A stretch of DNA of 51,391 nt from a virus: IMG/VR virus record IMGVR_UViG_3300001847_000262, positions 1 to 51,391 of that record. One strand, 5' to 3'. Below are positions 1 to 51,391 of this stretch, piece by piece. Position 1 is the first letter of the stretch, and every line of letters begins with the position of its first letter. The translations under genes and the position numbers were made by a program. The notes under the pieces are model-generated. The model saw nothing but the letters and a program-made list of their open reading frames with translations. It searched no databases and was not told the DNA's origin.

Positions 1-1
1 T

Positions 2-292
2 ACTAATGCAAAAGGTGGTGAAAGTTTTCATAATTACGGATTAGCAATAGATTTCTGCTTACTTCATAAGGATGGAAATATTAGTTTTTCAATTACAGAA
101 GATGCTAATCAGAATAAAAAGAAAGATTGGGATGAAATTGTACAAGTATTTTTAGATTTAGGATGGGAACATGGCGATAGAGGATATTTTGATAATCCTC
201 ATGTACAAAAAGTATTTGGATTAACACCAAAACAATGTTTAGATAAAATAAATAATAAACAAGTAGATTCATCAGGATATATATTAATATGA
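2..292 (+). CDS. M15-family peptidoglycan peptidase (endolysin), 3' part only
   Basis: The reading frame is open from the left edge (base 2) to a TGA at 290-292, giving the last 96 residues of a protein whose start lies outside the window. It contains SFHNYGLAIDF, the S-x-H-x-x-G-x-A-x-D zinc-binding motif of M15/VanY-type D,D- or L,D-carboxypeptidases used as endolysins. A second cluster, GWEHGD followed by DNPHVQ, supplies the expected downstream His and the usual F-x-x-P-H-x-Q tail of the fold. The role is cleavage of peptide crosslinks in the host wall at lysis. Its stop overlaps the start of the next gene (ATGA), and that gene encodes a small membrane protein, so this is the first gene of a lysis cassette. 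The fold is well supported; the exact bond cleaved cannot be read from the sequence. Confidence 0.85.
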   Translation, partial: TNAKGGESFHNYGLAIDFCLLHKDGNISFSITEDANQNKKKDWDEIVQVFLDLGWEHGDRGYFDNPHVQKVFGLTPKQCLDKINNKQVDSSGYILI

Positions 293-555
293 AACTTTCA
301 ACAGCAAATTTTACTAAACCTACACCAAGACTCCCAAGAGCAATAGGAAATGCTGTAATGTTTGCAGCTCTTGGAGTACAACCGCTAATCCTAGATGCAG
401 GAGATGATATTATGACTCACAGAACTAAATTTTGGGCTAGTTTTAGTATAAGTTTAGTAGCTGGGGCTGTTAAAGGTTTTACTATGATGATGGGATCAGA
501 AGTAGATCAAATTATTGATAATGAAGAAGTTACACAAACTGGCAAAATAGATTAA
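289..555 (+). CDS. Small membrane protein, holin candidate
   Basis: This is an 88-residue protein with two hydrophobic stretches, about residues 20-36 and 49-68. They are separated by a short charged linker (DAGDDIMTHRTK), and the tail is acidic. Size, two membrane segments and position are those of a holin: it overlaps the endolysin stop by ATGA and precedes a spanin-like gene by two bases. A holin would make the inner-membrane lesion that times lysis. I do not recognise a named holin family, so the call rests on topology and context; a small virion membrane protein remains possible. Confidence 0.5.
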   Translation: MKLSTANFTKPTPRLPRAIGNAVMFAALGVQPLILDAGDDIMTHRTKFWASFSISLVAGAVKGFTMMMGSEVDQIIDNEEVTQTGKID

Positions 556-557
556 TT

Positions 558-1148
558 ATGAATTTAAAGGAAAATATAGAAACATATAAAAATTACACTA
601 TTTTAGGACTTTTCCTAATTATAGGAATTTTATTTATGGTAAAATCTTGTGGTAAGGAAGTTGTTAAAACTGAATATCAACCAGAAGTAGAACATCATTA
701 TGATACAATATATCAAAAAGATACATTAATACAATTTAAAACTAAATATAATACTAAACCAGTGTATGTATATTTAGATACAATGCACACTAGAACATCT
801 AATATTTGTGATAGTATTAGAGAATATTCAGATACATTAAGAAATCTACAATTGGATATATATTCTAAAAACTCTGTTTTAGGGCTTTTAAGAAGTTCAA
901 ATATAAGTTATAAACTCAAAGTACCAATTATAATCAAAGATTCTTCTATTGTCACAAAAACAGTATTTAAACCTAATAAATGGGATTTATATGGAATAGG
1001 GGAACTAGGAGGATCTCAAACATCATTCAATGCTTATTCAGGAATTGGATTAAGAGTTAATAAGATATTAACAACTGTAAAATATGGAATACTTGATAAA
1101 TCTATAAATATAGGAATAGGAGTGAAATTATTTAGTTCTAAAAAATAA
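558..1148 (+). CDS. Single-pass membrane protein, spanin-like
   Basis: The 196-residue protein has one N-terminal membrane segment (about residues 14-31, ending FMVKSC) and then an extracytoplasmic region of about 160 residues. The C-terminal 60 residues alternate polar and hydrophobic/aromatic residues with glycines (WDLYGIGELGG, then SINIGIGVKLF), as in outer-membrane-like beta strands. An inner-membrane anchor joined to an envelope-spanning domain with a beta-rich end is the layout of unimolecular-type spanins in phages of Gram-negative hosts, which disrupt the outer membrane at the end of lysis. It is third in a row with endolysin and holin candidates and is followed by a strong hairpin, which fits the end of a lysis operon. 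The family itself is not recognised; the function is inferred from topology and context. Confidence 0.5.
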   Translation: MNLKENIETYKNYTILGLFLIIGILFMVKSCGKEVVKTEYQPEVEHHYDTIYQKDTLIQFKTKYNTKPVYVYLDTMHTRTSNICDSIREYSDTLRNLQLDIYSKNSVLGLLRSSNISYKLKVPIIIKDSSIVTKTVFKPNKWDLYGIGELGGSQTSFNAYSGIGLRVNKILTTVKYGILDKSINIGIGVKLFSSKK

Positions 1149-1162
1149 ATATTGCAATTTAC

Positions 1163-1191
1163 TTGCAAATGTCAATAAAAAACATTATATT
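1163..1191 (+). promoter_or_regulatory. Putative phage promoter, copy 1
   Basis: TTG at 1163-1165 is followed by AAAT, then TCAATAAAA (1172-1180), then TATATT at 1186-1191. The same blocks with the same 23-base offset between TTG and TATATT recur at 9346-9374, also in a non-coding gap before a late gene. TTG plus TATATTG resembles the Bacteroidetes -33 TTTG / -7 TAnnTTTG promoter, but the conserved middle block suggests either a phage-modified polymerase or a phage-specific promoter. Confidence 0.55.
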
Positions 1192-1193
1192 GT

Positions 1194-1226
1194 ATAGGAG
1201 ATTGTTAATACACAATCTCCTATTTT
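1194..1226 (+). terminator. 12-bp hairpin with T-rich tail: terminator of the lysis operon or 5'-end hairpin
   Basis: ATAGGAGATTGT (1194-1205) and ACAATCTCCTAT (1212-1223) pair perfectly around a six-base loop, followed by TTTAATTT. This is a good intrinsic terminator for the upstream lysis genes. It begins only three bases after the TATATT of the promoter at 1163-1191, so a transcript started there would carry this hairpin at its extreme 5' end. It could therefore act in both ways. Confidence 0.7.
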
Positions 1227-1240
1227 AATTTAAATATAAC

Positions 1241-2278
1241 ATGTGGAATAAACTTAATGTAAAAAATAGAATGGATTATATGTTAGCTTATAAAAGAGCT
1301 AATAAAAATTCATCATATAGAGATATGGTGGATGAATATAATAATGAGTATTTGGAAAAATATCCTGATGGAGGAAGTATTCCAACAACACAAGATAGCA
1401 CTAATGTATACAATGCTCAAATAGCTCTTAATAAATTTTATGATGAGGAAGAAAAACTAGGTAGAATTACGGAAGTTGGTTCTGACCCAATATTTTTTAC
1501 ACCAACCGAATTAAATCATGATAATTTACATTTTTATCGTGAGCTTATCGACGACAGAAAAAAATTCAATGAAGTATCTATACCTATAACATTTGATGAC
1601 GAATATAAACAATATTATAATTTATCGCCAGATCAAGTAAAGAAATTAGAATATCAAGGTCTTGGATATACAAAAAGTGGTAATGAACATGTAGCGTATT
1701 ATAGGGATTTAATAACACCAATGCAAAATCTACGATCGCCTATGGCATTATATGATAATAGGATTATACCAGATGGTGTAAAATCTTATACATCAACTAA
1801 TATAAATTATCCAGGAGGTAATGTAGAGGTATATTATTATAATCCTTCGAGAATTAAACCTTATTATATGCTTACAAATGAAGAGAAATTAAAAAGAAAT
1901 AAATCTCTTCATTTAACACCATTACCACAAGTACCCGTAGTAAAACAATCAAATAATAGATCTCTTCAACAAAATGGTTATAAACCAGGTACTAAATTAG
2001 ATAATGGTACAACTACAGTACTTCCTACATTACAAGTAGGTGATAATACAATAACACAAGTACAACAAAATAAACAAACTAAAGATGTTCCACCACCAGT
2101 AGGTACAAAACCACTTCCACAAAATGTTAAATACAAAACAGGATATGGAACTACTAATTTTTATTGGATTAAAGAAGGAAATAAAGTAATGCAATTAACA
2201 ACTCCAGAGGAATATTTAAGATATGATTACCCTGAAGTAAATATGAAAGATATAAATCCTACATGGACAAGAAAGTAA
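1241..2278 (+). CDS. Virion-associated protein of unknown role
   Basis: This 345-residue protein has no membrane segment. The N-terminal two thirds are rich in Tyr, Asn and Asp, and a Pro/Gln/Thr-rich linker lies at about 225-295. It contains YPDGGS near residue 41, an aromatic-x-x-GG element that recurs several times in the 774-residue virion protein further downstream. It is the first gene after the promoter/hairpin at 1163-1226 and lies directly upstream of the tail genes, so a structural or assembly role is likely. No enzymatic motif was seen. The ATG at 1241 follows an AT-rich leader with no Shine-Dalgarno sequence. Function is unknown; only the late-gene context supports the structural guess. 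Confidence 0.6.
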   Translation: MWNKLNVKNRMDYMLAYKRANKNSSYRDMVDEYNNEYLEKYPDGGSIPTTQDSTNVYNAQIALNKFYDEEEKLGRITEVGSDPIFFTPTELNHDNLHFYRELIDDRKKFNEVSIPITFDDEYKQYYNLSPDQVKKLEYQGLGYTKSGNEHVAYYRDLITPMQNLRSPMALYDNRIIPDGVKSYTSTNINYPGGNVEVYYYNPSRIKPYYMLTNEEKLKRNKSLHLTPLPQVPVVKQSNNRSLQQNGYKPGTKLDNGTTTVLPTLQVGDNTITQVQQNKQTKDVPPPVGTKPLPQNVKYKTGYGTTNFYWIKEGNKVMQLTTPEEYLRYDYPEVNMKDINPTWTRK

Positions 2279-2282
2279 TAAA

Positions 2283-2987
2283 ATGTAAAGAATAACATTA
2301 AATAAAGAAAATACGACATGTTTATATTTTCATATAAATCCTCTTAAAAAGGAAGTATTTTATGTAGGAATAGGAAATAATAAAAGACCATATGATAAAA
2401 ATCAAAGATCTAAATGGTGGCATGGAATTGTTAAAAAATATGGTTATATAGTTTCAATACAATCGGATGAATTAACATGGAATGAAGCATGTCTTAGAGA
2501 GAAGTATTGGATAGAGTGTTTAGGAAGAAGAGATAAAGGACTTGGACCATTAGTGAATATGACAGATGGAGGAGAGGGGTCTAATGGGGTAATATATACA
2601 AATAATAGAAGGGAAGCCGTAAGAATTAGAAATATAAATTATTGGTCTAATAATACAAATAAAGAAATTATGAGTATTAGAATGAAAAGGTATTATTCTA
2701 ATCAAGAAAATCTTGATGCTATGATTGCTAGTAGAAAGGAATATTATAGTATTAAAGAAAATAGAGATAAACAGAGTCTTAGAAGAAAGGGTAAAAAAGA
2801 ATCACCTGAACAAATAGCTAGAAAATATAAAGCTGTTATTTCTACCAATTTAACTACAAAAGAAGAATTAGAGTGGATTAGTGGTAAAGAAGCAGCAGAA
2901 GTATTAAATATTAATAAAAATAGTATAGTTGCTTGCTGTAAAGGACGTCACAGAAAAGCAGGAAACTATAAATTCAGATATAAATAA
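2283..2987 (+). pseudogene. GIY-YIG homing endonuclease with a stop at codon 2
   Basis: The frame ending at 2987 runs open back to 2289. The translated N-terminal part reads CLYFHINP then VFYVGIGNNKRPY, the GIY-YIG core (here YFH...YVG) with its basic R-x-Y. ACLREKYWI supplies the catalytic Glu helix, and VNMTDGGEGSNG is the usual end of the nuclease domain. The C-terminus (about the last 40 residues, ISGKEAAEVLNINKNS...) is a NUMOD1/IENR1-type helix-turn-helix that binds DNA. An ATG at 2283 is in frame but is followed at once by TAA (2286-2288); one A-to-T change from AAA would explain it. No other ATG, GTG or TTG lies before the end of the nuclease domain. An internal ATG at 2553 could still yield a DNA-binding fragment. 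It is a mobile intruder between two late genes. Confidence 0.75.
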
Positions 2988-2988
2988 T

Positions 2989-3684
2989 ATGACAAAAAAA
3001 GAAATAATATATCAGATCTTAATGACTAGTGAATCTGGTTTAATATCAAATGATAATACTCTATCATATGAATTAGTATCAGAATGGGTTGATGAATTTA
3101 GAGCTCTTCTAATAGGACAAGAACTTTCTAAAAATGCTAGTTTTTTAAATGATACATATATGCAAAATATATGTGTTGATTTAACACAAGTAGATAGTTC
3201 ATTATGTTTATGTGATGTACAATCAGGATGTTATATTTTAAAAAGTACTCAGAAAATACCATCAACTATTGATAGTTATTTACCAAATAATATTAATTCT
3301 GTTGTAACTCCATTAGGTAAAACTATATCTGAAACTAATATTGTAAAACAAAGATATAATAAATATAATAAATATACCAATAATGCTTCTCAATGGTATT
3401 TACAAGATAATTATTTATATATCATAAATGAAGATTTATTAGAAACTGTAAATATAACTGGCATATTTGAAAATCCAGAAGATGTTTCTAAATTTACATG
3501 CGCTGGAAAACCATGTTTTACAGATGATAGCGAATATCCAGTATCATCAGCAATGGTAACAATGATTATGGACATTATTATTGAAAAAAGAGTTAAACCT
3601 TTTTATCAATCATTCTCAGATATAAGTAATGATGCAAACTCACAAACTCCTAAACAAATTATAGATAATAAACAAGCAAAATAA
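2989..3684 (+). CDS. Crassvirus-type tail/virion protein, unknown precise role
   Basis: The protein starts MTKKEIIYQILM at 2989, one base after the endonuclease stop (TAATATG), the junction used repeatedly in this block. An upstream ATG at 2929 in the same frame would overlap the endonuclease gene and gives a non-conserved-looking extension, so I reject it. The 231-residue product has an N-terminal helical segment (SYELVSEWVDEFRALLIGQ) and a mixed middle region. A C-terminal segment MVTMIMDIIIEKRVKPFYQS is followed by a polar tail. Position directly before the gp4-like and gp10-like tail genes suggests a ring or connector component of a short-tailed virion. No motif identifies the exact part. 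Confidence 0.6.
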   Translation: MTKKEIIYQILMTSESGLISNDNTLSYELVSEWVDEFRALLIGQELSKNASFLNDTYMQNICVDLTQVDSSLCLCDVQSGCYILKSTQKIPSTIDSYLPNNINSVVTPLGKTISETNIVKQRYNKYNKYTNNASQWYLQDNYLYIINEDLLETVNITGIFENPEDVSKFTCAGKPCFTDDSEYPVSSAMVTMIMDIIIEKRVKPFYQSFSDISNDANSQTPKQIIDNKQAK

Positions 3685-3687
3685 ACT

Positions 3688-4182
3688 ATGGAGAAAAAGG
3701 AAATTAAGAGATGCCTGGGTAATAAAGGAAGTAAATGGTATTGGAAGAAAACTAAAGGTCCTTTAGATTTATATCAATATTATATAGAGAAATGTAAAAC
3801 CTCTAATAAAAAACCTTTATCTTACAATCAATTTAAAACAATTACTAATGCTTGTAATAGAGAAGTAATAAATCAATGTTTAAATGGAGAAATTGTTAAA
3901 TTTCCAGGAAGATCTGGATATTTACAATTATGTAAATATAAAAAATCATTTAATTTAGATAAAGCTAGATTTCATGTTGATTGGGGAAGAAGTATAGCAC
4001 ATAATACAATATTATATTATGATGATGTGTACATACATGAGTGGAAATGGCTTAAAAAAACCTCATTGTTAAAAATGAAAAGTTATTATAAATTTAAAGC
4101 TGCTAGAGATACCTCTAGAGCTGCTGCAAAAGCAATTCATGAAGGAAAAGATTTCTTCTCTAAACCAATAAAATATACTTAA
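3688..4182 (+). CDS. Small basic virion/DNA-binding-like protein
   Basis: This 164-residue protein is Lys-rich, with YNQFKTITNACNREVINQCL followed by GEIVKFPGRSGYLQL. The pattern of a helix, then G-x-x-V-x-x-P, then G-x-L-x-x-x-K resembles the arm region of IHF/HU-like proteins, and IHF-like subunits are known among crassvirus late genes. The resemblance is short, so this is a suggestion only. The remainder (DKARFHVDWGRS..., then a Lys/Ala-rich helix) is unrecognised. It starts four bases after the preceding stop and ends one base before the gp4-like tail gene, so it is translated as part of the tail gene set. A tail connector protein is the main alternative. Confidence 0.55.
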   Translation: MEKKEIKRCLGNKGSKWYWKKTKGPLDLYQYYIEKCKTSNKKPLSYNQFKTITNACNREVINQCLNGEIVKFPGRSGYLQLCKYKKSFNLDKARFHVDWGRSIAHNTILYYDDVYIHEWKWLKKTSLLKMKSYYKFKAARDTSRAAAKAIHEGKDFFSKPIKYT

Positions 4183-4183
4183 T

Positions 4184-4903
4184 ATGATATATAAATATAC
4201 AAATATAAACTCTGTAATAGCAAAGATATACAGAGATTTACAACTAAATCAAGAACTTCCTGAAGGGGATGTCATAGAATGGATAGCAGAAGCACTATCT
4301 ATGATAGGAGCATATTCTCAATATGAAGAAATATCTGATTGTTTAGAATTAAAAAATGGTAAAGCTAAACTTCCTTGTGGATTTGAAAAATTAGCAGATA
4401 TTAACTATAAAGGAAGACCTGTTTATTGGGCTACAAATACTAATAGAACTAATTATCAATGTAAGGATTGTAGAATACCCAATTGTACAAATGATTTAGA
4501 TTATATGTTCTATATTACAGATGGGTATTTAGTATCTAATATAGGACTAGATGATAAAACAAATGAAAAATTATGTATTGTATATCTTGGAATTCCTACA
4601 GATGAGAAAGGTTATCCTTTAATTCCAGACGATGTATATTATATGAAAGCCCTTACTGCTTATGTAACTTATATGTTAGATACAGCTAATTGGAGAAAAG
4701 GTAGAGTGAATGATAAAGTAAAAGCAGACTCTGAACAAAATTGGTTATTTTATGTGAATAGTGCAAGAGGATCTGCTAATATGCCTAATTTACAAGTATT
4801 AGAGAGTATTAAAAATACTTTACATCGTCTATTTAATCCAAGTAATGCTTATAAAACAGGTTTTAAAGGACTTAATACTCCAGAAAAATTTAATCTTAGA
4901 TAA
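4184..4903 (+). CDS. Tail tubular / head-completion protein, P22 gp4-like
   Basis: The 239-residue protein has the layout of P22 gp4-like tail accessory proteins: an N-terminal helical part (VIAKIYRDLQLNQELPEGDV, then IEWIAEALSMIGAY), a beta-rich centre with LELKNGKAKLPCGFEKL, and a helical C-terminus with PDDVYYMKALTAYVTYML. In podovirus-type virions this family binds below the portal and forms the ring to which the tail nozzle attaches. Here the next gene is the gp10-like nozzle protein, the same order as in crAss-like phages. Two CxxC-like pairs (CKDCRIPNC) could bind metal. It starts one base after the previous stop (TAATATG). The family call is made by eye from pattern and position. Confidence 0.7.
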   Translation: MIYKYTNINSVIAKIYRDLQLNQELPEGDVIEWIAEALSMIGAYSQYEEISDCLELKNGKAKLPCGFEKLADINYKGRPVYWATNTNRTNYQCKDCRIPNCTNDLDYMFYITDGYLVSNIGLDDKTNEKLCIVYLGIPTDEKGYPLIPDDVYYMKALTAYVTYMLDTANWRKGRVNDKVKADSEQNWLFYVNSARGSANMPNLQVLESIKNTLHRLFNPSNAYKTGFKGLNTPEKFNLR

Positions 4904-4905
4904 TA

Positions 4906-7900
4906 ATGGCAGAAGAAAAAAATCAAGAATCTCCTGTTAAATTATTTAACAAGGGGATGAATCAAGATATAGATCCTAAAATATTAGAGAATGGATATTA
5001 TATTGAAGGACATAATATTGAAATTATATCTGACAATACTGGAACATCATTTGATGTAACTAATACTAAAGGAAATTCTTATAAAATAACATTTCCTGTA
5101 ATTAGACAAGTACAAGAGATTAAAATTAATACTCTTCCAATAGAACCAGTTACATGTAATATAACAATTGGAGGAAATATAGGAACTATCAGTTTAACAT
5201 CTACCAGTACATTATTAGATATATATAATTGTATAGCAACAATTACAGGATATAATAGTACATTCTTTGCTTATATTAGTGGTACACATATTGTTATTTA
5301 TTCTCCTATTGGAGGATCTTATATAGGAGATATAACAATATCTTATAGTGCTGGTAGTGATTATTTAAATCTTAATACTGAATATATACCTGAACAACCA
5401 ATTAAAGATTTTCCATATAATATTATAGGAAGTGTCCCTTTAAGAGATAGTATTTATTTATATACAACTTGTTGTACAGATAAAAATCCAGGAGGACATT
5501 CTGGAGAATTCACTCCCGATGCAAGTTCTGTAGGACAAATTTGGAAAATGTCTTATGACAAAGTGGCATTAACTGTAACACTAACATTAACATATAATAA
5601 TTATGTGGATTTTTCTACATATTGGGGTATTAGTCCTACAAGTACAATAGGAAGGTATGAAAATGATGCTATTCAAAGAATTTATTGGACAGATAATTTT
5701 AATAGAATTAGACAATGTAATGTAGTTGCTGAAAATTTATTAGCATTAGATATTACACAATTAGACATTGTTCCTGGAGTAGATTTTGACATCCCTATAA
5801 TGACTAATAGGAATGGAGGAGGAGGAAGTAAACCAATAGGAGCTTATCAATGTGCTTACAGATACAAGAATACTGGAGGAGCTGTTACAGGATGGAGTAA
5901 TCTATCTAATATAATCTATCTTACGCAATATGATGATAAGAATGGTATTGATAATTTTTTAAAAAATGTTGGTGCTGATTCTGGTACAACAACAGATCAA
6001 ACAATAACTTGGACATTTTCTAATTTAGATAAAGATTTTAATACAATAGAAATTGCTGTATGTAGAAGAGTATCTTCAACTGCAAGTCCAGATATATTTA
6101 TTATAACTGAATTACCAATTATACAAGATAATATCACATATACATATACAGGTAATGAAACTCCAATTAATGTTACATTAGAAGAATTTTTAAATACTAG
6201 TGCTGTATTTACACATTGTAAAACATTAGGAAGTAAGGATAATAGATTATTTGTTGCTAATGTTAGGACAGAACAACAAGAATTAAATTATGATGCTAGG
6301 GCTTATAGATGGAATAGTGGTGGTATATTTAAAGTAGTAAATGATGGAGTATTATCTCCAGGATTAACAAGTGCGGATTATGATGATCCTACATATTTAG
6401 CTGAAACAAAAGATACTATTAACCCTTCTTTATACATACCTTCACCTGTCACAGGATTCATTTATCAATCCGATGGATCTACACTAGGTGGGGAAGGACC
6501 ACATATCTCTTATGAATTTTTTACTATGGCTTCAGAATGTGACTCCAGTAGTACAAATTACAAAGTAATAGATGATGAATTAAGTCCCTGGAGATGGACA
6601 AATCCAAATTTAACAACTAATGATGTTACGTTAGATGTTAAATCTATTACTAATTTAAATACAGAATATAATCAAGTATATACTAATAATTTTGCATTAG
6701 GAAAAGTCAATGCTGGTATTAAATATAATAGTGTGGCAACATTAGTAAGAGGATATCAAAGAAATGAAATTTATAGATTTGGTATTCAATTTTATGATAA
6801 ATCTAAAAATCCGTACTATGTAAAATGGATTGGTGATATTAAATTCCCAGATTATTGGGAATTTAATCCAAATCCTCTATATGAAGATGGAACTTTTGAT
6901 CCACTTTCCAATTTCAATTTAGTATTTGCTAAAAATACTGGATATCAACAAGCATTTGTAAGACATCTAGGTATTAAGTTTACAGTGAATATTCCAGATG
7001 AATTAATACCACTGATTGATGGGTATTCTATTGTAAGAGTGAAAAGAGAACAAAAAGATAAAACTATTTTAGCAACTGGTGTTATAAATCCAGTCATGTC
7101 TGATAGTGATATACCAAATCAATTATATTGTACGTCATTATATAATAATACTTTTAGTCCTTTTAATGATGCTGGTAATTTTACTTATACAATGACAGAT
7201 TTTGAAAATAGACTATTCTTTACATGTCCTAACCCATGTGATCAATCGCAACCAACTACGTTTACTGGAAAAACTTTAAAAATTAAAGGAATCTTAGAAC
7301 CAGCAAATAGTGATAATCAAATGTATTTTACTGGTGGTGGATTCCCTTCTGTTATAAATGATTACTTTAAATATTATAAGATGAATGATCCTGGAGGATT
7401 AGCATCTGGTACATTAATTGATAATTCAATATTTTTAAGTCCTGCTGGAACTGCAATAGATGAGGAACCAGGTGCAATATATCGTCCAATTAATAATTTT
7501 GATATTGGAGCAAGATGGGATACTGGATTAGGTATGTTTGTTCAGGATACAACAAGATCATTTTCTGTTGGAAATCCAATAACTTATATAAGATTGAATT
7601 CAGCAATAGATTGGGATGGAACAATAGGGAATACTAATTTTAATAAATATTTTGTAACTATTGAACATTCTTTAGTGGATCAATATGGAGGAAATACATT
7701 TGTTGCAAGATCTAATAATCAATATATGTCATGTCAACATTATAGACCTGTTAGAAGCAACTCTATAAATGATACTTTCTTATTATTTGGTGGAGATACG
7801 TGGGTACAAATATATGATTCTTTAAGGTGGTCATGTAATTTTGGAAATATAAGAACTCCTGTAGATTGGACTAGCGGACATGATTTATTTCCATTCTCTG

Positions 7901-9303
7901 GCGCACAGTTTTTTCCAACAGAAACAGATATAAATACTGAATTACGATATGGAGGATATATTAATAGATTTTATAAAGATGAAGGAAGTTTACCAGGAGA
8001 ATATTATGAAACATACACAACAAATGCTGTATTTTCATTAGAAAATGACATACAAGTATATTTTCCTAAACCTTATCCTTTTATAAATAATAATATATTT
8101 GATAATAGATTTTACGCCTCAGAAATTAAAATTAATGGAGAACTAACTGATAATTGGGGAATATTTAAATCGGAGAATTATTGGGATGTAGAGGGTATAT
8201 ATGGCCCCGTAAATGCTATGAGAATACTTAAAGATAAAATGTATTTCTGGCAAAATAGAGCTTTTGGTGTAATGGAGATCAATCCTAGAGTTGTATTACA
8301 AGATCAGAATAATACAGCACTACAATTAGGTACAGGACAAGTATTACAAAGACATGATTATATATCTACAGAAGTTGGGTTACAACATCAATGGGGATTA
8401 ACTTGGAATTCCTATCAATTATTTTGGTTAGATGTTGCATTAAAGAAATTCTTTGCTTATACAGAGGGACAAGCAGTGAGTCCTGATTCTGATATTAAAG
8501 GACTATATAGTTGGTTTCAACATAATTTAAATTATAATATTAATAAATTTGATAGACCTGTTTATTATGATACAATAACTAAAGGTATTAATGGTATTAG
8601 AATGGTATATGATTATAAGAAAGATCAAGTAATAATTTGTATTACAGATACTCTTGATAAATATACAACACCTAATTATTATACATTAATTTGTAATACT
8701 AAAACAAATAGTTTCACTAGTTTTAGAAATGCTCAATCTGCTACATTATTTCCTACAGATGGATATTATATATTTTCACCATATTATAATGGAGAAGATA
8801 TGACTATTTATATGGAAGGAGTTGGTAATTATGGAGAATGGTATGGAATTAAATATCCTAGTAAAATTAAATTTTCTGTTAATACAAGTCCAACAATAAC
8901 TAAAACTTTTGATAATTTATTTTTAGATGTTCAAAGTTTGAATTCTAGTAAAGTTAATCAATATTCAGATTTTTGGAATAAAATTAGAGTGTATAATGAT
9001 TCACAAAATACAGATTATCAAAATTTTGTAATAAAAACTAGCTATAATTCTCCAATTAATTGGAATGTTAATAGAAAAGAAAGAACTTGGAAATTAGCAA
9101 TTCCTAGAAATAGAGTAATTAATGTTCTTACACAAAGTCCTGATATATTCAATCCTACTAATTTATCTAGTCCTAATAATAAATCTTTTGGAGATAGAAT
9201 GAGAGATAAATATTTTATTGTGGATTTAGTCTATAATAATCAAGATAATAATCTTTTGATAACAAATAATGTTATACCTAATTTAAGGGAATCTAATCGT
9301 TGA
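4906..9303 (+). CDS. Tail stabilisation / muzzle protein, P22 gp10-like
   Basis: This 1465-residue, beta-rich protein is dominated by Asn, Thr, Tyr and Gly. Its start has the signature of the P22 gp10-like stabilisation family: LFNKGMNQDIDPKILENGYY, then a G-H-N-I-E-I element. In P22 this family forms the propeller-shaped tail nozzle, and in crassviruses the equivalent large protein forms the 'muzzle' at the tail tip through which DNA and cargo leave. It is much longer than P22 gp10 (about 470 residues), consistent with the enlarged crassvirus version. It follows the gp4-like gene by two bases. No catalytic motif was seen. Its stop is a tandem TGA TAA, and a non-coding gap with a promoter follows. 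Confidence 0.8.
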   Translation: MAEEKNQESPVKLFNKGMNQDIDPKILENGYYIEGHNIEIISDNTGTSFDVTNTKGNSYKITFPVIRQVQEIKINTLPIEPVTCNITIGGNIGTISLTSTSTLLDIYNCIATITGYNSTFFAYISGTHIVIYSPIGGSYIGDITISYSAGSDYLNLNTEYIPEQPIKDFPYNIIGSVPLRDSIYLYTTCCTDKNPGGHSGEFTPDASSVGQIWKMSYDKVALTVTLTLTYNNYVDFSTYWGISPTSTIGRYENDAIQRIYWTDNFNRIRQCNVVAENLLALDITQLDIVPGVDFDIPIMTNRNGGGGSKPIGAYQCAYRYKNTGGAVTGWSNLSNIIYLTQYDDKNGIDNFLKNVGADSGTTTDQTITWTFSNLDKDFNTIEIAVCRRVSSTASPDIFIITELPIIQDNITYTYTGNETPINVTLEEFLNTSAVFTHCKTLGSKDNRLFVANVRTEQQELNYDARAYRWNSGGIFKVVNDGVLSPGLTSADYDDPTYLAETKDTINPSLYIPSPVTGFIYQSDGSTLGGEGPHISYEFFTMASECDSSSTNYKVIDDELSPWRWTNPNLTTNDVTLDVKSITNLNTEYNQVYTNNFALGKVNAGIKYNSVATLVRGYQRNEIYRFGIQFYDKSKNPYYVKWIGDIKFPDYWEFNPNPLYEDGTFDPLSNFNLVFAKNTGYQQAFVRHLGIKFTVNIPDELIPLIDGYSIVRVKREQKDKTILATGVINPVMSDSDIPNQLYCTSLYNNTFSPFNDAGNFTYTMTDFENRLFFTCPNPCDQSQPTTFTGKTLKIKGILEPANSDNQMYFTGGGFPSVINDYFKYYKMNDPGGLASGTLIDNSIFLSPAGTAIDEEPGAIYRPINNFDIGARWDTGLGMFVQDTTRSFSVGNPITYIRLNSAIDWDGTIGNTNFNKYFVTIEHSLVDQYGGNTFVARSNNQYMSCQHYRPVRSNSINDTFLLFGGDTWVQIYDSLRWSCNFGNIRTPVDWTSGHDLFPFSGAQFFPTETDINTELRYGGYINRFYKDEGSLPGEYYETYTTNAVFSLENDIQVYFPKPYPFINNNIFDNRFYASEIKINGELTDNWGIFKSENYWDVEGIYGPVNAMRILKDKMYFWQNRAFGVMEINPRVVLQDQNNTALQLGTGQVLQRHDYISTEVGLQHQWGLTWNSYQLFWLDVALKKFFAYTEGQAVSPDSDIKGLYSWFQHNLNYNINKFDRPVYYDTITKGINGIRMVYDYKKDQVIICITDTLDKYTTPNYYTLICNTKTNSFTSFRNAQSATLFPTDGYYIFSPYYNGEDMTIYMEGVGNYGEWYGIKYPSKIKFSVNTSPTITKTFDNLFLDVQSLNSSKVNQYSDFWNKIRVYNDSQNTDYQNFVIKTSYNSPINWNVNRKERTWKLAIPRNRVINVLTQSPDIFNPTNLSSPNNKSFGDRMRDKYFIVDLVYNNQDNNLLITNNVIPNLRESNR

Positions 9304-9345
9304 TAATTAAAATGATTATATTATAACAAATATATCACTAAAAAT

Positions 9346-9374
9346 TTGGAAATATCAATAAAATATAGTATATT
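9346..9374 (+). promoter_or_regulatory. Putative phage promoter, copy 2
   Basis: In the 94-base gap before the cargo/RNA polymerase genes, TTG (9346-9348), AAAT, TCAATAAAA (9355-9363) and TATATT (9369-9374) repeat the blocks at 1163-1191 with identical spacing. The start codon of the next gene is 24 bases further on. This copy has no hairpin after it. It would drive the 774-residue gene, the cargo gene and the two giant virion genes as one unit of about 23.5 kb. Confidence 0.6.
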
Positions 9375-9397
9375 ACAATATACAAACAACAAATACA

Positions 9398-11722
9398 ATG
9401 AAGAAAAAACCAAAACTTAAAAAGTTCTCTCCTGGTGGTTCATATAATGAACAAACTCCCGATTGGAATAAGGCTCAAGAAGCTATGAATAACCCGTCAG
9501 ATCCTAATAGAGGAGCTGGTAATAATATTGGTTATGCTACACAGGTTGCTAATATGGTTACACCTTATTTAGCTAATAAAAAACTAGAAACACCAACAGA
9601 TCCATATATTAACATGGGATATAATATAGGTAGCAAAATTCCAGGAGTTGGACAATACATTACTATAGGACATACAGGATCACAATTAGTTGATGCAGGA
9701 GCATCAAGAATTAAAGATAAGAATTTATCGTCTGGAGTTGAATATTTTTCAGGATCAATGGATCCATTAAGTGGTTGGAGTAAAAATAAAGCAATGCTGG
9801 ATAATGGAGAGGAATCTAAAACTGACGCTGCCATTAATGTCGGACTTCATTTAATTAGTCCTGGATTAGATACAGCAAGAGAAAATTATTTACATAGAAG
9901 TTATTTAGAAAATCAAAATAATAATACGTCAAATATGCAATATAGACATGGAGGGAAACATCATCCTAAAATACAATGGACTAATCCTAGTCCAGGAAGT
10001 GCTATTTATGGAAATCAAGAACAATTTCCAGGAGGAGGTGTTTATAAAGAAAATATAGATTTTTTAGGAACTAATTATGATGATGTTGGAATAAATAAAG
10101 ATTTTAAAAAATTTAGTATATCTGGTGGAAATTATATACCAAGAAAAATAAATGAAGAAGGAAAACCAATTTTATTTAATCCTCATTTAAATATGGAAAT
10201 ACCTTTAAAAAATAATTGGAGTATTAATGGAGAATATGGAATACCTACAAATAATAATGATCCTTATTATGGAATAGGTATTAGAAAACAATTTCCTAAT
10301 GGAGGTATGTCAGATAATCCAAATGCTGAAGTAGAAAATTCTGAAAATACATTAAATCCTGATGGAAGTACAAATCAATATAATGGTCCATCACATGAAC
10401 AAGGTGGAATACCTACACAATTAGACCCTAACACGCTTATTTTCTCTGATAGATTAAAGATGCCAGGCACTAAAAAAACATTTGCAGAACTCAATAAAAA
10501 GAATAATACCGATAAACAAGTAAAAGTACTAGAAGATGATGATGCTTCTTCTACAGCAAAAGCAACAGCTCAATTAATTAAAGATTTAAAAAATAAGAAA
10601 TCTTTAGAATTATTTAATATTCAAGAAGCTTCTAAAAAAGCTAAACTTAATAATTACGCTAATAAATTAGGAATTGAACTTCCTCAACAATCTTCTAATC
10701 AAGAACAGTTTAGAAGTGGAGGCATTAAAAAATATTGGAATGGAGGTGAATCTTCATCCATGATACAAAATGATGCAAATGATAATGACATTTTTTGGAA
10801 TAATTTTTGGTCTAAAAGTGATTTATCTCCAGATAATGGAACATTTTCTTATGAAAAAGAACCAAATTTTAATGATGATAGACAAAGAGTTAATAATGAA
10901 TATAATTCTATTCCAAATATTATCACTCCAGAAACTAGTAGTAAAATTGATGGATTTTATGGAGATTCTAATAATGAAATTAAAAATCCTAAAATATATA
11001 ATACTTTTGCATATAGAGATAAATTAGCGGATAATCCAAATATATATCAATCTAATATATCTCAACCAGATAAACCTCCTGGAAAAACAGAACCTAACTT
11101 TTGGGATAAAAATGGACAATCTTTACAAGATGCTTCTGCTGGATTAGCACAATCTGCTCCTTATTTATGGAGTTTACATAATAATAAATTTGGTAAGAAA
11201 TATGATACAACAACACCGTATTTAATAACTCCTCATTTATTATCTGATAGAGAGGCTATTAAAGATAATGAAATTGCTTATAAAACTGCTTTGTATAATT
11301 CTAGACAAATAGGAGGTCCTGGAACATTGGGAGCAATGAATAACGCTTATGCTAATAAAGTAATGAATGATGCTAAGATTAGAGAATCTTTTGCTAATCA
11401 AAATGCAGGAATATTAAATCAAACAGATGAATTTAATGTAGGACAAAAGAATTTAGCAAGAGAACTTAATTGGAAATCCAAAGCTAGAGCAGAAGATCAG
11501 GCATTTAGAGACATAGACGGAGTAGCGACCAATATGGCATCCAGCTATAAAACTACTAAGGAAAATGCTTCTCAAAACATGGCTTTAAAGATGATGGGAG
11601 ATTTATATCCTGATTATAGATGGGATAAAAAAACATCTACTTGGAGACACAAAATTGATAATACTGAATTAACAGAGGATGTTAAATCAGGAAAAACAAA
11701 GCCTGTTACACAAACTACATAA
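9398..11722 (+). CDS. Crassvirus virion (probable cargo) protein with repeated x-GG motifs
   Basis: The 774-residue protein is polar and low in hydrophobic residues. It carries at least six aromatic/basic-x-x-GG elements: KKFSPGGS near the N-terminus, YRHGGK, EQFPGGG, KQFPNGGM, then FRSGGI and YWNGGE around 440-450. The middle contains GPSHEQGGIPTQL followed by TLIFSDRL and a Lys-rich helix, a combination I associate with crAss-like structural proteins. The C-terminal 150 residues look helical (Gln/Asn/Ala-rich). It is first after promoter copy 2 and ends one base before the next virion gene. A role as an internal or ejected cargo protein is inferred from position beside the RNA polymerase genes. 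Two ORFs overlapping it (one per strand) are frame shadows. Confidence 0.65.
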   Translation: MKKKPKLKKFSPGGSYNEQTPDWNKAQEAMNNPSDPNRGAGNNIGYATQVANMVTPYLANKKLETPTDPYINMGYNIGSKIPGVGQYITIGHTGSQLVDAGASRIKDKNLSSGVEYFSGSMDPLSGWSKNKAMLDNGEESKTDAAINVGLHLISPGLDTARENYLHRSYLENQNNNTSNMQYRHGGKHHPKIQWTNPSPGSAIYGNQEQFPGGGVYKENIDFLGTNYDDVGINKDFKKFSISGGNYIPRKINEEGKPILFNPHLNMEIPLKNNWSINGEYGIPTNNNDPYYGIGIRKQFPNGGMSDNPNAEVENSENTLNPDGSTNQYNGPSHEQGGIPTQLDPNTLIFSDRLKMPGTKKTFAELNKKNNTDKQVKVLEDDDASSTAKATAQLIKDLKNKKSLELFNIQEASKKAKLNNYANKLGIELPQQSSNQEQFRSGGIKKYWNGGESSSMIQNDANDNDIFWNNFWSKSDLSPDNGTFSYEKEPNFNDDRQRVNNEYNSIPNIITPETSSKIDGFYGDSNNEIKNPKIYNTFAYRDKLADNPNIYQSNISQPDKPPGKTEPNFWDKNGQSLQDASAGLAQSAPYLWSLHNNKFGKKYDTTTPYLITPHLLSDREAIKDNEIAYKTALYNSRQIGGPGTLGAMNNAYANKVMNDAKIRESFANQNAGILNQTDEFNVGQKNLARELNWKSKARAEDQAFRDIDGVATNMASSYKTTKENASQNMALKMMGDLYPDYRWDKKTSTWRHKIDNTELTEDVKSGKTKPVTQTT

Positions 11723-11723
11723 T

Positions 11724-13817
11724 ATGCCAAACGCATTCACAGAAATCCAACCAGTAAGACAGCCTATTGATACATTTGTTCCTCTTCCTTTGGAACTAAT
11801 GATGAAAGCTGGTGCTATGAAGCAAGAGCAAATCAATAATTCTAAAAGTTTATTAGATCATGATTTGGATGAATTTTCTAAACTGGGTAATATGAGTGTT
11901 AATTTAATTGGTTATGGACCAAATGGAGGGACACAAGATTTAGTTTATGATGATTTAGAAAAACAAAAACAATTTGTGATTTCTAAAATTAAAACTGAAA
12001 GAGAAGAATTAGCTGCAGGATTAGCATCTGGTAAATTATCAGATTATGATTTCAATAGATTATCAAAAAAACATATTTCTGATGCTATGAATCAATATAA
12101 TCAATTAGCTGGATATAAAGAGGAAATAGATGGTATTAAAAAATACAATGACGAACTAAGAAAAAATAAAGAATTTGCTCTGGATAAATCTTATGGAACC
12201 GATGCTTTATCTTATAATACAAATTGGTATAATGCTGCTAAAAATGGATATTTATATCCATTTGCAGGAGTCGGAGTAGCGGATGCTTTTGATATTGAAA
12301 AAGATGTTCTTACTCCAATGGCTGAACATTGGACAAAAGATGGTAGTGGAGAATCAAGAAAAGATCTTAAAGATTTAGATGGATATATTAAAACAAATAA
12401 TTGGGAGGGTATAACAAAAACAAGAGTATATAACTATGCTAAACAAGCATTTGAATCTCCAACTTCTAAAGTCAAACAGTATTCTGTACTAAATATAAAA
12501 CATTTTTTAAGAAATAATAATTTAACAGGACAAGAAACTAGTTTAAATGGACAACCAATTACTATAACAGATGAAAAAGGTAACATTAAAAATGTTACAC
12601 TTTCTGAATATTTAATGAATGAGCAAAAACAGTCATTTATTAATAGAGCAGTGGATAGAATAGCAGGAGAGGTATATAAAGAAGATTTAAAAGCAGATGA
12701 AATTTGGAGAGATGCTCATAAAGAAAAATTAGATCTAGATAAATTTACAGTAACCTCTCATTATAATAATCCTGATACTGAAAATGCAATAAATCTATAT
12801 GGTAATGTTAATCCTATTGATCTACTTCAAAAAGGAACTTCTTATATAAATGCAAAATTAGCAGGATTAGATTTTGATAATCTTGTACAATATAAAGATG
12901 GAAATTTACAGGTTGACTGGTCTCAATTAGATGGTAAACCAGGGAATATAAATAAATTCTTTAAAAATATTGGATTAACTAGTGAAATAGCTTCTAATAT
13001 TGATTATTCTGATGAAAATAAAGTTTTAGATCAAATTTTTAATATAGGAAGAAGTAGAGAATGGCTAACTCCTGAAATTGTTAATAAAAAAAGAGAAGAA
13101 TTAGAAGCTATAAAAGCACAAAAGAAATATGTTGATCATAAAAAGAAAGAGGATGATGTAGAAGAGCAATTAAAAAAATGGGGTGCTGAACAAGTTATAA
13201 GAAATTTAGTTTATCAAAAAGTCAATGCTCAGCAATTAATTTCATTAGACCCGAAAATACATGTAGGTAAGGTTATTAATGATTTTACTTCTGAAAATTC
13301 ATTAGATAAAAAACAAAATCAATCAACACAATTTAATGGAGAAAACAAAAATAATGCAAAAATGGAAATTGATTTTGGTACTTCAGAACCAACTATTAAA
13401 TTAACTAATAGTAAAGGAGAATCTGCTAATTATCCTATTAGTGAGCCAACAATGAAAAAGGAATTATCGGAAATACAGCAAGTTCCATTAGCTAATAATA
13501 ATGCTATGTATAAAGGAGATAGATTAAAAGCCGAACAGATAACTAATGCAAAAAATAAAATATCTCAGATGAGTACTGAAAATAAAATGGGATTTGCAGA
13601 TAAAGATTTAGTACCTACAAGTATAGTAAACGAAAAAGCAGGTGATCACGCTATTTACTCTTATGAAGATAGAAATAATCCAGGTAAAATATATATTAGA
13701 ATTGAGGATACAAGTACAAAACCATCGACATATAAATTAATTACAGAAGGAGATTTTATAGCAATACAAACTAGGAGGTTACAAAAAAATAAATTAACAA
13801 GATATATAGAAGAATAA
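11724..13817 (+). CDS. Crassvirus cargo/structural protein upstream of the virion RNA polymerase
   Basis: I place the start at ATG 11724 (MPNAFTEIQP), one base after the preceding stop in the TAATATG arrangement. An in-frame ATG at 11679 would overlap the upstream gene. The 697-residue product begins with a conserved-looking segment, FVPLPLELMMKAGAMKQEQ, typical of a crAss-like family found beside the virion polymerase, and continues with long amphipathic helices (for example KKREELEAIKAQKKYVDHKK). There is no membrane segment or enzymatic motif. It is followed after one base by the 4766-residue polymerase gene, so the two are probably translationally coupled. A role as a packaged cargo protein is inferred, not shown. 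Confidence 0.65.
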   Translation: MPNAFTEIQPVRQPIDTFVPLPLELMMKAGAMKQEQINNSKSLLDHDLDEFSKLGNMSVNLIGYGPNGGTQDLVYDDLEKQKQFVISKIKTEREELAAGLASGKLSDYDFNRLSKKHISDAMNQYNQLAGYKEEIDGIKKYNDELRKNKEFALDKSYGTDALSYNTNWYNAAKNGYLYPFAGVGVADAFDIEKDVLTPMAEHWTKDGSGESRKDLKDLDGYIKTNNWEGITKTRVYNYAKQAFESPTSKVKQYSVLNIKHFLRNNNLTGQETSLNGQPITITDEKGNIKNVTLSEYLMNEQKQSFINRAVDRIAGEVYKEDLKADEIWRDAHKEKLDLDKFTVTSHYNNPDTENAINLYGNVNPIDLLQKGTSYINAKLAGLDFDNLVQYKDGNLQVDWSQLDGKPGNINKFFKNIGLTSEIASNIDYSDENKVLDQIFNIGRSREWLTPEIVNKKREELEAIKAQKKYVDHKKKEDDVEEQLKKWGAEQVIRNLVYQKVNAQQLISLDPKIHVGKVINDFTSENSLDKKQNQSTQFNGENKNNAKMEIDFGTSEPTIKLTNSKGESANYPISEPTMKKELSEIQQVPLANNNAMYKGDRLKAEQITNAKNKISQMSTENKMGFADKDLVPTSIVNEKAGDHAIYSYEDRNNPGKIYIRIEDTSTKPSTYKLITEGDFIAIQTRRLQKNKLTRYIEE

Positions 13818-13818
13818 T

Positions 13819-16800
13819 ATGCCAGATCCAAAAGATTTAATATCTATAAATTTAAAAGAATACAAACCCGAAAACATTGACTATAATCAAAATGCAGGAT
13901 TTGACAAGTTTGGGAATCTAGTTGATTATGGAAGCAGTCAATATGATAAAAATGCTACTATAGAGGATTTACAAAGAGGTGATTTAAATGAAATTAGAGC
14001 ACAGAAACAATCAGGTTGGGATAAAGCAACCAATGGTGTTTTAAAAGCTGTTGGTAAATTAGTACCCAGAGTGATAGAAGGATATGTAAATCCTATTTAC
14101 GGACCAATTAAAGCACAAATAACTAATGATTTTAGTAATATTTGGGATAATGAAATAACTAATGCTTCTAATCAAGCTCAACAATGGCTTGATGAAAAAC
14201 TTCCATTATATAATTCTAAAGATTTTTCTAATGCTCATGGATTTCAAAAGTTAGCTTATACTAATACATTATGGGGAGACATATTAGATGGAGTATCATA
14301 TTCTGGTGCTGCTTTATTATCTGGTAGCTTATACACTAAAAGTTTAGCTTTAATTGGTAAAGCTGCTTCATTAGGTAAACTATCTGAATATTTAGGAAAT
14401 TTAGAAAAAATTAAAGATTCCTCAGATGCTATAAAAACTATTGATAATGCCTCTAAACAATATAAATTAATTAATGGTATTAAACAAGGTACTTATGCTG
14501 CTGTAGGAGCTGGAGTAGAAGCTTCTCAACAAGCATTATCTGATAGTAATGAATGGGCACAGAATATGGAATATGTTCTTACACATGACAAAGAAGGACA
14601 CGCTACTAGACAATTAACTGATAATGAAAAACAATGGATAGAAACTAATAAAAAATCTTTAGGTAATACATCATTTGCTTTAAATTTACCTATTATTATG
14701 GCAGATAACTGGATAGTTTTTGGTAAAACTATGCTAGCTAAAAAATCTTTAGAAAAAGAAGGACTTAAAGAAGTAGCTGATAGAATAGGTTTTAATGCTG
14801 CTGAGGATAGTTATTATACTTTAAAAAAAGATGGTATTCAAAAATTAATAGATAAAACTTATGGAATAAAATCTTTTGGGGAATCTATGTTAGCTGAAGG
14901 CGGACAAGAGACTGAACAACAAGGAGTAACCAGAGGAACACAAGATTACTACACTAAAAAATATTATAATCCTGATGCTGCTAGTTTTATGGATAGCTTT
15001 GCTAAAGGAATATCTACAGCATTTTCAGAAGAAGGAAGTGATAGTTTTTTAATAGGAGCTTTATCAGCAGGATTATTTGGTAATGCTACCAAGTTAATTA
15101 AAGAAGGAGCATCAGGATATAAAAATCCAATTGATAAACAAATACAAGAATCTATTGATTTGTTAAATAAAAGTAAATCTAAAGATATTATTAAAAATGC
15201 TGTAGAAACATTTAATAGACATTCTAATTTATCTAATGAATATGATGAAGCTGTAAAAAATAATGATAGTTTTATAGCAATGAATAAGATGGATGATATG
15301 ATGAATAATCTAGTTACATCCAGAATTAAAACAGGTAAAATTGAGGATTTAAAAAATACCCTCAATGATATGAAATCCATGTCTCAAAATGAATTTGAAG
15401 ACACCTACGGTATTAAATTATCTACAGATGAATTTACAGGAATTAAACAATCAGTTGCAGATTTTATACAAACAAAATTAAATTCTGTAAATAAAATTGA
15501 AAGTTTAAATAATTCTATTAATACTTTATTTCCTGAAGTTTCAACAAATATAAAAGATAGAGTTTTATATGCGGCTTTTTCATTAGAAAATTCACAAAAA
15601 AGAGCTAATGATTTAAATAATAAAACTACTAAAATACTACAAGATCAATTTTTTAAAAATGGTACTAATTTATTAATAGGAGATAATTCATTCCATACAG
15701 ATAATTATTTACATTTAGATAATAAACAAAAAGAAGAATTTAAGAAAGCGATTAATTCTTCTAATATATCACCCATATCAAAAGAACAAATAAATAATAA
15801 TTTATTCGATATTGATAAATTGTTAAAAAGAAAAGAATTATTTATTAAAGAATATGAAAAACTATTAAAACCTAATATTCAAGAAGAAATAAATAATCAA
15901 GATGGAGAAATTGAAAAAGAATTAAATTCTTCTAATAATAAAACAGATGAAGAATTAGAAAATTCTAAAAAAGAAACTTTAGATAAAATATTCAATTCTG
16001 AAGATCATGAAGAAATACAAGAATTAGCTAAACAACTTGCTTCTAATAAAACAGTAACAGAAGAAGATGTTAATAAAATTAATGAACATTATGAGAATAT
16101 TAAACATACCTCTGTTAGACGTAAACAGGTAAGTGAAAAATTAAAAGCTGCTAAAGAGGTAAGAGATACATTAAAAAATAAATTAGAATCTACACAACAA
16201 GCTGTACAAGATAAATTAGATAGACTTACAGATATTCATAAAACATATAATGATTCACCAAGTGAAAAAAGACAAGAAGTTCCAGTAGCTTTAAGTCATT
16301 TAATTACTGGATTATCTAAAGATATTAAACAACTTGAAAATACAGTTGAAACTTTAGAGAAACAATTAAAAGATGTAGAGAATAAAATTTCTAAATTAGA
16401 ATCTAAATTAGAACAATCTTATGCTGACTTAGCTAATGAATTAAATCATAAAAAATTAGATAGAGGAGTTATTGAAGGAAAAATATCATTTATTAAATCA
16501 AAAATAAAAGCACTTAAAAAGTTACTAAAAGATTTAATTAAAATATTCAATAATTTATATCCACATGCTAAACAACAATTTGATGGATTTACTACAATTG
16601 ATGAAAAAACTGGTAAATTAGTATATGAAGATTCTCAATCTGTGGAAGGATTAGACGATGCTTCTATGGATTTAAGCAATAAACAAGCGGATTTAAGAGA
16701 ATTAAATTCTACACTTAAAGAATTTAAAACTGAACTTAAAGATATTAATGCTGAAATTAAAGATTTAGAAGATGAAATTTCTGAGTATCTATCTCATTTA

Positions 16801-19800
16801 AATAAAATCAAACCTTTAGATTTCACTTTAGAACACGAAGAACCAGTAGTTAATCCAGAATTTACAGAATATCCTGAACAGAAAGCTAATGAAACTAATG
16901 ATTTTATGCCTCCTAAAAAGGATGTGTCTTATGTATTTTTTAGTACTGCTGGGAATAATGTTAAATATATAAACGGAGAACCTTCTAATGAAATTACAGA
17001 TGATGAAGATCAAAAGAGATGGTTTGCTTTTACAGATAAATTAAGACTCTCTAAACTATCAGGATATGTTTTAAGGACATTTCATGCAGATACACAAGAT
17101 GAACTAACTAAATCATTAGGATTTGATAAAAACAAATATCCTAATAAGATTGTTGTTGTATTATATAGACAGGGAGAAAATAATAAGTTAGAACCTGTTA
17201 AAGTAGATGGAAAATATCTATTTACTACACTTCGTGATAGTATGACTCTTGATGAGTTAAAAGAAGGAATAGCAACTAACAAATTCACTAATAAAAAGAA
17301 ATTAGATGATAAAGGACTACAAGCTATCATAACACATTATAATGCTATAAGAGAATCTATTCTCAAATCTAAAACTCCTACATTATTAAAAATTAATGGA
17401 AAAACAAGAGGTGTTGCTGTAGAAACTAATGTTACAGATGTTAATGGAAAGCGTATTTTTAGATTTCCATTATTAAATAGAATTCTTAAAAAAGATAATG
17501 CTGAAGAATTATCTAAATTAAAAATGACTGTTGCTACATCTGAATTAACACAGTTTAATGGAGATAATATAGATACATATCCTGGTGAGATATTAATAGA
17601 ATATAATAGTCAAATAGTTAAAGGAAGAGTTGCTAAATTAAAAGAAATTAATGGTGCTGTGTCTAAAGTTTTAAGTTTATTAAAACAAGGAATGTCAGAA
17701 GCTGAAGAAGAAGGTGGAGTTAATACTAAAACATTTATTGCTTTAAATAAGCTTATTAATTATGGAAATATTAGTAGGACTAAAATAAATACTGAAGAAG
17801 ACACTTATGATCCATATAGAATATTTATTACTAAAAAAGGACTTCTTTGTTATACCCCTAAAGGTAGTGATAAATTTAAATATGTTAGTTTAAAGAATTT
17901 AAATGATGATGAAGTAACTGAATTTTTAGGAGAAAAATATTTTAGAGTTAGTAAAGATTTATTAGCAGAGAATGCTAAAAATAAAGATGGTAAAGGAGAA
18001 ATTCCTGGATGGAGTGGTTTTGTAGATCCAATAACTGGTAAAAAATGGGCTACATATAGAGAATTTTTATTTTCTACAGAAGGTAGAGCTAATGATCAAG
18101 TTCCTGTTGGTATAAATTTAGAGGATATTAATCAACAACAATTTAAATCAGTTGGATTACATTATGAAAATAATTCATACAAACCAACAACTCCTAAAAA
18201 GAAAACCACTAATACAGAAAAGGCTTCTAATGTAGAAATGAGTGATACATTCACTCAAAGGAATACTGGAGGACTGCAAGCAGAAAATACTGGAAAACAT
18301 AATCCTAAATATAAGTTAAAAGAAAATAAAAACGAAGCCCAAAAAGCATTTGAAAAAGGAATACCTTTTAATTCTGAAGAAGAATTTACTGCAACTGAAG
18401 ATAGTGGTTTAACAGCAGAAGATTTAGGAATTGATTTTAATAATCCTAAAGATGTATTTAATCAAGAAACTAAAACAAATAAAATAAAACCAGAAAACAA
18501 ACAACCTAAGCAAGAAGAGGAAATAACTCCAGATATTAATAATTCTTCTAAAATATCAGATATTGATAGTATAAAAGAAGTAGACAAATTATCTAGTTCA
18601 AATAATAATTTACATTGGGATGACTTTTCAACAGAACCTCAAAATAAATTATATAATAATGAAAAACCAGCATCTAAAGAACAACTAGATAAAGAATGGG
18701 AATGGCTTAAATCTGTTTTACCAAGTATTACATATGAGAGAGTTAGAGGGCTTATTGATAGACAAGCTGTTGGAAGATTTATGTCTTATGGAAAGATATT
18801 AATATCTGATTTAGCTGCTGCTGGGGTTACATTTCATGAAGCTTGGCATTTTGTATCAACAAGTATATTAACTCAAGGAGAGTTAAATTTGTTATATAAC
18901 GAATGGAAAGAAACAAATAAAAATAAACTTTTAAAAACTTATAAAGGAGAATATAAAAAAACTTCTGATTTTAATGATAAGGAAATTGAAGAAGCAATGG
19001 CGGAACAATTTAGAAGTTATATGTTAGGAGAAGATATGGATTTTGGTAAAAAACAAACATCTATATTTCAAAAAATTATTAATTTTATTAAACAATTATT
19101 TGGAATAATTAATAATTCAGATATTAAAACTGTTTTTGATAATATTAAAAATGGTGTTTATAAATCATCTAAACCTAATTTATTTTATAATAAAAATTTT
19201 AATTGTTTGCCTGGAAAATCTGTTGAATTTACAGATATGATAGTGAAATCCACAAATGTTTTATTTTTTAATAAAATGTTTAATGCTGGAACAACAATAA
19301 GCGATTTATCTAAACATGATTTTGTAAACATATATAATGATATACTATCTACTTTTAAAGGTAGATGGAATGCTTTATCAGATGAACAAAAGAAATTATT
19401 AGCAAATGATTATTTATATATATTCCAAAATTGGAATCATATAGTTGGTCATCATATTACATTCTTAAAATCATTAGGAATAGATTTAAAGATTAAAAAA
19501 GTTAAATCTGAAGATAAAGTAAATGTTAAACCTGCTTCTATATCAGAAGAAGATTTTGAAAATGATGAATTAGAAAATCAAGGAAAAGATCAATCTGTTT
19601 ATGTAGAATCAGTTAGATATTCTACAATAGATGGAATGCCTCCTGTTATAAAATTATTAGTTGCATCATTGCCAGAAATGACAATGGAATATAATAAAGA
19701 AGGCTCACCTATATTTAAAAGTGTATTTAATAAATTAGGACTTGTTAAAAATGCCGATTTTCAAAAAACTGCTGGTTATTTACAAGATAAACTTGTAGGC

Positions 19801-22800
19801 GTACAAGACTTTGATGATATGGTAGTGAAGCTTACTAATCTTTCATTAGAGAGACCAGAAATAAGTCAATTACTAAAATATTTGAAAACAAGTATTGCTA
19901 ATACAACACCAGAAACATTATCTGTAGATGAAGTCTCATTACAAGAGAAATTCTTTCAACAATTTGCTAAAACAAAACCTGTATTTCTAACAACACTTAT
20001 AGATTATGATGGAAATGTTTATCATGTTGATTCAAATGATTATCAATTAGGCAAAAAAATTAAATCTAATTGGGATAATAATACAAAAGATGATTATTAT
20101 TCTGGAAAAGGTATTTGGAAAAAAGATGAAAAAGGTAAAATTACTTTATTAAAAGAAAGACTTAAAAATTATATTACTAATAATCCATTAAATGTATTTT
20201 CTAATAATATTAAATTTTTAAATTTGCTAGGTGTGAAGTTTTCAACAGATACTTTTACAAAAGAAGAACAAGAAGTAATTAAAAACGCAACTAATAAAAT
20301 TTATAAATATATATTAGATAATCCAGATGTTAATGATATATTTAATAGTAATATTGTAAATACAGAAATTAATAATTTAGTTAATATAGAAAGTAATTAC
20401 ACAAAAGATCAAATAGAATTACAGCATATTAATGCAGAAAATAAAACAATTTATGGAATTACATTAAATAATTATCTTTCGTTAATTACTAATGATATAA
20501 CTAATGGAAATACTCCCGATCATTTATTAGAAAAAAATAATCCTTATGTTAAAAATTCATATTGGCTTCAAAAAATAAGAGAAGGAAAGAAAATAGAAAT
20601 TGCTATTAATGAAGGATACAAAATAAATGAACAAGGAGAAGAAGGAGAAGTAATTTCAGCCGCCAGTCCTAGTAATTTATACCTCTCTCATATAAATAGT
20701 ATTTTAAATGGTGTATTTCCATTTTTACAAAATGCTGATAGAAAGTTATCTTATGCTGTTAAAACAGATATTACATTTGGTAATGATGATTTTAATCATA
20801 TATTGCAAGGATATATGTATGATGAATTAATTAGAATTGCAGAACTTCATAAGAAAAATGGAATAGGAACTAATATTGAAAATTACAATAAAGATGGTGA
20901 AAAATTTACTATATTTTTTGATTTTCCATTTGAAGAAGAATTTCGTACAGAAGCATACAAATTAAAAAATAATAAACAAATTAATGAATTTTTAATAAAA
21001 CATAATGATGAAATAAATAAAGTATTTGATCAATATTTTAAAAATAAAACTGAAGAGTTATTAAAAGAATTAAAAAAATATCATCTCATTTTAGATGATG
21101 TTAATAATAAATTCACTATTTCTGGAATAGATAAAACTAAAGTTAATGAATTATTAGGAACTTCTAAAGAAAATTATACTAAATCAGATTTAGAATTAGT
21201 TGCTTCTTATATTTATAAAAATCAATTTATTGCTTATGTAGAACAAAGTAAAATCTTTACTGGAGATTTAGCTTTATTCAAAGATCCTTTTAAAAGATTC
21301 TCTATGATTTCAGGTACTAAAAAAATATCTGATACTAGATCAGCATTAGATAATTGGTTAAATAAAAACTTTATAAGAAAAGATAAAAAACAAGCTGATG
21401 GAACATACAATGTATTATTATCACATGATGTATTAGGTAATGTAGATACAGATTATATTGAAATATTAAAAACTTTTGGTTTATCTGATAGTGATATTGC
21501 TAAATATATGAAGTATGAAGAAACTGATGGTCAAGGTTGGATAACTCTTGATGAACACAGGGAGTTTTTAATGAGAAATGGAGATTTGCCAACAGGATAT
21601 CAAAAAGCTTGGGAAAAAGCACAAAGAGGCGAGGAGCTATCAAAAGATGAATTAATGTTCTTTATGCCTATTAAACCTCAAGCATATACACCAAAAGTTG
21701 GTACAGGTATGTATGATGCTACAGGTATAAAATGTTCATTTTGTCCTTTAATTCCAAGTATGATAAAAAATACCATTGGATTAAAAGACATGTTAAAATA
21801 TATGACAGATAATAAAATAGGTATTCATGTTGTAGGATCTGTTGAAAAATTTGGAGCAACATTAATTGATGGAAAAATACCAGAGTTTTATGATGAAAAT
21901 GGTAAGTTTAATACAAAAAATAAAAATATTCAAACATTTCCTTATAAATATTTAGGAATACAATTAGATATTGCACCTGTTGAAAAAGATAAAGTTACTT
22001 TTGGTACACAATTTAGAAAATTAATTATGACTAATTTATTTGCTTTTGGTAAAAGTAAAAAAATAAGAGTTTTAAGAAATTCTAAATTAGAACCAGTAGA
22101 CACACAAGAATTATTTGATAGATATGAAAACGCTGTTTCTAAATTAACAGAAATAAAAAGAAATCAATTAAAAAAAGAACTTTCTTTAGAACATGATGGA
22201 ATTAATTGGAAAATCAAAAACTTTGATAAATTAAAAGATTTTATTATTAATGCTGCTCTAGATAGAAACTCAGCAGATAATGTCATAGAATCAATAAAAT
22301 TAGCTCTAAATAGTGATAATAAAGCTATTGATGCTACTTCTATGAAAAATAAAATAGAGAATTTATTATCTTCTATTATTAATAATGATGTAATATCTCA
22401 AAAAATGTTTGGAGATATGAAAGTTATGGGTACATCTGCTGGTTGGGAAACTAAACCAAGAGTTGTTAATGGAGAACATAAAGGAGTTAAAAAATGGCTT
22501 CCTTCTAATGAAACATTAAAATTCTATACAGATGAAAATGAAGGTGTTAGTAAAATGGAGATATATCTTCCAGATATTTATAGAAGTAAATTTGGTGATG
22601 AAAATGGCTTTACTATAGGGAATGATTTATCAAAAGTAGATAAAAGACTTCTTGAAGTTATTGGATTTAGAATACCTACGCAAGGATTTAATTCTATGGA
22701 GAGCATAATTATTAAAGGTTTCTTACCAAAAGAAGCTGGTAATTTAGTAGTTGTTCCATCTGAACTAGTTGTAAAAGCAGGTATTGACTTTGATGTAGAT

Positions 22801-25800
22801 AAAATGAATATACTATATCCAAGTGTATTTAAAGTAGGAAATAAATTATTTTATCTCAGTAAAGATAATATACCAGAGATATATAAAGAAATACAAAATA
22901 AAGTTAAAACTTCATTTACTATAGAAAGTAAAAATGAAATTACACAAAAAGAATTAGAATATTCTAAGCTGTCTCCTGATGAATTTATTAAAAAATTCTT
23001 TGATGATAATGAAGAAGGATTATTAAAAAATGAAGTATTAGAAACTTCAAAAGAAATATTATCTTCTCCAGAAGTTGCTAAAGAATTATTAAAACCCAAT
23101 GGTACAGAAACATTAAAAACTATTGTTAATCATATTAGAGAAATTACTCAAAGTGGAAGAGGAAAAAAACCAAGTTCTAGCAAAGTCGTTGATTTAATGC
23201 ATAATATCAAAGTAGCTATTGCTTTGTGGTCTGGTAAGGATGGAGTAGGAGCTACAGCTTTACATAATACCACACATGTCATAGCTCAAAAAGCAGGACT
23301 TTATATTAATAGTGATACAAGTATTGGATTAAAACATAATGAAGTAGAAGATAAACCTGGATTAATATCTTTATCTGGTGAATATACATATGATGGAAAA
23401 CATAAAATAACAGATTTAATTAATGAATTTTTATCTGCCTATGTAGATGTTGCTAAAGATGATATTGTATTTGATTTGAATGCAGGAATGCAAACAGTTA
23501 ATATTTGGATGTATTTATTAAGAGCTGGTTGTTCTCCAAATGAAATAGCTTATTTTATGAGACAACCAATAATAAGAAACTATGTAATTGCGCAACAAAT
23601 TAATGAATCTATTCCTAATAAATTAGCTGATAAAGAACTTAGTAAAAATAAATTAATAAAAAAAGTAATAGAAAATTTTCATGAAGAATTTAAAGTAAAT
23701 CCAGTAAAAGTAGAAAAATTAAAAATTTCTGATAATTTATTTGATGAAAAAATATTAGAACATAATATCAAAAAACCACTTGGAGATAAGGATGACAGAA
23801 AAGAAAATCCACAATTTCTAAGAGATCAATTACATTATCTGCAAGAATTTATAAAATACCAAGATGACGCTAAAAAATTATCTGATTTAATTAATGCTAG
23901 TAAATTTGATACTATTGGAGTAGATAAAAATAGAGGAGCTAATAGACAAAGAATTAAGAATTTAAATAAAATAATAAACGATGGATTTTTTGGCAATTTA
24001 GATAACTATTTAAACGATTCTGTAATAAAAGAATTTTATAAAACAGCTACTGAAGCAGCAGATTATTACAATGATTTATTTATTACAGATGGTGCAAAAG
24101 CGAGGCGTGTTTTAAGTCAAATAGATGAAATATTCGATAAAAGAGAAATTAATTCTACTACTAAAGCAGAATTAATGGATATTGCTGAGAATGAATTTAT
24201 TAGTTATTTATTACAAAATATTCCTTTTGATAAAATAGCATTAGGACAAGAAATTGAAAGACTTACTACAGGAGTAAATTCTATTGCTAAACAATTCAAG
24301 AGAGTTGTTGAGAAATATATGAATGATGAAAAAGCTAAGAATAACTCAGATCATTTTATTAACAATCCTTTTATTAAAGAACTACAATGGATATTAAATA
24401 ATAAAAATAAAGACAAAGATTTTTTAAAATTATTTAGTAGGAAATACAATACATATCAAGCTAATCAATTAAGAGAAGGATTTTTAAAGTTATTTGAAAT
24501 AAGTCCTAAATTAGCAGAAGATATTATGAAATTAGGAATTATTCAATCAGGACTTAATAATTCTCCAATTAGTTTTATGTCTATTATTCCTGCTGAGAAA
24601 TATTTTGAATTAGCTAATAGAATTATAACTAAATATAAAAATTCTAATGACTTTGATTATAATAAATTTATTTCTTTATTTCATAATAATAACAGAAAGA
24701 ATTCTAAATTAGTACCTGTTATTACAAGTAGAATGAAATTTAAAGGATGGAGTGTAAAAATAAGTAATGATTACACTAAATTAACAATGGATTTAGATAA
24801 AGTTAGTCCTAACTTTGCTAATGCGTTATATGTAAGAAATTTAGTTAAAAATCCAGAATTTGAGAAAAAGAATGAACAACAAGTGGCGGAATTAAAAGCA
24901 CAAGGTAAAGAGAAGTTCATCGAAATGATTTATAAACAAACAGAAGTTCCTGGTGTCTATGTAAGAACTCAACCAAGAGGAGATGGAATGTGGTATCATG
25001 ATTATTATCAAAATGAAGAATTTATAGAAAAACCATTTTCTGATGAAGCATTAAATAATTTTAATACAGAAGAGGATAACCAAACACCAAACACAAACTA
25101 TAATTCAAATGATGTAGTAGCTGTTAATTTTGGTAATGAAAAAAGTAATAATCAAGAAACTACTGAACAGATATATTCTAAATTAGGAAATAAAACAGTT
25201 TCTGGTAATGTTCAAGTAGTTGATAAACCATATCTGCATTCTAATGAACAAAGACAAGGAAAAGCTGTTGTTGCTTATAAAATAGGAACTGGTGTAAAAG
25301 GAGAATTAGAAAAAGTAAAAACATTTGAGAATCCTTTTCATGTTAGAACAGATAAATCTACTAAAGAAAATGTTATTGATTTTATAGATTTTGTATTAAA
25401 TAGCAATGAACCTCAAGCACAATGGATTAGGGAACAACTAAAATCTGGAAAATACAAAGGAAAACCTATTTACTATGGAAATACAAAAGCTAATAAATCT
25501 AATGAGCCTTCTCATGCTACAGCTTTAGATTATTTAATTAATAAATATGATTGGAATCAAGAGAAAGGTAATGAACAAAGTAAAGCAAATTTATCTAATT
25601 TTCAAGGATATAAAGGAGGATTTGAAAATACAGGAAAAGGAACTCCTCAAGGTGATGGTAAAGATAAAGCAATGAGAGAAGTTGCTGATGGTTTTATTGG
25701 AGAAATAGATGAATATTCTTTTGAAAATAGATTGCCTTCATCTACAAGAACTTCAGCAATAGAAATTGGGTCTAAAAATGGTAATAAATCAAATGCATCT

Positions 25801-28119
25801 GTTGATATAGATGATAAAGGTAAAAGAGAGATTACAAGTGGAAATCAAGAAAATCCTAAAATTGTAATGCTTGCAAGAAATGGTAAATTTAAAGGAACAG
25901 AACTAAATTCCTCTACAAAATCTACAATAAAATACGTATTTAGTAGAGGTGCTGAATTTGTAGTAGGAGATATGCCTAATGTTGACAGTCAATTTATAGA
26001 TTATTTACAAGAAATAGGAGCTAAGTTTACCATCTATCATACAGGAAATGAAAGTAGGATTAAAGTTAAAGAAAGTAATAAACAAAGTAATAATCCAATA
26101 ATCAACTTCTTTGAAACTAAATTCAATCTTCCTGTAGAATATGATAATACACTTAAACCTAATGAATCAGGTTATGTAGAAAATGGTAAAGTATTTTTAA
26201 ATCCTAATATTAAAACTGAAAATCTTAATGAAGTATTAGTAGAAGAATTTACACATTTAATAACTACTAAACTTGAAAAAGAAAATCCTACTCAATTTGA
26301 AGCATTATTCCAAGATTTATTAAATACTCCTGAATATAAAGATATAAGAGAAAAAGCTATTGCTAAGATTAATTCTTTATATCCTGAATTATTAAAAGGT
26401 GAGCAAGATAAATTATATTCTAAGTGGAAAGAAATTGGATTAGCCACTTTTTTAAGTTTATCTCCATTACAAACTAAAGATAATATTCAAAAGTTTAATA
26501 CTAAAGTTGAACAAATAGTAGATAATTCAGAAACTAAACTTAGTAATGTAGAAGAAGGTGAATATAATAAATGGTATAACTCTTTACCTAAAAGATTACA
26601 ATATACAGAAGACTATGATTTAAAAGGTTTATTTAAAGATATTAAAAATAACCCACAACAATATAAAGAGTTTATTAATGGATTAAATGAATATAATAAA
26701 ATAGGAAATGATAATGGTTTTCATGGAGTAGATAAATTTAAAAAGCCAAATCATTTTACTTTTTCAGATGAAAGCATTTATTCCAATAGTAAACAGCAAG
26801 GTGGTAAATGGATAGAAAAAAATGGTAAATGGGAATTTCATGCAAGTGATTTTAATTTATTACAACATTCTCCAAAAGAATTAGAACAATACTTTAAAGA
26901 AAATGAACCTGATTCTAAATTAGTTTTACCAGATTCTTTAAATTTATTTCATAAAGAAGGTAAAATAGATTATTCTAAAACTCAATTACCTGAAAAGATA
27001 TATCAATCCTATAAACATGAGTTATTAGGACAAGCTACAGCTTTAGCAACTAAAGAAAAAGTAAGTAGTGGATTAAGGGCTATTGCTGATAAACTATTAA
27101 ATTGGATTAAAAATACTTTAAGTAAATTAAGATTTAAGAAAGTATCTGATATTAAAACATTCAAAGATTTAAAGAATGTATTTGAAGATAATAATGTTAG
27201 AATTAATTTAGGTAATGAACAAGTTACAAAAGAACAACAAGTAGAAGAATATAAAGGATTTTGGACAAGAGATGAAGTTGCTAAACAAACAGATAAAGTA
27301 TTCTTATTTGGAGATAATACTAATGATAGAGTAAATACTAAATATGTTCCTTCATCTACACAAGCTGTAATTAGAGGATTACCCAATGCTATTGGTATAG
27401 ATACTAAAAAAGATAGAGGTACTAATGAAGGTACTTTAATAAAAGTTGAGAATAATTCTTTAAAAAATGGAGATGTAGTTTATTCAAAAAAAGGAGAGAA
27501 AACTCAACAATTTATTTTTAGAGGATTAAGAGAAGAAGGTAAATTAGGGGCAAGAAGTCCAAGATTAGAAGATACTGATGGTGAAATAGTAATTCCAGGA
27601 GAAAATGTAGAATTATATAAAAAGGCTAATTCTTCTTATTTTACAGATGCTGATTTTGCTCAATTTAAAAAACAAGTAGATGAAGCTATTCAAAAAGCTA
27701 AAGATAGTGGTAAAACTATTGTAATACCTGCTGATGGTATTGGTACAGGTAAAGCAATGCTTAAAGAAAAAGCACCTAAATTATTTGAATATTTACAACA
27801 AGAATTAAATAAATTAAAATCAGATAATACAGAAGAACAACAAGATAAAACTATTAAAATAGAAAACTTTAATGATAAAAATGGTGGTGATACCTCAATA
27901 ACTAATGATAAAAATAGTGTAGAATTATCAAAAGAATCAGTATTAAATGATATAATTAATGGTCTTACAATACTTAATGAAGATAAAACATTATCTATAA
28001 AAGAAAAAAATAGTAAAATAAAAGCATTAAGAGAATTAAAGAATATTGTAGAAAATAAAAAAAGTCTTACTGAAAAAGATCTTGGTGAAATAAGAAGAAA
28101 ATTTTGTAATATATTATAA
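13819..28119 (+). CDS. Giant virion RNA polymerase polyprotein with peptidase-like and nucleotide-binding-like domains
   Basis: The 4766-residue protein is packaged and injected in known crAss-like phages to transcribe early genes. Visible parts in order: an N-terminal ejection-protein-like region with hydrophobic segments (about 150-240); a long coiled coil (about 757-997); a peptidase-like domain with H1673-E-A-W-H1677 and EEAMAE near 1726-1729; and the polymerase region (about 2470-3250). The polymerase region has FTGDLALFKD, KCSFCPLIPS, RIPTQGFNSM (about 2951) and D2990-F-D-V-D2994. The last is the metal-binding DxDxD of the two-barrel RNA polymerases, in the same setting as the beta' R-x-P-T...DFDGD. 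After it come a DUF4326-like segment (about 3795-3915), a SLOG-like segment (4015-4081), a degenerate peptidase segment (EEFTH at 4142-4146) and a macro-domain-like end (4481-4664). It is far longer than the single-polypeptide polymerase of phi14:2. Confidence 0.88.
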   Translation: MPDPKDLISINLKEYKPENIDYNQNAGFDKFGNLVDYGSSQYDKNATIEDLQRGDLNEIRAQKQSGWDKATNGVLKAVGKLVPRVIEGYVNPIYGPIKAQITNDFSNIWDNEITNASNQAQQWLDEKLPLYNSKDFSNAHGFQKLAYTNTLWGDILDGVSYSGAALLSGSLYTKSLALIGKAASLGKLSEYLGNLEKIKDSSDAIKTIDNASKQYKLINGIKQGTYAAVGAGVEASQQALSDSNEWAQNMEYVLTHDKEGHATRQLTDNEKQWIETNKKSLGNTSFALNLPIIMADNWIVFGKTMLAKKSLEKEGLKEVADRIGFNAAEDSYYTLKKDGIQKLIDKTYGIKSFGESMLAEGGQETEQQGVTRGTQDYYTKKYYNPDAASFMDSFAKGISTAFSEEGSDSFLIGALSAGLFGNATKLIKEGASGYKNPIDKQIQESIDLLNKSKSKDIIKNAVETFNRHSNLSNEYDEAVKNNDSFIAMNKMDDMMNNLVTSRIKTGKIEDLKNTLNDMKSMSQNEFEDTYGIKLSTDEFTGIKQSVADFIQTKLNSVNKIESLNNSINTLFPEVSTNIKDRVLYAAFSLENSQKRANDLNNKTTKILQDQFFKNGTNLLIGDNSFHTDNYLHLDNKQKEEFKKAINSSNISPISKEQINNNLFDIDKLLKRKELFIKEYEKLLKPNIQEEINNQDGEIEKELNSSNNKTDEELENSKKETLDKIFNSEDHEEIQELAKQLASNKTVTEEDVNKINEHYENIKHTSVRRKQVSEKLKAAKEVRDTLKNKLESTQQAVQDKLDRLTDIHKTYNDSPSEKRQEVPVALSHLITGLSKDIKQLENTVETLEKQLKDVENKISKLESKLEQSYADLANELNHKKLDRGVIEGKISFIKSKIKALKKLLKDLIKIFNNLYPHAKQQFDGFTTIDEKTGKLVYEDSQSVEGLDDASMDLSNKQADLRELNSTLKEFKTELKDINAEIKDLEDEISEYLSHLNKIKPLDFTLEHEEPVVNPEFTEYPEQKANETNDFMPPKKDVSYVFFSTAGNNVKYINGEPSNEITDDEDQKRWFAFTDKLRLSKLSGYVLRTFHADTQDELTKSLGFDKNKYPNKIVVVLYRQGENNKLEPVKVDGKYLFTTLRDSMTLDELKEGIATNKFTNKKKLDDKGLQAIITHYNAIRESILKSKTPTLLKINGKTRGVAVETNVTDVNGKRIFRFPLLNRILKKDNAEELSKLKMTVATSELTQFNGDNIDTYPGEILIEYNSQIVKGRVAKLKEINGAVSKVLSLLKQGMSEAEEEGGVNTKTFIALNKLINYGNISRTKINTEEDTYDPYRIFITKKGLLCYTPKGSDKFKYVSLKNLNDDEVTEFLGEKYFRVSKDLLAENAKNKDGKGEIPGWSGFVDPITGKKWATYREFLFSTEGRANDQVPVGINLEDINQQQFKSVGLHYENNSYKPTTPKKKTTNTEKASNVEMSDTFTQRNTGGLQAENTGKHNPKYKLKENKNEAQKAFEKGIPFNSEEEFTATEDSGLTAEDLGIDFNNPKDVFNQETKTNKIKPENKQPKQEEEITPDINNSSKISDIDSIKEVDKLSSSNNNLHWDDFSTEPQNKLYNNEKPASKEQLDKEWEWLKSVLPSITYERVRGLIDRQAVGRFMSYGKILISDLAAAGVTFHEAWHFVSTSILTQGELNLLYNEWKETNKNKLLKTYKGEYKKTSDFNDKEIEEAMAEQFRSYMLGEDMDFGKKQTSIFQKIINFIKQLFGIINNSDIKTVFDNIKNGVYKSSKPNLFYNKNFNCLPGKSVEFTDMIVKSTNVLFFNKMFNAGTTISDLSKHDFVNIYNDILSTFKGRWNALSDEQKKLLANDYLYIFQNWNHIVGHHITFLKSLGIDLKIKKVKSEDKVNVKPASISEEDFENDELENQGKDQSVYVESVRYSTIDGMPPVIKLLVASLPEMTMEYNKEGSPIFKSVFNKLGLVKNADFQKTAGYLQDKLVGVQDFDDMVVKLTNLSLERPEISQLLKYLKTSIANTTPETLSVDEVSLQEKFFQQFAKTKPVFLTTLIDYDGNVYHVDSNDYQLGKKIKSNWDNNTKDDYYSGKGIWKKDEKGKITLLKERLKNYITNNPLNVFSNNIKFLNLLGVKFSTDTFTKEEQEVIKNATNKIYKYILDNPDVNDIFNSNIVNTEINNLVNIESNYTKDQIELQHINAENKTIYGITLNNYLSLITNDITNGNTPDHLLEKNNPYVKNSYWLQKIREGKKIEIAINEGYKINEQGEEGEVISAASPSNLYLSHINSILNGVFPFLQNADRKLSYAVKTDITFGNDDFNHILQGYMYDELIRIAELHKKNGIGTNIENYNKDGEKFTIFFDFPFEEEFRTEAYKLKNNKQINEFLIKHNDEINKVFDQYFKNKTEELLKELKKYHLILDDVNNKFTISGIDKTKVNELLGTSKENYTKSDLELVASYIYKNQFIAYVEQSKIFTGDLALFKDPFKRFSMISGTKKISDTRSALDNWLNKNFIRKDKKQADGTYNVLLSHDVLGNVDTDYIEILKTFGLSDSDIAKYMKYEETDGQGWITLDEHREFLMRNGDLPTGYQKAWEKAQRGEELSKDELMFFMPIKPQAYTPKVGTGMYDATGIKCSFCPLIPSMIKNTIGLKDMLKYMTDNKIGIHVVGSVEKFGATLIDGKIPEFYDENGKFNTKNKNIQTFPYKYLGIQLDIAPVEKDKVTFGTQFRKLIMTNLFAFGKSKKIRVLRNSKLEPVDTQELFDRYENAVSKLTEIKRNQLKKELSLEHDGINWKIKNFDKLKDFIINAALDRNSADNVIESIKLALNSDNKAIDATSMKNKIENLLSSIINNDVISQKMFGDMKVMGTSAGWETKPRVVNGEHKGVKKWLPSNETLKFYTDENEGVSKMEIYLPDIYRSKFGDENGFTIGNDLSKVDKRLLEVIGFRIPTQGFNSMESIIIKGFLPKEAGNLVVVPSELVVKAGIDFDVDKMNILYPSVFKVGNKLFYLSKDNIPEIYKEIQNKVKTSFTIESKNEITQKELEYSKLSPDEFIKKFFDDNEEGLLKNEVLETSKEILSSPEVAKELLKPNGTETLKTIVNHIREITQSGRGKKPSSSKVVDLMHNIKVAIALWSGKDGVGATALHNTTHVIAQKAGLYINSDTSIGLKHNEVEDKPGLISLSGEYTYDGKHKITDLINEFLSAYVDVAKDDIVFDLNAGMQTVNIWMYLLRAGCSPNEIAYFMRQPIIRNYVIAQQINESIPNKLADKELSKNKLIKKVIENFHEEFKVNPVKVEKLKISDNLFDEKILEHNIKKPLGDKDDRKENPQFLRDQLHYLQEFIKYQDDAKKLSDLINASKFDTIGVDKNRGANRQRIKNLNKIINDGFFGNLDNYLNDSVIKEFYKTATEAADYYNDLFITDGAKARRVLSQIDEIFDKREINSTTKAELMDIAENEFISYLLQNIPFDKIALGQEIERLTTGVNSIAKQFKRVVEKYMNDEKAKNNSDHFINNPFIKELQWILNNKNKDKDFLKLFSRKYNTYQANQLREGFLKLFEISPKLAEDIMKLGIIQSGLNNSPISFMSIIPAEKYFELANRIITKYKNSNDFDYNKFISLFHNNNRKNSKLVPVITSRMKFKGWSVKISNDYTKLTMDLDKVSPNFANALYVRNLVKNPEFEKKNEQQVAELKAQGKEKFIEMIYKQTEVPGVYVRTQPRGDGMWYHDYYQNEEFIEKPFSDEALNNFNTEEDNQTPNTNYNSNDVVAVNFGNEKSNNQETTEQIYSKLGNKTVSGNVQVVDKPYLHSNEQRQGKAVVAYKIGTGVKGELEKVKTFENPFHVRTDKSTKENVIDFIDFVLNSNEPQAQWIREQLKSGKYKGKPIYYGNTKANKSNEPSHATALDYLINKYDWNQEKGNEQSKANLSNFQGYKGGFENTGKGTPQGDGKDKAMREVADGFIGEIDEYSFENRLPSSTRTSAIEIGSKNGNKSNASVDIDDKGKREITSGNQENPKIVMLARNGKFKGTELNSSTKSTIKYVFSRGAEFVVGDMPNVDSQFIDYLQEIGAKFTIYHTGNESRIKVKESNKQSNNPIINFFETKFNLPVEYDNTLKPNESGYVENGKVFLNPNIKTENLNEVLVEEFTHLITTKLEKENPTQFEALFQDLLNTPEYKDIREKAIAKINSLYPELLKGEQDKLYSKWKEIGLATFLSLSPLQTKDNIQKFNTKVEQIVDNSETKLSNVEEGEYNKWYNSLPKRLQYTEDYDLKGLFKDIKNNPQQYKEFINGLNEYNKIGNDNGFHGVDKFKKPNHFTFSDESIYSNSKQQGGKWIEKNGKWEFHASDFNLLQHSPKELEQYFKENEPDSKLVLPDSLNLFHKEGKIDYSKTQLPEKIYQSYKHELLGQATALATKEKVSSGLRAIADKLLNWIKNTLSKLRFKKVSDIKTFKDLKNVFEDNNVRINLGNEQVTKEQQVEEYKGFWTRDEVAKQTDKVFLFGDNTNDRVNTKYVPSSTQAVIRGLPNAIGIDTKKDRGTNEGTLIKVENNSLKNGDVVYSKKGEKTQQFIFRGLREEGKLGARSPRLEDTDGEIVIPGENVELYKKANSSYFTDADFAQFKKQVDEAIQKAKDSGKTIVIPADGIGTGKAMLKEKAPKLFEYLQQELNKLKSDNTEEQQDKTIKIENFNDKNGGDTSITNDKNSVELSKESVLNDIINGLTILNEDKTLSIKEKNSKIKALRELKNIVENKKSLTEKDLGEIRRKFCNIL

Positions 28120-31100
28120 TGTATTGTCCTAATCCACATAGTGAGCTCTATAAAGAGCTAATGGTAATAAACAAGAATGATAAGGATCTAGTTTATTATG
28201 CTTATCATGAAATAGAAAAATTGCAAGAAATGGGACTTATATCTAGTAAAAGATATAAGATGCCTGATGGTACAATGCGTTATACTATTAATAAAACAAT
28301 TACTGAAAAATCATTAGCTGAGTCTTATAGAGGCAATAGTGGTTTTACAATTGATTTATCTAAAAAACAAAAATTAGATAATTATATTAAACAGTTTAAT
28401 ATTAGTTTTTTAAATACGGAAATTAGTAAATCTGGTAAAGCAATATTTGTTAATATTACACCTGTGAAAAATCATGTAATTAAAGATATAAGAAATAAAG
28501 ATGAACGTAAATTAGAAGAAGGATATAAACAAAATAAGAAAGAAGGTAATTGGGATATTAATTCTGAAGGAGATGTTGTTCATCCTGATGATATGTATCA
28601 AGAAGATAATAAAATTAATTATGATTTATTTCAAAATAAAAATACTAATTTTATACAATTTAATAATCAATTAAATTCTAAAATTAAAAGTTTCTTATCT
28701 AAAATAGGTGTAAATACAATTAATGTAGAACAAATATTAGATAAAAATGGTAATCTTCTTTCAGCTGTAGCAGTTGCTAAAATGTTAGAAAAGATTATTC
28801 AAGTAGTTGAAAATAAAGCAGATATAACAACACTTCCTGAAGAAGCAGCACATTTCTTTGTAGAATTATTAAAAGATAATCAACTTCTAAATAAAATGTT
28901 AGGAGATATAATTAATTATCCTGAATATAAAGAAGTAAAAGATTCTGAATTTTATCAAAAACAATACAAAGGAGATGAAACTTTAATTAGAAAAGAAGCT
29001 ATTGGTAAGTTAATAGGAAGAATTATAGCAAAACAAGAAACATCAGAACAAGCAGTTTCTTGGTGGGGAAGAGCATGGAATAAAATAAAATCTATTTTTA
29101 GTGGTAAATCTTCATTATTTGAAGAGATCGCTTCTGACATAAGAAAAGGTAATACTTTTAAATTAGATGTCTCTAAAACGCTTAAAAATGAGTTTTATCA
29201 AGAAACTAATAAGCAACAAGAAACCATTGATAAACTTAATAAACATGAGGTTTCTCTTAATACTGATGCAATTAATGAAAGAACAGGCAAAAAAGGTGTA
29301 TATTCTGTATTAAAAGATGGAATATTAAAACCTATTAAAAAACGTGTATCTGATATTGTAGATGAATTTCAAGCCCGAAAATATCAACATCCAATTTCAG
29401 AAGCACAACAAAAAATATATGATATTAGAGCGGAATATGGACATGTAGCACATGAAGACATTTCTAATATAATTACAAGAATTATTGAAAATTTAGAAGG
29501 TGTTGAAAATACTCCTAAAACTAATAATCTTCCAGATAGTATTTATAACAAATTACATAATTTTTACTATGAATTTATAACAGATATTATAAAATCAGAT
29601 GGAGGAGGTACAAAATTCTTTACTGAAAAAATGATTTATGATGAAAAAACAGATACTGCTGGAACAATAGACCTATTAGTTATTCATCCTAATGGACAAA
29701 TTAGTATATATGATTGGAAATTAATTGAAAATTTAGATAAAAAGGGAATACATTATAATAAAGAAGCTCAATGGAATATACAATTAGCTAATTATAGAAA
29801 AATATTAAGAAGTTATGGACTTTCTAACATTAAAGAAGATGGAAAAGATATTTCTTTATTTAGACATACCAGAATTATTCCAATAAATGCTAAATATACA
29901 AAGAATAAACTCACTTCTATTGAAATAGGTAATAAGAAATTAGAAGAGAATAAAAACTATTTGAATCCTGTTCCATTAACAGGATTAGAAGAGGTTGGAG
30001 AATTTGAATTTACTGGAGATGATAAAAAAGATGAATTATTAAAGGCTTTAATTTATCAAAGAGAAGAATTAATTAATAAAGAAGAATCTACTATTGAGGG
30101 TAAATTAAAGAAATCTGAAAGACTTGAGCGTTTAAATAAAACTATTAAAGATGTAATAGTATCTGGAGAAGTTAAATCATTTCTTGAAGATGCAATGTTT
30201 GAATTAACATATATCATTAATAAAGGTATAGATAATTTAAATGATGATGAACTTGTAACAGCATATAAATTAGTAGATTATTATTCTAATTTAAGAAAGA
30301 AAGGAATAATTTCTAGAGAACAAATGAAGAAATATGAAACTTTATATACTAAAGTTACTAATAATGCCCAAGATTTATATAACAAAGTATTCACCACATA
30401 TAAACAAAGAATAAAGAATGTGGCTTCAAATGTAGGTATTAATAATGTAGAACAATTACAACCACAAATTGGATTATTGTCTAGATTATTTAGAACATTG
30501 GGACAACAAAATCATCCTATATTCTCTACATTCAAACGATTATTAGATAAACAAAGAGATATTGTTTATAATAAAACAGAAGAGCTGAGATTAAAAATTG
30601 AAAGTAAATTAGAAGGGATTGAGAATTATGCTAAAAGACATGGAACTTCTCAAAAAGAAGCATTTAAAAAGTTATTAGGAAGAAATGCTAAAGGAGAACT
30701 TACTGGAAATCTAATAAATGAAGTATCTAGTGAATTTTATGACTTGAAAGATAAAGCAATTCAAGATAAAGATGTTAAATGGATAATTCAAAATTCAATA
30801 TTTAATGAAACTAAATATGAAGAGAGATTAGCAAGCAATAAACAAATTTGGAAAGATTTATATATAGATGTAGAAGCACCTAATAAAGAATTATATAATA
30901 AGAAAATTAAAGATTTTCAATCTAAATATGATGCTAGATTATATAAACGAGAAAACAATAACTCTTTATTTAATAGAAATAATTATTTCTTAGAACCTAA
31001 TATTGATATTTGGAAATCTAAAGAATTAAAAGAACTTGAAAAATCAGAAAATAAAGAATTATATGAATTTTATAAATTATTTACAGACACTATAAAAGAA

Positions 31101-32945
31101 TTTAAAGAGTTTTTACCAGAACATATTTCTAATAATTTTATTCCAAATTTAACAAATGATTTAATTGATCAAATTGCTAATAATGGATTAGATAGTATTA
31201 AAGGATTAGGAGCTTCAATAGTTAATAGTATTGAATCTAAGAATGATGGAACTTTAGGTATGATAAATCCTTTAACAGGTAAAAAAATACATTCAATACC
31301 TTTATTATATGTTGAAAATTTAGTTGATGCTAAAACTGGTAAAAGAGATAATACTTTAAAATCATATGATTTAGGAAAAGTATTATTGTTATTTTCACAA
31401 TCTGCGTATAATTATAAATATATGTCAGAAATAGAATCTTCTGTTGATATGTTAAGAGAAATACTTACCTCACAACATGAAGTTATTATGACCCATAAAG
31501 GAGTTGAAAGAATAGATAAAGTTACAGGTAAAATCATGTCTGCTATTGGTAATGCTGATACTTTAGAATTATTTAATGATTATGTAAACTACTATTTATA
31601 TGGTATTAAAGTTAAGGGAGATGATGCTATTTGGGAAGTAGGAGATAAAAAAATATCTCAACAAAAAGTATTTTCTAAAATATTAAGTATATTTAGTGGT
31701 AAAGCTTTAGGTTTAAATATAATATCTGGGACTGCTAACTTAGTTGGTGGTGAAGCAAATATATTCTTTGAAGGTATTAAAGGTAAATACTATACTAATA
31801 AAGATTATCATACAGGATATACTAATTTAACTACAGATAAATCAAGATGGGCAATTACATTCTTTGATATAGATAGTAATAATACTATTTATAAAAAAGC
31901 TAAGGATTTATCCATATCAGGTGCTATTAAACATTTAAGTTTAGATCAATTGTATGTTTTTCAAAGAAAAGGAGATTGGCTTATTGAAAATAGTGTATTA
32001 TTAGCTATGCTAAGAAGTCATACAATTATTGATGGAAAAATAGTTAGAATGAATGAAGAAAGGTCTAAAAAAAATAATAAATCTTTATATGACCTAATGG
32101 AGAAAAAAGGAGATAAATTTGAAATTCCTGGATTAACTGACGAAGCATTTCATAAATTTAGAAGAAAAGTAAAATACGTCTATAGTACTATAAAGGGTAA
32201 TTCTGGAACAGAGGATATTAATTCTATGAGAATGACTATTCTTGGACAAACATTAATGCAATTTAGAAATTGGATTCCTAGAATGTTAGATGAAAGAGCT
32301 GGTAATTTAAGATATACACAAGATTTAGATGAATGGGAGGTTGGTAAATATAGAAGTTTTTTGAATCATACAATTAATAAACAAATACTTCCAAATTTAT
32401 TTGGAGCATTAACATCTGGAGGAGTATTAGGATTTGGAGCAGGATTAAATTCTAAATCTATAGAAGAAAAAGCTAAAGAGTTATATCAAAAATTAAAAAC
32501 TACTAATCCTAACATAGAAATTACAGAAGAAGAATATATAGCATTACATAAACAAAATCTTAAATCCACAGCATTAGAGATACAACTAATTATTGTTTTC
32601 GCTATGATATTAGGAATGTTGAAACCACCTGATGATGATAAAGACAAGGATTGGCTTAGATATAGTGCTAAAAAATTAACTAGTAGATATTTAAATGAAA
32701 TTTCATTCTTTTTAAATCCATCAGCAGCTACACAAATTCTTAAAAAACCAATACCTATTATGAATTTAGGAACTGATATATTAGATTTTACATCTGATTT
32801 TTTTGGAGAAATTACTGGAGAAATAACAGGTGATGAAAAACAAATAAAAAGAAATAAACCACTCAGAAGATTCAACAGATTATTCCCTGTAATGAATTCT
32901 CTTGAATCTTTCTGGTGGTTATTTGATCCTAATTATAATAAATAA
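28119..32945 (+). CDS. Giant ejected virion protein with RecB-like nuclease and peptidase-like domains
   Basis: The 1608-residue protein starts on the last base of the polymerase stop (TAATG). It opens with YCPNPHSELYKEL. Near 241-245 is P-EEAAH-FF, a degenerate HExxH-type segment followed by a charged amphipathic region. At about 500-560 lies a PD-(D/E)XK nuclease of the RecB/Cas4 kind: GTIDLL with D518, IYDWK with D532 and K534, and a following QLANYRKIL (Q-x-x-x-Y) helix. The C-terminal half is helical, with membrane-active stretches (about 1185-1215 and 1490-1505) and FRNWIPRMLDERAG, as in proteins ejected into the host envelope. It is probably packaged with the polymerase. The nuclease could act on host or competing DNA or process phage DNA; nothing here decides. 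Confidence 0.75.
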   Translation: MYCPNPHSELYKELMVINKNDKDLVYYAYHEIEKLQEMGLISSKRYKMPDGTMRYTINKTITEKSLAESYRGNSGFTIDLSKKQKLDNYIKQFNISFLNTEISKSGKAIFVNITPVKNHVIKDIRNKDERKLEEGYKQNKKEGNWDINSEGDVVHPDDMYQEDNKINYDLFQNKNTNFIQFNNQLNSKIKSFLSKIGVNTINVEQILDKNGNLLSAVAVAKMLEKIIQVVENKADITTLPEEAAHFFVELLKDNQLLNKMLGDIINYPEYKEVKDSEFYQKQYKGDETLIRKEAIGKLIGRIIAKQETSEQAVSWWGRAWNKIKSIFSGKSSLFEEIASDIRKGNTFKLDVSKTLKNEFYQETNKQQETIDKLNKHEVSLNTDAINERTGKKGVYSVLKDGILKPIKKRVSDIVDEFQARKYQHPISEAQQKIYDIRAEYGHVAHEDISNIITRIIENLEGVENTPKTNNLPDSIYNKLHNFYYEFITDIIKSDGGGTKFFTEKMIYDEKTDTAGTIDLLVIHPNGQISIYDWKLIENLDKKGIHYNKEAQWNIQLANYRKILRSYGLSNIKEDGKDISLFRHTRIIPINAKYTKNKLTSIEIGNKKLEENKNYLNPVPLTGLEEVGEFEFTGDDKKDELLKALIYQREELINKEESTIEGKLKKSERLERLNKTIKDVIVSGEVKSFLEDAMFELTYIINKGIDNLNDDELVTAYKLVDYYSNLRKKGIISREQMKKYETLYTKVTNNAQDLYNKVFTTYKQRIKNVASNVGINNVEQLQPQIGLLSRLFRTLGQQNHPIFSTFKRLLDKQRDIVYNKTEELRLKIESKLEGIENYAKRHGTSQKEAFKKLLGRNAKGELTGNLINEVSSEFYDLKDKAIQDKDVKWIIQNSIFNETKYEERLASNKQIWKDLYIDVEAPNKELYNKKIKDFQSKYDARLYKRENNNSLFNRNNYFLEPNIDIWKSKELKELEKSENKELYEFYKLFTDTIKEFKEFLPEHISNNFIPNLTNDLIDQIANNGLDSIKGLGASIVNSIESKNDGTLGMINPLTGKKIHSIPLLYVENLVDAKTGKRDNTLKSYDLGKVLLLFSQSAYNYKYMSEIESSVDMLREILTSQHEVIMTHKGVERIDKVTGKIMSAIGNADTLELFNDYVNYYLYGIKVKGDDAIWEVGDKKISQQKVFSKILSIFSGKALGLNIISGTANLVGGEANIFFEGIKGKYYTNKDYHTGYTNLTTDKSRWAITFFDIDSNNTIYKKAKDLSISGAIKHLSLDQLYVFQRKGDWLIENSVLLAMLRSHTIIDGKIVRMNEERSKKNNKSLYDLMEKKGDKFEIPGLTDEAFHKFRRKVKYVYSTIKGNSGTEDINSMRMTILGQTLMQFRNWIPRMLDERAGNLRYTQDLDEWEVGKYRSFLNHTINKQILPNLFGALTSGGVLGFGAGLNSKSIEEKAKELYQKLKTTNPNIEITEEEYIALHKQNLKSTALEIQLIIVFAMILGMLKPPDDDKDKDWLRYSAKKLTSRYLNEISFFLNPSAATQILKKPIPIMNLGTDILDFTSDFFGEITGEITGDEKQIKRNKPLRRFNRLFPVMNSLESFWWLFDPNYNK

Positions 32946-32946
32946 T

Positions 32947-33099
32947 TTACTGTATGGAAAATATAAGGAAAAATAGGTCTATTCTTAAACCTATTTTTCC
33001 AAAATATATTCCTAATAAATTTCTCTCTTTATAATGAATTAATCCTAATCCAATACTAGTTTTATTATAATAAGGATAAATTAAATAAATTTTCTTCAT
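32947..33099 (-). CDS. Small protein, 50 residues, unknown function
   Basis: The ATG at 33099-33097 overlaps the TGA of the upstream exonuclease gene (ATGA), the same coupling used at other junctions on this strand. The frame runs 50 codons to a TAA whose last base lies one base beyond the end of the convergent polymerase-block gene. The product is basic at the start (MKKIYLIYPYYNKTS) and ends with a hydrophobic LRIDLFFLIFSIQ; LLGIYFGKIGLRI looks protein-like. The 12-bp hairpin at 32967-33000 lies inside its last third. It is supported by spacing and by filling the gap exactly, not by recognised homology. Confidence 0.5.
   Translation of the reverse strand: MKKIYLIYPYYNKTSIGLGLIHYKERNLLGIYFGKIGLRIDLFFLIFSIQ
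32967..33000. terminator. Bidirectional hairpin between the two convergent gene blocks
   Basis: GGAAAAATAGGT (32967-32978) pairs with ACCTATTTTTCC (32989-33000) across a ten-base loop. It lies 21 bases after the stop of the last plus-strand gene and inside the end of the last minus-strand gene. Each 3' arm carries its own run of five T, and the minus-strand side continues T-rich. It is the only hairpin between the two opposing operons. Confidence 0.7.
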
Positions 33100-33860
33100 T
33101 TCTTATTATCTAGATATGTTTTTTCTGAAATAGAGAAATACTTTCTACAAGATAAACACTCCATTTTCTTTTTTCTAATCCCAGCAGCACTAACTAAATT
33201 TCCATCAGACTTGGTTCTTTCACTTCCACATTTAGGACAAGAACATTTAGAATGTCCTTGAAATATTCCGACATGTATTTTAGGTTTAATATATAATTGT
33301 AATTTATTATATACTTTTTCAAGTAAAATAACATCTCTACAACAATAAGAAATCATCTTTTTAAGAGCTATGTTGCTATTATGCTGAATAATATCATGCC
33401 ATAAATCTATTCCTCCTGTATCTTTTTTACCTCCAAAACCAAAGAATTTTCCCAAATAATCTAATCTATTAGAGTTAAACTTAAATTTACTTCGTGCAAT
33501 TTTAAGTGTATCTATACTTTGTATTTCAGGCATATTACTTATTCCATGAAATAACATTCTAGTTTTTAACCAAGGAATATCAAATTTATCTCCATTGTGT
33601 CCGACTACAATGTCTGCTGTATTTAAAATTCTATGAAATTCTTTGCATAATTCTTTATCATCTCCTTTATCCCAAGATAAAGAATAGACTTTTCCACTAT
33701 CATTATATTTATAACATACACAAATAATTGCAGGTTCTGTTAATATTTGATCATAAGTTATATTTAAATTATAACCTGGTCTCCAAAACCAACCTGTTGC
33801 ATAACTAGTTTCTATATCTATAAATAATATTTTAGGAGAATTTTTATTTTTTTCTTTCAT
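33096..33860 (-). CDS. DEDD-type 3'-5' exonuclease with C-terminal zinc ribbon
   Basis: The 254-residue protein has the three exonuclease motifs of the RNase H-like/DnaQ superfamily: ILFIDIET near residue 13-20 (Asp and Glu), GHNGDKFDIPWL near 98-109 (second Asp), and YCCRDVILLEKVY near 172-184 (Y-x-x-x-D). The C-terminus carries CPKCG and, about 25 residues later, CLSC, a four-cysteine zinc ribbon likely to contact nucleic acid. It would trim 3' ends in replication or recombination. A separate exonuclease domain also sits in the phage DNA polymerase, so proofreading is unlikely to be its job. A structured non-coding leader with a terminator-like hairpin lies just upstream, and the start follows an A/T-rich leader. 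Confidence 0.8.
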   Translation of the reverse strand: MKEKNKNSPKILFIDIETSYATGWFWRPGYNLNITYDQILTEPAIICVCYKYNDSGKVYSLSWDKGDDKELCKEFHRILNTADIVVGHNGDKFDIPWLKTRMLFHGISNMPEIQSIDTLKIARSKFKFNSNRLDYLGKFFGFGGKKDTGGIDLWHDIIQHNSNIALKKMISYCCRDVILLEKVYNKLQLYIKPKIHVGIFQGHSKCSCPKCGSERTKSDGNLVSAAGIRKKKMECLSCRKYFSISEKTYLDNKK

Positions 33861-33875
33861 ATTTTATTTATGTAA

Positions 33876-33907
33876 AAAGAAGACATGATTTTAGCCTAGT
33901 CTTCTTT
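33876..33907 (-). terminator. Terminator-like hairpin in the leader before the exonuclease gene
   Basis: On the minus strand AAAGAAGAC and GTCTTCTTT form a perfect nine-base stem around a 14-base loop, followed immediately by TT, making a run of five T. It stands 15 bases before the exonuclease start and just after the structured segment at 33940-34019. It could end a small RNA or act as an attenuator for the exonuclease gene. Confidence 0.6.
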
Positions 33908-33939
33908 AATTGTAATAGCACTATAATATATAATCTATT

Positions 33940-34019
33940 ACGGCTAGAGAGAATTACCGTGTACAGGTATCTCACGCACTAAGTTTCATCACTAGTATCT
34001 AGGAGAGGATTACTTGTAC
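33940..34019 (-). ncRNA. Structured intergenic RNA element 1 (candidate small RNA or leader aptamer)
   Basis: In the 173-base gap between two minus-strand genes the sequence becomes visibly richer in G and C than its surroundings. On the minus strand, bases 34019-34011 (GTACAAGTA) pair with 33969-33961 (TACCTGTAC) in eight of nine positions, enclosing about 41 bases that include further short complementary pieces. A second hairpin, ACGG/CCGT, follows at 33960-33940. An alternative seven-base pairing (33912-33918 with 33935-33941) competes with it. The terminator-like stem at 33876-33907 comes next. Inside is AACTTAGTGCGTGAG, close to AGCTAAGTGTGAG in the other structured gap. A 17-codon frame (34032-33979) overlaps the 5' arm. 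No known RNA family was recognised. Confidence 0.45.
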
Positions 34020-34033
34020 TATTTTTATGCATT

Positions 34034-34240
34034 TTAAGCCCCTTTAGAGATTGTTTTACGCCAAGCTGTACGCTTTCTATTAAACATTGTATCAAATGTC
34101 TTAAAATCAATATTTGTACCTCCTGCAACTTTCTTTTGCATGTAATTATAGGTTACAGCAGAGCTTTTCTTCATATAACCAAGATTACTGTTTAAAAATT
34201 TATTTACAGCACGTCTAACTTTATTATCAATATTATTCAT
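34034..34240 (-). CDS. Small basic protein, unknown
   Basis: This 68-residue protein is rich in Lys and Arg (MNNIDNKVRRAVNKFL at the start, NRKRTAWRKTISK at the end) with no membrane segment. Its start lies two bases before the stop of the NAMPT-like gene, preceded by the A/T-rich leader common on this strand. Charge and size would suit nucleic-acid binding, but nothing specific is recognised. It is the last gene before the structured non-coding gap, so its messenger 3' end may be set by that element. Confidence 0.55.
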   Translation of the reverse strand: MNNIDNKVRRAVNKFLNSNLGYMKKSSAVTYNYMQKKVAGGTNIDFKTFDTMFNRKRTAWRKTISKGA

Positions 34241-34242
34241 AA

Positions 34243-35883
34243 TTATTTATTATTTATTTTACTTCTTATTTCACTAAATGTAGTTTCTTTTACTAATTTA
34301 CCGTTTAAATAGACAGTTTGAAGTTCACAATTTTCTACTTCTTTCCAACTAACTTGATCAACTAAATAATAATCTCCTACATCATTTTTATATACAGCTA
34401 TTAATCCTTTAGCCGATTTCTTTGTACCATCATCAGTAATAGGATCTTTAAAGATTTCTCTAGCTGCAGTTATATATTGTGGACAATTATCTTTTTTACA
34501 ATCATTTTTCTCACAATCACAAGATTTCTTAATTTCTACATAAGTAGATTTTACAGCTCCTCCTTGATTATCTCTTGTGGCATAACCCATAGAGTAAGAA
34601 CCTATTCCTAATACAACATTAGTACTAGCAAATCCTTTAGCTTTAAGTCTCTCACAAATCTCTTTAGCTGTATCTAAGGTAATAGAGTCACCATAAATAG
34701 CTCCAATATGTGAATCCAGAACTTTGTAACCTTGTTCATTTACAGTACCCCCAAATATATCCCAAAGTAATTCAATTACACCTTTATTAACAGAAGTTAC
34801 ATCTGTAGTTTCTTCACCAATTACTTCATAATTATCATTTAGTTTTACTTTATAGTATTTATTATCAGTATAGTTAAGAACAATTCCATTTTCACCTACT
34901 TTATTTAATACACCTTCAGTAAATCCTTGAACTCTCCAAGCATCACCACAAATAATATCAACAGGATTACCTGAATCAGGTCTAATAACTAGTTTACCAT
35001 CTCTTGTTAAGATTTCTTCTTTTAGTTGAGGTAAGTATTCTGTAATTAATTTCCATAAATTCCAAGTATCGGATACCACCGAAAGAATGCCTTTAGGATA
35101 TTGTTTCATGAGATATTTTAAAGTATCTATTTCTCCCTCTTTACCATGAGCACACATTACTGAATGTTCACTAGCTGGTACACTAAATCCTACATTATCA
35201 TCTCCATAATAATATTTAATACCTTGTAATGCAGGTATAGTATCTGTACCCATAAAACTTGTTAAAAAGCCCATTCCTGAGCTTATAGCAGATTCTATAG
35301 ATTGCATACCTCTAAAACTAAAATCATGTCCTTGAAAATTTACAAATTCTAAAGTGTCTGTATTAGTTTCTTTAGCATATTTAGTTAATACTTTCTTATA
35401 AGCATAAGATAAACTTGCTGAGTGTACAGGTTTCCAAATTAACGTACTTAAACTAGTTTCTAAGAAATTAGTTACCCAAAAGAAATCAGGATGGGTGTTT
35501 TTAATAGTAAATAATGGAATACCTTCTTTTATAATAGTTCCTTCTTCTAAAGCTTTAATTTCAATAGGAAGATATCCTAAATCATGCAAGGCTTCAAAAT
35601 GAGAAACATCATATTCCATTCCTAAATAACTTTGTAAAAACTCTTTAGCTTCATTTATCATTTGATCTTTAGGTTGTTTAAAGAAATTTTCATTCCATAA
35701 ATCATTAATGTATTTACACATATATTGAATACCAAATACTACTATATCTTTAGAATTTTCTGGCATTCTTTTAGTACTACGACAAGTATAATTACTATAT
35801 ACTAATGTAGTATTTTTAGGATACATAAGTCTATGTGAAGACTTATATCCATCTATATTTAATAAAGGATTAATTTTTAACAT
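34243..35883 (-). CDS. nadV: Nicotinamide phosphoribosyltransferase family protein (NAMPT/NadV; possible Namat of NARP1)
   Basis: The 546-residue protein matches NAMPT in length and key motifs. D11-G-Y13-K corresponds to human D16/Y18, FSFRG near 190-195 to F193/R196, ASEHSV near 240 to H247, and IRPDSGNP near 300 to R311/D313. The classical reaction joins nicotinamide to PRPP to give NMN, starting NAD+ salvage in the cytoplasm. In the phage NARP1 pathway a homologue (Namat) instead joins nicotinamide to ADP-ribose pyrophosphate and makes NAD+ directly. The next gene upstream encodes the matching Prs-like partner and overlaps this one by 14 bases. No NMN adenylyltransferase was seen in the window. 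A cysteine-rich insert (CDCEKNDCKKDNC) near 450-465 is unusual. Family call strong; substrate open. Confidence 0.9.
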   Translation of the reverse strand: MLKINPLLNIDGYKSSHRLMYPKNTTLVYSNYTCRSTKRMPENSKDIVVFGIQYMCKYINDLWNENFFKQPKDQMINEAKEFLQSYLGMEYDVSHFEALHDLGYLPIEIKALEEGTIIKEGIPLFTIKNTHPDFFWVTNFLETSLSTLIWKPVHSASLSYAYKKVLTKYAKETNTDTLEFVNFQGHDFSFRGMQSIESAISSGMGFLTSFMGTDTIPALQGIKYYYGDDNVGFSVPASEHSVMCAHGKEGEIDTLKYLMKQYPKGILSVVSDTWNLWKLITEYLPQLKEEILTRDGKLVIRPDSGNPVDIICGDAWRVQGFTEGVLNKVGENGIVLNYTDNKYYKVKLNDNYEVIGEETTDVTSVNKGVIELLWDIFGGTVNEQGYKVLDSHIGAIYGDSITLDTAKEICERLKAKGFASTNVVLGIGSYSMGYATRDNQGGAVKSTYVEIKKSCDCEKNDCKKDNCPQYITAAREIFKDPITDDGTKKSAKGLIAVYKNDVGDYYLVDQVSWKEVENCELQTVYLNGKLVKETTFSEIRSKINNK

Positions 35884-36721
35884 TTTTAAATAAATTTATA
35901 GTTTCTAAGTTTTCATAACAATAATTAGTATATACAATTCCTTTAGAATTTGTAGTAAATATTTTGTCAAACAATTTAAATAATTCTGAATTAGGAGCTT
36001 CTACAGTTATGTGACTAACAGCCAAATATAACTTACCTATATTTCTTTCTTTAAGTAATTTTGCTAATCCTATAAATGTTCCTCCATATACACAAATATC
36101 ATCTATTAAAAGAATATCCTTACCTCCAAAATCTTGTTTATCTATAATCTGAATAAGTTTATCTTTTTCTCTTGCTTTACTAGCAGAATAAGTTTCTCCT
36201 TGCCAATTTATTTGTTTACAGAGTTTTATTAAAGATTTAAATCCCCCAGCATCGCCACTCATTAAAATAAGATTATTTTTAATTCTGCTATCATAATTCA
36301 AATTATCAGTAGTTCTATCAAATTCATCTTCCAGTATTACAGGATATGTAGTACTATCTGATTTCTTTATAGACCATAAACAATTTAGTATAAACCTAAA
36401 ATTATCAATAATTTCACAATTATTTAATAAAGCTGGAGTAACATCTGAATGTGGATGGAATACTTTAACTTTTTCAAAATTGCAGGAATTAATAAAATCA
36501 CATACTAATTTAAGTTCAAATGATTCATTAGGATTAAATCTTCTATCATGTTGTTGTTGAAACATACAAGGAATAGTTATTTCTTTTAATTTAGGATTAG
36601 CATCTTTAATAGATTTAAGGAGAAACAAATCTTCATAAGAATTAATTCTATATGTAAGATTTGTTTCATTTAAATCATTAATTACATACTTACCTCCATC
36701 TGGGTAATTATCAATTATCAT
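35870..36721 (-). CDS. Ribose-phosphate pyrophosphokinase-like protein (Prs; possible ADPR-PP synthetase, Adps)
   Basis: The 283-residue protein has the Prs layout. CMFQQQHDRRF near 53-63 stands where Prs has its P-x-x-R-Q-D-R ATP-contact segment, VFHPHSDVTPALL near 85-97 matches the D-P-H-S/A element, and LLIDDICVYGGT near 202-213 matches the PRPP-binding loop. The loop differs from the canonical D-D-x-x-D-T-G/A-G-T: Val-Tyr replace Asp-Thr. A changed sugar-phosphate site would fit the NARP1 enzyme Adps, which pyrophosphorylates ADP-ribose instead of ribose-5-phosphate. It overlaps the NAMPT-like gene by 14 bases, implying joint translation. Its start overlaps the stop of the upstream diphosphohydrolase gene (ATGA). 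Ordinary PRPP synthesis feeding NMN production is the alternative. Confidence 0.8.
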   Translation of the reverse strand: MIIDNYPDGGKYVINDLNETNLTYRINSYEDLFLLKSIKDANPKLKEITIPCMFQQQHDRRFNPNESFELKLVCDFINSCNFEKVKVFHPHSDVTPALLNNCEIIDNFRFILNCLWSIKKSDSTTYPVILEDEFDRTTDNLNYDSRIKNNLILMSGDAGGFKSLIKLCKQINWQGETYSASKAREKDKLIQIIDKQDFGGKDILLIDDICVYGGTFIGLAKLLKERNIGKLYLAVSHITVEAPNSELFKLFDKIFTTNSKGIVYTNYCYENLETINLFKNVKN

Positions 36722-37077
36722 TTAATTTCTTTATAAATTTTATTTCTATTATCTTCACCTTTATTTAGATGAATATTTTCTCTTAACATCATAAGACTTG
36801 CAATAGCATGATCTATATGATGACATTGACTTTCATCAATATCTTCTCCTATCATCCAAGCATTTAAATGTCTTTGACAAGCATCATAATATCTAAGCCA
36901 TTCCATTCCTTTAGAATAATTAAATTTAGCATATTTTTTAGCTCCATAATTAAATACTTTAGCTACAGACATTAAACTATGTTGAGGAATATCAGATATA
37001 CAAATTTTCCCTTCATCATTTTTTATTGCTGCTGTTATAGGTTCAGATTCAAATATTCTTTTTCTATCTACACTCAT
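36718..37077 (-). CDS. DUF5664-type dATP/dGTP diphosphohydrolase-like protein
   Basis: The 119-residue protein contains FNYGAKKYAKFNYSKGMEWL, then YYDACQRHLNAWMIGED, then HHIDHAIASLMML. This is the G-A-x-K-Y...W-x-x-Y...A-x-x-R-H-x-x-A/K-W...D-x-D/H-x-A-x-A pattern of the DUF5664 family, annotated as dATP/dGTP diphosphohydrolases, with a helical metal-binding core. It would hydrolyse purine dNTPs or adjust the nucleotide pool. It lies between the Prs-like gene and a membrane-protein gene with ATGA overlaps at both ends, so it is firmly part of the nucleotide cluster. The real substrate is not readable from sequence. Confidence 0.75.
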   Translation of the reverse strand: MSVDRKRIFESEPITAAIKNDEGKICISDIPQHSLMSVAKVFNYGAKKYAKFNYSKGMEWLRYYDACQRHLNAWMIGEDIDESQCHHIDHAIASLMMLRENIHLNKGEDNRNKIYKEIK

Positions 37078-37364
37078 AATATATTTGTTATATATTTAGC
37101 TAATTCAAATCCTATTCCTGTACCACACATAGCTCCAAATGAATAAATAATTCTGTCTATCCATTTGCCAAATGCTACTTGTTTAACATTAAATGTCCAA
37201 AATAAACTTATTAGAAATCCAGTAATTAACATCATTACAATATATCCTTTAGATATAAATGTAACATTCATTGCTACCATTGTAACTTGTAATAATGCTG
37301 TAAAAAATAGGCTTATTCTTTGTTTTAAGAGACTTTCTATATCTCCGCTATCTATTATCCCCAT
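37074..37364 (-). CDS. Small membrane protein in the nucleotide-metabolism cluster
   Basis: The 96-residue protein has a short polar N-terminus (GDIESLLKQR), two close hydrophobic segments at about 18-36 and 40-57, and a third weaker one at about 70-90 with G-x-x-C-G-x-G-x-G. It overlaps the MazG-like gene upstream by 17 bases and the diphosphohydrolase gene downstream by ATGA. I do not recognise the family. Its location among soluble nucleotide enzymes suggests a transporter-like, defence-related or superinfection role, but none is shown. Confidence 0.6.
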   Translation of the reverse strand: MGIIDSGDIESLLKQRISLFFTALLQVTMVAMNVTFISKGYIVMMLITGFLISLFWTFNVKQVAFGKWIDRIIYSFGAMCGTGIGFELAKYITNIL

Positions 37365-37674
37365 TACCTTGTATAACTCCTCTAGAAGCTCTATCTTTCA
37401 GTTTATTAATATTATCTTGAGCTATTTCATCTAATGAAATATTCAAATCTCTAGCTAATGCTGCCATATACCACAAAACATCTCCAATTTCACCTGCTAT
37501 TCCTGCAATTTTATCAGGAGTATATACACCATCATTATCTCTAAGTACTTTTTTAATTTTACCTAACACCTCTCCTGCCTCATTTGCAAGTCCTAATGCT
37601 GGATATATAATTGTATTTTTTGTTCCATATATAGCTGTTTTTACAGCTTCTTCTTGATATTCTTTAAAATCCAT
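37348..37674 (-). CDS. mazG: MazG-like nucleoside triphosphate pyrophosphohydrolase
   Basis: The 108-residue all-helical protein has LANEAGEVLGKIKK near 29-42 and IAGEIGDVLWYMAALARDL near 57-75. These are the E-x-x-E ... E-x-x-D magnesium-binding motifs of the MazG/all-alpha NTP-PPase superfamily, at the usual length for single-domain phage members. It would convert (d)NTPs to monophosphates, and phage MazG proteins have been linked to nucleotide-pool and alarmone control. It starts seven bases after the stop of the HNH nuclease gene, which appears to have been inserted between it and the ribonucleotide reductase gene. Family call is strong. Confidence 0.85.
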   Translation of the reverse strand: MDFKEYQEEAVKTAIYGTKNTIIYPALGLANEAGEVLGKIKKVLRDNDGVYTPDKIAGIAGEIGDVLWYMAALARDLNISLDEIAQDNINKLKDRASRGVIQGNGDNR

Positions 37675-37681
37675 ATATTTA

Positions 37682-38119
37682 TTATTTTATTTCACAATTA
37701 TTACTTAAATAATTCACCATAGTTTTTAACTCTTCTATACTAAAATCTCCTTTAAGTCTATTAGCCCTATTAGAGATAATGATTATATTACCTTTAATGT
37801 ATCCTTTAGAATTATCTATTCTATCTACAGAATAAGTCCAATTTTTATCTCCATATATAAATGGTATATTAAAAACAGGACATTTATTAGGTATTATTAT
37901 ATCTGATAATTCTAAGTTAAATTCTAAGTTTTTAAGTTTAGATCTACTTTTTAATCTGTGGTATATTTTCTTATCTAAAGAAACTTTTTTCCAATCTTGT
38001 TTTGATTTTTTACAAAGTTTACATCTAGATATATCTAATTTAATCTTACAACCAGAATGTTTTGAAAATTCTTTTTCATGTTTTTCTTTTTTACAAGTTT
38101 TACAAATATAGGTTTTCAT
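37682..38119 (-). CDS. HNH-like (endonuclease VII-type) nuclease, probable free-standing homing endonuclease
   Basis: The 145-residue protein has an N-terminal four-cysteine zinc site (CKTCKK ... CKLCKK) and a C-terminal domain with NKCPVFNIPF, SVDRIDNSKGYIKGNI and ISNRANRLKGD. That arrangement (C-P, D-R-I-D/N, G-Y, G-N, N-R/A-N) is typical of phage HNH/endonuclease VII-like nucleases. It sits between the ribonucleotide reductase and MazG genes, a favourite site for such elements. Its last residues, NNCEIK plus stop, copy the end of the upstream reductase (NGCEIK plus stop), and the DNA around them matches in 16 of 21 positions, which suggests insertion with duplication of the host gene's 3' end. 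It starts one base after the reductase stop. Confidence 0.75.
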   Translation of the reverse strand: MKTYICKTCKKEKHEKEFSKHSGCKIKLDISRCKLCKKSKQDWKKVSLDKKIYHRLKSRSKLKNLEFNLELSDIIIPNKCPVFNIPFIYGDKNWTYSVDRIDNSKGYIKGNIIIISNRANRLKGDFSIEELKTMVNYLSNNCEIK

Positions 38120-38120
38120 T

Positions 38121-39977
38121 TTACTTTATCTCACACCCATTAGGACCAGCGCATGCTAATTCTCCACTTAAATCTGTATTATCATCAATTTCTACAACTT
38201 TTGATAAATCTATATTCTTTAAATGTTTCATCATTTCCTCATATTGTTCTTTTGTACAATCTTCAAATGGAGCTTGAACATAGCTTCCTCCAAAATATGG
38301 AAGAACACTAAGTCCATTATATACATCTTTATTTTTCCACATCCATTCTCCAATAACTTCCCATTCATCAGGTTTAATAGAAACTGTAGCACTAACATTA
38401 TTAGTATTATTACCTTTTCTATGTCCTGGTTTAACCCATTCATTACTAAATTTCTTAATTCTTTCTAATAAATCTAATGTATTTTCAGTACGAATAATAC
38501 TTCCTTCTGGTGCTTTTTGTGGAATAGAAATTACTGCTGTATCATGACTTCTTAACTTGTCATCTTCAATAAGTTCTGGATGATTAATATATAAATAAGT
38601 ATATAAATTATCATTCTTCATAATTCTAATTCTTCTAATATAATAATCATTATGCCAAGCGTGAATACCTGAACTTGTTCCTAAAACACAACTAGTTGTA
38701 CCTGCTGGTTTAATAGTTGTTGTTCTAGCAGCTTTATTAATTCCTATTTTATTAGCAATTAATTCATTTGTAACTTTTACTTGTTCTACAGCTAAATTTA
38801 AATCTAGCTTTGTAACAATATTACTAGCAATCCCTGTCATACCAACACCAATTAATGCATCTTTTTCAGTAGTTTTACGCCAAACAGGTCTCAAATAATG
38901 AAAATCTGTAAATCCTGCTTGTAATGTACCAAAAAATGATGCTATTAGACATCTTTTCATTAAATCTTCTTGAGATTCTATATCAGAAGCGTTGATTTCT
39001 GTCAAATTGCAAAATTGATAAGGTCTTAGCGAAATTTCGCAACATGGATTTGTACCTAAATTAGCATCATTTGTAAAATACATACCAGGCTCTCCAGAAC
39101 CAGATAATTCTATTTTATTCCATAATTCTTTAAATTCAGATTTCTTAATTCTATTTCTAACAATAACTGCTGAATTATTACTACGTCCTCTTTGTTCATT
39201 ACCTTCCCACCAATTACCAAATTTACATTCTAACATTTCCTTATCATCAAAGGAAAATAAAGAAATCATAGCACTTCTTCTAATACCACCTGCTAATACA
39301 GCATTAGCAATATGACATAACATATCATGACATTCTAAAGGAGATAATTTATCTCCATTTTGCTTACTGTCTAATATATTTTCTAATTGAGTTAAACAAA
39401 GTTTTAATACTCCTGGACCAGGAGCCTTACCACCAGCGGTCACTAATCTTGCTCCTTTATGTCTAATATCAGAATAATCAAATTTTGGCTTATAATGAGT
39501 TTTACCTAAGTATGATTTGAATAATACCTTTACAGCATCTGCCCATCCTTCTAAAGAATCTCCAATTAAGAATTTTCTTTCTTTTGTAGGTTTAATAATT
39601 TCAGGTAATTGTTCAACATGTTGAAATTGCACAGAATATCCCACACCTGTGCCTCCAAGTAGTAAAAACATTGTTTCACTAAAAGATTCAATAGAATCTA
39701 TTGGAAGATATGCACAATTATAAATTCTTGCATTATTCTTTTCTATAGCTCTACCTGCAAATTGCATAGCTCTCATACTTGGAAGTATTTTTTTATTTCT
39801 AACAAAAGACATATTAGAAATAATTTCTTCTTTTAATATAGGATATTTATCTATCATCATCTGTTGATATCTATCACAAATTTCTTCCCAAGTTTCACGT
39901 CTTTCCAACTCAGGTTTATACTTAGCATATTTATTAAAAATTGTAATTTTTGATAAAATCTCACTACTTAACTCCAT
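38121..39977 (-). CDS. nrdJ: Adenosylcobalamin-dependent ribonucleoside-triphosphate reductase (class II)
   Basis: The 618-residue protein reduces ribonucleotides to deoxyribonucleotides in one polypeptide with a B12 radical. Markers are ARIYNCAYLP near 82-91 (first redox Cys), LGGTGVGYSVQ, the radical-site NPCCEISL near 309-316, FCNLTEIN just after, and TIKPAGTTSCVLG. The C-terminal CAGPNGCEIK holds the swinging Cys pair that re-reduces the active site (spaced by five residues). No ATP-cone domain is present, and length is somewhat below the roughly 740 of the Lactobacillus enzyme. It removes dependence on oxygen, which fits an anaerobic gut host, but requires cobalamin from the cell. An HNH nuclease gene follows directly and copies its last codons. 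The start overlaps the next upstream gene by 14 bases. Confidence 0.9.
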   Translation of the reverse strand: MELSSEILSKITIFNKYAKYKPELERRETWEEICDRYQQMMIDKYPILKEEIISNMSFVRNKKILPSMRAMQFAGRAIEKNNARIYNCAYLPIDSIESFSETMFLLLGGTGVGYSVQFQHVEQLPEIIKPTKERKFLIGDSLEGWADAVKVLFKSYLGKTHYKPKFDYSDIRHKGARLVTAGGKAPGPGVLKLCLTQLENILDSKQNGDKLSPLECHDMLCHIANAVLAGGIRRSAMISLFSFDDKEMLECKFGNWWEGNEQRGRSNNSAVIVRNRIKKSEFKELWNKIELSGSGEPGMYFTNDANLGTNPCCEISLRPYQFCNLTEINASDIESQEDLMKRCLIASFFGTLQAGFTDFHYLRPVWRKTTEKDALIGVGMTGIASNIVTKLDLNLAVEQVKVTNELIANKIGINKAARTTTIKPAGTTSCVLGTSSGIHAWHNDYYIRRIRIMKNDNLYTYLYINHPELIEDDKLRSHDTAVISIPQKAPEGSIIRTENTLDLLERIKKFSNEWVKPGHRKGNNTNNVSATVSIKPDEWEVIGEWMWKNKDVYNGLSVLPYFGGSYVQAPFEDCTKEQYEEMMKHLKNIDLSKVVEIDDNTDLSGELACAGPNGCEIK

Positions 39978-40515
39978 ATAACTCTTCTATATTTTTAAAT
40001 CTTTCTTTCTCCATATCTGGTACACTAATTACCTCACCATTTGGTAAATCTTCTACTTTTATATCTAATTCCTCAGCTCTATATTCTCTAGCCTGTTTAT
40101 CAGGAAATACAGCATCTGCTACAGTGAGATATTTTCCGTTTCCCACTATTCTGGTATGAGTTTCTACTATTTGTCCTTTTAATAAATTAGATAATTTACT
40201 CCATCTCCCAATCTTGAAAAGATTAACATCTACTTCATATTTAGGAGGTATTTTCATAAATATTACATACTCATCGTCATATACTTCATCATATAAATAA
40301 TATTTATTATATTTTAAATCTAAAATAACATCACATTCATTATCTTTATCAAACACTATAGCTATATTAGTATCATTATCTGTCAAATAAGAACTAATAA
40401 AATTACTAGGAGTATTCTTTTTTCCACCAATACCAAATATTGGAAGAAGAAATAATGTAGTATATGTTATTTTCAGATTATTTTCTTTTATATATTCTCT
40501 TCTTCTATTTCCCAC
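39964..40515 (-). CDS. Conserved-looking phage protein, unknown
   Basis: The 183-residue protein opens with a basic segment (MGNRRREYIKEN), then YTTLFLLPIFGIGGKK. A centre rich in Asp and Tyr follows, and it ends DMEKERFKNIEELYGVK. A segment near 100-150 (LLKGQIVETHTRIVGNGKYLTVADAVFPDKQARE) looks folded. There is no membrane segment or metal-binding pattern. It overlaps the FEN-type nuclease gene by 28 bases and the reductase gene by 14, so it is translated with them. The company suggests a role in replication or dNTP supply; nothing more can be said. Confidence 0.6.
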   Translation of the reverse strand: MGNRRREYIKENNLKITYTTLFLLPIFGIGGKKNTPSNFISSYLTDNDTNIAIVFDKDNECDVILDLKYNKYYLYDEVYDDEYVIFMKIPPKYEVDVNLFKIGRWSKLSNLLKGQIVETHTRIVGNGKYLTVADAVFPDKQAREYRAEELDIKVEDLPNGEVISVPDMEKERFKNIEELYGVK

Positions 40516-41225
40516 ACATCTTTTTGTTTATATTCTATTAATTTAGGAATTTCAAATCCGTCTAATTCATTTAATATATATAAACATTTATAATTTTTAT
40601 AGAATTCCTCTATTCCTTTATATTCACCAAAATAAGCAATATATTCATTAAATATACTATTTCTTAAAGAATTATCTTTAGGTAATATAGTATTATTAAA
40701 ATATGATTCACCTTTTCCTGGTATACCTTTAATATTATCGGCAGTATCACCAGTACACATACTACGCCAAAAATATATTTCTTCTTCTTCTTTAGTTGTA
40801 TTAGTAATAGTCCAAAGTCTATAATTTAAACAAATTCCTTCTAAATTAATCATATCTTTATCAGGACTAGCTATAATACAATTTTCTGTATTTTTTTGTA
40901 TAATTCTTACAACATCATCTGCTTCTAATCCTGGATAACTAAAAGCATTATATTTTTTAATTAGATAACTTTGTATCTCTGTAAAATACATTGGTTTTTC
41001 TAATTTCTTCCTATGTTGTTTATATTCAGGATATATATTATATCTAAAACATCTACTAGTTGTTAAGACACATAGATATTTATCAGCTTTAGATTTTAAT
41101 AATATATTTCCTATTATAGAATCCACTTGTTTCTTACAAGTTTTAAGAGTTTTTTTCTCTCTTTTTTTAGAAGCACAAGCAATATATACAATAGAATCTG
41201 CGTCTATTATTACACTACATGCCAT
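40488..41225 (-). CDS. 5'-3' exonuclease / flap endonuclease (FEN family)
   Basis: The 245-residue protein carries the PIN/FEN acidic motifs in order: SVIIDADSIVYIA near 4-16, YKQHRKK near 68-74, GLEADDVV near 98-105, ASPDKDM near 119-125 and TGDTADNIKGIPGKG near 158-172. The last is the helix-hairpin-helix DNA-binding element with its metal-binding Asp pair. This is the phage 5' nuclease (as T5 D15 or T4 RNase H) that removes RNA primers and flaps. It lies in the replication block, overlapping an upstream small gene by 11 bases. Family call is firm. Confidence 0.87.
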   Translation of the reverse strand: MACSVIIDADSIVYIACASKKREKKTLKTCKKQVDSIIGNILLKSKADKYLCVLTTSRCFRYNIYPEYKQHRKKLEKPMYFTEIQSYLIKKYNAFSYPGLEADDVVRIIQKNTENCIIASPDKDMINLEGICLNYRLWTITNTTKEEEEIYFWRSMCTGDTADNIKGIPGKGESYFNNTILPKDNSLRNSIFNEYIAYFGEYKGIEEFYKNYKCLYILNELDGFEIPKLIEYKQKDVWEIEEENI

Positions 41226-41439
41226 CTGGTAGAATTATTTTAGATTGATTATTCAGTATTTTTACAATACCGTTGGCAACTCCCCTTGGATTTTCTAAAT
41301 AATCTGGAATATTAGCTATAATTCTAGTACCTTTAGCTATTGAATATTCATTATTTCTAGGAATATCTATAGATTTTCCATTTCTAATGTGATATTTCAC
41401 CATCTCTGGATGTCTTATCACTTTGTATAGATTTTTCAT
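41215..41439 (-). CDS. Small protein of unknown function overlapping the HNH gene
   Basis: The frame ends at 41215, overlapping the FEN gene start by 11 bases. I place the start at an ATG at 41439 (MKNLYKVIRHPEM, 74 residues), or possibly 41403 (MVKYHIRNGKSIDIP, 62 residues). A longer version from 41517 would run deep through the HNH gene in another frame and is unlikely. The product has IPRNNEYSIAKGTRIIANIP and ends IILPDGM, resembling a small beta-rich fold. No family is recognised. It is tightly packed between nuclease genes. Confidence 0.5.
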   Translation of the reverse strand: MKNLYKVIRHPEMVKYHIRNGKSIDIPRNNEYSIAKGTRIIANIPDYLENPRGVANGIVKILNNQSKIILPDGM

Positions 41440-41836
41440 TATCTTTTGGTTTTCTATTAAGCCTTTCCAAAGCTGTTTTATTATCATGGCAAATATTACA
41501 AACACATTGTAATCCATCTACTTCACAAAATAAATTTTTACAAAATTCAGGTAAATCCTCAAATTTAGTAAGTGTTCCTACTGGAATTATGTGATCAATA
41601 GATACTTCTTTATCTGGAAAGTAATTTCCGCAAAGATTACAAAGATATTCATATTTTTGTCTTTTATTTAGACCTTTATAAGGTCTTCTTGATTTTATTC
41701 TACATTGATTAATTGGAGGCCACCAACGCGACAATTCTCTTAATTTACTTCTAATTAAACTAAAAAATTGTGCATTAGTGTACATCCCTCCTCCAAATGG
41801 TCTTTCAACTTCTTTTTTCTTTCTTTCTTTTTTCAA
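41384..41836 (-). CDS. HNH endonuclease
   Basis: The 150-residue protein has RPFGGGMYTNAQFFSLIRS followed by RELSRWWPPINQCR, then a zinc-binding CNLCGNYF, the active-site VSIDHIIPVGT and a closing CNICHDNKTALE. This is a common phage HNH type in which D-H-I supplies the first catalytic His and C-x-x-C-H closes the metal site. It may be a homing nuclease or a DNA-processing enzyme. It overlaps the gene upstream by 32 bases and the small gene downstream, so it is embedded in the operon instead of sitting in a separable insertion. The Lys-rich start (MKKERKKKE) lies inside that overlap. Confidence 0.8.
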   Translation of the reverse strand: MKKERKKKEVERPFGGGMYTNAQFFSLIRSKLRELSRWWPPINQCRIKSRRPYKGLNKRQKYEYLCNLCGNYFPDKEVSIDHIIPVGTLTKFEDLPEFCKNLFCEVDGLQCVCNICHDNKTALERLNRKPKDNEKSIQSDKTSRDGEISH

Positions 41837-42248
41837 GTTTTATTCTTTTTAAAAAATATTTCTTATATTCTTCATTTAAATCCAAAGAATTTTCATCAAA
41901 ATATTTTAAAATATTTTCAATATGAGAAATATCTAAATCTTTTAATAATATCCACTTAGTTTTTCTAAGTTTTTTACCTTTTTCATCATAATTATTTCCC
42001 CAAAAATGAATTTCTTCAAATTTAAGTATTTCTTCCATTATTAAAAAATCAACTTCTTCCACTATCCAGTACCAACCATCACTTATCATATTTAAATTTA
42101 TAAGAGCTTGTGTAAGTCTTAAATCTGGATTGTTAGTCCAATATAGTTTTAATTGTTTTTTATTAATTTTTTCATAATCGATATTAAAACTATATAAAAA
42201 TTTATCTAAATGTTTTAATACAATTGGTATTCTTTTAGGATCTCTCAT
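41805..42248 (-). CDS. Small phage protein with RDPKRI / PDLRL pattern, unknown
   Basis: The 147-residue protein begins MRDPKRIPIVLKHLDKFL and has YWTNNPDLRLTQALINL, a combination common in small phage proteins near replication genes (R-D-P-x-R-I ... N-P-D-L-R-L-x-Q). The C-terminus is very Lys/Glu-rich (KRIKLEKRKKEKRS). Its ATG overlaps the TGA of the 47-residue gene upstream (ATGA). No activity can be assigned. The start at 42248 is fixed by the overlap and by the typical MRDP opening. Confidence 0.65.
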   Translation of the reverse strand: MRDPKRIPIVLKHLDKFLYSFNIDYEKINKKQLKLYWTNNPDLRLTQALINLNMISDGWYWIVEEVDFLIMEEILKFEEIHFWGNNYDEKGKKLRKTKWILLKDLDISHIENILKYFDENSLDLNEEYKKYFLKRIKLEKRKKEKRS

Positions 42249-42388
42249 TTCTTTTGTTCTTTTACAACATAAACACCTGATGTATCTGTTGTTATTACTT
42301 GTCCTTTTTTAATTTCAGGAGATATGATTTCATTTATGAATTTCTCATAATCAACTCCTGATTCAAATATTAATGTAATCTGATTCAT
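42245..42388 (-). CDS. 47-residue protein, unknown
   Basis: A 47-codon frame fills the space between the glucosaminidase-like gene and the RDPKRI gene exactly. Its ATG (42388-42386) overlaps the upstream TGA (ATGA), and its own TGA overlaps the next ATG (ATGA). The product reads MNQITLIFESGVDYEKF near the start and VYVVKEQKK at the end, a plausible small alpha/beta protein. The double ATGA coupling is strong evidence that it is real, although it falls below usual size cut-offs. Confidence 0.65.
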   Translation of the reverse strand: MNQITLIFESGVDYEKFINEIISPEIKKGQVITTDTSGVYVVKEQKK

Positions 42389-42804
42389 ATTTTAATTTGC
42401 TTTAATTTACTTATATAATTTTTATCCGTAAAATAATGAATTCTTTTTAAGAAATCTAAATAATTCTCTTTAAAATTCCAATGTTTCATTTCCCATTCAT
42501 GATAATAATGAATACATTCCTTATAAGATTTAAAACTAATTATTTTACCATTTAACATGAATCCAAATAGATTATGTTGTTTAATACAAGCTGATGATTT
42601 CCACCAACCCGTTTCTAATATTCCTATTCTTAGTACTACTTCTGGAAAATATATATTTTGTGATATTAATTCTTCTTTAATGCATTGAGTTGTTAATTCA
42701 CAATCTTTATCTTCTTTAAAAGCAAATAAAGTTAATAATCCCCATAACATAAACATACATAACACTAATGCTAAGAGAAATTCTACAATTTTACCTAATT
42801 TCAT
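42385..42804 (-). CDS. Membrane-anchored glucosaminidase-type peptidoglycan hydrolase
   Basis: The 139-residue protein has a membrane segment at about residues 7-29 (EFLLALVLCMFMLWGLLTLF) and then a domain with VVLRIGILETGWWKSSACI followed by QHNLFGFM. This matches the L/I-x-E-T-G-W-x-x-S ... N-L-F-G pattern of GH73-type N-acetylglucosaminidases, with the Glu as catalytic acid. The membrane anchor would place it on the periplasmic face, where it could open the wall locally. It is separate from the plus-strand lysis cassette and is expressed with the replication genes, so a role early in infection is possible. A defence-related role cannot be excluded. Confidence 0.7.
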   Translation of the reverse strand: MKLGKIVEFLLALVLCMFMLWGLLTLFAFKEDKDCELTTQCIKEELISQNIYFPEVVLRIGILETGWWKSSACIKQHNLFGFMLNGKIISFKSYKECIHYYHEWEMKHWNFKENYLDFLKRIHYFTDKNYISKLKQIKI

Positions 42805-42873
42805 AATTTTTTATTATATTTTCTTTATTTTTCATTTATTTTCAAAATCATTTTAATATATTAATAGTATTAT

Positions 42874-43902
42874 TTAATTCTGTATTAAACATTTTATTTT
42901 ATTATTAATTATTATTTTAGCATCTTCTAAACTATTATTTACTAAATAATCACTTAAATCCTTAGCATCATCTATATAAAAATAATCAAGATTATATTTT
43001 CTCACCAGACTATTAGTAGATTTAATTCCTTGTTCATCATTATCATAATTCACAATTATTTTATTAAATCTCTTATATAATTTATTAAGAAATTCATACT
43101 CTAATTTATTAGCTTCTCCTTGCAAACTAATTGCTGGATAACCAATTAAATTATAACACATACAATCTTTTAGAGATTTAGTTAATATTAAGATATCTCC
43201 AAGCCAAGGTAATTGATCATATCCTTCTATATCATCAGAACTCCCTCCACTGAATAGCCATTTATATTTTTTATCAGCTAAAGGAAAGTATATTTTATAA
43301 GAAATCTCTCCTCCTGGTTTTATAAATTTATAAGCATATATTGGATTACTTTCTTTATAAGAGAATTCAATAGGAAATTCTCTATTTTTCGTATAAAGAA
43401 ATACTTTTTGACAAGGAACCACATTATATTGATTTAATAAATCAAGTGTGATGTAATATTTTCCCCAATAATTATTATCAATTAAATTCCATTCTCTAGG
43501 AGAAATATGAATTATTGCTTTATTATGTTTAATTAAGCCATCAGAGACATTTTCCATTCCTAATGGATATTGTCCCTTCAAATCAGCATAAGATACTTTA
43601 AAAAGCTTAAAATCACATGAAATTATATTCAATGCTTCTTTGAATAAAACATTATATTTTTTCATAACATATTCTATAGAAGAATAATGCTCTCCTGAAC
43701 CAAAATCTTTATATGCTAATCTATTATTAGATTTAATATAAATATAACAACTAGGATTTCTATCTTTCCTTAATTCTGAACAAAATTTTTTATTGATTTC
43801 TTGAAAATTAGAACAATATTTTCTAAATATGTCTTCATCAGATATATATTTTTCTATAAATTCTAAATTTATAATTGGATGTATATTATCCGCATTAAAC
43901 AT
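42874..43902 (-). CDS. DnaG-type primase with a divergent TOPRIM domain
   Basis: The 342-residue protein has an N-terminal part with FCSELRKDRNPSCYIY and LAYKDFGSGEHYSSIEYVMK, the CHC2-like primase opening with a degenerate zinc site. The TOPRIM core follows: DILILTKSLKDCMCY, AISLQGE, and KIIVNYDNDEQGIKS with its D-x-D. The usual catalytic Glu of TOPRIM (E-G-x-x-D) reads K-S-L-K-D here, a change seen in some phage primases. It would make RNA primers for the phage polymerase and probably works with the DnaB-type helicase encoded about 1.5 kb upstream. The 142-base gap before it carries the second structured RNA element. Confidence 0.82.
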   Translation of the reverse strand: MFNADNIHPIINLEFIEKYISDEDIFRKYCSNFQEINKKFCSELRKDRNPSCYIYIKSNNRLAYKDFGSGEHYSSIEYVMKKYNVLFKEALNIISCDFKLFKVSYADLKGQYPLGMENVSDGLIKHNKAIIHISPREWNLIDNNYWGKYYITLDLLNQYNVVPCQKVFLYTKNREFPIEFSYKESNPIYAYKFIKPGGEISYKIYFPLADKKYKWLFSGGSSDDIEGYDQLPWLGDILILTKSLKDCMCYNLIGYPAISLQGEANKLEYEFLNKLYKRFNKIIVNYDNDEQGIKSTNSLVRKYNLDYFYIDDAKDLSDYLVNNSLEDAKIIINNKIKCLIQN

Positions 43903-43917
43903 GTTAATATTATTAAA

Positions 43918-44031
43918 AATAATAGGCTTGACGATCTTTCATTGTTTATCTCCTAGTAGGGCAATTATACAACTCACACTTAGCTTATTCCTGATACGTT
44001 GGTTAAACCAACGCGAAAAGCACCTATTATT
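43918..44031 (-). ncRNA. Structured intergenic RNA element 2, leader of the primase gene
   Basis: The gap between the SSB-like and primase genes is closed by a perfect nine-base helix on the minus strand: AATAATAGG (44031-44023) with CCTATTATT (43926-43918), the latter running into a T-rich stretch. Inside are a perfect seven-base hairpin CGTTGGT-TAA-ACCAACG (44013-43997) framed by GCTT/AAGC, the segment AGCTAAGTGTGAG shared with element 1, and CTAGGAGATAAACAATG. That last piece looks like a Shine-Dalgarno sequence and start for a nine-codon frame (MKDRQAYYF) ending just before the primase. No known RNA family was recognised; a riboswitch-like leader or small RNA is the best guess. Confidence 0.5.
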
Positions 44032-44044
44032 TAATTACTTATAA

Positions 44045-44605
44045 TTAGAATGGAAGATCACTACCTTCAGCTCCATTAGGTTCTACTTTAGGTACCACAT
44101 TCACTTTCTCATTATAATATTTGTTATTCTCATCCCAAACAAGAATATTACTACCAAAAGGAGCTGTAGAATATAATTCTGTTACTCGTCCAATAGTTCC
44201 ATCTTGTTTAATGTATTCTTTAGAACTAAACAAAGCTTCAATGGATTTATTACACACCATTGATTTTTTAAGTTGAGCTACTAAATTAACAAGTGTATCT
44301 GCTTTTAAACAAGCATTTTGTTGTTCTACTGTATATCCAAAAGACATTAAAATACCTTTTAGAAATTTAGCACTTACTTTCCAAGCACTTGTTTGTTTCC
44401 CTTCTTTTACTTCTGTATTAAGATACAATTTCCTACTAACAGATTTTTGTCCTTTAGAATTAATTGTATGTAATTGAATACAAGGACTTCCATTTGGCAC
44501 ATCTTGTATTACAACATCTGTAATTTTTACATCTTTCTCAACACCTGGCTGTTGGTAATTTCCAACTTTTTTAACCTCAATATCAGAGGCATCAAACATT
44601 CCCAT
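44045..44605 (-). CDS. ssb: Single-stranded DNA-binding protein-like
   Basis: The 186-residue protein has a beta-rich core (VKITDVVIQDVPNGSPCIQL ... RKLYLNTEV) and a long polar tail ending GAEGSDLPF. The final D-L-P-F imitates the D-x-P-F tip of bacterial SSB used to recruit partner proteins. It is followed downstream by the primase and preceded by a P-loop ATPase and the replicative helicase, an arrangement typical of phage replication modules. It opens MGMFDASDIEVKK. Core residues do not match E. coli SSB closely, so this is a divergent phage family. The start follows the TAATAAAATAT leader. Confidence 0.72.
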   Translation of the reverse strand: MGMFDASDIEVKKVGNYQQPGVEKDVKITDVVIQDVPNGSPCIQLHTINSKGQKSVSRKLYLNTEVKEGKQTSAWKVSAKFLKGILMSFGYTVEQQNACLKADTLVNLVAQLKKSMVCNKSIEALFSSKEYIKQDGTIGRVTELYSTAPFGSNILVWDENNKYYNEKVNVVPKVEPNGAEGSDLPF

Positions 44606-44628
44606 ATATTTTATTATTTATTATTTTA

Positions 44629-45348
44629 TTAATTAATTTTAGTAGTTTCTGGTACTACTTCACCAATATTGTAAGCATCTATACATTCACTCACAAATCC
44701 TAAATCATTTGGAATTTCTAATGTGTTAAACATTCCTACAGGTGATTTAGCAGGATATTGTCCATCATTATTAGTTACAAATGTATAGTTCATTTTATTA
44801 TCTGCACCTTTACTTACATTAGTATAAAGAATCACTGAAAATAATCCTTCTAATGAAATATAATCATCTACCATTTTACCAGCAGTTTTCATTTTCATAC
44901 TTCCAGATGAACTAACTTCTGGGTGCCATAGAAAATATATTTTTAAATCTGGTCTACAAGTTCTAGAAGCTTCTAGAATTTTAGCCATATTTACTCCCAA
45001 ATCAGCAAATTTATTATATCCTGGCTCTTTCGCTCTTCGCATAAACTCGAATGCCATAATAAATTGACTATCATCTACAACAATATTAGTAATATCTGTA
45101 CGGCTTGTAGAGATATACTCAATTGATTTAGCTATTGTAGAAGCATCTGATGCTTCTAGATAGTTTCCTTTCTCACTAATCTTACCTTTATAAAGATTTC
45201 TCCATCCTTTAAATGGTAGATCTTTATTAGCAACATTAATAATAACAGTGGTCTTAGGATCAAGTCCTTGGATATTTAATTCTGGTATCCTACCATAGCT
45301 AGTTGATTTTCCTGTTCCACTAGCTCCAACAATTGCAATTGCACTCAC
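44629..45348 (-). CDS. Sak4-like RecA-fold ATPase
   Basis: The start is a GTG at 45348-45346 (residues MSAIAIVGASGTGKS). The Walker A GASGTGKST is at residues 8-16, and a Walker B-like NIVVDDSQF lies near 92-100, followed by FLWHPEVSSSGS. The 239-residue length, the P-loop at the very N-terminus and the neighbouring SSB-like gene match the Sak4/AAA_24 phage family of short RecA-fold proteins. These promote single-strand annealing with their cognate SSB. It begins five bases after the helicase stop. A packaging or helicase-loader ATPase is less likely. Confidence 0.72.
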   Translation of the reverse strand: MSAIAIVGASGTGKSTSYGRIPELNIQGLDPKTTVIINVANKDLPFKGWRNLYKGKISEKGNYLEASDASTIAKSIEYISTSRTDITNIVVDDSQFIMAFEFMRRAKEPGYNKFADLGVNMAKILEASRTCRPDLKIYFLWHPEVSSSGSMKMKTAGKMVDDYISLEGLFSVILYTNVSKGADNKMNYTFVTNNDGQYPAKSPVGMFNTLEIPNDLGFVSECIDAYNIGEVVPETTKIN

Positions 45349-45353
45349 TACTC

Positions 45354-46427
45354 TTATTTATTATTTAATTTATTTATTTTTTCCACATATTCATCATTTA
45401 TATCTTGAGGATATGGAAGTTCCTCAAAACTACCTGCTTCTGGTATAAAAAGAAGTCCTATTGAAAGTCCATCTCTAGAAAGTCTATTTTTAATTATTTT
45501 TAATAATCTAAATCTTTCTAATAAATTATATTTAGCTCCTTTAAAATTAATATTATACCCTAAAGAAGTTTCCATATCTAATTTATAAGCATTCATAACT
45601 CCTAATACTATATCAGCATCTGTATAAGGATTTCTTGAGTCCTTAAAATCAGTTTGTTGTGGACTGTGATCTGCTCCTTTAAATTTTAATCTTTCAATAG
45701 AACTAAGTCCATCATTAAATTGTTGAAGAAACATAATTGTCATTCCAAATAAATTTCTAAGTTTTACAGAATACTCAGATAATTTATCTAGATTTTCTTT
45801 TAATGTAAATCCACGCTCTAAATGCAACAGAGCTATATGATCAACTATGATAATATTATATTCCTTATCATTATACAATTCAAAAGATGTTATTCTTTGT
45901 TTTTCTATACCGTTTTCATCTAAATAAGGTTCATAATTAAATTTTCCTTTTTTAGCCATGAAATCCCAAGCAGATTTATAAATACCAGTTGGATTAATAG
46001 AATCCCATACCCAATTAATTTTACTCCATAATAATTCTAAATCGGGAAGTGTATTATTTACAATTTCCAATTCATTCTTATCAAGTCTAAAATCACCAAG
46101 TCCTTTTATTTTCTCAGGAGAAATAATAATATCATATTTCTGATGTATTAAAACACTAAGCCAATTAGCTTTTTTACTAACTTCATTAATTTCTAATGAA
46201 TAGTAAAATATATTAATTGGCATTTTTTGTCTCTCAGCATCTTCAATAGCATTAATTAACATATAGTCAACTAATGTAGTTTTACCACTTCCGCTACTTC
46301 CTCCTAATAAATAATAACAAGATCTTTGTAATCCAAATATATATTTATTTATTCTTTCAAACCCGTTAGACAATCCCTGATATTGTCCTTTAAGCCCATC
46401 ATTAATTCTTTCTTCAAATGTTTTCAT
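45354..46427 (-). CDS. dnaB: Replicative DNA helicase, DnaB type
   Basis: The 357-residue protein consists of the RecA-like helicase domain. Walker A GGSSGSGKTTLVDYM is at 38-52, INIFYYSLEINE (motif 1a, S-x-E) follows, and Walker B NIIIVDHIALLHL is near 190. Motif 3 is FGMTIMFLQQFND with the conserved Gln pair, and the remainder carries KNRLSRDG before the end. The N-terminal dimerisation domain of bacterial DnaB is missing, which is common for phage forms. It would form the hexameric fork helicase together with the phage primase. The start overlaps the previous gene by ATGA. Confidence 0.85.
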   Translation of the reverse strand: MKTFEERINDGLKGQYQGLSNGFERINKYIFGLQRSCYYLLGGSSGSGKTTLVDYMLINAIEDAERQKMPINIFYYSLEINEVSKKANWLSVLIHQKYDIIISPEKIKGLGDFRLDKNELEIVNNTLPDLELLWSKINWVWDSINPTGIYKSAWDFMAKKGKFNYEPYLDENGIEKQRITSFELYNDKEYNIIIVDHIALLHLERGFTLKENLDKLSEYSVKLRNLFGMTIMFLQQFNDGLSSIERLKFKGADHSPQQTDFKDSRNPYTDADIVLGVMNAYKLDMETSLGYNINFKGAKYNLLERFRLLKIIKNRLSRDGLSIGLLFIPEAGSFEELPYPQDINDEYVEKINKLNNK

Positions 46428-47005
46428 ATAGCTGTATGTTCATCTCTGTCAGATGTATTAACATCTTCTATTTCATTAGCCTCTTCAACATATGCTTCCC
46501 AGTTTCTTTGATGTAAAAATGCAGGAAGAGCTTGTATAAATTCTAAAGAGTTTCCATCCTTTTTATCCTTGATATATAATTTAATACATTTAAGTATTAA
46601 GTTATGTTTATCAATATCCTTTCTTATAGTATCTTTATACAGCTTCCTGCATCTATTCATATCCGTATGAAGTATTCTTCTTGCCCCAAAGGCATTCTTA
46701 ATACTTTTTGGATATGTATTCTTTAATTCCTCAAATAATTTATCAAAATCTACATCTTTTATAAATTCTTCTTCAAACGATTTTGTTAATTTTAATGAAT
46801 TAAATGTTACTTTGTCATCATTTAAAGGAAATAGATATTCTTTATCTATTAAATTTTGATAAAACTGATAATTTATTTGTCTGGATATCGCATATTCTTC
46901 TAATAATTTCTTATTATTAGTATATATACAATATAATACAAAATATTCATCAAATGTTAAATCAGAACTTAATAAATTAGAAATATCAATAATTAATTCC
47001 TTCAT
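46424..47005 (-). CDS. Unknown replication-block protein, helicase-loader candidate
   Basis: The 193-residue protein is helical and charged. It opens MKELIIDISNLLSSDLTFDEYF, then has LYCIYTNNKKLLEEYAISRQ and FGARRILHTDMNRCRKLY with many basic residues, and ends with an acidic tail (EEANEIEDVNTSDRDEH). It sits directly before the DnaB-type helicase with an ATGA overlap, the place where many phages carry a helicase loader or replisome organiser. No P-loop is present, so it would be a non-ATPase loader. Assignment rests on position only. Confidence 0.55.
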   Translation of the reverse strand: MKELIIDISNLLSSDLTFDEYFVLYCIYTNNKKLLEEYAISRQINYQFYQNLIDKEYLFPLNDDKVTFNSLKLTKSFEEEFIKDVDFDKLFEELKNTYPKSIKNAFGARRILHTDMNRCRKLYKDTIRKDIDKHNLILKCIKLYIKDKKDGNSLEFIQALPAFLHQRNWEAYVEEANEIEDVNTSDRDEHTAI

Positions 47006-47201
47006 TCTTCATTATTATTTTAATATCCTCAACTAAAAGATTTTCTTCATCTAGTTGAATTATTCTTTGTTTTGTCACTTTTACACCAAATTCTATTAAT
47101 AAATCATCACACAATTTTATATAATTAGTATATTTACATTCATTTCTATCCTCTAATATTCTTATATATAGATTCAATTCATCATTTGATGCTGTTTTCA
47201 T
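46986..47201 (-). CDS. Small acidic protein, unknown
   Basis: The 71-residue protein (MKTASNDELNLYIRILEDRN at the start) looks like three helices with an acidic surface. KVTKQRIIQLDEENLL in the middle resembles a short helix-turn-helix. It starts four bases after the DNA polymerase stop and overlaps the next gene by 20 bases. A regulator or replication accessory would fit, without proof. Confidence 0.5.
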   Translation of the reverse strand: MKTASNDELNLYIRILEDRNECKYTNYIKLCDDLLIEFGVKVTKQRIIQLDEENLLVEDIKIIMKNEGINY

Positions 47202-47205
47202 AAAT

Positions 47206-49125
47206 TTAAAATAATTCTAATTGTTTATCTATAATATTATTTATTTCTTTATAACATTCATTAATATAAAATTGATAATTAATATTATAATCTTCTATAT
47301 TTTGTTGAATATATTTATTAAATATTGTAACCTGATATCCCTTATTAATAACTTCATTACTGCCTTTAGAATATTTCTTAATAAATGTAGCTCCTGGTTT
47401 AGATATATAATATCTAGTGTTTTTTTGTTGTCTAATTACTTTATCATATCCTAACATATTATCTTTATCATAAGCTAATTCATGAGTTTCTCCATAATCA
47501 TCTCCTTTAAACTTCTGTCTGCCACAAAAATCATATATATTTTTATAAGAATAAATTGTTTGTTCTACAGAAATATTATTTACAAAATATTCTTGTAAAG
47601 CTAAAGGAATAACTCTAAATGAATTATCTTTATGATAAGCTGGTTCAGATCCTACAACTTTATCAACTTCAAATCTTCCTTTATTTTTAATTTTTCCGAA
47701 AGTAGTTACAGCAATATAATTATTTACGTCTCCTATAATCATTTTAGAATATTCAACATATTCCAAAGTTAATTTAGTAAGTTTTTCCCATTCTTTACAA
47801 ATTTGATAATAATCTTCTAAATATCTTCTATGAAATTTAATTGTTATACCATCAGTATTTACTTGTAATATTTGTAAATCAAAAGTGTTAACTAATTGTT
47901 CACAAAGCATAGCTATAGATAACTGCCCTGCTAAAGTAATACTCATTGTAAATTTAGGATCATATAAAAAACTAAATTCATCATTAGATTTACCATAAAT
48001 ACTATTAGCAGCAAGCTTAAATCCATCAGAAAGTGTCATATTTTTGGCTTTTTTAGCTTCAATACGTTTATCTACAAGAGATTTATATACATTTACAAAA
48101 ATCTCTCCTAAATGTTCGGGATATAAATTATTTTGAATAGATAAATTTGGATATAATGAGCTAACATCTGCATCTATAATAATAAATTCTTCATTTGATT
48201 CATAAATTCCTGGTTTTATACAACCATGTATTCCTCCTAATCCAAAATCATATTTAAATCCTTCATAAATAACTGATTTTTCAATAGAATTTTTAGTTTC
48301 TTTAATAATTAAATGTTTAAAAAAATCTAATAACTCATTAAATTCTACACTTTTAAATTTAATATACGGAAGTATTATATCATTTAAAGCTATTTGCTCT
48401 CTATTAGAACGCATATCTTTAATTATACTTTTATCTATATCAGTGACATCAGAATAAAGTTTTAAAATCAAAGATTCTCCTATCTTAGAATCACTATAAT
48501 TTAAACAATTTAATTTAAATTGAGAATTCAAAGATTTTCTTAATTCAATTTTATCAAAAGATTTCTTATAAAATTCATAAGTAGCTAATACATCATTTAA
48601 ATTATATTCTAATATTTGTTCTACTTCTTCTAATGAAATATTTTCTTTAGAATGTTCTAAAGACATTTCCATCACATTAGGATAATTCATACTTATTTCT
48701 AATGCTTTTAAACTAGTACTTTTAGCTTTATTATTATAATGCCATATTCTAAATAAATCTAATTGTGGACATATAAATTCTTTTTCAGAAATTAAATGAT
48801 TATATTGTTTATTATTACTAAAAACAATACATTCTTGAGCTTTAATATAAATATTATTAATAACTAAATCATTATTTAATAATTCAAAATTCTTCTTATT
48901 TTTCCAAATATGATGAATTACAGGATAATCAAATGAAATATTATTAAAACCTATCATTCCTTTACAAATAGACAAGAATTCAATTAATTCTTTGAATTCC
49001 CATCTATTTTTATGTAAAGTAAATTGTTTAATTTTCTGTGTATCTATATTTAAAACTGTTAATGTAAAGCAAGATTTAAGAGTTTCTATATCATAGATAT
49101 AACTTTCTCTATTTTCTTGATTCAT
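47206..49125 (-). CDS. Family B DNA polymerase with 3'-5' exonuclease domain
   Basis: The 639-residue protein replicates the phage genome. The exonuclease domain shows YIYDIETLK (ExoI), IGFNNISFDYPVIH (ExoII) and LEYNLNDVLATYEFY (ExoIII). The polymerase domain shows DADVSSLYPNL (motif A, D-x-x-S-L-Y-P), FKLAANSIYGKSND (motif B, K-x-x-x-N-S-x-Y-G) and QVNTDGITIKF (motif C). Motif C reads N-T-D-G where D-T-D-S is usual, which is found in some phage family B enzymes. Length is near the lower limit for family B. It overlaps the upstream gene by 17 bases. Confidence 0.88.
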   Translation of the reverse strand: MNQENRESYIYDIETLKSCFTLTVLNIDTQKIKQFTLHKNRWEFKELIEFLSICKGMIGFNNISFDYPVIHHIWKNKKNFELLNNDLVINNIYIKAQECIVFSNNKQYNHLISEKEFICPQLDLFRIWHYNNKAKSTSLKALEISMNYPNVMEMSLEHSKENISLEEVEQILEYNLNDVLATYEFYKKSFDKIELRKSLNSQFKLNCLNYSDSKIGESLILKLYSDVTDIDKSIIKDMRSNREQIALNDIILPYIKFKSVEFNELLDFFKHLIIKETKNSIEKSVIYEGFKYDFGLGGIHGCIKPGIYESNEEFIIIDADVSSLYPNLSIQNNLYPEHLGEIFVNVYKSLVDKRIEAKKAKNMTLSDGFKLAANSIYGKSNDEFSFLYDPKFTMSITLAGQLSIAMLCEQLVNTFDLQILQVNTDGITIKFHRRYLEDYYQICKEWEKLTKLTLEYVEYSKMIIGDVNNYIAVTTFGKIKNKGRFEVDKVVGSEPAYHKDNSFRVIPLALQEYFVNNISVEQTIYSYKNIYDFCGRQKFKGDDYGETHELAYDKDNMLGYDKVIRQQKNTRYYISKPGATFIKKYSKGSNEVINKGYQVTIFNKYIQQNIEDYNINYQFYINECYKEINNIIDKQLELF

Positions 49126-49906
49126 TATAAATACTTTTATCTATAGAATATTCTAATTTATCAATTTGAATTTTATAAGTATTAATTAAATCATCTAACT
49201 CTTCTTTAAATTCTTTTCTGTACTTATCAAATACAAATTGATGATGTTCATCATTATTACAAAATTTTTTATAATCTTTAGGACAATAAAAAATTTTATC
49301 ATCTATTTTATAATTTAATGAACTAATGAACCCTTTAAAACTAATAGATGTATAATAATTACAGCGTTTAATATTATTACTAAATAAATTAAATAATTCT
49401 CTAAGATATATTTCATTTTCCTCCCAATTAGCATTAGATATAAATTCCATAGCTAATTGATAATTAGTTCTATCATTAGATCTAAATAATTCATCACATT
49501 GTTTAAATAATTCTAAATTTCCTTCATATTTATATAAATATTTATATAAATCTTTTGAAAATATAAATTTATAATTTTTAGATACAAATTCATTAATTTC
49601 ACTAAACCAATTTTCAATTTCTTGTTTTTTGTAACCATTATATTTATAATTGTCTGTATCGTATCTTTTCCAAGCTAAATTTCTTATGTCGTTAATTACA
49701 ACCACATCACATTTATCGGAATCTCTTTTAATTATAAATCCTGTATCTCTACATTTGGATTGGCTAATTTTTTTATCATGAAAATATAATGATTTTCCTT
49801 GAATATTTTCTTGAATTATTGGTATTTGTAAAATAAAATCATCTACTTCTTGCTTATTAAATTCACATAACCAATTACTATTATTTACATTTTTTGGTAT
49901 ATTCAT
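49109..49906 (-). CDS. Unknown protein A of a related pair upstream of the DNA polymerase
   Basis: The 265-residue protein has DKCDVVVINDI near 87-97, FRSNDRTNYQLAMEFISNAN near 140-160 and a Lys/Glu-rich C-terminal helix. The neighbouring protein upstream repeats the same elements in the same order (KADYCIINHF, LIDSDFQENHELAIKMVINS), so the two look like ancient duplicates. The core pattern S-x-D-x-x-N-x-x-L-A-x-x-x-I-x-N is helical. No enzymatic motif was seen. It overlaps the polymerase gene by 17 bases, so it is made together with it. Function unknown. Confidence 0.6.
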   Translation of the reverse strand: MNIPKNVNNSNWLCEFNKQEVDDFILQIPIIQENIQGKSLYFHDKKISQSKCRDTGFIIKRDSDKCDVVVINDIRNLAWKRYDTDNYKYNGYKKQEIENWFSEINEFVSKNYKFIFSKDLYKYLYKYEGNLELFKQCDELFRSNDRTNYQLAMEFISNANWEENEIYLRELFNLFSNNIKRCNYYTSISFKGFISSLNYKIDDKIFYCPKDYKKFCNNDEHHQFVFDKYRKEFKEELDDLINTYKIQIDKLEYSIDKSIYNESRK

Positions 49907-50733
49907 ACTATTAATTCAAGTTTAAAATCTTTTAATTCAAATTTTTCTGTACCTAATTCTTCTAAATAACCTTTTATATTTTTTAAAAATTTATTTCTCA
50001 TTTTAGAAATAAACTTGTCTTTAATTATTTCATTAGTTATCACAGATAAACATTTATCAATAGAATAATCTTGATCGTTTGTCAAGTTTCTAAGTCCATG
50101 AGAAAATCCTAAAGTCTGAAAATAATTAGATAAAATATGATTATCGTCATAATTATAAATTTGTTGATATTTTCCAAAATATAAATATAATAACCATTCA
50201 TAATTATCTTTCAAACTAGAATTAATAACCATTTTTATAGCTAATTCATGATTCTCTTGAAAATCAGAATCAATTAATTCTTGTAATGTATAATAATTTT
50301 CATTTGTAATAATAAATCCATTATTTAAAGAATTATTTAAAACATCTTGATTAACATATTTAATATTTGGATTTATTGTAATAAAATCCAATATTAATTT
50401 AATAGTTTCAATATCTTGATCTTTTAAATTATAAATACCATAAACAATTTCTTTACTATCATCTGAACAAATATTAACACCATCATAGTATTGCACATAA
50501 TCAGAAATATTAAAATGATTTATAATACAATAATCGGCTTTTTCTTTTAATCTAACACGATTAATATTTTTATTTAAATAATCAGTGATTAATTTTGGAA
50601 TATTTGTATTTTTTGCAAATAATATATTAGAATCATTTGCTATTTCAATATTATACATATTCCAAATATTGAGAATATAATTTCTTAATTCCTCATCTAT
50701 AAAATTATTACTTCCTACTTTTATTATTTTCAT
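49903..50733 (-). CDS. Unknown protein B of a related pair upstream of the DNA polymerase
   Basis: The 276-residue protein opens MKIIKVGSNNFIDEELRNYI and carries KADYCIINHF and LIDSDFQENHELAIKMVINS, matching protein A downstream. The last 60 residues (KCLSVITNEIIKDKF, KMRNKFLKNIKGYLEEL) are helical and basic. The stop of this gene overlaps the start of protein A (ATGA), and its start lies one base after the stop of the AAA+ ATPase gene. In other phages MoxR ATPases are paired with a VWA-like protein, but no MIDAS motif is visible here. Unknown function. Confidence 0.6.
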   Translation of the reverse strand: MKIIKVGSNNFIDEELRNYILNIWNMYNIEIANDSNILFAKNTNIPKLITDYLNKNINRVRLKEKADYCIINHFNISDYVQYYDGVNICSDDSKEIVYGIYNLKDQDIETIKLILDFITINPNIKYVNQDVLNNSLNNGFIITNENYYTLQELIDSDFQENHELAIKMVINSSLKDNYEWLLYLYFGKYQQIYNYDDNHILSNYFQTLGFSHGLRNLTNDQDYSIDKCLSVITNEIIKDKFISKMRNKFLKNIKGYLEELGTEKFELKDFKLELIV

Positions 50734-50734
50734 A

Positions 50735-51391
50735 TTATTTTCCTGTCATATATTTTAAAAATCTAGGATCTCCTCCTAATATATTAGCAAATTGATTTCC
50801 TAAACTAATAGTTCTATTAACTAATAGAAATTTTTGGTCAACACTAAAACTAGGATGTAATAAAATCTCCAAATATTGTCTTATATTATCTTTTGACATT
50901 TCTTTATTGTAATGTCTTACATAATTATAAAGTCTTGTAGTTAAAATCGCAGCTGTAGCTGATTTCCAATTAGTAGGATCTTCTTCTGAATTACCACAAC
51001 ATTCTGTTAATTGAGCTTTAGCTGTTTTAAGATCATATTCTTTAATTAATTTTTTAATTTCTGGAAGTCTATCTAAACGTTTATTTACAAAATTAATAAG
51101 ATTACTAGCTAAGTGTTTACCTGTAGTAATTTCTCCAAACATTGAAATTTGATCTAGATGCTTTTCAAAATCATCTATTGTAGATACTAAACTAAAGAAT
51201 TTATCCATCATTCTAGGACTAATATTACCAGAAGCAGAAATTCCATCTTGTTTTTTATGCTCTAATAATTCAGGCATCCATAATACAAAATTAATTAATC
51301 GTTCATCTAGTCCAATTTTCTCAGCTCTAGAAGCCCAATCTTGTGGATCCCACTTCATATTAATTTTAGCCATTCTATCTGTTTGAGCAGA
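50735..51391 (-). CDS. MoxR-type AAA+ ATPase, C-terminal part (gene runs off the window)
   Basis: An ATG at 51373 gives 212 residues, but the frame stays open to the right edge and adds SAQTDR before it. SAQTDRMAKINMKWDPQDWASRAE has the look of the arginine-finger end of a MoxR-type AAA+ domain (D-x-x-R-x-x-x-I/L-x-x-x-x-D-x-x-x-W-x-x-W/R-A). The remaining 200 residues are the helical lid and C-terminal region (FVLWMPELLEHKK, ISPRMMDKFFSLVS). I therefore read it as the C-terminal part of a larger ATPase beginning beyond 51391. MoxR proteins act as chaperone-like remodelling ATPases. It leads the visible part of the replication operon. Confidence 0.65.
   Translation of the reverse strand, partial: SAQTDRMAKINMKWDPQDWASRAEKIGLDERLINFVLWMPELLEHKKQDGISASGNISPRMMDKFFSLVSTIDDFEKHLDQISMFGEITTGKHLASNLINFVNKRLDRLPEIKKLIKEYDLKTAKAQLTECCGNSEEDPTNWKSATAAILTTRLYNYVRHYNKEMSKDNIRQYLEILLHPSFSVDQKFLLVNRTISLGNQFANILGGDPRFLKYMTGK

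Follow-up and report, generated by a model that had tools for sequence, protein, structure and literature searches.

A very probable NARP1 gene pair in an uncultured low-GC virus

When analyzing a linear virus contig of 51,391 bases and about 26% GC (the window, meaning the whole stretch of DNA analyzed, which is possibly a genome fragment), we found two adjacent genes, adps and namat, that very probably form a NARP1 system, judging from their families, residues, and gene context. The original prediction had named the pair a NARP1 candidate, and this reading held: phylogeny puts both proteins with Adps and Namat, apart from classical Prs and NAMPT; the published clamp signature (PMC12774641) is present; and no NMN adenylyltransferase (NMNAT) is. 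The pair adds to the known kind of NARP1 and is not a new kind. In the proposed chemistry, Adps would use ATP to pyrophosphorylate ADP-ribose, giving ADPR-PP, and Namat would swap the pyrophosphate of ADPR-PP for nicotinamide, giving NAD+ in one step, with both products of NAD+-cleaving defenses being recycled without NMNAT. We infer substrate specificity, enzyme activity, and protection of the phage from NADase defenses from tested relatives, namely SPbetaL1 (PMC12774641) and ICP1 NrsAB (PMC11559045), which were studied biochemically or genetically.

The locus and its gene chain

The genes of the locus are as follows, each with the evidence for its assignment.

34243..35883, minus strand: namat, nicotinamide ADP-ribose transferase, 546 aa (open reading frame; Pfam, PHROG, tree, clamp motif, fold)
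35870..36721, minus strand: adps, ADP-ribose pyrophosphate synthetase, Prs family, 283 aa (open reading frame; PHROG, tree, conserved residues, fold)
35870..35883, minus strand: 14-base overlap of the adps stop and the namat start (start fixed by the conserved N terminus)
36718..37077, minus strand: gene with a dATP/dGTP diphosphohydrolase N-terminal domain, upstream of adps (Pfam)
37074-37364: small protein gene in the same chain
37348..37674, minus strand: MazG-like pyrophosphohydrolase (Pfam, PHROG)

Both open reading frames and their 14-base overlap are as originally read. The two genes are the last of an overlapping chain that runs MazG-like, small protein, dATP/dGTP diphosphohydrolase-like, Adps, and Namat. 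Successive members overlap by 17, 4, 4, and 14 bases, and a reductase-like gene (ribonucleotide reductase) lies upstream of the chain. The gene at 36718..37077 belongs to the chain and stands outside NARP1. Residues D11 and Y13 of Namat are invariant across the family in the alignment, which rules out a namat start much further downstream; the overlap is therefore real. It likely couples translation of adps and namat. An overlap per se is unremarkable among relatives, in which the spacing of the two genes ranges from overlap to several kilobases. A stretch of 9,144 bases is identical in another record, IMGVR_UViG_3300001848_000370.

The dATP/dGTP diphosphohydrolase and MazG neighbors prompted a search for PurZ in the record, and none was found; a Z-genome phage is thus not obvious. 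Macro and NADAR ADP-ribose genes, which are present in operons of relatives, were sought in the window, with no hit.

That no NMNAT was visible had been pointed out before; a search with the nucleotidyltransferase family PF01467 gave no match anywhere in the 51,391-base record, which may be a fragment, while the control for this search matched in 14 of 14 genomes. The absence of NMNAT is what NARP1 predicts, in contrast to NARP2, in which a NAMPT works together with an NMNAT. As the contig is linear and possibly incomplete, an NMNAT could sit on a missing part of the genome. Such a NARP2 reading is extremely improbable: the NARP2-type NAMPT of phage KVP40 is 27% identical to the window Namat and falls in another clade, and NARP2 has no need of an Adps.

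Family, fold, and residues of the two proteins

The window Namat matches the NAMPT family PHROG 448 (E = 4.8e-185) and, in Pfam, NAPRTase (4.9e-37) and NAMPT_N (1.5e-9). Its best matches of solved structure are SPbetaL1 Namat (476 bits), the Haemophilus ducreyi NAMPT HdNadV (PDB 9ke8/9keo; 432 bits), and human NAMPT (235 bits). The structure model has a mean pLDDT of 90.8, with the SPbetaL1 Namat structures 9w5x/9w5w as top fold matches (TM 0.92 to 0.93 by target length). A tree of 82 proteins splits classical NAMPTs, including that of KVP40, from the Namat side with 100/100 support, and the window protein belongs to a 22-row group (100/99) on the Namat side; this grouping was seen again in a tree with bacterial rows added. 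HdNadV, a NAMPT, is nested within the Namat side, so the specificity of an enzyme cannot be read from its clade alone. Overall identity was also rejected as a discriminator, since HdNadV is 43% identical to the window Namat.

The published clamp criterion is a GSX-X-TRD motif in which SPbetaL1 positions 392 and 396 are aromatic. The window Namat has GSYSMGYATRD (G428-S-Y430-S-M-G-Y434-A-T-R-D438), with Y430 and Y434 as the adenine-contact residues. Both adenine-stacking helix positions are thus Tyr, as in tested Namats, compared with Gly and Gln in KVP40 and Gln and Arg in HdNadV by alignment. The middle of the clamp is M432-G433, where most Namats have Y-Q; M-G is common to 17 aligned rows, and those of them that were scored have Adps. 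For the selectivity loop (SCL), the criterion is either Arg or a Lys/Tyr whose next residue stacks (PMC12774641). The window has K38-R39 by alignment, which fits the rule for Lys-type loops, and this placement is less sure because the loop alignment is variable. The NAMPT-like catalytic core is intact (H240, D214, R301, and D303, equivalents of the His, Asp215, Arg306, and Asp308). The NAD+-binding residues of SPbetaL1 Namat have been defined (PMC12774641), and its nicotinamide, ribose, and phosphate contacts are all conserved in the window except for A362S, which is common in Namats. The window Namat also carries a Cys-rich loop, CDCEKNDCKKDNC, at residues of about 455 to 467, which is missing from all aligned relatives. 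This loop, variable and at the surface, is a possible metal site.

The partner protein matches the Prs family PHROG 619 (E = 2.6e-35) and, weakly, solved PRPP synthetases (best E = 3e-8). Its model has the Prs fold (pLDDT 88.6; TM 0.65 to 0.72 to human and E. coli Prs), and an Adps profile and tree place it in the Adps family, which accompanies clamp-bearing Namats. PADLOC gave weak matches to the ShosT and PsyrT models (E of 1e-4 to 4e-4), which were rejected as reflecting a shared phosphoribosyltransferase fold. Key residues are D59-R60, H91-S92, D157/G159, K182/R184, and DDICVYGGTF at 207 to 216, and those invariant in the whole set are kept (D59, H91, D157, G159, K182, R184, D207, D208, T215, and others). 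The Adps hallmarks HSDVT and DDxC..GGTF are present. The protein is 24% identical to E. coli Prs; the Ser after His (in HSDVT), C210, and F216 are features of the Adps set that the E. coli enzyme lacks.

The original prediction had also stressed that the PRPP loop is altered, with VYGGT for DTGGT. The reading itself was verified (DDICVYGGTF in the window compared with DDMIDTGGTL in E. coli). The change alone does not signal an altered function: the stretch varies across Adps, VYGGT is common to the nearest relatives (L007 and L014), and the active Adps of SPbetaL1 (PMC12774641) has SFGGT at this site. We therefore rejected the loop as proof of a new function and regard the change as compatible with the known activity. 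On sequence, C210, F216, and HSDVT are the more telling marks; no sequence rule for Adps specificity with biochemical proof was found.

Among known systems, NARP1 of the Bacillus phage SPbetaL1 (PDB 9w5w, 9w5x) shares with the window the order adps-namat, overlapping genes, the catalytic and clamp contacts, the Namat fold (TM 0.93), and changes at the same two sites of the Adps loop (S-F in SPbetaL1, V-Y in the window). It differs in sequence (46% identity for Namat and 33% for Adps) and at the clamp middle, and the window Namat has two longer variable loops, of which one is the Cys-rich loop private to this phage. NrsA/NrsB of the Vibrio cholerae phage ICP1 have the same two families, order, and residues and likewise require no NMNAT; the phage is a different one, identities are 45% for Namat and 28% for Adps, and the in vivo effect was shown for ICP1. 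NARP1 of E. coli phages (reference JohannJBalmer/Bas62) also has Adps followed by Namat and Lys in the selectivity loop, with identities of 38% and 32%. HdNadV shares the tree side and core with the window Namat but differs at the clamp and has no Adps neighbor. The NARP2 or classical NAMPTs (phage KVP40, human) share the NAMPT core chemistry but have Gly and Gln/Lys at the clamp, fall in another clade, and work with NMNAT.

Clamp residues and Adps neighbors across loci

If the clamp is a marker for enzymes that use ADPR-PP, an Adps neighbor is expected for clamp-bearing enzymes and not for clamp-less ones. In phage and plasmid loci, an Adps neighbor was found for 81/82 enzymes with an aromatic at position 392, compared with 1/7 without it. 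In bacterial genomes, which were not used in building the Adps profile, the counts were 40/41 with a clamp aromatic and 1/20 without. Loci with an unreadable motif were excluded (3 phage or plasmid, 6 bacterial). The rows are related, so these counts are not phylogenetically independent and Fisher p-values overstate; on the tree, clamp and Adps neighbor each change 6 times, which left too few pairs for an independent-pairs test.

These results bear on ordinary salvage, in which the Prs-like protein would make PRPP, the NAMPT-like protein NMN, and a host NMNAT would complete NAD+. Namat also uses PRPP in vitro, and the SPbetaL1 enzyme converts it to NMN about half as fast as human Nampt does (PMC12774641). 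NMNAT is usual in hosts, and HdNadV is an example of such an enzyme arising within the Namat side of the tree. Against this stand the clamp aromatics of the window Namat, the Adps-type partner, and the near absence of clamp-less NAMPTs with an Adps neighbor. The window pair has neither G and K/Q at the clamp nor the DTGGT loop, as classical NAMPT and Prs would. We consider salvage very unlikely and NARP1 the preferred reading.

There were also exceptions. Two clamp-bearing Namats (L044 and L111) had no Adps detectable in the DNA covered, and L111 is near a contig end. Several bacterial NadV-type enzymes on the Namat side (L117, L120, L128, L126, L121, L130, L157, and L163), mostly from Pasteurellaceae, have neither clamp aromatics nor Adps and are apparent reversals to NAMPT. 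In the phage locus L007, the clamp of Namat (7717-9522) no longer has its aromatics (GSCTYVMLTRD), and His replaces the conserved Ser190, perhaps through a change of specificity or decay. The Adps paired with this clamp-less enzyme is the nearest to that of the window.

Additional genes were observed in related loci. Several phages have macro-like genes, detected with a profile built from the same loci, that either separate adps from namat or directly adjoin them (L007:6774-7289, L031:3124-3597, L086:1916-2434, L077:4381-4854, L069:5491-5928, L050:7461-7922, and L005:8255-8878). When three of them were compared with Pfam, only that of L086 matched Macro, just under the cutoff. Their proteins might release ADP-ribose that feeds Adps, like RyDEP. 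NADAR genes near phage NadV have already been noted (PMC9503650), and we found NADAR-type genes in or beside NARP1 or adps loci at L086:2589-3068 (Pfam E = 5.5e-50), L058:5867-6355, L014:8636-9130, and L081:5455-5966. L014 combines adps with NADAR, macro-like, and nucleoside deoxyribosyltransferase-like genes and lacks a namat within 6 kb. In L007, L009, L037, L038, L039, L045, and L077, the interval separating adps from namat encodes a recurrent small HAD-like protein (DFDxT...LDDRAGL); the one compared with Pfam gave no match.

Origin and role of the pair

The two window proteins have different closest relatives. The window Namat is 66% identical to that of locus L016, and the Adps of the same two loci are 35% identical; the window and L007 share 64% identity in Adps and 41% in Namat. 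Both sister pairs, Namat with L016 and Adps with L007, have 100/99 support. Forcing the window Adps next to L016 was rejected (AU p = 1e-6), as was forcing the window Namat next to L007 (AU p = 1e-4), and these p-values are somewhat optimistic in that the groups were named after the trees had been seen. Over 75 loci, the Adps and Namat trees correlate (Mantel r of 0.45, with 0 of 2,000 permutations as high), which indicates that the two genes are usually inherited as a pair and occasionally change partners. The window NARP1 was thus probably assembled from two lineages by an exchange of partners between phages; the two enzymes would then have to share no more than free ADPR-PP. This fits the finding that Adps and Namat do not form a stable complex (PMC12774641), and it is one point that a specialist might not expect.

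The same chemistry could serve mainly to keep NAD+ high for phage synthesis or in a slow host, and less to counter NADase defenses. The position of the genes in a chain of nucleotide metabolism (MazG, dATP/dGTP diphosphohydrolase, ribonucleotide reductase) would suit such a role, and NARP1 also occurs in bacterial genomes (PMC12774641). We consider it unlikely as the main function: the substrates are the products of NADase defenses, tested homologs protect against several such defenses (PMC12774641, PMC11559045), and ICP1 NrsAB costs fitness when the defense is absent (PMC11559045), which speaks against a general benefit.

Read as a NARP1 counter-defense, the pair would bring NAD+ rebuilding to a low-GC, uncultured phage whose proteins are moderately identical to those of tested systems. 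In the survey of about 150 loci, the clamp aromatic was nearly always accompanied by adps, which backs the use of the published motif as a practical marker. If the exchange of partners is true, Adps and Namat can evolve as separable modules, and other makers or users of ADPR-PP could exist.
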